DNA from: a virus
Virus record (IMG/VR): IMGVR_UViG_3300036814_001776
Span: 1-41,987 of that record
Reading direction: 5' to 3' (one strand)
DNA length: 41,987 bases
In this document: one piece after another, positions 1-41,987 of the stretch
Layout of the letters: the number at the start of each line of letters is the position of its first letter
Numbering within the stretch: the first letter of the stretch is position 1
Translations under genes and position numbers: made by a program
The notes under the pieces: model-generated
The model's database searches: none
The model's input: the letters and a program-made list of their open reading frames with translations, nothing else
What the model was told of the DNA's origin: nothing

Positions 1-2613
1 GTGGTCAAAGAGGCCGGGAAGAAACTTTTTGAGCGGGGTGCCGTTAGTTATACGGAGTCAGAGCTTCTTGCCTTTGCAGGCGGGAAGGAAACCAAAGCCG
101 GTTCGACGGGATCAGGGGTAGACGCACAAACGCTCAAATATGCGTTCGGTGGTGCTTCGCAGAAGCACGCAGGGATTCTTGGAAAGCTGGTGCGTGACGG
201 AAAAATGCGAAAACTGCCTAACGGCATGTACGTCACCGTTGGGTCCAAGCTGGACAAACCCGAAAAGAAGAAAGAAGCCCCCAAGACCATGACCGAAGTG
301 GTCAAAGAGGCTACGAAAGAAGGACTACAGCCTAATATCGACAAAGACAAGGAGCGAAAAGTTCCGAGTCTGGACGGGGCCACTTACCACGACACGTTGG
401 ATGTGGACGACTACCCTTACGGGCGCGAGCGCACTAAGGCGAAGTTCTCTGTTGAAACCATGAAGAACGGCAACCAGCGCGGTGTCATGCAGACCTTGAA
501 CCCCAAAACGGGGCGATGGAACAAGCCCAAAAAGACCACTTCCGGCTCCAAGGTCAAGATCGTCCAAGCGGACGGCAGAACATATATTGCGACTGACCAC
601 GGTTCCCACATCGAGATGCAAAGCGCAGCCGGGTTCAAAAGCGCGGGTAATGCCTTCAGTGAGGGTTTCGCCCGAAACGATAGCGGGTCCGAGCCCGGAC
701 ACCACGAATTGCATGTAGGCATCCACGGCGAGAGCGAAGCTCAGAGCAGAAAGAAGAGGCTTTCACGAATCAGCGAACTTGCAGGAAAGATGAAAGCCGG
801 TGCCAAGACCATGACCGATGTGGTCAAAGAAGCCGGGAAGCCCAAGAAGAACGTTTCGGCGTTGCCGGAAGGTATGGAAGGCTTTGCTGTTGATGCCAAA
901 GAAGCGCAACCAAAACCAGCGGTACACAGCAGTCTTGGACCTGTAGGGCTGGCGTCCGCTAATGGCAAACGTGACAGCGCGGAGCTAACGAAGGAGCACG
1001 CTAAAACAGGCATGACCCATGACGCGAAGCTGCTAGAGCTTCAGACTCACGGCCTCCTTACAACGAATGCAGACGGCTCAGAAGACCATGCCAACGACCA
1101 AGCCCATCATGCCGATCTCGCCAGCGAAGGCCATGTAGAGGACTTAGGCCAGGGGGTCTACGGGGACAAGGTTCCCGAAAAAGCCCAAGGAAAGAAGGGC
1201 AAGGTACTTATCGACCAAGGCTTTACGGACGGCAAGCCCTCTCCCAAGAAAGAGGTTAGCGGCACGATCTACGGAAAAGGCGCGTTCGCCATCGTGCAAA
1301 ACGATATCATGGAGACGGCTACAGGTAAAAGACTACATACAGCGGATAGTAAACGAGAAGCCGAATACATGATGTCGCATATCATGCACATGGAGAAAAA
1401 GGGCCATCTCGACACCATGGACGCTAACGATATGTACGGCAAAGGGAAAGCCGCTACGGAGTCTCTCTCAGGACTTCTTGCCCATATCAAAGATGAGAAG
1501 ACCTCTTATGTAAACTCCAAGAATAACCCGGTTTGGAAACGCAGGGCCACAGCGGAGAAAGAGGCTAACCGACGTAAGAAGGTCAGCGACTTAACGCAGG
1601 AGGCGCACGAGGCCCACAGCGCTGCCCCCAAGACAGAGGGTGGGCGGTATGAGAGACACGAGGCCCATGCAGACAAGGAATCAGCACACAAGCGTGCCAA
1701 GGCGTTCTATGACGAGGACTCGACCCGTTCCGGTATGAACTACGCGCATATCGTAGGTGCCGAAGGTAGCGACAAACACATGGTGGCCACAGACGGGCAC
1801 CGTTTAGCGATGATTCCCGTGGCAAAAGATGCAAGCGGCGGCATGAAATACGACTCGTATGAGAAAAAGACGGTGGAAACAGACAAGTACGATGCGCGGG
1901 ATTTCGTGAATACCGCTGCTTTTACTAAGACACCGAATGTCGAACCCCACACCTTTGACGCGAAGACGTTGCGAGCACAAGCAAAGCTGGCTATGTCCAC
2001 GACTAACGATACTAATGGAAACATACACTTGTTTTCGGAGGGCGGTCAGCATCACGCCCAAGCGGCTCACACGGCGGCGACATCCGGGCACGCGGAGGAA
2101 AATGCTCAAGGGCTTCACGGGCCACGGCTTGCAGCATTCGAAGGAAAGGACACGTCCAAGGGTGAGAAAAAGGCCATGCTCAACGCCAAATATGTACACG
2201 ATGCGTTGAAAGGGGCTACAGGGAACGTAAAAGTTCATTACAAGGAAGGGGAAGCCGTCCACATTAGCCGTGACGATGGTGAGCGCCACGTTATTATGCC
2301 GATGCGTGACCCCGGAACAACAAAAGGGCACCCGCACAATGATATAGCTTGGGGAGAGAAGCCTGAAACGAAAAAATCCCTAGATACCTTCACAGACCTT
2401 GTGAAAAACATCGACACCGTGCGGAGCTATATGGCAGAAGGAATGTCTGCGAGAGCGGCAACGAAAAAGGCGTATCCGACTTATCCAGAGGCTAAAGTGG
2501 ACAAGTTTTTGAAGCAGTATGGTCTAAACAAGGCTCTAGGTTTCACCAAACTTGTGCAACAAAGTCCCAAGATTTACCATCGAAGGAAGCCGGGAAAACG
2601 TGGCTCTGAATAA
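1..2613 (+). CDS. Large head-region protein with sliding-clamp-like C-terminal part (5' partial)
   Basis: The reading frame is open from the first base. The first codons (VVKEAGK) match the inside of a motif repeated later in the protein, so the true start probably lies upstream. Residues about 10-80 and 340-390 look like two winged-helix-type segments that share a pattern ending in GxxxxLxxGxY. Residues about 565-775 resemble the second half of domain 2 and domain 3 of the bacterial DNA polymerase III beta clamp (DnaN): VATDGHRLA near 596, then NAKYVHDAL and, near 765, HVIMPMR. The last 60 residues are basic and helical. The gene overlaps a tiny basic ORF and sits directly before the portal, so a virion or head-assembly role is as likely as a replication role. 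The clamp likeness is seen by motif only. Overall function is unknown. Confidence 0.8.
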   Translation: MVKEAGKKLFERGAVSYTESELLAFAGGKETKAGSTGSGVDAQTLKYAFGGASQKHAGILGKLVRDGKMRKLPNGMYVTVGSKLDKPEKKKEAPKTMTEVVKEATKEGLQPNIDKDKERKVPSLDGATYHDTLDVDDYPYGRERTKAKFSVETMKNGNQRGVMQTLNPKTGRWNKPKKTTSGSKVKIVQADGRTYIATDHGSHIEMQSAAGFKSAGNAFSEGFARNDSGSEPGHHELHVGIHGESEAQSRKKRLSRISELAGKMKAGAKTMTDVVKEAGKPKKNVSALPEGMEGFAVDAKEAQPKPAVHSSLGPVGLASANGKRDSAELTKEHAKTGMTHDAKLLELQTHGLLTTNADGSEDHANDQAHHADLASEGHVEDLGQGVYGDKVPEKAQGKKGKVLIDQGFTDGKPSPKKEVSGTIYGKGAFAIVQNDIMETATGKRLHTADSKREAEYMMSHIMHMEKKGHLDTMDANDMYGKGKAATESLSGLLAHIKDEKTSYVNSKNNPVWKRRATAEKEANRRKKVSDLTQEAHEAHSAAPKTEGGRYERHEAHADKESAHKRAKAFYDEDSTRSGMNYAHIVGAEGSDKHMVATDGHRLAMIPVAKDASGGMKYDSYEKKTVETDKYDARDFVNTAAFTKTPNVEPHTFDAKTLRAQAKLAMSTTNDTNGNIHLFSEGGQHHAQAAHTAATSGHAEENAQGLHGPRLAAFEGKDTSKGEKKAMLNAKYVHDALKGATGNVKVHYKEGEAVHISRDDGERHVIMPMRDPGTTKGHPHNDIAWGEKPETKKSLDTFTDLVKNIDTVRSYMAEGMSARAATKKAYPTYPEAKVDKFLKQYGLNKALGFTKLVQQSPKIYHRRKPGKRGSE
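283..840 (+). repeat. Dispersed in-frame repeat encoding KTMT(E/D)VVKEA
   Basis: A nearly identical 30-base segment occurs at 283-312 and 805-834. The same body (gtggtcaaagaggccggg) is present at bases 1-18. A divergent relative (DTFTDLVKN) lies near 2390. The copies are about 520 bases apart and in frame, so they repeat a short helical peptide rather than a whole domain. They may mark module boundaries or a binding peptide. Confidence 0.7.
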
Positions 2614-2737
2614 GCAGAAGAGATCCGCAAAAAAACGACGGGCGAAAGTAGCCAAGCGTCGTAAGAAGTTGGAGGAACAGCAGCGTGGCATGGTACGACA
2701 AGCTATTGGGCAGCAGCGAAGATCAGCCGCTGGATGA
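2600..2737 (+). CDS. Small Lys/Arg-rich protein overlapping the portal start
   Basis: A GTG-started frame of 45 residues overlaps the end of the preceding gene by 14 bases and the start of the portal by 53 bases. A purine-rich GAAGGAAG lies about 10 bases before the GTG. The first 30 residues are strongly basic (KQKRSAKKRRAKVAKRRKK), which suits nucleic-acid binding or interaction with the acidic portal tail. The family is not recognised. It may instead be a translational-coupling leader for the portal, or a chance frame. The position of the start and the composition are the only support. Confidence 0.4.
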   Translation: MALNKQKRSAKKRRAKVAKRRKKLEEQQRGMVRQAIGQQRRSAAG

Positions 2738-4313
2738 AGCCTTAGAAAAGGCCCAAAAGGCCCAAAAGCCCAGCGGACAGTCGCTTGCTCCCAAGGCGTT
2801 CGATTTCGATCCGATGGATCTTCGGGCGCATCTTTATCAAGAGGAATTGAAGGGCGATTTTCACGAAGGCACAGCGGGAATTGCCTACGGCACATTGCGC
2901 CGGATGGCGCGGGTTCCGGCAATCAGTGCGATTATCAACACCCGGATAAATCAAGTTGCTGAATTTTCAGTCCCGCAGGCAACCCCGCATTCGGTTGGCT
3001 ATAACATCGTCATGCGCGACTTTACCAAAGAGCCAAGCCCAGCGGCGATAAAGCGCATGAGTGAGCTTAGTCAGTGGGTTGGAACGTGTGGCGATCCCCG
3101 AATCACACCCAACAACAGCTTTGAAATTTTCCTTCGAAAAATCATTCGGGATTCTTTGATTTTTGATCAAGCCTGTTTTGAAGTCGTGCGCGCACGCGGG
3201 GGCAAGATCGCAGGCTTTGTTCCTGTTGACGGCACGACCATTCGAATGGCTAAAGTCACGGAAAAAGAACGCGAAGCAGGACGCCGGGACATAGCGCAAT
3301 CGGCATACGTTCAGATTATTGGAAACAAAGTCACGGCCCGTTTCACTGGACAAGAGATGATCTTTGGTGTTCGGCGTCCGCGAACTTGGATCAAGGTCAA
3401 CGGCTACGGGTATCCAGAGTTGGAAGAGTTGGTTCGCACCGTTACCCAGCTTGTGAATCTGGAGATGTATAACGCCAACAACTTCACCCACGGGATGCAC
3501 GCGGCGGGGATTTTGGCAGTCAAATCCAAGATGAATCCGCAACTTTTCCGAGCGTTTCGCCGGGAATTTTACTCCATGTTATCCGGCGCTGCTCAATCAA
3601 AGAAGACGCCAATCATCCAATTGGACCCGGAGAACAAAGAAGAGTTGCAGTCAATCAATCTGTCGCAATCCAACAAGGATATGGAATTCAGTCAATTTCT
3701 CGGATGGCTTTTGAAATTGGCTTGCGCGGTGTATCAAATTGACGCGGCTGAATTGGGAATTGTCTACGGCGCGGAAAACATGAGTTCCGCGCTTGCTACG
3801 CAAGGCCCTGCCGACAAGATTACAGCTTCTCGGGAACGCGGTCTACGGCCCCTTTTGCGTGCTGTGCAAAGCTGGCTCAATCGAATCATCTACGAGATGG
3901 ACCCGGATTTTGAATTCCGTTTCGCGGGATTTGATGCCAAGACAGAGGAACAGCAACTTGACGCGGATATCAAATCCCTCAAAGCGTTCCGCACGGTCAA
4001 CGAAGTTCGAGCAATGCACGACTTGAAGCCGCTTGATTCCCCAATCGCAGACATGGTTTTGGACCCGACCTATATTCAAATGACGATGGGCGCTCAAGAA
4101 GAGGCCGAAGGCGGGGAAGAGGGCTACGAGGACGAGGAAGAGGCCGAAGACGAGGAAGAGGCTTCCGAGGAGCCTGAAGGCGAGCAAGAGGCTTCCGAGG
4201 AGCCTGAAGGCAAGGAATTTGAGAAGCGGGAAGTTCCCGAAGCGCCCGAAGAAACCGCCAAGAGCCTGACCTCTTCGCAGCGAGTCAAATCGATTACCGT
4301 AGAAGTCGAATAG
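2685..4313 (+). CDS. Portal protein
   Basis: Forms the dodecameric ring at one capsid vertex through which DNA is packaged and ejected. The 542-residue product has the usual portal order. A mixed alpha/beta wing starts near 60 (TLRRMARVPAISAIINTRIN). A central part has DSLIFDQACFEVV near 160 and GYGYPELEEL near 240. A helical stem/crown region follows (QFLGWLLKLACAVYQID near 340, RGLRPLLRAVQSWLNRII near 385). The GTG start at 2685 is chosen because GGAGGA sits 8 bases before it. The last 80 residues are an acidic Glu-rich tail containing a tandem repeat. It is followed by a weak hairpin and T-run. Family assignment rests on the overall portal pattern and on position before a gpF-like head protein. 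Confidence 0.9.
   Translation: MAWYDKLLGSSEDQPLDEALEKAQKAQKPSGQSLAPKAFDFDPMDLRAHLYQEELKGDFHEGTAGIAYGTLRRMARVPAISAIINTRINQVAEFSVPQATPHSVGYNIVMRDFTKEPSPAAIKRMSELSQWVGTCGDPRITPNNSFEIFLRKIIRDSLIFDQACFEVVRARGGKIAGFVPVDGTTIRMAKVTEKEREAGRRDIAQSAYVQIIGNKVTARFTGQEMIFGVRRPRTWIKVNGYGYPELEELVRTVTQLVNLEMYNANNFTHGMHAAGILAVKSKMNPQLFRAFRREFYSMLSGAAQSKKTPIIQLDPENKEELQSINLSQSNKDMEFSQFLGWLLKLACAVYQIDAAELGIVYGAENMSSALATQGPADKITASRERGLRPLLRAVQSWLNRIIYEMDPDFEFRFAGFDAKTEEQQLDADIKSLKAFRTVNEVRAMHDLKPLDSPIADMVLDPTYIQMTMGAQEEAEGGEEGYEDEEEAEDEEEASEEPEGEQEASEEPEGKEFEKREVPEAPEETAKSLTSSQRVKSITVEVE
4157..4211 (+). repeat. 30-bp period tandem repeat in portal tail
   Basis: A 25-base unit (aagaggcttccgaggagcct and on to ggc) occurs at 4157-4181 and again at 4187-4211, with a 30-base period. 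It encodes two copies of EASEEPEG. More degenerate Glu-rich sequence precedes it from about 4100. This looks like recent slippage or duplication in an acidic disordered tail. Confidence 0.9.
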
Positions 4314-4353
4314 CGCCTACCAACATCGTCGAAGATGAAAGACTGCTCATAGT

Positions 4354-4376
4354 CCGGGTAAACCGGGGTGTTTTTT
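4354..4376 (+). terminator. Weak terminator-like hairpin after portal
   Basis: CCGG at 4354-4357 can pair with CCGG at 4363-4366 across a 5-base loop. GGTG and six T residues (4371-4376) follow. The stem is only 4 bp, so this is a tentative rho-independent terminator for the portal transcript, placed just where the gene direction changes. Confidence 0.35.
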
Positions 4377-4393
4377 GTGCTTGATTCCATAGC

Positions 4394-4419
4394 GACGGTT
4401 TGATCTAACAGCAACCGTC
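4394..4419 (-). terminator. Inverted repeat at the end of the minus-strand gene pair
   Basis: GACGGTT at 4394-4400 is perfectly complementary to AACCGTC at 4413-4419, with a 12-base loop. It includes the stop codon region of the small gene ending at 4405. No T-run follows on the minus strand, so it is a 3'-end hairpin rather than a clear terminator. Confidence 0.3.
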
Positions 4420-4647
4420 CCTAATTTCAATCGTGACTTCTCCCCGGCTTTCCGCAGCGATGCAACGCGGAAGCGAGATGCTGTTGCCGACATCGTTGGC
4501 CGTTTCTTCATCCGGCACAATGATGGATAAAAAGTCCCACCGGACAATCCCGATATCGGGATCATCTTTGTGGCCAATTGGAGAATTGGTATCTCCGTTT
4601 ACAAGTTCACCCGTTACCGGGTTGTAGATAAGGTGTTTGATTTTCAT
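4405..4647 (-). CDS. Hypothetical protein (80 aa)
   Basis: An 80-residue protein of unknown family. A good ribosome site (GAGGAGAT) lies a few bases before the ATG. The start overlaps the stop of the upstream minus-strand gene in an ATGA arrangement, so the two are probably translationally coupled. The sequence begins MKIKHLIYNPVTGELVNGD and includes IPD- and DPDIGIV-like beta/turn stretches. It ends in two Cys residues (DGCC). No signal peptide or membrane segment is visible. The orientation is opposite to the structural genes, which suggests an accessory or early-expressed function. Confidence 0.7.
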   Translation of the reverse strand: MKIKHLIYNPVTGELVNGDTNSPIGHKDDPDIGIVRWDFLSIIVPDEETANDVGNSISLPRCIAAESRGEVTIEIRDGCC

Positions 4648-4943
4648 CGATTTATCTCCTCTTCTAAAATTTTGGTTTTGGGTACAACGAGGTACTGCGT
4701 TTCGTCATGATACTCGAACTTTTTTTCGTACTCACACCATTCGGTTTGGTTTTCATAACGCATCCCTACAAGAACGTGGGTATCCACAGACACGTCTTTA
4801 CGAGCAAGGGCGGCAACGGCGCATTCTTGGTGAATTCCTGTCAGGTTGGTGGCGTTTTCCCAATTGAGGTCGAGAACGGCGATCCCCTGTTCAATGATGG
4901 AGTCGGGAAGGCTTTTGCCTAGATCGTTGAGAAAGTATGTCAT
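4644..4943 (-). CDS. Hypothetical protein (99 aa)
   Basis: An acidic soluble protein of unknown family, first in a two-gene minus-strand unit. The ATG at 4943 is preferred because GGAG lies 9 bases upstream. Other in-frame starts are ATG at 4976 and GTG at 4991. The 4976 start would sit only 6 bases after a promoter-like -10 box and so would be leaderless. The product has a Tyr/Glu-rich C-terminal half (WCEYEKKFEYHDE) and ends EEEINR. It overlaps the next gene by ATGA. No domain is recognised. Confidence 0.7.
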   Translation of the reverse strand: MTYFLNDLGKSLPDSIIEQGIAVLDLNWENATNLTGIHQECAVAALARKDVSVDTHVLVGMRYENQTEWCEYEKKFEYHDETQYLVVPKTKILEEEINR

Positions 4944-4982
4944 GTTTCCGTTCTCCGTGGTTTTGTTTGCGTCCATATCCTG

Positions 4983-5010
4983 ATTATCCACATTCTAAGC
5001 GTAGTCGCAA
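4983..5010 (-). promoter_or_regulatory. Putative promoter of the minus-strand gene pair
   Basis: Read on the minus strand, TTGCGA (5010-5005) is followed by a 16-base spacer and GATAAT (4988-4983), close to the bacterial sigma-70 consensus. It overlaps the longest possible GTG start of the gene, arguing for a downstream start. The rest of the divergent gap up to 5194 is A+T-rich. Its only other clear signal is the GGGAGG ribosome site just before the gene at 5195. Confidence 0.4.
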
Positions 5011-5194
5011 GCGAAAAACGCAAATAAAATGAAAATAGAAAAAAAGAATTATCTTATTCTGCCGCAGTGTCCCGTTTAGCGCGTAAAAGTTTTCAATCTT
5101 ATTTCTTATTTATTTCGTGAAATTAGATAAAGCCTCTACGATAAACGGGTAAGCGTCGGCGCTTTTCACTGATTTTGATTCGTGGGAGGCGTAT

Positions 5195-7246
5195 ATGAAA
5201 ACCAGTATATTTGCGTGTGTCCTAGCCGGGATCTGTGTCCTGGCTTGCGCGAAAGACCATGGTAACGCCTCTCTTGTTCTGTCTGAAACTTCGACCGATG
5301 CGAGCACCTTGGATGGTCCCAGTCCACATTCGGGTGATACCTTTGCGTATCAACAACTTTGTTGGCAAACCCAATACTGGTATTGCCCGTCGTTTTCTGC
5401 CGTCTGGCGCAAAATCGTTGTGGTCGATATATGCGATGACCAGGGGATACCGTGCATACCGGGTAACGCTTCCTGTCAATGGGCCATTGTATCTGAGGGG
5501 ACGTGCGAAGAGGTTTTCGAATGTGATCCGACCGGTGACGTTTTTCTTGCCGAGGTTGCGTGCGAGGTAGGCGGGAACCTTGGCACACAGAAAAAGTATT
5601 GCGACAAAGGGTTTTTTGATTACGGCCCCTGTGTCCCGTGCGTGGACGAGATTTGCGATGGCAAAGATAACGACTGTGACGGGCTTATCGACGAAGACGA
5701 GTTTGCCTGCTCAACCGATTGCGGCGACGGAATATCCTATTGCATAGACGGCAAGCTAACCGAATGCTCTGCAACGAAACCTCTCGAAGAGATTTGCAAC
5801 TATCTCGACGACGATTGCGACGGCCTTACGGATGAAGGACAAGCGAACGTGTGCGGTCTTTGCGGGGATGTTCCCGAAGAGATTTGCGACGGATACGATA
5901 ACAATTGTGATGGCAGCATTGATGAAGATTTGGTCGTTGAATGTAACACCGCCTGCGGCGACGGCTATCAGAAATGCCTTTTTGGTCAATGGGGCGCATG
6001 CACGGCAGAGCAGCCGGTAGACGAGCAGTGTAACGGACTTGATGACGACTGTGATGGCCAAGTTGACGAAGAGTTGAGTTGCGCCTGTCCACCCGAAGAC
6101 GTGGGAGTATTGTTCCCCTGTCTCGATGAATCCCCGTTGGTATGTGGGCAGGGATACAAGACGTGTGAATGTCAAGGCACTCCTCCATGCTCTGAAACGG
6201 TTATGACGCCGTGTTATGCGCCCTGTTTTTATTTCCCGATTCCGGGTCAGATTTGTGAGGAAACTCTCGGAACACCGCTTGCTGAAGCCTGTAACAACTA
6301 CGACGACGATTGCGACACGCTCGTAGACGAGGATTTGGCCAAACAGTGCTACACCGGTCCTCCTGCGACTGAAAATGTAGGCGAGTGCGTACCCGGCGAG
6401 ATGGTTTGTGAAGCCGGACAATGGGGCGCAACACCGAAGCAGCCACCAATTTTTGTTGAAGGACTATGCGGCGGGGAGATTACACCTCTTCCCGAAGATT
6501 TGTGTGGCGGCGCGGATAACGATTGTGACGGGACAATTGAAAAGGTGTTGGAAGACACCGACATTCTTTTCATTATCGACGCTTCGGGTTCGATGTACGA
6601 AGAAATTGGAGCAGTTGCCCAAGCAATGGCCACGTTTGCGGCTAGTTATTCGGGATCTTCTGCTATTCATTGGGGACTTATCACGGGACCAACTGCGATT
6701 GGCGGCGGGTTATCGGAAAAACTGCATCTAAATCAAGATTTGGCAGAGTTTTCTACTTTTGTTCCTGCTCTTTCTGCGATGGCGACCGCGTATATCGGCG
6801 GGGCCAACGAGATGCTGTACGACGCTGTGTATTTGGCGGCACACAACTTGGTAGATCCCCAGAATCTTCCATACCCGATTCCCGGCTTACAGTGGGGACC
6901 GGGGGCTTTGCCGTCTGTTCCAACGCTTCAAAATTTTCAAGTGGGTTGGCGGGAACATGCCCACCACGTAATCATCGTTTTTTCCGATGAGATGGGCCAA
7001 AGCTATCTCAAACCCAAGCTGTCACAGCAAGACGTTATCGATGTCGTAAGCCACGCGGACGATTTGTCCGTGTACACGTTCAGTACCGGGTTTACCAAAG
7101 ATGTAACCGATTGGATGGGCAACCCTGCTGGTTGGGGAGCGGTTTCCGTTGGCGGCTCATGGAACGAATTGAGCACCGATCCTTCGAAAATGTTCAGCGC
7201 ATTGATGGATATTTTGGACGAAACCGCTTGCGGAGGCACGCCATGA
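5195..7246 (+). CDS. Secreted lipoprotein with six MopE-type repeats and a VWA domain
   Basis: The N-terminus is a short hydrophobic signal with a lipobox (VLAC, Cys18), so an outer-surface or periplasmic lipoprotein is predicted. Residues about 50-150 are Cys-rich. Six copies of the motif C-x4-D-(N/D)-(D/N)-C-D-x3-(D/E) follow near residues 152, 199, 229, 278, 365 and 436, for example EICDGKDNDCDGLIDED. This is the MopE-type putative metal-binding repeat. Residues about 455-665 form a VWA domain with an intact MIDAS start (D462, DASGS) and a FSDE strand end. MopE repeats are known from secreted bacterial proteins and VWA domains bind protein ligands. In a phage this suggests modification of the host surface, adhesion or superinfection exclusion (inference). 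It overlaps the next gene by ATGA. Confidence 0.85.
   Translation: MKTSIFACVLAGICVLACAKDHGNASLVLSETSTDASTLDGPSPHSGDTFAYQQLCWQTQYWYCPSFSAVWRKIVVVDICDDQGIPCIPGNASCQWAIVSEGTCEEVFECDPTGDVFLAEVACEVGGNLGTQKKYCDKGFFDYGPCVPCVDEICDGKDNDCDGLIDEDEFACSTDCGDGISYCIDGKLTECSATKPLEEICNYLDDDCDGLTDEGQANVCGLCGDVPEEICDGYDNNCDGSIDEDLVVECNTACGDGYQKCLFGQWGACTAEQPVDEQCNGLDDDCDGQVDEELSCACPPEDVGVLFPCLDESPLVCGQGYKTCECQGTPPCSETVMTPCYAPCFYFPIPGQICEETLGTPLAEACNNYDDDCDTLVDEDLAKQCYTGPPATENVGECVPGEMVCEAGQWGATPKQPPIFVEGLCGGEITPLPEDLCGGADNDCDGTIEKVLEDTDILFIIDASGSMYEEIGAVAQAMATFAASYSGSSAIHWGLITGPTAIGGGLSEKLHLNQDLAEFSTFVPALSAMATAYIGGANEMLYDAVYLAAHNLVDPQNLPYPIPGLQWGPGALPSVPTLQNFQVGWREHAHHVIIVFSDEMGQSYLKPKLSQQDVIDVVSHADDLSVYTFSTGFTKDVTDWMGNPAGWGAVSVGGSWNELSTDPSKMFSALMDILDETACGGTP
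5648..6547 (+). repeat. Six diverged MopE-type coding repeats
   Basis: The protein-level repeats are centred on codons for DNDCDG, DDDCDG or DNNCDG and are spaced irregularly by about 30-90 residues. Nucleotide identity between copies is limited to the core, so the repeats are old. They also create long open frames on the opposite strand, which are not genes. Confidence 0.8.
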
Positions 7247-7407
7247 GCTTTCTTCGAGACATCTTGCTTATGGGCATGGGGCTAAACTGCGGTCTTTTTC
7301 TTTTCAGTATTGCGAGCGGGGATTCTACGGGGATCTTTGTCGCGCTTATTAGTGGCGCTTTCTGTGCCGGTGGGGCGGGGTTTTGTCGTGCGAAAATGGA
7401 AGAGTAA
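7243..7407 (+). CDS. Small membrane protein (54 aa, two predicted TM segments)
   Basis: The ATG overlaps the stop of the MopE/VWA gene (ATGA), which implies coupled translation. The product is 54 residues with two hydrophobic stretches: about residues 7-24 (LLMGMGLNCGLFLF) and about 30-47, rich in Gly/Ala/Cys. The charged end is RAKMEE. No family is recognised. The position suggests it acts with the neighbouring lipoprotein at the inner membrane. Confidence 0.6.
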   Translation: MSFLRDILLMGMGLNCGLFLFSIASGDSTGIFVALISGAFCAGGAGFCRAKMEE

Positions 7408-7414
7408 TTCAACA

Positions 7415-7498
7415 ATGAAACAAATAATTAGCGCGTTTGGGTTCATGCTCTTGTGTTTTTTGCTTGCGGCCCTGATCGGGGCATGGGTTCTGCGATGA
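7415..7498 (+). CDS. Very small single-pass membrane peptide (27 aa)
   Basis: A 27-residue frame starts at ATG 7415, 7 bases after the previous stop. It consists of a short MKQ start, a hydrophobic helix rich in Phe/Leu/Ala and a C-terminal Arg. The ribosome site is poor, with only GGAAGAG about 13 bases upstream. Its stop overlaps the following ATG (ATGA), so it fits the coupled reading of this cassette. Similar minimal one-helix peptides occur as phage membrane modulators, but function here is unknown. Confidence 0.45.
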   Translation: MKQIISAFGFMLLCFLLAALIGAWVLR

Positions 7499-7782
7499 GC
7501 AGTTTCAAAAAAGCAGTGGCCCAAAGTTTCGGACGCGGCACACGAGTCCAATTGAAAAAAGCAATCGAGGTTTCTTATCCAACAAAAAAGGGCGTGCAGC
7601 ACATTGTTTTACAACGCGGGTTGATGGGCGTCGTCACGGAAATTTTGCCACATTTCACGATTCGTTTAGATGAAGTTTTTGAAGGGAAAGTTAGAGAGGT
7701 TCGATGGCACGGAAGCGTAAGAATAAAAAGCGAGCTAAGGATTGTGGACAAAGAGGAGAGGAAGCTGTGGCTCGTGAAATGA
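7495..7782 (+). CDS. Small basic beta-rich protein (95 aa)
   Basis: Starts at the ATG overlapping the previous stop (ATGA). A longer in-frame extension upstream is unlikely because it would run through the tiny membrane peptide. The product is soluble and basic. Its pattern GTRVQLKKAIEV...GLMGVVTEILPHFTIRLDE resembles small SH3-like/KOW-type barrels that bind nucleic acid or peptide. This is a fold impression only. The 3' part overlaps another short frame by 79 bases. Confidence 0.6.
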   Translation: MSSFKKAVAQSFGRGTRVQLKKAIEVSYPTKKGVQHIVLQRGLMGVVTEILPHFTIRLDEVFEGKVREVRWHGSVRIKSELRIVDKEERKLWLVK

Positions 7783-7847
7783 GAAAAATCGGGTTTGGGC
7801 TTTCGCACAGAAAACCCCTCGTTCAACGGAAGAAAAAGAAAAAATGA
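7704..7847 (+). CDS. Small Lys/Arg-rich protein (47 aa)
   Basis: A frame of 47 codons starts at ATG 7704, with AGAGAGG 4 bases upstream, and ends at a stop that overlaps the ATG of the protease gene (ATGA). The product begins MARKRKNKKRAKDCG and ends in a run of Lys. It sits in a different frame over the end of the preceding gene. The ribosome site and the exact ATGA junction support real translation. It may also serve to couple translation into the protease. Family unknown. Confidence 0.5.
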   Translation: MARKRKNKKRAKDCGQRGEEAVAREMRKIGFGLSHRKPLVQRKKKKK

Positions 7848-8608
7848 AACGCAGTTTGTTATTATTGGGAGTTTGGTTTTTTGCTCTTTCATGTGCGAAT
7901 GTCACAAGAGAAAGCGGCGAGTTTCAAAACCCCGTTTTGCCAAAAGAATCCTTTCTTTTCATTAGGCACTCTGTCGAATTCAAAATCTGTGTAGAGAAAT
8001 CATGTACAAGCGTGGATGCCCGTTCTGTTGGTTCGGGGTTTGTCGTTGCAACCGATGGCACAGATTCTTGGGGCATTACTGCCGGTCATTTATGCACGGT
8101 GCCAAAGGCCGAAGTGATGGGCGCAACGGTCCACATTGTTTCTGATATCCAGATCACGCTTTTTGAAGGCGAAAAGCACAGTGCGGAAATTGAAGCCATC
8201 TATCCTGAATCTGATATTTGTGTTTTGCGAATCAAAGACGCGGTTTTAGAGCCGGTTTCGTTGTCAAAAAAAGCGCCGCGATATGGCGAGAAAGCATATA
8301 CAACAAGCGCACCGTATGCCGTTTTTGAACCGGGGATGCTTCCAAAGTTCGACGGCTATTATTCAGGAACATTGAAGGAGCTTTTGGCTCCCGATGGTTC
8401 GGTAACATACAAAAATCTTGATGCGTATGGCTTGCCGACACGTCAAGGAAGCAGCGGCGCTCCTATCTTCAATGCCAAAGGTGAATTAACGGGGATGACG
8501 ATTCTTTCGCTTCGCAATCTTGAGCACTATTGCTATTCCCCGGCGTATGCGGATTTGCGCGATGTGATTTTGAAACTTTGGGCCAATATTATACGGAATT
8601 CGTCGTAG
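7844..8608 (+). CDS. Trypsin-like serine protease, predicted lipoprotein
   Basis: A 254-residue protein with an N-terminal hydrophobic signal ending in a lipobox-like ALSC (Cys17). It then carries a trypsin/HtrA-type fold. The catalytic triad is visible: His82 in ITAGHLC, Asp124 in ESDICVLRI, and Ser204 in QGSSGAP. A later GELTGMTIL strand follows. No PDZ domain is present. It would act in the periplasm or on the cell surface. It is the last gene of the cassette begun by the MopE/VWA lipoprotein, and its end overlaps a convergent minus-strand gene by 20 bases. Substrates could be host surface proteins or incoming phage proteins (inference). Confidence 0.85.
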   Translation: MKRSLLLLGVWFFALSCANVTRESGEFQNPVLPKESFLFIRHSVEFKICVEKSCTSVDARSVGSGFVVATDGTDSWGITAGHLCTVPKAEVMGATVHIVSDIQITLFEGEKHSAEIEAIYPESDICVLRIKDAVLEPVSLSKKAPRYGEKAYTTSAPYAVFEPGMLPKFDGYYSGTLKELLAPDGSVTYKNLDAYGLPTRQGSSGAPIFNAKGELTGMTILSLRNLEHYCYSPAYADLRDVILKLWANIIRNSS

Positions 8609-8837
8609 AGTGTGGCCGACCAATTCGCGGCCCGTATCCGCAGTATTTGAGGTATCGAGCCAATTGCGCTTCTGTGGGTTCTTTTCCGAAAGCCAAAATG
8701 TAACGGTGCCGAGCGCCCAACTCGCATCCGTAGCAGGCAAAATCGCGTTTTGTGAATGCGTGCGTATCTACAAAGCTATCGACACATGCAAGCGTGTCGA
8801 GCGTCTTACGGCGTTTTTTGCATCGAAAAGAAGACAT
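8589..8837 (-). CDS. Small Cys-containing protein (82 aa)
   Basis: Begins one base after the stop of the metallophosphoesterase gene on the same strand, so the two probably form an operon. The ATG at 8837 is chosen because a longer start would overlap that gene. The product is basic at its N-terminus (RCKKRRK). It has a CxxC (ACYGCELGARHRY) near residue 35 and a further Cys in KYCGYGPRIGRP. A metal site is possible. No family is recognised. Its end overlaps the convergent protease gene by 20 bases. Confidence 0.55.
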   Translation of the reverse strand: MSSFRCKKRRKTLDTLACVDSFVDTHAFTKRDFACYGCELGARHRYILAFGKEPTEAQLARYLKYCGYGPRIGRPHSTTNSV

Positions 8838-8838
8838 A

Positions 8839-10170
8839 TTAGAACCGTTCGAAGCCGGTAGCTTCTCGAATTTCAGCAATGCGACTTTCGCCACGGATCA
8901 CCTCTCCGCGATAGATAGCACGTCCATGAGTGATCGGGATTAGTTTCATTGAAATGCTGGCATGGTCTTGCGCCGTTGGAGGCAGTTTTGAAATAACGCC
9001 TAGCCCGTTTTGCCAGTTGGTGCGTTTGGTTTGACCCGGAACAACCGGCTGATCGAGTCGGCACATTGTTCCCGGCGTCATTGCATAGATGATTTCTTTT
9101 TGCCCACCGGGACCGGCAATCGCCTTGGCGTTCATTTCTAAGCGGTGGACATGACCAACGACTTCGCTATAACAAGCATCTCGAATAATGGCGCTTGTTG
9201 TGGCACCGGACCCGCTTCGGGCAATGTCGCCGTGATGAATACGAACCTTGTCCCAAAGCCAAAACTCTTCTTTGTATGGGCCGAAGTATTCGATATCGAG
9301 CGACGGTAGATCCAAAAGCCTGCTGACAGAAAGCGCATTGTCCTTTGTATCGCTATTGACCGGGCGAACAGTCCCGGCTTCTTTTAGAGAATCTTGAATT
9401 TGTCGCTGAATCCGAAATTCGTGGTTGCCTTCGATGTAAAGGATGTGGCTTGTTGGGCAGCTTTGGCGCAAACACGCAAGCCAGTAATGAAGTTCTTGCA
9501 ATGCTGGCATTGTGGTTCCGTAATGTGCGACAGAAGTGGAGTATGATCCCCATGCGGCTAAATCCAACATATCGCCCAAAAGAACGATGACAGACGGCTG
9601 CATTTTTTCGGCTATCGTTACAGCAATGTCCCAGCATCTCCGATCATGCAGTGGTGTAAAGCTGCCGTCCTCTTCTCGGATGTAGCCGTTTTGAGAATCT
9701 GGAATTACAAGACAGTGTTCGACACCGACTTCGGTGCTTCGGCTAGGTTGGCGGCGAATGGGCGCAACGGCTTGCACCGGCTTCAAAAGCCATTCAGGAA
9801 GTTTTTGGAGCCATGCTTTGACTTGCCAAAGCTCGATAATATCCCCATCGCGGGTTTGGCTATCCCATTTGTTTGCTTGCCACTTTTCGACCTTCCAACC
9901 GTCTTGTCGTGAAACACCGGCTGCAATAAGCAAATCATCCAGGGTGCGGATTCGACCTCGTACCGAGATCGTTTTTTCTGTTTCGTTTCCTTCTACCAGA
10001 ATCGTATTGGTTTCGGGTAGGCCGTTCTCTTTTTGCCAAACTTTTGCTTTGTCTAAATTTCGACTTACAGTGGTACGATGGACATCGAGGCGCGTGGCTA
10101 TTTCTGAGAAAGAAAAGCCGTCCTCATGTAATTTGAGAATACGTTCAAAAAATTCGGTACGTTCGTCCAC
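8839..10170 (-). CDS. HTH plus calcineurin-like metallophosphoesterase
   Basis: A 443-residue protein encoded against the structural genes. Residues about 10-40 form a helix-turn-helix of resolvase/terminase-small-subunit style (FSFSEIATRLDVHRTTVSR). Residues about 150-345 carry the metallophosphoesterase motifs in order: PDSQ near 157, LLGDMLD near 199, EGNHE near 249, HHGD near 312 and GHVHR near 340. The first motif is DxQ rather than the usual DxH, so one metal ligand is changed. The combination suggests a DNA-directed or nucleic-acid phosphoesterase. The GTG start has no ribosome site and lies 7 bases after a -10-like box, so a leaderless mRNA is possible. Confidence 0.85.
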   Translation of the reverse strand: MDERTEFFERILKLHEDGFSFSEIATRLDVHRTTVSRNLDKAKVWQKENGLPETNTILVEGNETEKTISVRGRIRTLDDLLIAAGVSRQDGWKVEKWQANKWDSQTRDGDIIELWQVKAWLQKLPEWLLKPVQAVAPIRRQPSRSTEVGVEHCLVIPDSQNGYIREEDGSFTPLHDRRCWDIAVTIAEKMQPSVIVLLGDMLDLAAWGSYSTSVAHYGTTMPALQELHYWLACLRQSCPTSHILYIEGNHEFRIQRQIQDSLKEAGTVRPVNSDTKDNALSVSRLLDLPSLDIEYFGPYKEEFWLWDKVRIHHGDIARSGSGATTSAIIRDACYSEVVGHVHRLEMNAKAIAGPGGQKEIIYAMTPGTMCRLDQPVVPGQTKRTNWQNGLGVISKLPPTAQDHASISMKLIPITHGRAIYRGEVIRGESRIAEIREATGFERF

Positions 10171-10177
10171 TGTGGGA

Positions 10178-10205
10178 AGGATACCGCTGTTGTCCGAAAA
10201 GACAA
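10178..10205 (-). promoter_or_regulatory. Putative promoter of the HTH-phosphoesterase gene
   Basis: On the minus strand, TTGTCT (10205-10200) and TATCCT (10183-10178) are separated by 16 bases. Transcription would start at or within a base or two of the GTG at 10170, consistent with the missing ribosome site. Confidence 0.4.
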
Positions 10206-10246
10206 AAAAACTTTTGAAAAATAAAATTCTGCTGGAAGTCCCATAC

Positions 10247-10378
10247 GTGTGTGATCTTTGCGGAAGAGTTCATTTAGCCCCGCGCCGTGCGTGGGTGACG
10301 TGTGTGCGATGCCGGGAACATACGATGCGCGTTCCTAATGTGCCCGAAGATTCACATATCGTGATACCTTTAGATTGA
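10247..10378 (+). CDS. Small zinc-ribbon protein (43 aa)
   Basis: The product has two CxxC knuckles (CDLCGRVH and CVRCREH), typical of a small zinc ribbon. The GTG at 10247 is chosen because GGAAG lies 8 bases before it. A TTG at 10214 would add 11 residues but has no ribosome site. The open frame extends far upstream only because it runs antisense to the phosphoesterase gene. It is divergent from that gene and precedes the minor head operon. Zinc ribbons often bind nucleic acid or protein partners. The specific role is unknown. Confidence 0.6.
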   Translation: MCDLCGRVHLAPRRAWVTCVRCREHTMRVPNVPEDSHIVIPLD

Positions 10379-10427
10379 CGCTTTGGGCGGGGTTTTGTAA
10401 GAATTTCCCGTTGCTGTGAGGAAGAGC

Positions 10428-10700
10428 ATGAAAGTTAAAATTACAGAGTCTTATCCCGGTGAGTTTGATCAAGACAGCGAAACGCTCGGGCGTTTAACTG
10501 GATGCGCGGTAGACGCGGCGTTTGAAGCGGCGGGAGTCGATGCGGGTGGTGTAATGTATAAGGCACAGAGTTCCCCCCGTGGCGGTGAATTGGATGTAGT
10601 TGAGCAGCTTACCGCCAAGATGAAAAGCATGTATGATGACCGTCTTAGCAGGCTTCTAAACGACATTGAGGCAGAAGCGCGTGCCCAAACTAAAGCGTAA
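10428..10700 (+). CDS. Hypothetical protein before minor head gene (90 aa)
   Basis: Starts at ATG 10428 with AGGAAG about 6 bases upstream. An in-frame GTG at 10416 is less likely. The product is a soluble, mostly helical protein with an acidic N-terminal half and a helical C-terminal half (VVEQLTAKMKSMYDDRLSRLL). It overlaps the next gene by 20 bases. It is probably a head-assembly accessory by position only. Confidence 0.65.
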   Translation: MKVKITESYPGEFDQDSETLGRLTGCAVDAAFEAAGVDAGGVMYKAQSSPRGGELDVVEQLTAKMKSMYDDRLSRLLNDIEAEARAQTKA

Positions 10701-11754
10701 AATACTCGCAACCGTTTCGCGGGAATTGGCCCAAGCGCACCACGATGCGTATTTGATTGAGCTTTTGGGTCAAGCGCGTTCCGGTGTTAGTCCTGAACGG
10801 GTTCAGGAGCTTTTGTCCCAAGGCGTGTTGGATGCCAGCAAGCTAGGCGGTGTTGTAATTACCGGAATGGCAAACGTAGCCGATCCGTTCTTGTTCATGC
10901 GAATGGTCGCCCAAGCAATCGAAAAGGCTCCCGCCGAAGATCGTATTGGAATGCGCCAATGGTCGCTTGATCAATGGAAAACCGAAGTCGATAAGGCGAT
11001 TGATGCGGAAAGAGCGGGTTTGCCGAAGCCGGAATTCCCATCCACAGGGAGCACAATCGAGCTTCCCGGTCCCCCTGAAGCGGCACGAGGCGCGGTCATT
11101 GGGGCAACGTCTGCGCCATATACGGACGATCTGCCCGATTGGCTCGATAACAAATCCAAAGCCGCGTACAAGCAGGCGATTGAACGGGCCGGGGAATTTT
11201 GCCGGGGCTTAGGAAACCAGTTGGCCGACGATTTACATAACGTCGTTGCAGAAACATGGGACGGTGACGAAATTCTTTCGGAGATCGATGCGGAATTGCG
11301 GCAAGATAGGCTTAAGCTAATTCAAGAAACTGTTGGAGAAGCTATCATAACGCATAAGTCGGCAAAAAAACTGGCTAGAGATTTAGCCAATAAAACAAAA
11401 TACTATTCTCACAATTGGGAGAGAATCGCTCGAACCGAACTTCAAGGCGTTTATAACGAAGGCGTTATTTTGGACGCAATTGAATATTACGGTGAAGAAA
11501 CGCAAGTTGCGCGGGTTACAGAAACAGGGGCGTGCTCTCATTGCAGACGTTTATTTCGTAACTCAGAAGGGAAACCAAAAATTTTCCCTATTGCAGAGTT
11601 AATTGCAAATGGTACAAATGTCGGTAGACGTGCGCGAGATTGGCAGGCCACAATTTGGCCCGTGCATCCGAATTGCCGGTGTGACACAATGATTGTGCCA
11701 CCGGGTTTAGTGGTAACAGAAGACGGACGACTAAGGCGTCCAGAGGAAAAATGA
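10681..11754 (+). CDS. Mu gpF-like minor head / head morphogenesis protein
   Basis: A protein of 357 residues in the Mu gpF/SPP1 gp7 family of minor capsid proteins that associate with the portal and DNA-entry apparatus. The C-terminal region shows the family signature: NWERIARTELQGVYNEG near 240, then CSHCRRLF near 285 and WPVHPNCRCDT near 327, giving a Cys/His cluster. The N-terminal half is helical. The GTG at 10681 is chosen because GAGG lies 9 bases upstream. It ends in an ATGA overlap with the prohead protease, the usual order for head genes. Confidence 0.85.
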   Translation: MPKLKRKILATVSRELAQAHHDAYLIELLGQARSGVSPERVQELLSQGVLDASKLGGVVITGMANVADPFLFMRMVAQAIEKAPAEDRIGMRQWSLDQWKTEVDKAIDAERAGLPKPEFPSTGSTIELPGPPEAARGAVIGATSAPYTDDLPDWLDNKSKAAYKQAIERAGEFCRGLGNQLADDLHNVVAETWDGDEILSEIDAELRQDRLKLIQETVGEAIITHKSAKKLARDLANKTKYYSHNWERIARTELQGVYNEGVILDAIEYYGEETQVARVTETGACSHCRRLFRNSEGKPKIFPIAELIANGTNVGRRARDWQATIWPVHPNCRCDTMIVPPGLVVTEDGRLRRPEEK

Positions 11755-12533
11755 GTATCGATACCTTTTCAGTCTTTGTGCCTTTTGAGGTTTTGGAAAA
11801 GGCAGATTCGCCCGAAGCAATGACCGGGCGAATTGGTGGCGTTATTTCGACTGAAACGCGAGATTTTCAAGGCGAGATTTTGGCGCAACAGGGTATTGAT
11901 TGGTCGTATTTCCTCAAGCACGGTTGGTTTAATTACGAACACCAGAAAGGGCCGGAAAATGTTTTGGGCCATCCTGAAACAGTAGTAACCGGCGAATATC
12001 AAGGCCAACCGGCGACTCGTGTAGAAGGCGTTTTGTATCTACACAAGCCCAAAGCCCGTGAGATTTTTCAAACGGCGCAAGCCATGAACAAAGCCGGTGC
12101 CGCCCGAAATCTTGGATTTTCGGTCGAAGGCCAAGTGCTCGCACGCGACAAAAAGAAAGTAACCAAAGCAAAGGTATTAAATGTCGCCATTACCGCACAT
12201 CCTGTGAATCCAGATGCTCGTTTAGAGGTTCTGGCAAAAGCGATGAACAGTATCGGCTACCAAACTCCTGCGGGAACGGGATCCGGTAGCTTTTCACCTT
12301 TGGTGCCGCAATCTTTAGAAAAGTTCACCTCTTCGGCCACTTATGGAAGTGACGTAAATATGGGTGCAATGAACCCGTATGTATCTTGGATGAGACAATC
12401 GGGCGGTACGGGTCAGATGACCGTACCTCAGTTGGCTTTAACCCTTTCTCGCACTTTCCCACAGTTGTCGTATAGTAGGGCGATTACCGTCGCCACGGCT
12501 ATTAAGAATTCGATGCAGTGGGGTGGGCATTGA
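11751..12533 (+). CDS. Prohead maturation protease with capsid-like C-terminal tail
   Basis: A serine protease of the HK97-type prohead family that cleaves scaffold and capsid proteins during maturation. The likely catalytic His64 is in NYEHQK and Ser124 is in GFSVEG. AHPVNPDAR near 150 matches the end of the protease core. Beyond residue 165 is a 95-residue tail. Residues 169-198 (GYQTPAGT...LVPQS...SSATY) closely resemble residues 32-64 of the major capsid protein. This may be a self-cleavage site or a signal for incorporation into the procapsid. It is coupled to the gpF-like gene by ATGA and followed by a terminator-like hairpin. Confidence 0.85.
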   Translation: MSIDTFSVFVPFEVLEKADSPEAMTGRIGGVISTETRDFQGEILAQQGIDWSYFLKHGWFNYEHQKGPENVLGHPETVVTGEYQGQPATRVEGVLYLHKPKAREIFQTAQAMNKAGAARNLGFSVEGQVLARDKKKVTKAKVLNVAITAHPVNPDARLEVLAKAMNSIGYQTPAGTGSGSFSPLVPQSLEKFTSSATYGSDVNMGAMNPYVSWMRQSGGTGQMTVPQLALTLSRTFPQLSYSRAITVATAIKNSMQWGGH

Positions 12534-12548
12534 AATAATTTGATTTTT

Positions 12549-12584
12549 GTCGCAAGATTTCGCGTGTGCGACTTGTGTTTTTTT
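12549..12584 (+). terminator. Rho-independent terminator or attenuator before the scaffold gene
   Basis: GTCGCA (12549-12554) pairs with TGCGAC (12567-12572), followed by a T-rich run including seven consecutive T (12578-12584). It separates early head genes from the highly expressed scaffold and capsid genes. Confidence 0.55.
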
Positions 12585-12602
12585 GATTAGGAGATTTAGA
12601 AA

Positions 12603-13253
12603 ATGAGTGAAGCACTTATTCAGCATCTTGTCGATTCCGGCATCGGTGGGGAAAAAGCACAAGAAATCGCTGCTTCTTTTCCCGCCGAAGGCACGGAAGA
12701 AACTTTTGACAAAGACGCTCTTACAAAAGCGTTGGTCGAACTTAGAGAAACTTTTGCTAATGGCGAAGAGGACGATTCCGAAGAGGTTCAAAGTGACTTT
12801 GAGCTTGAAGCTGACGACGGAATCGTTGCCGATCAATCCGGCACAATTGCCGCGATTGCCAAAGGCGCGGATGCCATCTTGGAAGAAACGCGGCATCATA
12901 ACCAAGTTATTTCGAAAGCTCTCATTTTGATGGGCGAACGAGTCGCAAGTCTTGAGAACCATTTGAGCACAGATCGTGGTCACATTGCCAAGAGCCTTGA
13001 CGCTGTTGCGGACAATCTTGCTGAGCCGAATCCGGTGAAAGCACAGATTGACCAATCGGGCGTTATCCCGGCTCCCGGCGATGCGACGGACGGCGTTCCG
13101 ACTCGATTTTCTCTGATTTCTAAAGCCCTTGATGAAATGCGGACTTCAACGGATTCAAATCGCGCACAGACCCTTGGTCGGGCTGTGTCGTTGCTTGAAT
13201 CTGGTGCAGATCCTAGTTTTATCGCTGATTCCTATAAACTTGTGAGCAACTAG
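12603..13253 (+). CDS. Probable scaffolding protein
   Basis: A 216-residue, acidic, largely helical protein directly before the major capsid gene, the usual place for a scaffold. The region near 50-75 is rich in Glu/Asp (EEDDSEEVQSDFELEADD). A heptad-like helix near 95-135 (ISKALILMGERVASLENHL) could form a coiled coil. The C-terminal 50 residues are again helical, as expected for capsid binding. The ribosome site AGGAGA precedes the ATG. No enzyme motif is seen. Assignment rests on composition and synteny. Confidence 0.6.
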   Translation: MSEALIQHLVDSGIGGEKAQEIAASFPAEGTEETFDKDALTKALVELRETFANGEEDDSEEVQSDFELEADDGIVADQSGTIAAIAKGADAILEETRHHNQVISKALILMGERVASLENHLSTDRGHIAKSLDAVADNLAEPNPVKAQIDQSGVIPAPGDATDGVPTRFSLISKALDEMRTSTDSNRAQTLGRAVSLLESGADPSFIADSYKLVSN

Positions 13254-13264
13254 GAGGCCCCACA

Positions 13265-14725
13265 ATGTTTTCAATTCCTCAAATGAACGATATGATCCCG
13301 GTGGGCGATCTCCAAGCATTGAACGAGTCGCTTCGAAAAGCGGCAACCGGCGATGTTGGTTACCAAACCGTTGCTGGTACTTCCGGTACTGGTATTGGTG
13401 GGTTGTCAGCCCTTGTCCCCCAATCTATTGAAGGGACATTGGCAAGCGCCACTTATACGATGAAAGAGCTTGCTCTTTGGCCGTCAATCCCAAAACGCGC
13501 TGTTGGACAAACAGTCCATGAATTCTCTGTGATCAACGATCACGGTTTGGACATGGACCCGTTTATTTCTGAAGGCGCTGGTGGAGCCAACAACAAATCC
13601 AGTTATACCAGAAAATTCATCAAAATCAAGTACTTAGCCGAACGTCGGGAAGTTACAGACGTGGCCACAATGGTTGGTTTGATCGGAAATAACAGCAATG
13701 CGCTGGCCGAAGAAACTGAGCGTGGAACTTTGCGCTTGATGCAGAAAGTTGAACAACAGTTGTGGCACGGCGACGAGTCTACTACTGCGGATACCCATTT
13801 CGATGGTGTTATCAAGCAGATTACCGATGGCGCTCCCAAAAATGTGACGGACCTTCGTGGCCAGCCGATTACCCCGAATCTCTTGCAAGAGGTTTTGGGC
13901 GATTTGTACGCGGCTCCGAAATTCGGGCGTCCTGATAAAATTTGGATTGAGCCACGGGTTCACGCCGATTTGATCAAGCAGTCTGTTGTTTATGGTCGCC
14001 ATGACCAGCTTCAAAGCACGGATGGTGCTTTGACCTTTGGTCACAGGGATCTAAATATCATGGCTCCATACGGCTCTGTACCGTTGGCAGCGGCTCCGTT
14101 CTTATTTGAGGCGAGCACTCCTCCCAATGACGGGGACTCGCACGCAGGCGATGCTTCGGCGGCGGGAACGGCTCCTGTTACTCCAACTGTTACAAATTCG
14201 TCAAATACCTCGAATGCCTTGTCGCAGTTCACGGCGGCTGATGTCGGATTCTATGGCTACAAATTTGTACGCTATAACGATTCCGGTTTCAGTGCGGCGG
14301 GTGCTACCGTTAGCGGCTCTGCGCTTATTGACCACGGTCAGGTGGCCAATTCTGGAGAGAGTGTGACTGTCCAGACCAGTGCGGCTGCGGACTGGAATTA
14401 TATGAAGGTCTATCGAAGCGCAAAGGCTGTGTCGGAAGCTGCGGTTGATATGACTACCTGTAAATTCATTGGTCAGATCAAAAGAACCGACGCCGCTGTC
14501 ATCGATTTTGTTGACCATAATGATAGTATTCCGGGTACGTCAAAAATCGTGCTAATGCAGATGGTGCCTGAAATTGTCGAATTTGCACGGCTCTTGGATT
14601 TCTTGCGTAGACCGTTAGCAGAAGTTGCTACTACGAAGCCCTTTCTCCTTATGTTAATGGGCAGTCCGATTGTTAAAGTTGCGACAAAATGCGCCGTAAT
14701 CACGAATGTGGGTCTGAGCACGTAG
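13265..14725 (+). CDS. Major capsid protein (HK97-like) with FN3/Ig-like insertion
   Basis: A 486-residue protein in the capsid position with a strong ribosome site (AGGAGG). The first 60 residues hold a GYQTVAGT...LVPQS segment that may be trimmed by the protease. Core features follow: ALWPSIPKRAVGQTVHEF near 75, an E-loop-like segment, RLMQKVEQQLWHGD near 155, and a C-terminal LARLLDFLRRPLAEVATTKPF strand/helix. Residues about 282-425 look like an inserted FN3/Ig-type beta-sandwich (YKFVRYNDSGFS, MKVYRSAKA, DFVDHNDSIPGTS). Such domains are common surface decorations of phage structural proteins. Without the insertion the protein is about 345 residues, a normal size for the fold. Confidence 0.85.
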   Translation: MFSIPQMNDMIPVGDLQALNESLRKAATGDVGYQTVAGTSGTGIGGLSALVPQSIEGTLASATYTMKELALWPSIPKRAVGQTVHEFSVINDHGLDMDPFISEGAGGANNKSSYTRKFIKIKYLAERREVTDVATMVGLIGNNSNALAEETERGTLRLMQKVEQQLWHGDESTTADTHFDGVIKQITDGAPKNVTDLRGQPITPNLLQEVLGDLYAAPKFGRPDKIWIEPRVHADLIKQSVVYGRHDQLQSTDGALTFGHRDLNIMAPYGSVPLAAAPFLFEASTPPNDGDSHAGDASAAGTAPVTPTVTNSSNTSNALSQFTAADVGFYGYKFVRYNDSGFSAAGATVSGSALIDHGQVANSGESVTVQTSAAADWNYMKVYRSAKAVSEAAVDMTTCKFIGQIKRTDAAVIDFVDHNDSIPGTSKIVLMQMVPEIVEFARLLDFLRRPLAEVATTKPFLLMLMGSPIVKVATKCAVITNVGLST

Positions 14726-14744
14726 TCGCTAACGGCTGCTTTGT

Positions 14745-14762
14745 AAAGCCTGGGAGCTTTTT
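14745..14762 (+). terminator. Short hairpin after major capsid gene
   Basis: AAAGC (14745-14749) pairs with GCTTT (14756-14760) across a 6-base loop, followed by TT. It lies in the gap between the capsid gene and the next ribosome site. It may be a weak terminator that lowers transcription beyond the capsid gene. Confidence 0.35.
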
Positions 14763-14786
14763 GGACTCAATGTAGGAGGAGAACCG

Positions 14787-15029
14787 ATGGCGTGGAAGCA
14801 TGAAAGTTTGACAAATTGTCGATACGGCGTAGATCGAGAGATGTACGACATAGACAAAGACGGGTTTCTAACACCGGAACCTAGTGCTGACGCGGCGTCG
14901 GTTCTTACCCGACATCCACAATGGTTGCCAGCGGAGCGGCCTGCACCAAAGGTCGAAAAGCCTGCACCGAAAGAAAAACCATCGCCGTTTGCAAAGGCAA
15001 AAACCAAAGCAGCGGCCAAAAAGAAATAG
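14787..15029 (+). CDS. Small protein after capsid, Pro/Lys/Ala-rich tail (80 aa)
   Basis: Very good ribosome site (AGGAGGAG). The N-terminal half carries DIDKDGFLTPE, which resembles the Ca-binding loop of an EF hand. The same pattern also appears in small phage head-completion proteins as a turn. The last 30 residues are alternating Pro, Lys and Ala (a flexible basic tail). It is probably a capsid decoration or connector accessory. Function is not proven. Confidence 0.65.
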   Translation: MAWKHESLTNCRYGVDREMYDIDKDGFLTPEPSADAASVLTRHPQWLPAERPAPKVEKPAPKEKPSPFAKAKTKAAAKKK

Positions 15030-15040
15030 GGAGATAGATC

Positions 15041-15307
15041 ATGGCTGCTCTGACAGATGCAGAAACGACGATCTTGGCGAAAGTAACGACTGCAAACGGC
15101 AAACGTGCCGACTCCGCTGATCCGGCACGAGATGAGCTTGGTAAATTGGGTCAAGCCCTTGGTGTTTTGTGCGAAAAGCACTCTTCCAACGGCCAAGCCG
15201 CGCATATTGCCGACCTTGCAGACGACGCAAACGGCGCAGCGATTGCCGCGAAGGTGAACGCTATTCTTGTCGTGCTTGAACAAGCAGGGCTTACAGCCTC
15301 TTCCTGA
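15041..15307 (+). CDS. Hypothetical Ala-rich protein (88 aa)
   Basis: Starts 11 bases after the previous stop with GGGAGA upstream. It is an 88-residue, Ala-rich, helical protein with no Cys-pair motif, signal or membrane segment. Position between the capsid and the first neck gene suggests a head-decoration or head-completion role. Family not recognised. Confidence 0.6.
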   Translation: MAALTDAETTILAKVTTANGKRADSADPARDELGKLGQALGVLCEKHSSNGQAAHIADLADDANGAAIAAKVNAILVVLEQAGLTASS

Positions 15308-15331
15308 TCATTAGGATATGGGAGACGGCTT

Positions 15332-16297
15332 GTGGCAGACCTGTATGATGAACTTACGGCGACTTGGCTGAAGGAAAAGTATCTTCTGGGCGTGGACCTA
15401 ACGCTGGATGATGGGTCTGCTTATCCAGATTCAATCTTTGATCACGCGCTGCGCTCTGCGGTCGCACACATTGAACACGATCTTGGAATCAGCATCAACA
15501 CGGTGCCGATCAAAGACGAACAGCACGATGCAATAGACCAAAACCGATTAGCATGGTGGCCTTTTCGTTTGGATTTCAGGCCGGTTCAAAAAGTCACAAA
15601 ACTTGAAATTCGATACGGAAGTTTTGCGCCGGTCGATATCCCGGTCAGTTGGGTACAACTTGTCTCCCCACTTCATGGTCAAATTCATTTGATTCCTTCG
15701 GAAGAACAGTTGGGTTCCTATATGTTTAGGGCTGGTATCCCGCTGATTTCGGGTGATATTTTTCAACCCGCGTCGTATGTCCCCGGTTATTTTCGTTTTG
15801 ATTACACTACCGGGTTCGAATTTGCAGAAGGAACGGTTACTTTGCCTTCCGGGGCAACAGAGGTGGCCGTTTCTTTTGCGAGCGACGTTTCTGTTGCAAC
15901 GTACAGCACAACCGTGACCTACACAGATCAACAAGAAGGCGGGGCGCTTTTGACAAGCGCAAAAACACATTCCGGTTTTACAATCAAAGCAGCATCTGCA
16001 CCAACCGCCGATGCCACGATTTCGTGGAAAACCAGCGCCGTTGAAGAGGATCTAAAAGCGGCAATCGGCATGGTTGCGGCCTTGCTACCTTTGGACGTAG
16101 CTGGCGACCTCATCGCAGGGGCCGGTATCGCCACAATTTCTACGTCGATGGATTCACTTTCACAGAGTCTTGGCACGACCTCAAGTGCAACAAATTCGGG
16201 CTACGGTGCTCGTGTGTTGCAGCTAGAACGACAGTTGAAATCTTTTATGCCTGCCCTTCGAGCCAAGTACAAACAAATCCAATTGGCGGCGATCTAA
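15332..16297 (+). CDS. Head-tail connector / neck adaptor protein
   Basis: A 321-residue protein. The N-terminus (TWLKEKYLLGVDLTLDDG, then a helix with HALRSAVAHIEHDLG) and the WPFRLDFRPVQKVTKLEIRYG segment match the general look of gp6-like adaptor proteins, which dock under the portal. Residues about 165-235 form a Thr/Val/Ser-rich beta insertion. The C-terminal region is helical and ends in a basic amphipathic stretch. The GTG start has GGGAGAC upstream. It overlaps the next gene by one base (TAATG). Confidence 0.6.
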   Translation: MADLYDELTATWLKEKYLLGVDLTLDDGSAYPDSIFDHALRSAVAHIEHDLGISINTVPIKDEQHDAIDQNRLAWWPFRLDFRPVQKVTKLEIRYGSFAPVDIPVSWVQLVSPLHGQIHLIPSEEQLGSYMFRAGIPLISGDIFQPASYVPGYFRFDYTTGFEFAEGTVTLPSGATEVAVSFASDVSVATYSTTVTYTDQQEGGALLTSAKTHSGFTIKAASAPTADATISWKTSAVEEDLKAAIGMVAALLPLDVAGDLIAGAGIATISTSMDSLSQSLGTTSSATNSGYGARVLQLERQLKSFMPALRAKYKQIQLAAI

Positions 16298-17127
16298 TGG
16301 AGCTTCCGGCCAGACAGCCAACGAAGCTCCGTCCGCGTGTTGATCTTAGACCAGAGCAGTTTCGGAAGATTCTTTTCCAACGCGGGTTACAGGTTTCGTG
16401 GGAACAGGCCGCGCAATGCCCGTGTCGTCGAAAATCTTCGGACCTGACGACCGGTTTTTCTCTAACTTCAGCGTTGCCAACAGGCACAACCAGCGCAGAG
16501 CCCCGTGTAGATTGCGTAATATGTAAAGGCAAAGGCCATTTGTACCACTCCAAACAAACGATCAAAACCGTTGTGACCAAGGCCACCGATAAGCCGCAAA
16601 TGTTTGGCCAATTTGGAGAATACGCACGCGGTATGGTGTCGTTTACGCTTTTGCCGGAACACGTCCCCGGTTTTTGGGATCGCTTTACGATTTTGGATAC
16701 AACGCATGTGTATCGAGAAACACGAAAACGAACCGCTAACGTAGTTGAAGAAGCAAGATTTCCAATTGTGTTGCGGAGCTTGGATCTGGAAACCGGAATA
16801 ACGCAGATTGGGCTTTTGCATGTTATTCGTTCCTCAGTAAATGGAGAAGTGACGGCAAACGACACGCTAACGGTGGGGACCGATTTGGTCATTACTGCCG
16901 AAGGCAAGATTGACTGGACATTGGGGATTGCAAACGGGAAAGCGCCGGTCGAAGGAAGCCACTACTCGGTCGCGTATTATGCCAATCCAAGATATGTAAT
17001 TGTAGACTATCCGTATGCAAGCCGAGACACCTATGTTAAAACGAAACAAGCGACCGCAACATTCACGCCGTTGGTTGTCAACGCGATGGCGCGGTTGGAG
17101 TTTCTGGCCGATGGTGGAACCGAATAA
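16297..17127 (+). CDS. Neck-region structural protein with CxC...CxxC...H metal site
   Basis: A 276-residue protein in the connector cluster. Near residues 40-85 it has CPC, then CVIC and GHLYH, which together could bind zinc. Zinc knuckles of this kind occur in some phage stopper or neck proteins. The rest is beta-rich (FWDRFTILDTTHVYRE, then VNGEVTANDTLTVG). It starts inside the stop of the adaptor gene and ends inside the start of the next (TAATG both times). It is likely a stopper or head-tail joining protein, by position. Confidence 0.55.
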   Translation: MELPARQPTKLRPRVDLRPEQFRKILFQRGLQVSWEQAAQCPCRRKSSDLTTGFSLTSALPTGTTSAEPRVDCVICKGKGHLYHSKQTIKTVVTKATDKPQMFGQFGEYARGMVSFTLLPEHVPGFWDRFTILDTTHVYRETRKRTANVVEEARFPIVLRSLDLETGITQIGLLHVIRSSVNGEVTANDTLTVGTDLVITAEGKIDWTLGIANGKAPVEGSHYSVAYYANPRYVIVDYPYASRDTYVKTKQATATFTPLVVNAMARLEFLADGGTE

Positions 17128-17897
17128 TGGCTAAAGCGGGGCGACGTAGCCGGATTGACTTGAAACTGTCTGATTTTGGCTTTGATAAGAAGAACAGATT
17201 GCGGCGTATGCGCCGGATTGCTGATATCGTGATAGCCGAATGGAAAGCAGAAGCCCGACTAGCTCTGAAATCGTCCTATAGCGACTATGTGAAAAGCATT
17301 ACTCCGGTTGAGATTAGCGAACACAGGGTCATTATTGATCTTCCCGGCGACGATGTGCCCGATAACATCTCTACGCTTGCTCGAATCGTTGAATTCGGGA
17401 TGGGGCCGGGTGGAATTGGCACGACAGGCGCATACGATGTCCGAACATTTTTGCTTCGACGGTCAACAAGCAACATTAGAACAGGCAAAAATGGTCCGTA
17501 TGTCCGTGTACCGTTTGAAAGGAGCCTCGCGGCAATTAGCTCTACCGCAACACGCGGCAAAAAAAGCGCCGCTGTGGATGCCGTAAAAGCATTGACCGCA
17601 ACAGTTACCCGAGACAACATGACGACCAATTGGGGAGAGCGCCTGTCGGCAGGGTTTGCACACGTTCGAGTAAACCCCACGACCGGAATCCCGCACAAGA
17701 CCGATTACCTGCACGGCATGATTCGAAAAGCGTCCAAGGGCTCCACGGCTTCGCCGGAAGGCAAAACAAGCGGGTTTGGAACATTTAGAACGGCATCTTG
17801 GGCCGGAAACCCTTGGATGTCCAAAGGCGTTACCCCGCGAAAAATCGGTGAAAAAGTTCAGAAAAAACTCCATAAGATAATTCACGAGATGGTGTAA
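17127..17897 (+). CDS. Tail completion / neck protein
   Basis: A 256-residue basic protein. An N-terminal helical part (RLRRMRRIADIVIAEWKAEA) is followed by a beta-rich region with VEFGMGPGG near 90 and a C-terminal FRTASWAGNPWM segment near 225. The arrangement (helix, 'VEFG', then 'FRT.S') recalls HK97 gp10/gp9-type and Mu-type tail-completion proteins that bind genomes with long tails. Coupled by TAATG at both ends. Confidence 0.5.
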   Translation: MAKAGRRSRIDLKLSDFGFDKKNRLRRMRRIADIVIAEWKAEARLALKSSYSDYVKSITPVEISEHRVIIDLPGDDVPDNISTLARIVEFGMGPGGIGTTGAYDVRTFLLRRSTSNIRTGKNGPYVRVPFERSLAAISSTATRGKKSAAVDAVKALTATVTRDNMTTNWGERLSAGFAHVRVNPTTGIPHKTDYLHGMIRKASKGSTASPEGKTSGFGTFRTASWAGNPWMSKGVTPRKIGEKVQKKLHKIIHEMV

Positions 17898-18187
17898 TGA
17901 ACAAGAACACCGTTGCAGTTGTTGTCGCTTTGATAACCGGCTTGGCCGGTGTGACAACAGCCGTTGTCAATCGGTGGAGCCCGAATGAGCCGGGGGCCGA
18001 AGCCGTCTACGGCGTTACCAAAGATGCGGTGTCAGAAATTTCGGTTGATGTGGATGAGCTTGAAAGCCGCATACAGATCCTTGAAGCGAAGTTGCTGAAG
18101 ATAAACAAAAGAAAGCGCAAAAAGCGCGTGCCTCTGAGAAAACGAAGCAGTATGCCAGACACATACCAAGGCGTAAGGGTGCGATAA
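17897..18187 (+). CDS. Small membrane-anchored coiled-coil protein (96 aa)
   Basis: One N-terminal hydrophobic segment (AVVVALITGLAGVTTAVV, residues about 6-24) is followed by an acidic helix with heptad pattern (VDELESRIQILEAKLLKI) and a strongly basic end (KRKRKKRVPLRKR). The topology recalls an inner-membrane spanin or a small membrane tether. It is embedded by one-base overlaps in the neck genes, an odd place for a lysis protein. It may be a virion-associated peptide that meets the membrane. Confidence 0.6.
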   Translation: MNKNTVAVVVALITGLAGVTTAVVNRWSPNEPGAEAVYGVTKDAVSEISVDVDELESRIQILEAKLLKINKRKRKKRVPLRKRSSMPDTYQGVRVR

Positions 18188-18912
18188 TGGCGGGGCTTTT
18201 TGATATGCACTCGGTGATGGCGCTCCAAAACGGGTGGCGCGATTATGCGGATTCGGTGGCGCATTTCAAAGACCTGTTTTACGGCATCGATGAAACCGTT
18301 GTAACCAATTGGCACACGGAATTGACAGCGAAAGACCCTGTTTTTCGAATCTATGGAGCGCCTTCGGTGGAGCGGTTTCCGCAAGTGGTTGTCAAACTGC
18401 TTTCGGAAGGCATGGAGCAAGAACCCTTGGGCGGTTACGCATACACAACGTCTACGGGGACATGGCCAACCGGTACGGCTACCCACGTTGAACAGTTCGT
18501 TGTAAAACAAAATGTGGAAATTACAATTGCGACAAAAAACGCGGAATTGACCCGCGCTTTACACGTTGCCTGTCGAGCAGTCATGCAGCGCGCTCGACGC
18601 GCTTTTATTAAAGCCGGATATCAGGATTTGAGTTACACTGGTACGGACCAACTCGATCCGCAAGAAGAACTTGCAGCGGAGGAATTGGGCATCTATATTC
18701 GGAGGCAGAATTATGAAGCATCTAGCTTTGTGACCGTTCCGCGTGTGGACGAAGAGATTGTGAACAAGAAGTGGTTTGTACTTGAAGAAGACATCAAAAC
18801 GACAGCAAACCCAGATGCCGGGGAAACAAACGCTCACGGACAAACGATCCCAGATCGTCAAATTGACGACGCAGACGGTGCCGAGGGCGGCGTAACGATA
18901 GACGAATCTTAG
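18187..18912 (+). CDS. Probable tail terminator / sheath-proximal protein
   Basis: A 241-residue protein directly before the sheath gene, the usual place for the tail terminator. N-terminal half: VMALQNGWRDYADSVAHFKDLF and WPTGTATHVEQFVVKQNVEITIATKNAELTRALHVACRAVM, a beta strand followed by a helix, as in terminator folds. The last 50 residues are acidic and disordered. Assignment is by synteny and fold impression only. Confidence 0.5.
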   Translation: MAGLFDMHSVMALQNGWRDYADSVAHFKDLFYGIDETVVTNWHTELTAKDPVFRIYGAPSVERFPQVVVKLLSEGMEQEPLGGYAYTTSTGTWPTGTATHVEQFVVKQNVEITIATKNAELTRALHVACRAVMQRARRAFIKAGYQDLSYTGTDQLDPQEELAAEELGIYIRRQNYEASSFVTVPRVDEEIVNKKWFVLEEDIKTTANPDAGETNAHGQTIPDRQIDDADGAEGGVTIDES

Positions 18913-18927
18913 TCGGAGGAAGAAGAA

Positions 18928-20958
18928 ATGCCATCATCATTAAATTTGAGCGGTCTGAAAATTTATCGACCGGGGGTTTATTCCGTTATTGATGCCTCTG
19001 CGCTGGGGGGCAAAGGTGTTTCGACCGGCAATGTTGCTATTGTTGGCGATTTCCCGATGTTCGAACAATCAGAACCCCTCACGTTCACAAACTCAAAAGC
19101 GGTTTCTGATTACTATTCCGCAGATACGGAACTGGGACTGTTGGCACGTCTTGCGTTTTCGCCGTCGAACGACCCACAAGTCCCCGGAGGCGCTTCTACG
19201 ATCACGTTTCAAAATGTTCGAAGCAATACCGCAGCGTTTGCAACGCTTTTGGATGGCGCGAACGCCGCTTCGGTAAAAGTTTTGGCAAAGGTCTGGGGCA
19301 AAGCCGGAAAGAAAACCCTTATCGGAACCAAGGAAAACGCTACCGACTCGAATGGCCGGGATTTCACGGTTTCACGAGACGGCCTAACGGAAAACTTCAC
19401 CAATGTTCAAAGCGGTGTGCTTGGCAATGTTGAATATACCGGCACGAATCTTAATAAATCCGTACTGACAGCGAGCCCCGGCAACTTAAAACTGACGTGG
19501 GAAAAAGAGTTTGCTTGTAACGGCACGGATACTGCGATTACTCACGCAATGTCCGATATCGCCAATGACCCGACAGCAACGCTTTCGTTTGCGATCACGC
19601 CAGCCGGGGACACGGACGGCATATATGTGCTTACAGTCACGGGTACCGATGCTGACGGAGCCGCTAAAACAGCAAATTTGACAATGCCTGACTCAGCGGG
19701 CGCAGATGGGGTTACGCAGACTTTGGCTGCAAACGGGTTTGCAACAATTACGGAATTGAAAGTAGATCCGGCGGGTGCTTCCACAAAAGTGTTCACTGTC
19801 AGCGCCACTGCATTTGATCTTAGCACTGCCGATTTCCCAACAGTGGGGGATGCGTTCACACAGATCAATTTGAACAGCGGCAAGAATTGGAAGGTTACGG
19901 TTAAAAGCCCTGAGACTTTCAGTATCCCGCTTACAGATTTGGATAGTTCTTCGGGTGCCAATGTTGCCACCGAAGGCGCGAATGGCGGAACGGCGGCTTC
20001 TCTTCGTTCCGACCTTCGTAGTGTTCTCAATGCGCTTAACACAAGCAAGCTAATCACGGCAGAACGCAGTTCCGGCGCAACGGGGCCGCCCGACAAGGCA
20101 GCCGCTTTTGCAAACACTCCACTAGAATCGGGTGGTACAGAAGGCACCAGTATCGCCAGTACCGATTGGGAAACGGCGCTAACCAAGATTGCCGACAAAG
20201 ATGTTCAGATTGTCGTTTTGTTTACAGACAATGCCACAACACAAAAAATGGGTATCGCGCACGCGAGAGAGTCGGCACTTTTCGGCTACGAGCGAAACCT
20301 TTGGGTCGGCGCTCCCAAAGACAAAACACTAACCGAGTTGTTTGATGAGCACTCTTCTGTGCTCAACACGCGACACATGGCGGTTGTTGCCCAAGAAATC
20401 AAGATTCCAAATCTCAAGGGCACTTTGGTTTTCAAGGAGCCGAAATACTTGGCCGTAATGATGGCCGGTATGCAGGCGGGATCTTCGATTGCAATGCCGC
20501 TTACTTGGAAGCGTCCAGATGTCTCGGATGTTCGCCAAGATTGGCGAGAGAACCTAGACGCGGGAGAAGCGATTCAGAAGGGCATTTGCGTTCTTAGCCG
20601 GGACAACCTTGGTTGGAAGGTAGAACGCTCCGTTACGACCCACCTTGAAGACGATAACCCCATCCTTTCCGAAGTAAGTGCTTTCGAATCCGTCAACACG
20701 TCGGTTCGTGACTTGCGAGCTAAATTGATTGGTCAGATTGGAAATCCCGTTATTGCAGGCACCGCCTCACGAATGGTGGGAGCCGTCGAAGCGCGATTGG
20801 ATAAGCAAGTCAAAGACGGGATTATCAAAGCGTTTCGGAATGTGTTTATTGAAGATTTGGGTGATACATTTAATGTTCACTATGAGGTGGCGGCTGTCGA
20901 GCCGCTGAACTTTATCGTAGTTACAGCGCACGTTGTTCGGATTTCTGAGACAACGTAA
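18928..20958 (+). CDS. Tail sheath protein
   Basis: A 676-residue contractile sheath subunit. The N-terminus has the standard start of sheath proteins (RPGVYSVIDAS...GNVAIVGDFP). The C-terminal domain has the conserved pattern with VNTSVRDLRAKLIGQIG near 590 and an end of VEPLNFIVVTAHV. Between about residue 190 and 340 lies a beta-rich region likely to be an outward-facing insertion. A Rossmann-like part (VQIVVLFTDN and MGIAHARES) sits near 430-450. It has a strong ribosome site (GGAGGAAG). A sheath followed at once by a tube gene marks this phage as myovirus-type. Confidence 0.9.
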   Translation: MPSSLNLSGLKIYRPGVYSVIDASALGGKGVSTGNVAIVGDFPMFEQSEPLTFTNSKAVSDYYSADTELGLLARLAFSPSNDPQVPGGASTITFQNVRSNTAAFATLLDGANAASVKVLAKVWGKAGKKTLIGTKENATDSNGRDFTVSRDGLTENFTNVQSGVLGNVEYTGTNLNKSVLTASPGNLKLTWEKEFACNGTDTAITHAMSDIANDPTATLSFAITPAGDTDGIYVLTVTGTDADGAAKTANLTMPDSAGADGVTQTLAANGFATITELKVDPAGASTKVFTVSATAFDLSTADFPTVGDAFTQINLNSGKNWKVTVKSPETFSIPLTDLDSSSGANVATEGANGGTAASLRSDLRSVLNALNTSKLITAERSSGATGPPDKAAAFANTPLESGGTEGTSIASTDWETALTKIADKDVQIVVLFTDNATTQKMGIAHARESALFGYERNLWVGAPKDKTLTELFDEHSSVLNTRHMAVVAQEIKIPNLKGTLVFKEPKYLAVMMAGMQAGSSIAMPLTWKRPDVSDVRQDWRENLDAGEAIQKGICVLSRDNLGWKVERSVTTHLEDDNPILSEVSAFESVNTSVRDLRAKLIGQIGNPVIAGTASRMVGAVEARLDKQVKDGIIKAFRNVFIEDLGDTFNVHYEVAAVEPLNFIVVTAHVVRISETT

Positions 20959-20972
20959 AAGGGAGCTTAGAC

Positions 20973-21398
20973 ATGCCAGAGTACAGAGCATTTGCAGGCG
21001 CAAGAGCCAAACTTTTCATCAACGACAAGTTGGTGGGTTGGGCTACCGGCGTCAGTGGCCAAGAAACAATTTCACTTCAGCGAATTGACGTACTTGGCAA
21101 TATCGATTCTCAAGAGATTGAGGCAGTAAGCCGAATGGTGACGATGACCGCTGATTTTGTTCGAATTTTGAAAAATTCGCTTCAAGAGCAAGGTCTTTGG
21201 CCAAAAGGCGGCACCGCCGACGTAATCAATTTTCCTGAGATGAACGCGGAAATCTACGACGACATTGACGATCAAGCGGTTGTGCGTATAATCGGGCTCA
21301 AAGCCGAATCTCGCAACTGGCGAGTTGATCGCGCAGGCGTGATGACTCAAAATTGTACTTTCCAAGGGAGAAAGATGACAGACGAGAGCGGCGTCTAA
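20973..21398 (+). CDS. Tail tube protein
   Basis: A 141-residue protein immediately after the sheath, as expected for the inner tube. It is all beta by pattern (KLFINDKLVGWATGVSG, ETISLQRIDVLG, AVSRMVTMTADFVRI, NCTFQGRKMTDESG), close to the Hcp/gp19-type tube fold. Length is normal for the family. Ribosome site AGGGAG. Confidence 0.8.
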   Translation: MPEYRAFAGARAKLFINDKLVGWATGVSGQETISLQRIDVLGNIDSQEIEAVSRMVTMTADFVRILKNSLQEQGLWPKGGTADVINFPEMNAEIYDDIDDQAVVRIIGLKAESRNWRVDRAGVMTQNCTFQGRKMTDESGV

Positions 21399-21419
21399 TG
21401 ATGTTAGGAGGCCGCTATT

Positions 21420-21878
21420 ATGGATCTGCGGAAAATGCAGGAGCTTGGAAAAGACAAAGCGCCTGATCAATCAGAGCTTGCGTCACGCGAGCGCGTTCTT
21501 GTTATCAATTACACTTCGCCCGATGGCGAAAAATACCGTCACGAAATTGTGTCCCGAATCATGGACGGCGACGAGAGATTGCGCCAACCTATTATTGCGT
21601 CAGAATTGAGCCGGGGGCGTCCTTGGAGCAGTCTCCCAGCCGACGCACAACTTAGGTTTAGCGCGCTTGCTGCGTGTTCTGTTCAACTTAAAGACCCGCC
21701 CGAGTGGCTTAACAGATGGCTAATGGAGGACAATTCGCTCTTATTCGTGATCTTTGCACAATTGCAAGAACACGAATCGGAGTATTTTCGATTCAACGTG
21801 GGAACGGGCTCAGAGGATTCGGGAGATCCCCGGATTTCCGTTTCTACAGTCAAGTCTGCCACCTCTTCCAGCGAGTGA
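21420..21878 (+). CDS. Tail assembly chaperone, zero-frame product
   Basis: A 152-residue protein between tube and tape measure, the classic location of the lambda G/T-type chaperone pair. It is helical with LRFSALAACSVQLKDPPEWLNRWLMEDNSLLFVIFAQLQEHESEYFRF near 75-125, the pattern seen in TAC proteins. The acidic/Ser-rich tail after residue 125 begins where the slip site is proposed. It has a strong ribosome site (AGGAGG). The frame ends at 21878 while a downstream frame without its own good start continues. Confidence 0.75.
   Translation: MDLRKMQELGKDKAPDQSELASRERVLVINYTSPDGEKYRHEIVSRIMDGDERLRQPIIASELSRGRPWSSLPADAQLRFSALAACSVQLKDPPEWLNRWLMEDNSLLFVIFAQLQEHESEYFRFNVGTGSEDSGDPRISVSTVKSATSSSE
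21828..21831 (+). promoter_or_regulatory. Candidate programmed frameshift site (CCC C)
   Basis: Zero-frame codon CCC at 21828-21830 is followed by C, so tRNA-Pro could slip by +1 onto CCC. This joins ...EDSGDP to the downstream frame at GFPFLQSS. A -2 slip would give the same downstream frame. The position, about 48 bases before the zero-frame stop, suits a tail chaperone shift. The shift direction is not the usual -1. Confidence 0.45.
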
Positions 21879-22089
21879 AGCCGTACCGGGATGGTCAAAC
21901 CTGAATCGAGCCGATCTGCTTTTGTCGATTTTGCTTAGATTGCCAGAAGAAGAGTGGCAAAACTACAGCCGTCCTGTCATTCTTGAAGACGGGAAAGCGC
22001 CCAAAACCGGCGACCCCGTTGTTGATGGGTGGGAAAAGCAATTGCTTGGTTCGGGGGGAGTAGTCACCGATGGCAGAAAAACAACATAG
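21829..22089 (+). CDS. Tail assembly chaperone, frameshifted extension (T part)
   Basis: The +1-relative frame stays open through the end of the chaperone gene and continues to 22089. It has a Pro/Ser-rich linker, then a helical part (DLLLSILLRLPEEEWQNY) and a short tail. It has no ribosome site or plausible own start after 21754. It overlaps the tape measure start by 20 bases. Joined at 21831 it would make a 222-residue G-T fusion. It may alternatively be an independent gene with an unusual start. Confidence 0.6.
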   Translation, partial: PGFPFLQSSLPPLPASEAVPGWSNLNRADLLLSILLRLPEEEWQNYSRPVILEDGKAPKTGDPVVDGWEKQLLGSGGVVTDGRKTT

Positions 22090-24061
22090 GACTAGAGTTG
22101 AAATCGTCGTTGACGACGATCAAGCCCAACGCGCCCTAGACTCCCTAATTCGAAAACTAGAACGCGCAAGTGACCTTGCCGCAGGCATCGGATTCGGTGG
22201 TGGTGGCGGCACAGGTGGCGGTGGCGGCACGGGCGGCGACGGCGGCGGCGGTGGACCCGCGCCCGGTCATGCCACAGGATCGACCGCTACCGGACAGCGT
22301 GTTGGAAAAGCCCTTGGTGGGCTTGCACGCGGGGCCATGAGTCTTGGGCAGGGGCTTGGGGGACAAGTAATATCCACTGCCGGTGGGCTTATGGGAGCGA
22401 CCCCTTCGCTGGGCTCCGATATCGGCGCTTCGACGGAAATGGCGGGAATGATGAAGGCGCTCCCGTTTCAAATAAGAGCGCAGATGCTTGACACACTCGC
22501 ACAAACATCGGGTGGTGTATCGATGGGGGCGTTTGGAGTTCAGGTGCCTGTTGGTGTAGCGGTCGCAATTCCGGCAATACTGGCAAGCCTAAAAGAAAAG
22601 ATTGCAGGAGAGGCGGTATCCGCGAAATACAAGCTGCTTGCAGGGGGGCAAAGACAGGCTTTTCAGCAGTATGGCCCATTAGGAGGTCTTGAAAACCAGT
22701 ATTTGACAGCAGGCTATCTTGCGCCCGGAGGAATGGGGCCGGGTGGTCACGCGGGGATATTACAATCGCAGGCACGAGCGAAGGCCACAGGTTTGTCTCA
22801 AGCAGAGTATATGCAAGGGATGGGCGGGTTTACGCGGGGCTATGCCATGCAGGTAGGCGGTCGAGCGCCTTTCAGAAGCCGAGACTCCCAAGAATACTAT
22901 GGCATTATTTCCCGAGGCGGGGTGCCGCGAGATGAGATGCGTAATTTTCAGATGCAGCAACGGTTTTCCCAAGCCGGTATGCTCCGCGAAAGAGATCGCC
23001 TCAAGCCAGAATATATGGGCCTGTTTGGTTTAGATCCCGGCCTAGCCGGAAGTCTGATGGGCGGATTTGGCGCAGGAATGGATATGAGTCCCAATGTACT
23101 TACCGCTGGCGCTCCCGGCCCCGGCAGAACCCACGGCACGGGCGGCGGTGTGAGCCCTTTTGGCGCTGCTAGGCTTCCCGGCCAAGCAGGTAGATTTACG
23201 AGCAGGATTTTGAATTATGCCCAAGAGCGCGGTTTCCGGGGCTCCCGCGCAAACGAGTGGTGGGCAAGAGCGCAAGCCGGATTTACACAACTTGGAGAGC
23301 AGGGTTTAGGCGCAAATCCAGACGCAATGATGGGCACAATCAACGCGCTTGGACAAATCGGTCAAACGGGCGGTGTTGCCGAAACAAATCTTCCTTTTGG
23401 TGGAATGAACGCGATTCGCGGGGCTTTTCGATTACGCCAAGGCGGGATTCAAGCCGCACAAGGCTTTGCGGGACAAATGGGCACCTCCGCGTGGGCAGAT
23501 ATGGCTATTCAGGGATGGGCATTTAGTAGAACTAGCGACCCGCTCAAAGCAATGGAGCTAATGGAAAACCTATCCGGCGCGCAATACGCGAACATCGTTC
23601 GTGGGCAATTGGGAGGACAAGCCGGGGGGATGGCTCTTTATGGAAAAGGCTTTACAGCAAGGCAAGCACGCGGATTATCCAGAGGCAGATTAAAACCGTT
23701 CTTGGGCGCGATGCCAGACGGCGGCGAATTGGGGCTTGGGGCGCTGGGAATGACCGGCGAGGAGCTTAAGGGGGCTCGACCCATTACAACTATCACTTCT
23801 CAAGTTGAGCTTCAGAAACTAGAATTTGCCGCAAGGAAAGAAAACCTTGAGAAACTGCACAAGATGAACGAAGAGATGGCCAAGGTGTCCATAAACATGA
23901 TGACCATGGGTATTTCCGCTCTAAATACAGAAGGGCCGTTGAACACATTTAATACGATGGTGAGCGCGATTAATAAACTTCTTGCAGGAAATTTTGATAT
24001 GGGTGCGCTTAAGGGCCTGCTTGGGGATTTAGAGGCGTCCGTCACGAAGGCAGACGAATAG
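22070..24061 (+). CDS. Tape measure protein
   Basis: A 663-residue protein after the chaperone genes, where the tape measure always lies. It sets tail length. By the usual about 0.15 nm per residue this implies a tail near 100 nm. The N-terminus has an acidic/helical start (DQAQRALDSLIRKLERA), then a Gly-rich tract, then a long Gly/Ala/Met-rich helical body. The C-terminal end has heptad helices (LQKLEFAARKENLEKLHKM). It is relatively short for a tape measure. No lysozyme or peptidase domain is visible. Confidence 0.8.
   Translation: MAEKQHRTRVEIVVDDDQAQRALDSLIRKLERASDLAAGIGFGGGGGTGGGGGTGGDGGGGGPAPGHATGSTATGQRVGKALGGLARGAMSLGQGLGGQVISTAGGLMGATPSLGSDIGASTEMAGMMKALPFQIRAQMLDTLAQTSGGVSMGAFGVQVPVGVAVAIPAILASLKEKIAGEAVSAKYKLLAGGQRQAFQQYGPLGGLENQYLTAGYLAPGGMGPGGHAGILQSQARAKATGLSQAEYMQGMGGFTRGYAMQVGGRAPFRSRDSQEYYGIISRGGVPRDEMRNFQMQQRFSQAGMLRERDRLKPEYMGLFGLDPGLAGSLMGGFGAGMDMSPNVLTAGAPGPGRTHGTGGGVSPFGAARLPGQAGRFTSRILNYAQERGFRGSRANEWWARAQAGFTQLGEQGLGANPDAMMGTINALGQIGQTGGVAETNLPFGGMNAIRGAFRLRQGGIQAAQGFAGQMGTSAWADMAIQGWAFSRTSDPLKAMELMENLSGAQYANIVRGQLGGQAGGMALYGKGFTARQARGLSRGRLKPFLGAMPDGGELGLGALGMTGEELKGARPITTITSQVELQKLEFAARKENLEKLHKMNEEMAKVSINMMTMGISALNTEGPLNTFNTMVSAINKLLAGNFDMGALKGLLGDLEASVTKADE
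22195..22259 (+). repeat. Gly-rich low-complexity tract in tape measure
   Basis: Reiterated GGTGGCGGC-type codons encode a 22-residue Gly/Thr/Asp stretch. It is GC-rich and prone to slippage. It probably forms a flexible linker between the chaperone-binding head and the helical body. Confidence 0.8.
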
Positions 24062-26047
24062 ATGGCACCCTCTCAACCAGTAATCGAACAAATGTCCCGA
24101 ATGGACAGGCCGATTATTTCTATGTCGGCATGGGGACCGGCGGGGCTGGACGCAGTAGGTCCGTCCGACTTCGACTACGATCATGAGGTAGAGATTTCAA
24201 AATGGGTAAGCTCTGTCACATGGTTAAAAAGCGTACAGTCCCCATGGGAATCGATTCAACTAACGCTTCGGGTATCTCGGAAAAATTGGAGCACTTTTTT
24301 CCCCGGCCACCGAAACGATGACCCGGCAAAGAAGCAAAACACAAGCCGTCAACCCGGAGTCGGCTGGTGGGTTACAGTCAAACTGGCACAGCCTTTGAAG
24401 ACAAAGGGGAACGTGCCTGTAACAATTGCGTGGGGCCGGGTGGAATCCATTCGGTTCACCATGCGGCCCGGACAAGTCGGACACGTCGAAACAGATCGAG
24501 TTGAAATCGTGTGCGGCTCTTGGATGAATCTTGTTGCAAACTCTCGCGTTATTCTTGCTGCCGGTAGTGTTCAGGGAGAAAAGGGTTTTGTTTACGGGAT
24601 GCGCCAATGGTCGCGTTTCATGCGAACCTTTATGCGCTCCTTGAAAACACACAAACCGGGGAAGCTCTTTGATAAACTTTGGCGCACCATGGTCAAGGTC
24701 CGCATTCCTCCCGCGCTTTCTGGGGGGAAAACAGACGCGCTTATCGGGGAGCAGATTCCAGTTATTTGGAATGCGGATATGTGCGATAAATTTATTCCTA
24801 CACGATCACACCAACAACTCGATATTCACGGATATGCGATCAACGCTTTTGGGTCATCAAGAGGGCCGAACGGCTCTCTCTTACAGCTTTTTCGGGGGGC
24901 ATTTGGGGCCGATCAAAATCTAACGGAATTTTTTCCAACAATAGATTATCCGTGGAGACGGCAGGAAGCGGATAAAGCACCGTACCAAACGGCTGTTGGG
25001 AGGGCTCTTAACGCACAGCCTGTTTTGATGTATCGAATGCGCCCTTGGTTGCTGGAACCAATCAATAAAAAGAGCCGAGAAGCGCAAATGGCTCAAAGAA
25101 ACAAAAGCGGTGAACAGGAAGGGTTTGAATATATGAAAGCCCCGTCAACCGCTTCGGAAAGACGCAAAGTGAACCTGTTTCAAAAGGCTACTCCGTATCA
25201 CGCGGGGCAATCGGGCGATGTTACTTTCACAGAAGAAGAAGCAGACGACAACGTACCACTCTCGGGCCTTGAAGCCGAAATATTGGGAATGACCCATACT
25301 CCAGATGACATTTATGCGTTCGATTATATGCACAAGGATTCGGATAGAATCAACGGCATTTACGTTCAAACGCCGATGCAGCCCAATACCACGATGCAAA
25401 TGCACGGTGGTTTTGGACAGCCTATGCTGAATCTCCATGACGCACGAAAAAACGGTCTTCGAATGTATGACATTGATTGGCCCATGTTTCCCGCAACCGC
25501 TTCGGGCTCTGCGGAGCTTCTTAAACACAAACTAAATGCGGTTGTCGAAGTGGGCGGGGAGTTTTTCGCACAAGGCGAGGCTTTCGCATCGGGTACAGCA
25601 GAACTGCGATATAAACCGTGGCTTACTCCCGGCACTTGGCAATCATTCACACCCGCATACAGCGAGGGAACAACGGGGGGCCTTCGCATTATCGCCTATG
25701 TAGAAACGGTTATAACCAAATTTGAAGTATCCGATGTCGGCAAAATCCGTGCGCGAACAACGGTCCAGTTTATAAGAGGACACGTTGCGATGGATGTAAA
25801 AAGTACCAGCAAAGAAGAGGACCCTTTTGGATTTGCCACAGTCACTCTTTGGGGCGAAGGAAAGCTAAACAAAAAAGCCAAAGACGTAATTGCAACTACG
25901 GATATGTCGCTAACGAACCTTGATCGGAAAACACGGGAACTGACTAGCCCCAAACCCCCAAAGCCGCCCAAAGTATTGGATGAGACAGAAAAAGACCTTC
26001 TAAAGAAGCAAAACCCGGACACGTCAGACCAAGAAGAAGATGAATAA
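24062..26047 (+). CDS. Baseplate hub protein
   Basis: A 661-residue protein directly after the tape measure, with its ATG right after the previous stop. The first half is beta-rich with SSVTWLKSVQSPWESIQLTLRVS near 50 and repeated tube-like strands, as in gp27/gp44-type hubs. Near 410-480 there is a hub-like segment (YAFDYMHKDSDRINGIYV and DIDWPMFP). The last 50 residues are a Lys/Pro/Glu-rich flexible tail. It would cap the tail tube and hold the spike. Confidence 0.65.
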   Translation: MAPSQPVIEQMSRMDRPIISMSAWGPAGLDAVGPSDFDYDHEVEISKWVSSVTWLKSVQSPWESIQLTLRVSRKNWSTFFPGHRNDDPAKKQNTSRQPGVGWWVTVKLAQPLKTKGNVPVTIAWGRVESIRFTMRPGQVGHVETDRVEIVCGSWMNLVANSRVILAAGSVQGEKGFVYGMRQWSRFMRTFMRSLKTHKPGKLFDKLWRTMVKVRIPPALSGGKTDALIGEQIPVIWNADMCDKFIPTRSHQQLDIHGYAINAFGSSRGPNGSLLQLFRGAFGADQNLTEFFPTIDYPWRRQEADKAPYQTAVGRALNAQPVLMYRMRPWLLEPINKKSREAQMAQRNKSGEQEGFEYMKAPSTASERRKVNLFQKATPYHAGQSGDVTFTEEEADDNVPLSGLEAEILGMTHTPDDIYAFDYMHKDSDRINGIYVQTPMQPNTTMQMHGGFGQPMLNLHDARKNGLRMYDIDWPMFPATASGSAELLKHKLNAVVEVGGEFFAQGEAFASGTAELRYKPWLTPGTWQSFTPAYSEGTTGGLRIIAYVETVITKFEVSDVGKIRARTTVQFIRGHVAMDVKSTSKEEDPFGFATVTLWGEGKLNKKAKDVIATTDMSLTNLDRKTRELTSPKPPKPPKVLDETEKDLLKKQNPDTSDQEEDE

Positions 26048-27550
26048 ATGACTGTTAGAAGAAAGGGCAAAGGCAGACGGGGAGCAATACGAAGCGCCCA
26101 AGTTGTATTTGGGCCGTATTTGGCGGCTGACGATGTTGCTAAATCCGCAGGCGTTCGAGCGCCGGTTGTTGATGTTGTTGATCAATACGGCGAACCGTGG
26201 AATGGCTGCAAACTGGTCATACCCGGTGGAGGAAGGGCAGGCGTATATTTTCCTCCCTCTTCCTCGCTTTCAAAAAGAGTCACTTTTGACAAAGCGTCTG
26301 GATCGGAAGTCGTTTTGTGCTTTGGCGATGGGCTAAAACCGCAACCCGTGGTTATGGGGGCATTTATGCACCCCACGTTATCTAAAAAAAGATTTCGACC
26401 AAAAGCCGAAAAAATCCCAGACGCGGACAATTCGTCGCTTGACGGAAAGATAAACGTAGACGATGCCATTATTCCCGGCCTTGGTGGTGGACGGATTATT
26501 CTGGGCGGGGATACCGACGCTCGGATTGAAATCGACACCCGGCTTACCGGCACGGCGAAGAAAATCGGACGACCTATTTATCTTTCCGTTGGTGGCCACA
26601 TTTCAAAAGAGGGACATGCCAGCAACGTCGTAATTACTCAATCCAATGTTAAAGCCTATGATAGATTGCTTCTAGCCCACTCAACCGGGATTCTAATTGA
26701 AAAAATGTGCGCGAAAATTGACCAACTGGAAGCTACCGTGACCGCTCTTTACAACTGGGCAAAGCAAATGAAAGTGGAAACCGATCAATTTGGTCAGGCT
26801 GCGAGCGGCTTTATCCAATTTAGACCGGGTTCGCCAAACACCGGAGATCTCGGCGGCTGGGCTGTCGGTAACATGCCTTCGCTCTGTATACCGGAATTCA
26901 AAGGCTCAGATTGGTGTAAACCGGAAAAAACACTCGCAGGCAAGAGGGTCAAACTGCTGGGCGGCAGCTTGCCGAACCCGGATTTACAAGGAATCGGTTC
27001 CGACGCGCTGTCTTCTTACGTTGACCCCAAAACTCATGTTAAATCGGCTTCCGTTGGGACGAAGAAAGCGCCCATAACTTCACGGCTCAATCATATCGGC
27101 TTTAGCGCCGTTGCCTTGAAACAGTTTCCCGCAATGACAATGCGCGGCCATGCGAAGGATAAAAAAGGCTATCCGTCTTCCACAACATACGACGATCAAG
27201 CGTATTGGGCAGATCGATCAAAAACAACGGGCGAGGGCCAGTATTTGCGCTTTTGGGCAGACAAAACGGGCGACTTCAACAAGTCTATGTCTAACTCCAA
27301 AAAAGCGATCTGGTACGACTGGAGCGGCGATTACGAACTTCACCGGGAACTGTCTCGTTATTGCGTTGGCTCTACAATTCGGATCTCTCCAAACTCTCTT
27401 TGGTCTGAGGAAAATAGGTTTGCTGGAGGCGAGGGAGTCCCACATAAATCGCCACAAGTTTTCGTGGATTTGAACCCCGCGCCTTTAGCGCACACTCTCA
27501 CGGGCGGCAAATACTGGACAAAAGACAAATATAAACACGGAGGTAACTAA
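26048..27550 (+). CDS. Baseplate spike / puncturing protein
   Basis: A 500-residue protein coupled to the hub. Residues about 60-115 look like an OB-fold with a WNGCKLVIPGGG start. Residues about 140-200 are beta-strand and Gly/Asp-rich (GGGRIILGGDTDARIEIDT), as in the spike shaft. A helix with heptads (IEKMCAKIDQLEATVTAL) follows near 216-240. The C-terminal half is a separate globular domain of unknown fold with many aromatic residues. A metal-binding tip (HxH) was not seen. Assignment by position and OB/beta pattern. Confidence 0.6.
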   Translation: MTVRRKGKGRRGAIRSAQVVFGPYLAADDVAKSAGVRAPVVDVVDQYGEPWNGCKLVIPGGGRAGVYFPPSSSLSKRVTFDKASGSEVVLCFGDGLKPQPVVMGAFMHPTLSKKRFRPKAEKIPDADNSSLDGKINVDDAIIPGLGGGRIILGGDTDARIEIDTRLTGTAKKIGRPIYLSVGGHISKEGHASNVVITQSNVKAYDRLLLAHSTGILIEKMCAKIDQLEATVTALYNWAKQMKVETDQFGQAASGFIQFRPGSPNTGDLGGWAVGNMPSLCIPEFKGSDWCKPEKTLAGKRVKLLGGSLPNPDLQGIGSDALSSYVDPKTHVKSASVGTKKAPITSRLNHIGFSAVALKQFPAMTMRGHAKDKKGYPSSTTYDDQAYWADRSKTTGEGQYLRFWADKTGDFNKSMSNSKKAIWYDWSGDYELHRELSRYCVGSTIRISPNSLWSEENRFAGGEGVPHKSPQVFVDLNPAPLAHTLTGGKYWTKDKYKHGGN

Positions 27551-29265
27551 TGCCTAGTGGCAATCAGTCACCGGATAAGGAGGCGTTTGGATTTGATGTA
27601 GGAACGGGATATCTCGCAGACTTGCTGCGCGTACCCGTGCCTTATGTTCTCGAATTATGGGAAAGAGAAGGAAAAACGGATACCCTAAAAATGAGCCTGT
27701 GCCTCCCGAACACACCAGAATCCATCCAACTATCCCGGCCTGCGGCAACCTCAATCAATTGGACTTTGGGCGAACCTGTTCGAGAATTTAGCAAACTTCG
27801 TCACCGAAAAATTCAATTCCGGGGTCGAACCGGAGTCGAACTGCGACCCGGCTATAATCGAAAAGGCCAAGTGCTGGGCCAACCGGGGCCGATTATTCTG
27901 CAAGAGTTCGACGGCTTTTTGAAAGACTACCAAGACGCAGCCAACAACGCTTCTCAAGCCCACCACGGGCATTCAAGACACTGGTCTAATCCCAAAGAAA
28001 TCATCATGGTTTTTCGCGCATTCGATGAGCAAATACACCTTTGTGTAGAACCCGTTGAATGGTCTTTTCAAAGAGATACCTCCATTAGCAAGTTTGGATA
28101 CCAATGGAATCTTGTGCTGGACGCTTGGGGCGTTTTCAAAGCCAAAAAAGCGCCAAGCGCCCTTGGTGAAAATATTGGCGGGTTCATGGACGCTTTTCAA
28201 AAAGGGATAGATGTAGCCACTGCCTTCACTGCCCAGATCAGCAACATCGTCGAAAACTTTCATAACGACTTGATCTCGCTGCGAGCGCCCTTCATCTCCC
28301 TTACAAACGGCATCGGCCTAGCCTCAAAAGCATTTCAAACTATCGGTTCTACGGCTAAAGCCGATTTTCTACACGGCATTTGCGCGGACTTAATTAACAG
28401 CAGCCGTTTATGTATTACCGCCGTTGGCGATATGGCCGAAGTTGTGGACGCTTACCAAGAGGGAGGGCAGTGGGAGCAGCTTTATGACACGTTCCAAAAC
28501 ATAACGGGCCTAACAGAAGACATACAGCGAAACGCGCTTGAGTTTTCCGGTCAAATGGGGTTTCCGTCCCATACTGCAAGGGACAAGGCTTTAGAGGCTT
28601 TCGGCAAACCTCTGCCATCGCTCTCTTTCCTTGGGGGACCAAAGGATTTATCAAAAGCCGGGGTCTATGTATCAAAAGAAGGGGAAACCCCTTCAGACAT
28701 TGTTGGAAAGTTCGGACAAGATAAAACCAAGGTTCCCGCACTGGCTGAATTCAATAGTTGGGTGGACTCCTATCACGATTCACAGGGAAAGCCTCTGGGA
28801 CCGGGCAGCATTATTTATATTCCTGCCGAATGGGTGGCAGAGGCTCCGCAAATGCTCAAGCAGTTGAAACAAGCGCCCGAATTATTTTTTACAGATTTAT
28901 ATTTAGATCCGGCAACGGGTGATCTCGCAACATTCGGCACCGATAAAAAGGATGTTCAAACAGTGCGAGGAACGGCAAACATTGAACAGGCAATTCGAAA
29001 CCGGCTTTTGACAACTCAAGGCGAAAGCGCGATGTTCCCGGCCTATGGTTTACCGTTTAAGCCGGGAGATCCCGTCACGGCTCAAATTTCAGCCACCTAT
29101 GTAGCTTCACATTTGAGCCACCAACTTATGCGGGATATACGGGTCAACGATGTTACAGAAATCGTTGTTACGCTTGACGGAGATACCGTATACGCATCTA
29201 TGGCAATTGAGCCGACAGCAGGAGCAAAAATACCCGTCATTTCACCCGTGGCGACCGGGACGTAA
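27550..29265 (+). CDS. Composite baseplate protein: tube initiator-like, LysM and gp25-like domains
   Basis: A 571-residue protein that seems to join three modules. Residues about 25-205 show the pattern of the contractile-injection tube-initiator/LysM family, with REFSKLRHRKIQFRGRTGVEL and FGYQWNLVLDAWG. Residues about 370-428 are LysM-like (KEGETPSDIVGKFG ... LGPGSIIYIPAEW). Residues about 450-560 match the gp25/GPW wedge domain (RGTANIEQAIRNRLLTTQGESAMFPAYG). In T4 these are separate genes (53 and 25). The fusion would place tube start and sheath/wedge start in one chain. One-base overlap with the spike gene. Confidence 0.7.
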   Translation: MPSGNQSPDKEAFGFDVGTGYLADLLRVPVPYVLELWEREGKTDTLKMSLCLPNTPESIQLSRPAATSINWTLGEPVREFSKLRHRKIQFRGRTGVELRPGYNRKGQVLGQPGPIILQEFDGFLKDYQDAANNASQAHHGHSRHWSNPKEIIMVFRAFDEQIHLCVEPVEWSFQRDTSISKFGYQWNLVLDAWGVFKAKKAPSALGENIGGFMDAFQKGIDVATAFTAQISNIVENFHNDLISLRAPFISLTNGIGLASKAFQTIGSTAKADFLHGICADLINSSRLCITAVGDMAEVVDAYQEGGQWEQLYDTFQNITGLTEDIQRNALEFSGQMGFPSHTARDKALEAFGKPLPSLSFLGGPKDLSKAGVYVSKEGETPSDIVGKFGQDKTKVPALAEFNSWVDSYHDSQGKPLGPGSIIYIPAEWVAEAPQMLKQLKQAPELFFTDLYLDPATGDLATFGTDKKDVQTVRGTANIEQAIRNRLLTTQGESAMFPAYGLPFKPGDPVTAQISATYVASHLSHQLMRDIRVNDVTEIVVTLDGDTVYASMAIEPTAGAKIPVISPVATGT

Positions 29266-29274
29266 GGATAGCTG

Positions 29275-29303
29275 CTGACACGTCAAAAACTCAGTGATAA
29301 GAT
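29275..29303 (+). promoter_or_regulatory. Putative promoter before baseplate J
   Basis: CTGACA (29275-29280) and TAAGAT (29298-29303) are 17 bases apart in the only sizeable gap of the baseplate region. The GAGGA ribosome site of the J gene follows. By-eye match only. Confidence 0.35.
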
Positions 29304-29321
29304 GGCCCCGAGGATTTTTCT

Positions 29322-30767
29322 ATGGTGTATAAAGTACGAAGTTCGGCAAACATTTTGAAAGCGATGACTTCCCGCGTTGTTGCCCGAAGCGACTTGGCCG
29401 ATATTGCCGAGGGCTCTGTGATCATGCACATTCTGGCAAGCGCGGCTGAAGAGATAAACAGCGTAGAGCTTCGCCTAAAGACAATTCGGGATTCGTACTC
29501 TTTCGATAATCTTGTCGGGACCGATCTGGATGAACGGGTTGCAGAGCTTCCCCCCGAAGGATTGACGCGCCTAGCGGAAACAGCGGCGGCGGGTAGTGTG
29601 CTGACTCTTACGCGAGATTCAACCGACGTAGCCGCAGCGTTGGCTGTACCGGAAGGCTCTCTTTTTTCTCGTAGCGACGACTCTTCGTTAACTTACGCGA
29701 CAACTGCCGAGGTAACTTTTGAAGCCGGTTCCGCGTCAGTATCCGATGTTCCCGTCGCCTGTAGCGTAACCGGCACAATCGGAAACGCGCCTAAAGGCAT
29801 AATCAATGTCGTTGAAATGGCTCCCGACGCCGTGACCGGCGTTGTACAAACAACCACGTTAACCAACGGATCGGATGAAGAAACCGATCTTCGATTGAAA
29901 CAGCGCGCAATTGCATATTTGGGATCTTTAGCTCGCTGCCAGCCAAATGCCTTAGAATACGCGGCCCTTTCTTTTATTTCGGAAGCCGGTGTACGAATGC
30001 AGTATGCGAAATTGGCCGAAGATCCAGAACGACCCGGCTATTCTCGACTCGTTGTAGACGACGGAGCCGATGCCCCCAGCGTTGATGAACATCCTTCGCA
30101 ACAACAGGGGCAAACGTCCCGAGGGCTTACACCCAAAGCAGGGCAAAGCGTACTTTGGCACGAGCGACCGGCCACAAAACCAATTGAAGAAGTGCAAATC
30201 TTTAACTCGAACGGCGTTTATACAAAAAGCCTGCTTGCCTCAAACAATGATTTCGTTTCCGTTCCCGAACGCGGATTGGTTTATCTGAAAACGCCTCTCA
30301 CACAAAGCGGCGAATACCAATGGGCGATTTTGGGGACGATGTATAAGATTTTCACAGGGGCAATTGCCGAGCTTCAGGAAGTCATTGAAGGAGACACGTC
30401 GTCGCCCGTGGATTTCCCCGGTTTTCGTGCAGCCGGAACGAGGGTTCAAGTAATACCGGCAACCGCTCTTTTTACCCAGTTTTTGGTTCACGTTGTTCCG
30501 GTTTCAAAGATCACAGTCAAAGATGTCGTCGCAGAAGTGAAACAAGATGCTATTGAATATTGCCGTTCGCTTGGACCCGGTGAACCGCTGTATGTCGCAC
30601 GGCTTTATGATGTCTTGTTGGACAACCGGAATTTACTCAACATTCATATTTACGACGCCTTTGAAACACCGTATGTAGCCAAAGAAGACGTGTATCCACA
30701 AAAGTTCGCGTCCGTTCGAACAACAGAAGACCGAATTACAGTCGTCGCCAAACCCGAGGGGGGATAG
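29322..30767 (+). CDS. Baseplate J-like wedge protein
   Basis: A 481-residue protein with the gpJ/gp47 pattern. It has an N-terminal helical part (AEGSVIMHILASAAEEINSVELRLKTIRDSYSF), then LVGTDLDERVAELPP, a beta domain with ALAVPEGSLFSR and TLTNGSDEETDLRLKQRAIAYLGSL near 185, which is the family core. The C-terminal part has KDVVAEVKQDAIEYC and DVLLDNRNLLNIHI. It links the wedge to the fibre-bearing proteins. Confidence 0.85.
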   Translation: MVYKVRSSANILKAMTSRVVARSDLADIAEGSVIMHILASAAEEINSVELRLKTIRDSYSFDNLVGTDLDERVAELPPEGLTRLAETAAAGSVLTLTRDSTDVAAALAVPEGSLFSRSDDSSLTYATTAEVTFEAGSASVSDVPVACSVTGTIGNAPKGIINVVEMAPDAVTGVVQTTTLTNGSDEETDLRLKQRAIAYLGSLARCQPNALEYAALSFISEAGVRMQYAKLAEDPERPGYSRLVVDDGADAPSVDEHPSQQQGQTSRGLTPKAGQSVLWHERPATKPIEEVQIFNSNGVYTKSLLASNNDFVSVPERGLVYLKTPLTQSGEYQWAILGTMYKIFTGAIAELQEVIEGDTSSPVDFPGFRAAGTRVQVIPATALFTQFLVHVVPVSKITVKDVVAEVKQDAIEYCRSLGPGEPLYVARLYDVLLDNRNLLNIHIYDAFETPYVAKEDVYPQKFASVRTTEDRITVVAKPEGG

Positions 30768-30770
30768 AAG

Positions 30771-32831
30771 ATGGACAAAGTACGCTTTCAGGCTTTGGAA
30801 AGACTTGACCTTGTAGACGCGGACGCTCTCCAAGACCTTGTGTACACATACGTTATGGAAGCCATGGGCGGTATCATGGGTTATTCTGTCGGCGGCGCGC
30901 TGACAAGAATCACATTCGAAGACGCTTCTGTGCCTCCAAACTACGGCATGTCGCTGGGACCATTTCAGTTTTATCACGTCCTTCCGTCAGAAGGTGACGG
31001 CACAGTGAACGCGGGTTTTCGCGGACGTGTTGTTACATACAGGCCGCAAGATAGTGGACAACCAGCCGTTCCTTGGTTCACAGATGCTCGAAACGCGGCA
31101 AATACTTGGTTTACCACCAACGCGGGGCTTTTGGGGGCTGTTATCGACGGCGAAGACGCTTCTGGAAACAATGTTGTAATTCCTCCTGAAGCGGGGGCCG
31201 ATTTGATTTTATGGGCAAGGCCGATGGAGGTTGACACCGACACCGACGCACGGCGGCAATGGAATGTCGATGATGGGAAAGAAGATCCTGTCTCTCTGAA
31301 AACAAGAAAAAGAACCCGCGTCGAATTCCAGTGGAAAAAAAGCCAACCGTCCTCTAGCTATCCTACAAATCCAGAAGATATTCCATGGACCGGCGTGGCC
31401 AAACTGTTATGGATATTGATGAGTACGACCGATGAGCCGGGGACGGGCAATAACAAACCCCAACTTATTCCGATCAGTGTGTGGGATTCGCCACAAGAAT
31501 ACGCCAGCACAAAAGAAGACGTTCGAGTGGCTTCAGACGCCAACGCGTTAGCTGCCGAAGTAGAATTTCAAAATCAGGTTCGTCCCGATACCGTTGCTGG
31601 ACAAACGTGGGACACATACGAAAGCTACGGCACCCACGATGTGGCCCCCCCAAATCCCGCAACTCAGCTAAGTGATCAAGGCGGCGGCGGTGCAACTTCG
31701 GTTAGCTATCTTATGAGTCCGGGGGCAACGGCGCGTGCTGATTTGCTCAAACACGGACACCTTGATTATTCAAATACGCACCATGGAAACGCTGCCTTTG
31801 GCCTGATTCAGATTCTCCACCTTATGCGTTCTCGAATAAGAGCGCATTTAGGCAACAAGAACGGATGGCAATACGAAAACTTCTTTTGGGCAGGCGCGCA
31901 ACCATGGTGGGCTTTGCCAAAACACGGCCTGCACCAACTACAAGAAAATATCGAAGCCGAAGAGGCATCTCGTGAATCTCGGGATGCTACTCTGACAAGT
32001 GCTATTGAATCTCTGGAATATCGGCAGTTCCAAGACGATTCAAAAATATACGGCCACGTAGAAGAAAGTTGGGAAAACGGGTACGCGCAAGAGCACGGAC
32101 AGATAAGTTGGGGTTATGGCACAGTTCCGGTAACGGCGGGATTTGGCAGAGTAAAGACGGCCAACGCGAAAATTAATAAGTACGACGGCATGTTTCTCAC
32201 ACAGGCGGTTGCAGACGGCACTGAATATGAACATCTTCCCCATTACACGCCGGGTCAACCCTTCAGTAATACGAATTTTGATATGAGTCAGGCTAGTCGC
32301 AGTGAGGCTTGGGGGGTGACTGCCCAGCGAAACATGCCGGGAAGTATGGCCGATTACGATTGGTTACACGGCGACATTGGCTCTGCTCATTTTACTGCCG
32401 ATGAGGTGGGCGTTTATTATGTAATCGCTTTGAACCCTTTGCGCTGCCACACAATCGATGTAGCTCAAATTACTTTTGGTACAACTTTTTTAGAGGCAAC
32501 TTCAGGTGATCCCATAGGCGGCGCGTTCGGAACCGCTAGTGGTGCGGAATATACGGTGGCACAATCGACTTGCACAAAAGTCGGTATACTTTCCCGCTCC
32601 AAGCTCTATAAGTACGACGGCTCGGCGTATAACGGGGATGTCCCCGCGCACGTTTTCCAAGTGCGGCTGTTTGCTTTTCATAAGCAAGTTGGCGGGGGAA
32701 ATACACACAGCCAATGGCTAGCGCAATACGGCGAAACCGACTATATCCCTGAATTTTTCATTACGTTTTTCGGACGACAGTTTAGAGCCCCATACGCCTC
32801 CGAGCTTGTTTCAGAAATAAATCAGGGCTAA
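30771..32831 (+). CDS. Large baseplate-distal / tail fibre-associated protein
   Basis: A 686-residue protein immediately after baseplate J. The N-terminal 150 residues are a beta-rich domain (GGALTRITFEDASVPPN) likely to attach to the baseplate. A helical segment follows around 390-420 (LQENIEAEEASRESRDA), perhaps a trimer coil. The C-terminal 200 residues are rich in aromatic and Gly residues (EVGVYYVIALNPLRCH), like a fibre tip or receptor-binding part. No clear family. Role from position and composition. Confidence 0.55.
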   Translation: MDKVRFQALERLDLVDADALQDLVYTYVMEAMGGIMGYSVGGALTRITFEDASVPPNYGMSLGPFQFYHVLPSEGDGTVNAGFRGRVVTYRPQDSGQPAVPWFTDARNAANTWFTTNAGLLGAVIDGEDASGNNVVIPPEAGADLILWARPMEVDTDTDARRQWNVDDGKEDPVSLKTRKRTRVEFQWKKSQPSSSYPTNPEDIPWTGVAKLLWILMSTTDEPGTGNNKPQLIPISVWDSPQEYASTKEDVRVASDANALAAEVEFQNQVRPDTVAGQTWDTYESYGTHDVAPPNPATQLSDQGGGGATSVSYLMSPGATARADLLKHGHLDYSNTHHGNAAFGLIQILHLMRSRIRAHLGNKNGWQYENFFWAGAQPWWALPKHGLHQLQENIEAEEASRESRDATLTSAIESLEYRQFQDDSKIYGHVEESWENGYAQEHGQISWGYGTVPVTAGFGRVKTANAKINKYDGMFLTQAVADGTEYEHLPHYTPGQPFSNTNFDMSQASRSEAWGVTAQRNMPGSMADYDWLHGDIGSAHFTADEVGVYYVIALNPLRCHTIDVAQITFGTTFLEATSGDPIGGAFGTASGAEYTVAQSTCTKVGILSRSKLYKYDGSAYNGDVPAHVFQVRLFAFHKQVGGGNTHSQWLAQYGETDYIPEFFITFFGRQFRAPYASELVSEINQG

Positions 32832-32845
32832 ACGAGGAATAGAAA

Positions 32846-34231
32846 ATGTCAATTACAGCCTACGCAGCCGGTGTCGCAGATCCCGAGAACAATTCAACAA
32901 CCGATCCAACCGTTGTTCAAGGCGACGTGGCTAACGACAAGGAAGTTACGCTGTATGGGGACGCCTCGGATACTACAAACAACAGTTGGCCAGCAGCAAA
33001 CGGAAGCGATGTCACATGGGCTTGGGCTTTGCTGAACAAACCAACGGGATCTTCGGCGGCTTTCAAAGTTGTAAACGGCACTTCGACTGCGACTTCTCAA
33101 AACCCCATCATTACACCGGTTGATGAGTGGGGAAATTACCGGCTTTTTTTGGTGGCAACCAACACCACAACATCCACAACAAGTGAAGCCGATCCACTAA
33201 AAGCGCCGGATTCGGCCTTTGTCACCATTCGCGTTACCTCAACAAATGCCGGAATTCAGAAACCGGCTGCGGGGGCACGAAATTGGCACGATAATTTGCA
33301 CGAGTGGGCCGATAAAATCGATACAAACTCGGCTGGTGATACGCACACTCTGAATGCCGGAAACACCGATGTCGGAGATGCTACAGGCGCGGATCTTGTC
33401 GCTCTTACTCAGGGAGGAGCCGCGTTTGATCCTGCAAATACTGCCAATCCTTTGCACAAGCATCGTGGGGATCATGTCGATAGAGCAGGGTATCAGCTAC
33501 AGCCAAACGGGACTTCGAGCGCATTCAATGTGGCCTATCCCGGCGTTGTGTATCTGGAAGAGGCCCCGGACGATTTGACGGCTCCAACAGTCCTTACACA
33601 AGAACGAATTGTCTATACCGGAACGGCAAATGTAACAAATTCTGTCAAAGAAATTACGGTACAAGCAGAGCCCAATCTGCCCGAAGCAGGCGCGAACATC
33701 ACAAAAGAGCAGTCCATACACACCATCGTTACTTCTGATTATATTGAAAAGATAGTCAACACCACGAGCGGCATTGAGGTAGGGGGCAGGCTGTATGTAC
33801 CGAACTACCATATAGCGTTCTTTATTCGAGAAGCAGTGACTTTGAATAACTGGTCTGTTGCATTGCAAGACGGTGGATCAAACGACGCCGCCACACTCGC
33901 TGCCGGTTATGAATTCGAGCTTAAAACAGCCGTCGATGCAGCGGCGCTAAAAGCTGGCACATTGGTCACTGTTACAAATTCAGACCTAGAGCCGGTCCCT
34001 ACTCAATATCACGGGGCATCGGGGGCCGAAAGTTCCCACTTAAACGTAACTCTTGCGGCGGGTTCTTACCTTTGTGTGGTATGTCTAAGGCACCCGGCTG
34101 ATTATTTCAATCAAACCCTAGATATCATCCCTAAACCCGGCTTTGACGCAACGCCTTATACTTTTGGCCGCCAACAAAAAAGGGGCCGTAACCTCTCTGC
34201 AACAATTAACTGCATTCGTCCGATTGGGTAG
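32846..34231 (+). CDS. Tail fibre-type protein with N-terminal Ig/PKD-like domain
   Basis: A 461-residue protein. Residues 1-130 look like an Ig/PKD-type beta-sandwich (WAWALLNKPTGSSAAF, DEWGNYRLFLVATN). A His-rich part near 160-215 (DTHTLNAGNTDVGDAT and PLHKHRGDHVDRA) resembles metal-binding collar sequences seen in fibre proteins. The C-terminal half is beta-rich with SYLCVVCLRHPADYF. Ribosome site GAGGA. Likely part of the adhesion apparatus. Confidence 0.55.
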   Translation: MSITAYAAGVADPENNSTTDPTVVQGDVANDKEVTLYGDASDTTNNSWPAANGSDVTWAWALLNKPTGSSAAFKVVNGTSTATSQNPIITPVDEWGNYRLFLVATNTTTSTTSEADPLKAPDSAFVTIRVTSTNAGIQKPAAGARNWHDNLHEWADKIDTNSAGDTHTLNAGNTDVGDATGADLVALTQGGAAFDPANTANPLHKHRGDHVDRAGYQLQPNGTSSAFNVAYPGVVYLEEAPDDLTAPTVLTQERIVYTGTANVTNSVKEITVQAEPNLPEAGANITKEQSIHTIVTSDYIEKIVNTTSGIEVGGRLYVPNYHIAFFIREAVTLNNWSVALQDGGSNDAATLAAGYEFELKTAVDAAALKAGTLVTVTNSDLEPVPTQYHGASGAESSHLNVTLAAGSYLCVVCLRHPADYFNQTLDIIPKPGFDATPYTFGRQQKRGRNLSATINCIRPIG

Positions 34232-34242
34232 GAGACTCATTT

Positions 34243-36018
34243 ATGGCACGCGAAATTGATATTCTTTTTACCGACCGTGTGATTGGACTGGACGCCGTTG
34301 CAGATACTCCCGCTACAGAAGGCGATTGCGATACGACAATCAACACGGTAAGAGCAGGCCGAAGCCCGATTGGAGACAGTCGAAAGGCTCAAGGATTTAT
34401 AACCATAGACAGTCTTCCTTCGGGGGCGTTTACCGTCACACTCACCAACGGGGTTGCTTGGTCGTATGTCGATGCAGAAGGCGCTGTTACCGAATTTGCA
34501 GAAGGTAGTTCCGTTGCGGTATCCGTGACGCCGGGGGCGAACCTTGGCGAAACCGCAACCGCGATTGAGGTTGCTTTGGCTGCAAATACAACCTCTGCAA
34601 AAATGGTGTCTGCCATCGCAATTGGGGATCAATGTAACCTTTCTGCAACATCCGATGCGGCCTTGATCGGAAACGCAATTGGGGTAGCGTTTTCAGCATC
34701 CGAACTGGTCTTAAAAAGCTCTGTCGATACCGATACGACCATTACAAAGCTCTCGGACGGGCTTTATGCGCCAACAGGCAGTCGGGCACAGGCAGGTACA
34801 GGCGTTTTCGATGCAATTATCCCCACGCATTGCTACTACCTAACCGATGGCGGTGACGGCATAGGAGTTGATACCCTGAACTTGGCAAATGTTGTCACCC
34901 TTACTTGCGGACACGGCGGGGCTCCAAACAGATTGACCCTTGTTCAAAGCGAAGGCGGCTCGTCTGCCGTTATCTCAACAGGCCGGTTGCAATCAGACTT
35001 GTCCACGGTTTCAAATCACTCTGCCTTGTTCAAAAGCCCGGATACAGACGGCGGGACGTACCGGGGGTATTTTATAGCAAACGCCGCCCGTGCAGCCGCG
35101 CTTGAAACCAATCAAACGGCAATGGTCCTAGCCCCTACGCACGGCGGTCGGGTCCAAACAGCGGCAAGTACCGCAGCACAAATTGTTGTCCAGTTTAGTA
35201 ACGCTGTGGCCGATTTGGGTGGTCACTCGTTGACGTTGACCACAAAGGGCGGGACGTCGCACAATATCGATTTTGACGACTACGGAACATGGTCAAGCAC
35301 TTCGACCTTGGCACAGGCTCAAGCCTTTTTAGTCGGTAAAATAAACGACTATGCGAGTTGGTATGCCGTTGCGGAAAGCGACAGAGAGGTTCGAATTCAC
35401 ACAGCCGAGGACATTGGTTCGTTTGGCAACTCTGCGACAATTGCACGCGGCCCCGATGACACCGTTACGTCAATCGTGCATTACAGCACAGGAGTTAGCG
35501 CGGGTGAAACAGCGGGGGCGACGGTAAATTTTGCCGGTGGCGTTTCCCGCGCCGATGATTTTTCCGGTCCTACGGTTGCGGCTCCCGGCGTTTCTCAATT
35601 GATTCGAGCCAAGGTAAGTTACCGGTCTTTTATTGACGCCAGTTCTGGAACACAAACAGCAACAATCGATGTCTTTACGCCAACAAAGCCGACGATTATT
35701 GAATGCGCGTTTATGTATGTGTCTCCGCGCTTTGCTGTAAGCGCAAATACGCCAACGCTTTCCATTGGAACAGGCGGGGGCACCGTCGATGTGGCCCGGT
35801 TTTCCCCTGCGCTCAATGCCTCTGCCAGCGCGTCGAGCAACTATCTGAACACCGCCGTGGCCCTTGGCTACCAGCAAAACGAATGTGTTTTGCTAGACCC
35901 AACAGCAAGCGACAAGGTAACTTTATCGATAGATGTTGGAAATGGGCAAACTTGCGCGAGTCTAACGGCGGGGGATGTAAACGTATATCTTCGGCACTAC
36001 ACTTTCGATATTGATTAG
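34243..36018 (+). CDS. Tail fibre / adhesin protein with duplicated beta domain
   Basis: A 591-residue protein rich in Ala, Thr, Ser and Gly, as fibres usually are. Two copies of one module are visible: residues about 50-165 (GAFTVTLTNG ... NAIGVAFSAS) and about 310-425 (GHSLTLTTKGG ... FGNSATIARG). Each has a strand pair, a helix with TAI/LAQAQ and a final NSAT/GNAI turn. The C-terminal end is beta-rich (VNVYLRHYTFDID). Ribosome site TAGGAGA. Receptor binding is possible but not shown. Confidence 0.55.
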   Translation: MAREIDILFTDRVIGLDAVADTPATEGDCDTTINTVRAGRSPIGDSRKAQGFITIDSLPSGAFTVTLTNGVAWSYVDAEGAVTEFAEGSSVAVSVTPGANLGETATAIEVALAANTTSAKMVSAIAIGDQCNLSATSDAALIGNAIGVAFSASELVLKSSVDTDTTITKLSDGLYAPTGSRAQAGTGVFDAIIPTHCYYLTDGGDGIGVDTLNLANVVTLTCGHGGAPNRLTLVQSEGGSSAVISTGRLQSDLSTVSNHSALFKSPDTDGGTYRGYFIANAARAAALETNQTAMVLAPTHGGRVQTAASTAAQIVVQFSNAVADLGGHSLTLTTKGGTSHNIDFDDYGTWSSTSTLAQAQAFLVGKINDYASWYAVAESDREVRIHTAEDIGSFGNSATIARGPDDTVTSIVHYSTGVSAGETAGATVNFAGGVSRADDFSGPTVAAPGVSQLIRAKVSYRSFIDASSGTQTATIDVFTPTKPTIIECAFMYVSPRFAVSANTPTLSIGTGGGTVDVARFSPALNASASASSNYLNTAVALGYQQNECVLLDPTASDKVTLSIDVGNGQTCASLTAGDVNVYLRHYTFDID

Positions 36019-36027
36019 GAGGAACGT

Positions 36028-36645
36028 GTGTTTGGATTTGGTGCCCCTTCCGAGCTACCAGTAGGAGCAGCAGACCCCGGATTCAAAGATTGGGGCTTTG
36101 GAGATCCAACACCCGATCCGTGGCCGGATGCTTTTTCTGAAGACTACGGCTTTGGCGATATCGCGCCTGCGCCGTTCGAACCAACCGTTTCCGACGCTAT
36201 TTTCATCTTTCCCGACGACGGGGGCCATGTTGTCCGACTGGTTGCCACATGGACCGATATCGGCCCGTACCGCATTCAGCTAATTGAAAAAGGGACAGCC
36301 GCCGTATTTCCAAACCCAGCCGTTCAATTAGGGTGCTATTCCGGTATAGCGGGGCAGGGCGTAGAGTGCTTTACAACTACAAAACTGAAAAACGGAATAA
36401 AGGTTGCGGGTAAGTGGCTGGAGTTTGCGCTTCCCCCACTTCCTCCCGGCGTCTATCAGATGCGCCTTTCTTTTGGGCCGGGGTATCTGACAATCAAGAA
36501 CATCGACGATCTTATTCGAGTCGTTCACCGGAATCGGTCCCTTCAGCAATGGTCTATTCGTTCGACGTTCCCCGGCATCTACACAACGCACGCAAGGCGC
36601 GCACAACAAGAGGTTTTATTGGATGGGGAGCTAAGTGACGACTAA
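36028..36645 (+). CDS. Structural protein with GFG repeats (205 aa)
   Basis: GTG start with a strong AGGAGG site. The first 60 residues contain three GFG(A/D) units set in Pro/Asp/Trp-rich sequence (DWGFGDPTPDPWPDAF, DYGFGDIAPAPF). This low-complexity arm could bind another fibre protein. The rest is a beta-sandwich-like domain (WTDIGPYRIQLIEKG, KWLEFALPPLPPGVY) with a basic C-terminal helix. It overlaps the next gene by one base (TAATG). No family recognised. Confidence 0.55.
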   Translation: MFGFGAPSELPVGAADPGFKDWGFGDPTPDPWPDAFSEDYGFGDIAPAPFEPTVSDAIFIFPDDGGHVVRLVATWTDIGPYRIQLIEKGTAAVFPNPAVQLGCYSGIAGQGVECFTTTKLKNGIKVAGKWLEFALPPLPPGVYQMRLSFGPGYLTIKNIDDLIRVVHRNRSLQQWSIRSTFPGIYTTHARRAQQEVLLDGELSDD

Positions 36646-37256
36646 TGGCAATTGTCTTCCACAGCGCCACGGCTTCGACACTCAACAAAATCGTTGTTGG
36701 CTTCAATCAAGCAAACGACTCGATTACCGCAGCCGATGTTACCCCGGACAAATGGACAATTGCTGTAACAGGCGGCGTAACTACTACGCAGCCGGTGGCC
36801 GCAATCGGCTGCATTCCCGGCACGGTTTCCGGTGGGTTTGGCGCAAGCCTTTTTGTTGCTACTCAAATGACACCGGGAGGCCAGTATAGCGTTACTTTTG
36901 GCGGCACTGCCCTTTCGATAACCGCGCCTAGCACAACACCCACATTGGGGCAGGAATGGAGCCACGGGCTTTTGCGCTCCATCACCCGCGCATTCGCAGA
37001 AGAGATCCAATACACAGCCGGTAGTCCGGTCACTTTATTGGTACAGCCTCTCGGATTTGGGGAAACATCCATTTTCGTGGAGTCTACTCTTGGCTTTCCA
37101 GACAGCGGAAAGCTGTTTATACGAGACAGGCTCTATACTTACACGGCCAAAACCGATGTATCTTTTACCGGCGCGGCTACAACGTCTTCGACATTGGAAT
37201 CTTTTCCAAAACGAACGGAGGTGCATTGCAATGTTGCAGCCATTCTCCCAAGCTGA
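36645..37256 (+). CDS. Beta-rich structural protein (203 aa)
   Basis: A 203-residue protein with an N-terminal Big/cadherin-like beta sandwich (STLNKIVVGFNQ, DKWTIAVTGGV, GGQYSVTFGGTALS). A second small beta part (GFGETSIFVESTLGFPDSGKL) follows near 140, the form used by many phage proteins that sit on other structural proteins. Coupled by TAATG to the previous gene and overlapping the next by 26 bases. Function unknown. Confidence 0.55.
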   Translation: MAIVFHSATASTLNKIVVGFNQANDSITAADVTPDKWTIAVTGGVTTTQPVAAIGCIPGTVSGGFGASLFVATQMTPGGQYSVTFGGTALSITAPSTTPTLGQEWSHGLLRSITRAFAEEIQYTAGSPVTLLVQPLGFGETSIFVESTLGFPDSGKLFIRDRLYTYTAKTDVSFTGAATTSSTLESFPKRTEVHCNVAAILPS

Positions 37257-38484
37257 ACTGGCCCTTAGAGACACGCTTATAACCAAGGCGCTTGAAAAAC
37301 GGTTCGATAAGCTGGCTCGGTTTTATCAGATACCAAGGCCGAACAATTTCGAAGAAACGCATTGGCGAAACGGTCTTTTGAAAATTGTATTTGGACCCAA
37401 AGGGACGCTTGGGACAACGCACGCTTGGCTTGAAGCGATTTTCGGCAAACAAACAGAGAAAATCGCCTGCACAATTCAGCCACCCGCGCAAGAAGCGCAT
37501 TGGGGCGACGGCATATACACCGCAGGCGCTTTTGGCGAAAGCCAACTAAACGCAGTTGACGGCGCATCCCCGTTTACTTGTAAACATATTGGTCGGTTTG
37601 TACGAGTAGAATCAGCAACCTTTGGTTCAAAAATTTACCGGGTTGTTGGCCCAGAAAACCTTGTCGAATCAGACGGCGTTACAACGTCTAGGTATGTGGA
37701 CCTTGCGCCCTTTGATACCTCGCATTGGAAGGGCGCGAATTGGAAAGCATTGGGCCTCCAAAACCCGGCATGGGAAACAGCAACAGCTACTTTTCTTCCC
37801 TTCATTTACGAAGAACGGACACCGGGGCCACGAAATTTCAAACCGGAGTTAACGTATTGGGGCAAGCCGTGTGAATTTCGGGTTCTTGTCACCGATGAGT
37901 TTTTTGGTGTACCAAAGACCTATTTGATAGACCCTTCTGGCAAATACTCCGACGAAAAAGAATTCCCGCCACAGTTAGCAAATCCGGCAGAGGCAGCGGG
38001 TTTCGATGGAGACAAAGAGCCTGAGTTTGCAGATGAACAATTTCAAAACTCGGAAGGGTTCGCAAAGTATGAATCTGCAAATGTTGTTTCCAAAGACGAC
38101 AATACGCAAGACGCTCACGATAATAAGGTCTGGTCCGATGCCGTGAAGCCTGCCGGGGACGGGGCCGATGTGAAAGATCCTGATCTCGCAAATCGAAACC
38201 TTGTCGGCGGCATTCTCATGGACGAATTTGATAAGATTGCGGCAACCAAAGCCTTTAGCTCGGACGGGGACCAAATCAAGGGGCCGTTTCCCATCTATTT
38301 GATGACAGAAACCGCAGCCTCTCAGACGATTTCCGATTTGCTGGATATGACATTGGCCGCAGGCGTCCACTCGTTTTTGTTTCCGATGGATTTCTGTGAC
38401 CTTGAGAAAACCTATTTAATGGTCGGCAAAGAAGCTGATGAGCCCGGTTCAGCGGGGATAGACGGAGAACTTGGCCTCGAATAA
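37231..38484 (+). CDS. Fibre-cluster structural protein (417 aa)
   Basis: The ATG at 37231 is chosen because GGAGG lies 11 bases upstream and a longer frame would run across the previous gene. The N-terminal 70 residues are helical (LRDTLITKALEKRFDKLARFY, LGTTHAWLEAIFG), like proteins that attach fibres to a baseplate. The middle is beta-rich with many aromatic residues (SHWKGANWKALGLQNPAW). Residues about 250-330 are acidic and Asp/Glu/Asn-rich. It is the last structural gene before lysis. Specific role unknown. Confidence 0.6.
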   Translation: MLQPFSQAELALRDTLITKALEKRFDKLARFYQIPRPNNFEETHWRNGLLKIVFGPKGTLGTTHAWLEAIFGKQTEKIACTIQPPAQEAHWGDGIYTAGAFGESQLNAVDGASPFTCKHIGRFVRVESATFGSKIYRVVGPENLVESDGVTTSRYVDLAPFDTSHWKGANWKALGLQNPAWETATATFLPFIYEERTPGPRNFKPELTYWGKPCEFRVLVTDEFFGVPKTYLIDPSGKYSDEKEFPPQLANPAEAAGFDGDKEPEFADEQFQNSEGFAKYESANVVSKDDNTQDAHDNKVWSDAVKPAGDGADVKDPDLANRNLVGGILMDEFDKIAATKAFSSDGDQIKGPFPIYLMTETAASQTISDLLDMTLAAGVHSFLFPMDFCDLEKTYLMVGKEADEPGSAGIDGELGLE

Positions 38485-38493
38485 GGAGAACGC

Positions 38494-39357
38494 ATGAAAA
38501 AAGGAGCACGCGGAGAGGGCGTTAGAGCCCTTCAGCTTTCATTACAAACCTTGGGATACCCGCTTGCTCGATTCGGGGCTGACGGGTGGCTTGGCTCCGA
38601 ATCGCTTGATGCGGTTGAACGCTGGGCCGAAGAACACGGTTTCGATTCTGATTCCGAAGGCGCAATCCCTAAATGCCTTGCTTTGGCGATTGTCGCTGCT
38701 GCAAGCGCGATGTCCAAAGTAGGAGGCGTTGCCTCTTTCCCGTTGGTTCAGGATGTCCGTGAAGACGCTTGGAAAGGTGCCGAAAAGGGCAAAAACCCCA
38801 TACGCCGGATTGATACCATTTGCCTGCATCAAATGGCGTGCAAAGACAGCGATTCTATCGGCTGGGAACGCTGGCGAAAACTCGCAATTCACTTCGTTGT
38901 AACGTGTGGCGACAACGCTGCCGCGTACCTTTTGCACGATCTTGATCAAAAAGTTTGGCACGGTCACGGATGGAATAGCCGAAGCGTTGGATTTGAATTC
39001 GAAGGCTATTTTTCAGGAATTGGTACGGATCTCAAATACTTCTGGAAACCAAAAAGCCGACCCGACCGCCGTCCAATGATTCCGACAGAACAACAGCCTG
39101 AGGCCGGAAAGCAAGGATGCCGTTTTGTTATTGCTCGAATTGAAAAAATGGGTGGTAAAATAAAATACGTCGGAGCACATCGCCAAAGCTATGGCCTAAA
39201 ATCAAGCGATCCAGGCGAACTGATTTGGCGGGGTGTTGCGCTTCCGATAATGGAAGAGTTTGGACTCGTGCAAGCGCCAACTTTGCCTAACCGAAAGCAT
39301 CCCGGCAAGCCCATCCCTGCCGCTTGGGATGCGCGAAATGAAGATATTCCGTATTAG
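38494..39357 (+). CDS. Endolysin: PG-binding domain plus N-acetylmuramoyl-L-alanine amidase
   Basis: A 287-residue enzyme that cleaves the lactyl-peptide bond of peptidoglycan at lysis. Residues 1-60 form a PG_binding_1 domain (GEGVRALQLSLQTLGYP...DGWLGSESLDAVERW). Residues about 105-255 match Amidase_2: His112 in CLHQMA, HGHGWNSRSVGFEFEG near 155, His229 in GAHRQS and Asp239 in SSDPGE, consistent with the zinc-ligand set. There is no signal peptide, so export via a holin is likely. Ribosome site AAGGAGA. Confidence 0.9.
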   Translation: MKKGARGEGVRALQLSLQTLGYPLARFGADGWLGSESLDAVERWAEEHGFDSDSEGAIPKCLALAIVAAASAMSKVGGVASFPLVQDVREDAWKGAEKGKNPIRRIDTICLHQMACKDSDSIGWERWRKLAIHFVVTCGDNAAAYLLHDLDQKVWHGHGWNSRSVGFEFEGYFSGIGTDLKYFWKPKSRPDRRPMIPTEQQPEAGKQGCRFVIARIEKMGGKIKYVGAHRQSYGLKSSDPGELIWRGVALPIMEEFGLVQAPTLPNRKHPGKPIPAAWDARNEDIPY

Positions 39358-39371
39358 AGGGAAGATAGGCC

Positions 39372-39641
39372 GTGCCAGAAATTATTACTCACATTTTATC
39401 CATTGCAGTTCCCGTCCTCGGAGCAGTATGGTGGCTCACTTCTCGTTTTGAACGCATTCGCGCCGACCTTGCGGTCCATTCCGATATGGTTCAACAAAGA
39501 TTCGTGCATTTGAACAAAGAGTTAGAAAATGTTCGAGATTCTATCGATATCGCAAGGAAAGAACGCAACCATATTTGGACTGAAGTCAATTCCTTAAGAG
39601 AGCGTGTTGCTGCCGAAGAGGCGCGGGGCGAAAGTATGTAG
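39372..39641 (+). CDS. Membrane-anchored coiled-coil protein (89 aa), spanin or holin candidate
   Basis: A single N-terminal hydrophobic segment (ITHILSIAVPVLGAVWWL) is followed by a long charged helix with heptads (MVQQRFVHLNKELENVRDSI). GTG start with GGGAAGATAG upstream. This is typical inner-membrane spanin topology. It lies 14 bases after the endolysin. A second protein of like topology is found at 40183, so only one need be the spanin. Confidence 0.6.
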   Translation: MPEIITHILSIAVPVLGAVWWLTSRFERIRADLAVHSDMVQQRFVHLNKELENVRDSIDIARKERNHIWTEVNSLRERVAAEEARGESM

Positions 39642-39700
39642 ACGCGAGTTTATGGACGCGGTAATCTCCCCGAATCCATAACTACTCAGTGGAGGAGAAA

Positions 39701-40183
39701 ATGCCTACGACGTTGATTAAATCTGAAGGTTCAAATAAAGAGGCGGGAATCATTACCGTCGAAAGTTTGAATAAAGATGCTGAAATTATCACCGCCGAAA
39801 TGTCTACCGTAAATGTTGAAACGGTCGCGCTTACACAAGAGGAAGCAACCCTACCCGAAACCCAACCGCTTCCCGACTGGTCACAAATCACCGTTTTGGG
39901 GGTTGTAACCGCTGTAACGGTTTGGGGGTTGGTCGAAGCGAGCAAAAACTTTTCACGCGGCTGGAAGGCGTCTAAAGGCGGCAAACTGCCTTGGTGGTAT
40001 GCAGGCTTTTTGCGTCTTGGATCGATTGCGGCGGGAGCCGGTATCGGTACTCTTCTGTATGGAACGCTCAACAGCGGTCAAGACGGCTGGCCTTGGGGCA
40101 CAGCCATTGGAGCCGGATCCGGTGCTTTATGTACCTTGATCGTTGCCGTTCTCAAACGCCGCATTGCCAAAAAAGCAGAGTGA
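39701..40183 (+). CDS. Holin-like membrane protein (160 aa)
   Basis: ATG at 39701 preceded by GGAGGAG. The first 60 residues are acidic and soluble (many Thr/Glu). Then come three hydrophobic stretches: about 63-79 (ITVLGVVTAVTVWGLV), 98-119 (WWYAGFLRLGSIAAGAGIGTLL) and 132-150 (AIGAGSGALCTLIVAVL), with a basic end (KRRIAKKAE). Size, number of membrane segments and place after the amidase suit a holin. It overlaps the next gene by one base (TGATG). Confidence 0.55.
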   Translation: MPTTLIKSEGSNKEAGIITVESLNKDAEIITAEMSTVNVETVALTQEEATLPETQPLPDWSQITVLGVVTAVTVWGLVEASKNFSRGWKASKGGKLPWWYAGFLRLGSIAAGAGIGTLLYGTLNSGQDGWPWGTAIGAGSGALCTLIVAVLKRRIAKKAE

Positions 40184-40533
40184 TGAAAACCGTTCTGTGT
40201 GTTTTTTCAAAGGTATGGGCTTGGATCAAAACGATCCCGGCCCATATCTGGTTTATCGGAATATCAATTGCGGCATGGCTCAGTTACCGGAAAGCCCTAC
40301 GTTGGCAAAAACGTGCCCGTATTGAACGGGACCGCGCTGAAGCGGAACGGGCATACCGCGAATCGCTGGAACGTCTTGAAAATTTACGACAAACACAGCG
40401 AAATATGATATTTGATAAACATAAGCGTGAATTAGCGCATATAAAAGCGAGAGAGAAAGTGCTTTCAAATGCGGCTTTGGACAAAAAGAAGCTAGCTGAA
40501 CATTTGAATTCCGTTTTTGGAGAAGACGAATGA
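40183..40533 (+). CDS. Inner-membrane spanin-like protein (116 aa)
   Basis: One hydrophobic N-terminal helix (IWFIGISIAAWLSY, residues about 22-36) and a highly charged coiled-coil helix (RARIERDRAEAERAYRESL) make it look like an i-spanin. The start overlaps the holin-like gene stop (TGATG) and the end overlaps the next gene (ATGA). No Rz1-type lipoprotein is nested inside it. A separate secreted protein at 40721 could be its partner. Confidence 0.55.
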   Translation: MKTVLCVFSKVWAWIKTIPAHIWFIGISIAAWLSYRKALRWQKRARIERDRAEAERAYRESLERLENLRQTQRNMIFDKHKRELAHIKAREKVLSNAALDKKKLAEHLNSVFGEDE

Positions 40534-40721
40534 AGCGGTTCATGGATCTTGTAAAAGCGGGGGGTGCGTATGCTACCAAACAGACAAGCTACCCGCGTGC
40601 CATGACCAAGGGCAAACACAAACATTCCGGTCAAACGTGTGAACAGGCCCATCCAAAAACGTCGCACGAGGCGTGGGAAAAAGGCAAAGAGACACAAGAG
40701 GACGATGGCGTAGATTATTAA
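40530..40721 (+). CDS. Small His/Lys-rich hydrophilic protein (63 aa)
   Basis: ATGA overlap with the upstream spanin-like gene and TAATG with the downstream one. A 63-residue soluble protein with KGKHKHSGQTCEQAH in the middle and an acidic end. No signal or membrane segment. Function unknown. It is embedded in the lysis region and probably cotranslated. Confidence 0.55.
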   Translation: MKRFMDLVKAGGAYATKQTSYPRAMTKGKHKHSGQTCEQAHPKTSHEAWEKGKETQEDDGVDY

Positions 40722-41227
40722 TGGTCACCCCGATTCCATCCCGATTACAACGCACCCTCTCTGCCTTCCTTTTCGCACTTAGCCTTACGGCGACCGTTGC
40801 TGCGAACCCCCCCTCAAGGGCCGTGCGTCCCCCACCCAGCGCAGGCCCGGAGGGGGGCTCCCCTTGCCAGAAAGCCCATCCCCTCAACAAAGCATACCCT
40901 GCCCCGTGCGATGGCGTCTTGTGGCCGTCGCCGTGGACAGTACAGGCATTGCGCTGCATTGAAGTGGCTTTGCCTACGTGCAGACAAAACAACAAGCTAA
41001 ATCAAGAACTGTGTCTTGCAGATAAGAAAGCCTTGCTTGCCAAAAACGAGGCTTGCAAGTCTTTGATCAAGCAACAAAACGTGCTGCTTGATAGTGCTTT
41101 GGAAACAATTGAACTTACGCCATGGTGGAAATCCCCCGCGTTCATTGTTCCAGTTTCAATTGCCGGGGGGATTGCGTTGGGGTTTACTACCGCGATTCTT
41201 GCAGATCGATTAGGTGCGGATCTTTAA
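40721..41227 (+). CDS. Secreted/membrane protein with Pro-rich stretch and C-terminal TM (168 aa)
   Basis: ATG at 40721 overlaps the previous stop. Signal-peptide-like N-terminus (LSAFLFALSLTATVAANP, cleavage after VAA likely). Then a Pro/Gly-rich segment (PPSRAVRPPPSAGPEGG), several Cys, a charged helical part (LADKKALLAKNEACKSLIKQ) and a C-terminal hydrophobic helix (IVPVSIAGGIALGFTTAIL). Export plus Pro-rich part plus C-terminal TM resembles unimolecular spanins, but there is no lipobox. A GC-rich inverted repeat (CCCCCCTC at 40808, GAGGGGGG at 40850) lies in the gene. Ends 4 bases past the convergent methyltransferase end. Confidence 0.55.
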   Translation: MVTPIPSRLQRTLSAFLFALSLTATVAANPPSRAVRPPPSAGPEGGSPCQKAHPLNKAYPAPCDGVLWPSPWTVQALRCIEVALPTCRQNNKLNQELCLADKKALLAKNEACKSLIKQQNVLLDSALETIELTPWWKSPAFIVPVSIAGGIALGFTTAILADRLGADL

Positions 41228-41739
41228 TCTGTGATCCAATCCAGTTTTGTTAGACCGGAGTTTCCACGATGCCAAATAAACCACCCATAGTCATACGAAT
41301 CGGTCTTCCCATCCGGGGTAAAGGACGGACGCTTCGAGAGGATTACGAGGAAACCCGGAGGGCGCTCTTGAAGCAATTCGCGCCGTCGTTGCGAGGCAAG
41401 AAAACCAAGTCGCAATAAAATTGCAGCACTTTCGGCCTCGTTGATCGCCTTTTGAACCCATGTTGTCGCGTCCTTAAATGGCGGGTTCATTAAGACAAAT
41501 TGATATTTCCAGCTTTCTTCTAGGCCATCGGCGCAAACAAGGTTTGTTCCAAGCTCTTTCCCTGCCTCAACCAGTCGGGGATCTTTTTCAATACCTCGAC
41601 ACTTTGAGCCGGGAGCAGCGCGAAGCAAAGCGCCGTCACCCGCGCAAGGATCAAGCGTTGGATTTGGGAGCAAGACTTTTTGATAAAGCGCCTGTACACA
41701 CCATTCGGGGGTTCTATAGAAATCGCGGAAATCCCTCAT
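41224..41739 (-). CDS. Adenine-specific DNA methyltransferase
   Basis: A 171-residue protein with the class I methyltransferase motif DPCAGDGAL near residue 30 (AdoMet binding) and NPPF near 84 (motif IV of N6-adenine/N4-cytosine enzymes). The start FYRTPEWCVQAL is typical of short phage Dam-like enzymes that mark DNA against restriction. It is short and lacks an obvious target-recognition domain. On the minus strand, it overlaps the HTH gene (ATGA) and converges on the lysis region with a 4-base overlap. Confidence 0.8.
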   Translation of the reverse strand: MRDFRDFYRTPEWCVQALYQKVLLPNPTLDPCAGDGALLRAAPGSKCRGIEKDPRLVEAGKELGTNLVCADGLEESWKYQFVLMNPPFKDATTWVQKAINEAESAAILLRLGFLASQRRRELLQERPPGFLVILSKRPSFTPDGKTDSYDYGWFIWHRGNSGLTKLDWITD

Positions 41740-41960
41740 TTCTGAGGCCTTGCCCAGCCTTTTTCTTCTCGAACTTGACCAATCTGTCGAATGGTTCCTT
41801 CCAAATCAAAACCCGGAAACGCGGTCACAAGACGAAGAAAATCGTCAATCGTAAGCGGCGTTGCTCCCCGCCGTGCGTCCGTCAAACTTCGTTCTGTACG
41901 ACCCATGATTTCGGCAACATTTTCCGAACCATAGCGCCGTGTTAGTGCATGTAAATCCAT
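41736..41960 (-). CDS. Small HTH DNA-binding protein (74 aa)
   Basis: ATG at 41960 is preferred because AGGAGG lies 8 bases upstream; a GTG 9 bases earlier overlaps that site. Helical with an Xre/Cro-like stretch (GSENVAEIMGRTERSLTDARRGATPLTIDDFLRLV). Such small regulators often control phage early genes. It is the first gene of a minus-strand pair with the methyltransferase, so it may regulate that pair or the lysis/late genes. Confidence 0.6.
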   Translation of the reverse strand: MDLHALTRRYGSENVAEIMGRTERSLTDARRGATPLTIDDFLRLVTAFPGFDLEGTIRQIGQVREEKGWARPQK

Positions 41961-41987
41961 ATTAAACACCTCCTGCTCGGTTGTACG

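Follow-up and report, generated by a model that had tools for sequence, protein, structure and literature searches.

Herpesvirus pUL26 carries a C-terminal assembly tail that brings the protease in, and self-cleavage releases it. For most tailed phages, the counting, placing and post-assembly firing of maturation proteases in procapsids are unsettled. In T4, proteins enter the prohead by means of a short propeptide, the capsid targeting sequence (CTS), which is removed afterwards (PMC5694885), and gp245, the prohead protease of the giant phage SPN3US, loses a 64-aa C-terminal propeptide by autocleavage (PMC10052503, PMC5694885). The HK97 protease is packaged in Prohead 1 at about 60 copies, as cited in PMC12749128. 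Here we show, by sequence comparison, that the tail of another phage prohead protease copies the N-terminal arm of the major capsid protein (MCP) of the same phage.

Head genes of the window and the copied capsid arm

The window (the whole stretch of DNA analysed, 41,987 bases) encodes a portal, a contractile sheath and, on the plus strand, three head genes in the order protease, scaffold and MCP. The prohead (head maturation) protease (260 aa, 11751-12533) matches phrog_1028 (E 1.1e-48). The MCP (486 aa, 13265-14725) matches phrog_752 (E 5e-63), is SU10_MCP by Pfam and finds the SPO1 capsid 9vel by Foldseek (E 3.6e-28). The scaffold protein between them (216 aa, 12603-13253) was assigned by position and composition. 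When head proteins were compared, the closest named relatives were Herelleviridae, to whose proteases that of the window is about 26-33% identical; a search of genome contigs with the window MCP gave no match. Within the cluster of head genes, a gene on the minus strand (8839-10170) lies between those for portal and protease; its product has a helix-turn-helix at the N-terminus and weakly matches a metallophosphatase. A large ORF at 1-2613 runs in from the contig edge and weakly matches a DNA polymerase processivity factor, at residues 718-772 only.

By profile, fold and its His and Ser residues, the window protease is a phage prohead protease related to herpesvirus assemblin. The top Foldseek matches of its model were the pseudorabies pUL26N, HCMV, HSV-2 and VZV proteases (E 4e-4 to 5e-3, with low TM-scores of 0.3-0.4), Pfam S78 matched below cut-off only, and the protease domain also weakly matches phrog_617, described as a major head protein. 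His64 and Ser124, which we take from the family to be the catalytic residues, are invariant in 42 protease relatives. AlphaFold2 predicted a catalytic domain at residues about 21-163 (11811-12239; pLDDT mostly >90), ending at Lys163, and a C-terminal module of helices at residues 208-257 (12372-12521; pLDDT about 82). Residues 164-201 between them were left disordered (pLDDT <50) and were not packed on the catalytic core. The site motifs and the deposited ends of mature MCPs would fit cleavage of MCP and scaffold by this protease in the procapsid.

The disordered segment holds the copy. The protease reads GYQTPAGT from residue 169 (nt 12255), LVPQSLE from residue 184 and SSATY from residue 194, and the MCP reads GYQTVAGT from residue 32 (nt 13358), LVPQSIE from residue 50 and ASATY from residue 60 (last nt 13456). 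The preliminary description had aligned protease residues 169-198 with MCP residues 32-64 and seen an L-x-KA stretch before both; we found these positions borne out, with a local score of 89 vs 28.3 ± 5.5 in shuffles, and the stretch present as L-A-K-A from protease residue 161 and L-R-K-A from MCP residue 23. The interval it gave, 12255-13457, also includes the scaffold gene, which is outside the resemblance. The full mimic (protease residues 164-198, 12240-12344) is 60% identical over 35 residues (p about 3.5e-7) to the MCP arm (residues 26-64, 13340-13456, delimited by profile-profile match), and tail and arm are each predicted to be unstructured in isolation. When the protease was compared with all other frames of the window, the MCP was by far the best match (the runner-up scored 46), and tblastn of the protease on its own record found itself and the MCP N-terminus (E 4.4e-6) and nothing else. 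Hence, the shuffle score, the frame-by-frame comparison and the within-record tblastn rule out chance resemblance.

Cognate pairing of tail and arm across phages

From two IMG/VR scans and named phages we assembled 155 usable loci, which reduced to a non-redundant set of 57. We found that the protease tail pairs with the MCP arm of the same locus at p<1e-3 in 53 of the 57, including SPO1-like, Twort-like, A511-like and Brochothrix phages; of the remaining four, L053 and L091 have p near 1e-3, and L098 and L101 have no match. Tail/arm identity across loci is roughly 30-74%, and the profile-profile match of tails with arms reached E 5.2e-12 for 14 pairs and 3.9e-17 for 57 sequences. All 13 named Herelleviridae-type phages, from different genera, have a tail that resembles the N-terminus of their own MCP, for example KSMTTGYEHGGTDQTDGSALRRQSLA (tail) and KSMTTGYNHGGTDQFNGQALRRQSLA (arm) in Brochothrix A9 and KSWTTGHGTTPDTQVNAGALRRESL and KSFTTGYGITPDTQTDAGALRREFL in Listeria LP-083-2; for SPO1, the pairing has p 8.6e-13.

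The pairing also extends to Thermus phage phiMa (p 2.4e-12; LTAGDPHALDPKSGLTGVPAIRRESLEG and QTAGDPHALDFKAGLTGVPAIRLESIEA), Lysinibacillus phage LysYB1 (p 3.5e-14), Pseudomonas phage Dolphis (p 3e-7), Morganella phage Mecenats66 and, more weakly, Thermus phage Lalka27a. The arms of phiMa, LysYB1 and Dolphis are very different in sequence, and the own pairing is significant nonetheless. With one arm query, seven of eight complete phage genomes had the arm at exactly two places, MCP and protease; with a second query, CampHawk and vB_EalM-132 again had it only there, and the arm was found on no further head protein in the complete genomes searched. In T4 and HK97 the resemblance is absent: T4 gp21 has no similarity to gp23, and the HK97 protease tail matches its MCP at p 0.36. 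Just downstream of the Lalka27a MCP, on the opposite strand, are an annotated CRISPR repeat region and a TnpB-family transposase (L182:6732-8531). The proteases of Enterococcus phage vB_OCPT_Bill (H70) and Bacillus phage 010DV005 (H81) are annotated 'major capsid protein', a label that may stem from the arm they share with it.

The tail tracks the MCP arm of its own phage and not the family average, also within clades, as judged from the aligned sequences. The own arm beats a foreign arm in 88% of comparisons at a protease-core distance of 0.6-0.7 and in 95% at 0.7-0.8. When partners were shuffled within clades, identity fell (p 0.0002 for three of the clade cut-offs and 0.0026 for the tightest). 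The partial Mantel correlation of tail with arm, given core and MCP body, is 0.396 (p 0.0005), in a type of test that is liberal and can exaggerate. The preliminary description had proposed aligning homologues to see whether both segments change together; by own-pair, permutation and Mantel tests, they clearly do.

Cleavage site at the arm border and a proposed docking model

Protease and MCP alike have an invariant or almost invariant Lys in front of the arm. K163 is invariant in protease relatives, and the putative self-cleavage site is K-S or K-A in 54 of the 57 proteases; the L-x-K|S/A motif shared with the MCP maturation site places a putative cut in the window protease at L-A-K163|A164 (12237-12242). 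Several SPO1-like and Lactobacillus-like proteases (L003, L007, L065, L068, L123 and others) have two K-S/K-A sites each, one where the catalytic domain ends and the second directly before the arm mimic.

In the window MCP, relatives with deposited structures indicate a propeptide of residues 1-25 (13265-13339) that ends in L-R-K25. The mature MCP of phage 812 in PDB 9row begins at S25, after K24. SPO1 Gp6.1 (9vel) differs little from the CampHawk MCP; its most complete chain (B) has 445 modelled residues, or 468-23, a count (not a coordinate) that fits cleavage after K23. Hence, the whole arm, first residue included, appears ordered in the mature SPO1 shell. The preliminary description had held that a mature MCP N-terminus far from the copied segment would speak against its reading; instead, it is exactly at L-x-K|A/S, in 9row and, by counts, in 9vel.

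Scaffolds across the family contain 486 K-S sites vs 182 expected (2.7-fold enriched), and no arm similarity was found in them; the window scaffold has several K-A/K-S sites and no arm copy. Hence, cleavage by itself cannot account for the resemblance, and since cutting seemingly needs the short motif only, the additional 30-35 residues must have another use. Of the two functions first proposed for the resemblance, a common maturation cleavage site is right as to the shared site and insufficient as an explanation, since the copy runs 30-35 residues past the cut; sharing of a cleavage site and nothing more is ruled out by the K-S-rich scaffolds that carry no arm. A capsid-mimic tag is the better reading, with docking in the procapsid as the step that we infer.

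We think it probable that the tail is a self-releasing mimic of the capsid arm that docks the protease in the procapsid and is cut at K|S/A. The tail would occupy the site of an MCP arm in the assembling shell and thereby recruit or position the protease, and the C-terminal helical module would bind scaffold. When shell assembly has finished, the protease would cut the scaffold and the MCP propeptide and, at K|S/A, itself, which would free the catalytic domain from its tether. A broader form of this proposal is possible, though we hold it only tentatively: a two-part assembly tail, with a coat-arm mimic in a vacant lattice site and a scaffold-binding helix, would make the protease a pseudo-coat subunit that bridges shell and core, self-cleavage would leave the mimic arm in the mature shell, and the arrangement would be of ancient origin among tailed phages that infect Gram-positive, Gram-negative and Thermus hosts.

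Some observations count against docking. Prohead 1 of D3, an HK97-like phage, shows no visible N-arm at residues 114-137 (PMC12749128), so an arm-docking site may not exist before expansion. Also, one clade and one further phage manage without the mimic. L098-L101 (L098:3025-4080, L099, L100, L101:2866-4047), a sister clade of the window phage, keep the MCP arm (VGYQTQAGTAGFNAIVPQSIEGTLASATH in L098), and their protease has a long, acidic, coiled-coil-like C-terminal extension instead; Bacteroides phage DAC19 keeps the MCP arm and has no matching protease tail. At the site, L098-L101 have K-K-N in both protease and MCP. A protease without the tail beside an unchanged MCP arm, which the preliminary description had named as counter-evidence, thus occurs, but it does not void the resemblance elsewhere. 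Since L098-L101 keep the arm without the tail, the arm is independent of the tail, and the tail is the imitator and is replaceable.

The main rival of docking is that the protease itself reads the segment as an extended recognition element, at an exosite or as a cis pseudosubstrate; this would keep the enzyme inactive or give self-cleavage and MCP cleavage common contacts. Both copies do begin at one scissile motif, and giant-phage proteases are known to self-process (PMC10052503). However, the enriched K-S sites of scaffolds lack the arm, so cleavage does not need it, and the predicted tail is disordered and off the core. In addition, tail divergence has no residual relation to its own catalytic core (partial r -0.06, with one truncated locus left out of this and the other divergence tests); ordinary 40-aa windows of the core follow the rest of the core with r 0.35-0.47. 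Hence, we consider a substrate mimic unlikely.

A variant of the docking model with another partner is that the tail, though a mimic of the MCP arm, binds scaffold, so that the protease joins the scaffold core and not the shell. In 80alpha and P22, scaffold contacts an MCP N-arm helix, as discussed in PMC12749128. However, the tail diverges with the MCP body (partial r 0.50, which drops to 0.147 without one clade) much more than with the scaffold (0.14), and it is the C-terminal module, not the tail, that follows the scaffold (partial r 0.52, jackknife 0.478-0.577). We therefore give this variant a slightly lower chance still. The co-divergence of the C-terminal module with the scaffold suggests that this module binds scaffold. 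By hhalign, sequence homology between module and scaffold was not detected, which leaves the module without support as a scaffold homologue; an HK97-protease-type end found no support either.

It is also conceivable that the short cleavage motif alone is functional and that the rest is ancient homology, from a duplication or a former protease-MCP fusion. The two genes are close, with the scaffold between them, and the weak match of the protease domain to phrog_617 is in keeping with such an origin. However, a neutral old copy should resemble foreign arms no less than its own, and own arms match far better. At 1103 identical tail/arm residues, the codons were identical in 499 cases vs 498.0 expected from codon usage. 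Hence, synonymous sites are saturated, and selection at the protein level keeps the likeness, not recent DNA exchange. The far better match to own arms and the roughly 30-74% identity kept despite this saturation contradict a neutral remnant for the family as a whole, and we regard this reading as very improbable. Intragenic duplication followed by drift, also raised in the preliminary description, fails on the same grounds and because two genes are involved. Repeated gene conversion that keeps both DNA segments alike would yield own-pair similarity without functional coupling but is scarcely credible, since the codon test shows no recent copying and rules out recent duplication or conversion; ancient conversions followed by purifying selection may have occurred.

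Comparison with known systems

The Herelleviridae proteases (SPO1 gp3.2, phage 812 gp94, Listeria LP-083-2, Brochothrix A9) belong to the same family and have the same gene order and a cognate tail. Since SPO1 and 812 are laboratory systems with solved capsids, tests by deletion and tail swap are direct, and the sequence record supplies a candidate element together with its borders, cut site and probable partner. The arm mimic could also be put to use as a cognate tag with which to load these capsids with cargo.

The T4 CTS is N-terminal, has 10-20 residues and targets the core, whereas the window element is C-terminal and follows the catalytic domain. The HK97 gp4 protease gene is adjacent to the MCP gene, as here, but the HK97 scaffold is fused to the MCP. 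SPN3US gp245 shares an autocleaved C-terminal propeptide, a precedent for the proposed self-cleavage of the tail; however, it cuts after A-x-E, and we found no report of MCP mimicry for it (PMC10052503).

Assembly tails on proteases are a known kind, in herpesvirus pUL26 and as giant-phage propeptides. What is apparently, though not certainly, undescribed is a protease tail copied from a coat arm and tracking the cognate coat: we found no report of the resemblance in the open-access literature searched. Herpesvirus assemblin (pUL26) is the best fold match of the window catalytic domain. The window protease does not have a scaffold tail of the pUL26 type: hhalign gave its tail a probability of 0.3-0.6% against scaffold. 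The herpesvirus protease tail is scaffold sequence, whereas the tail of the window protease copies the coat instead.
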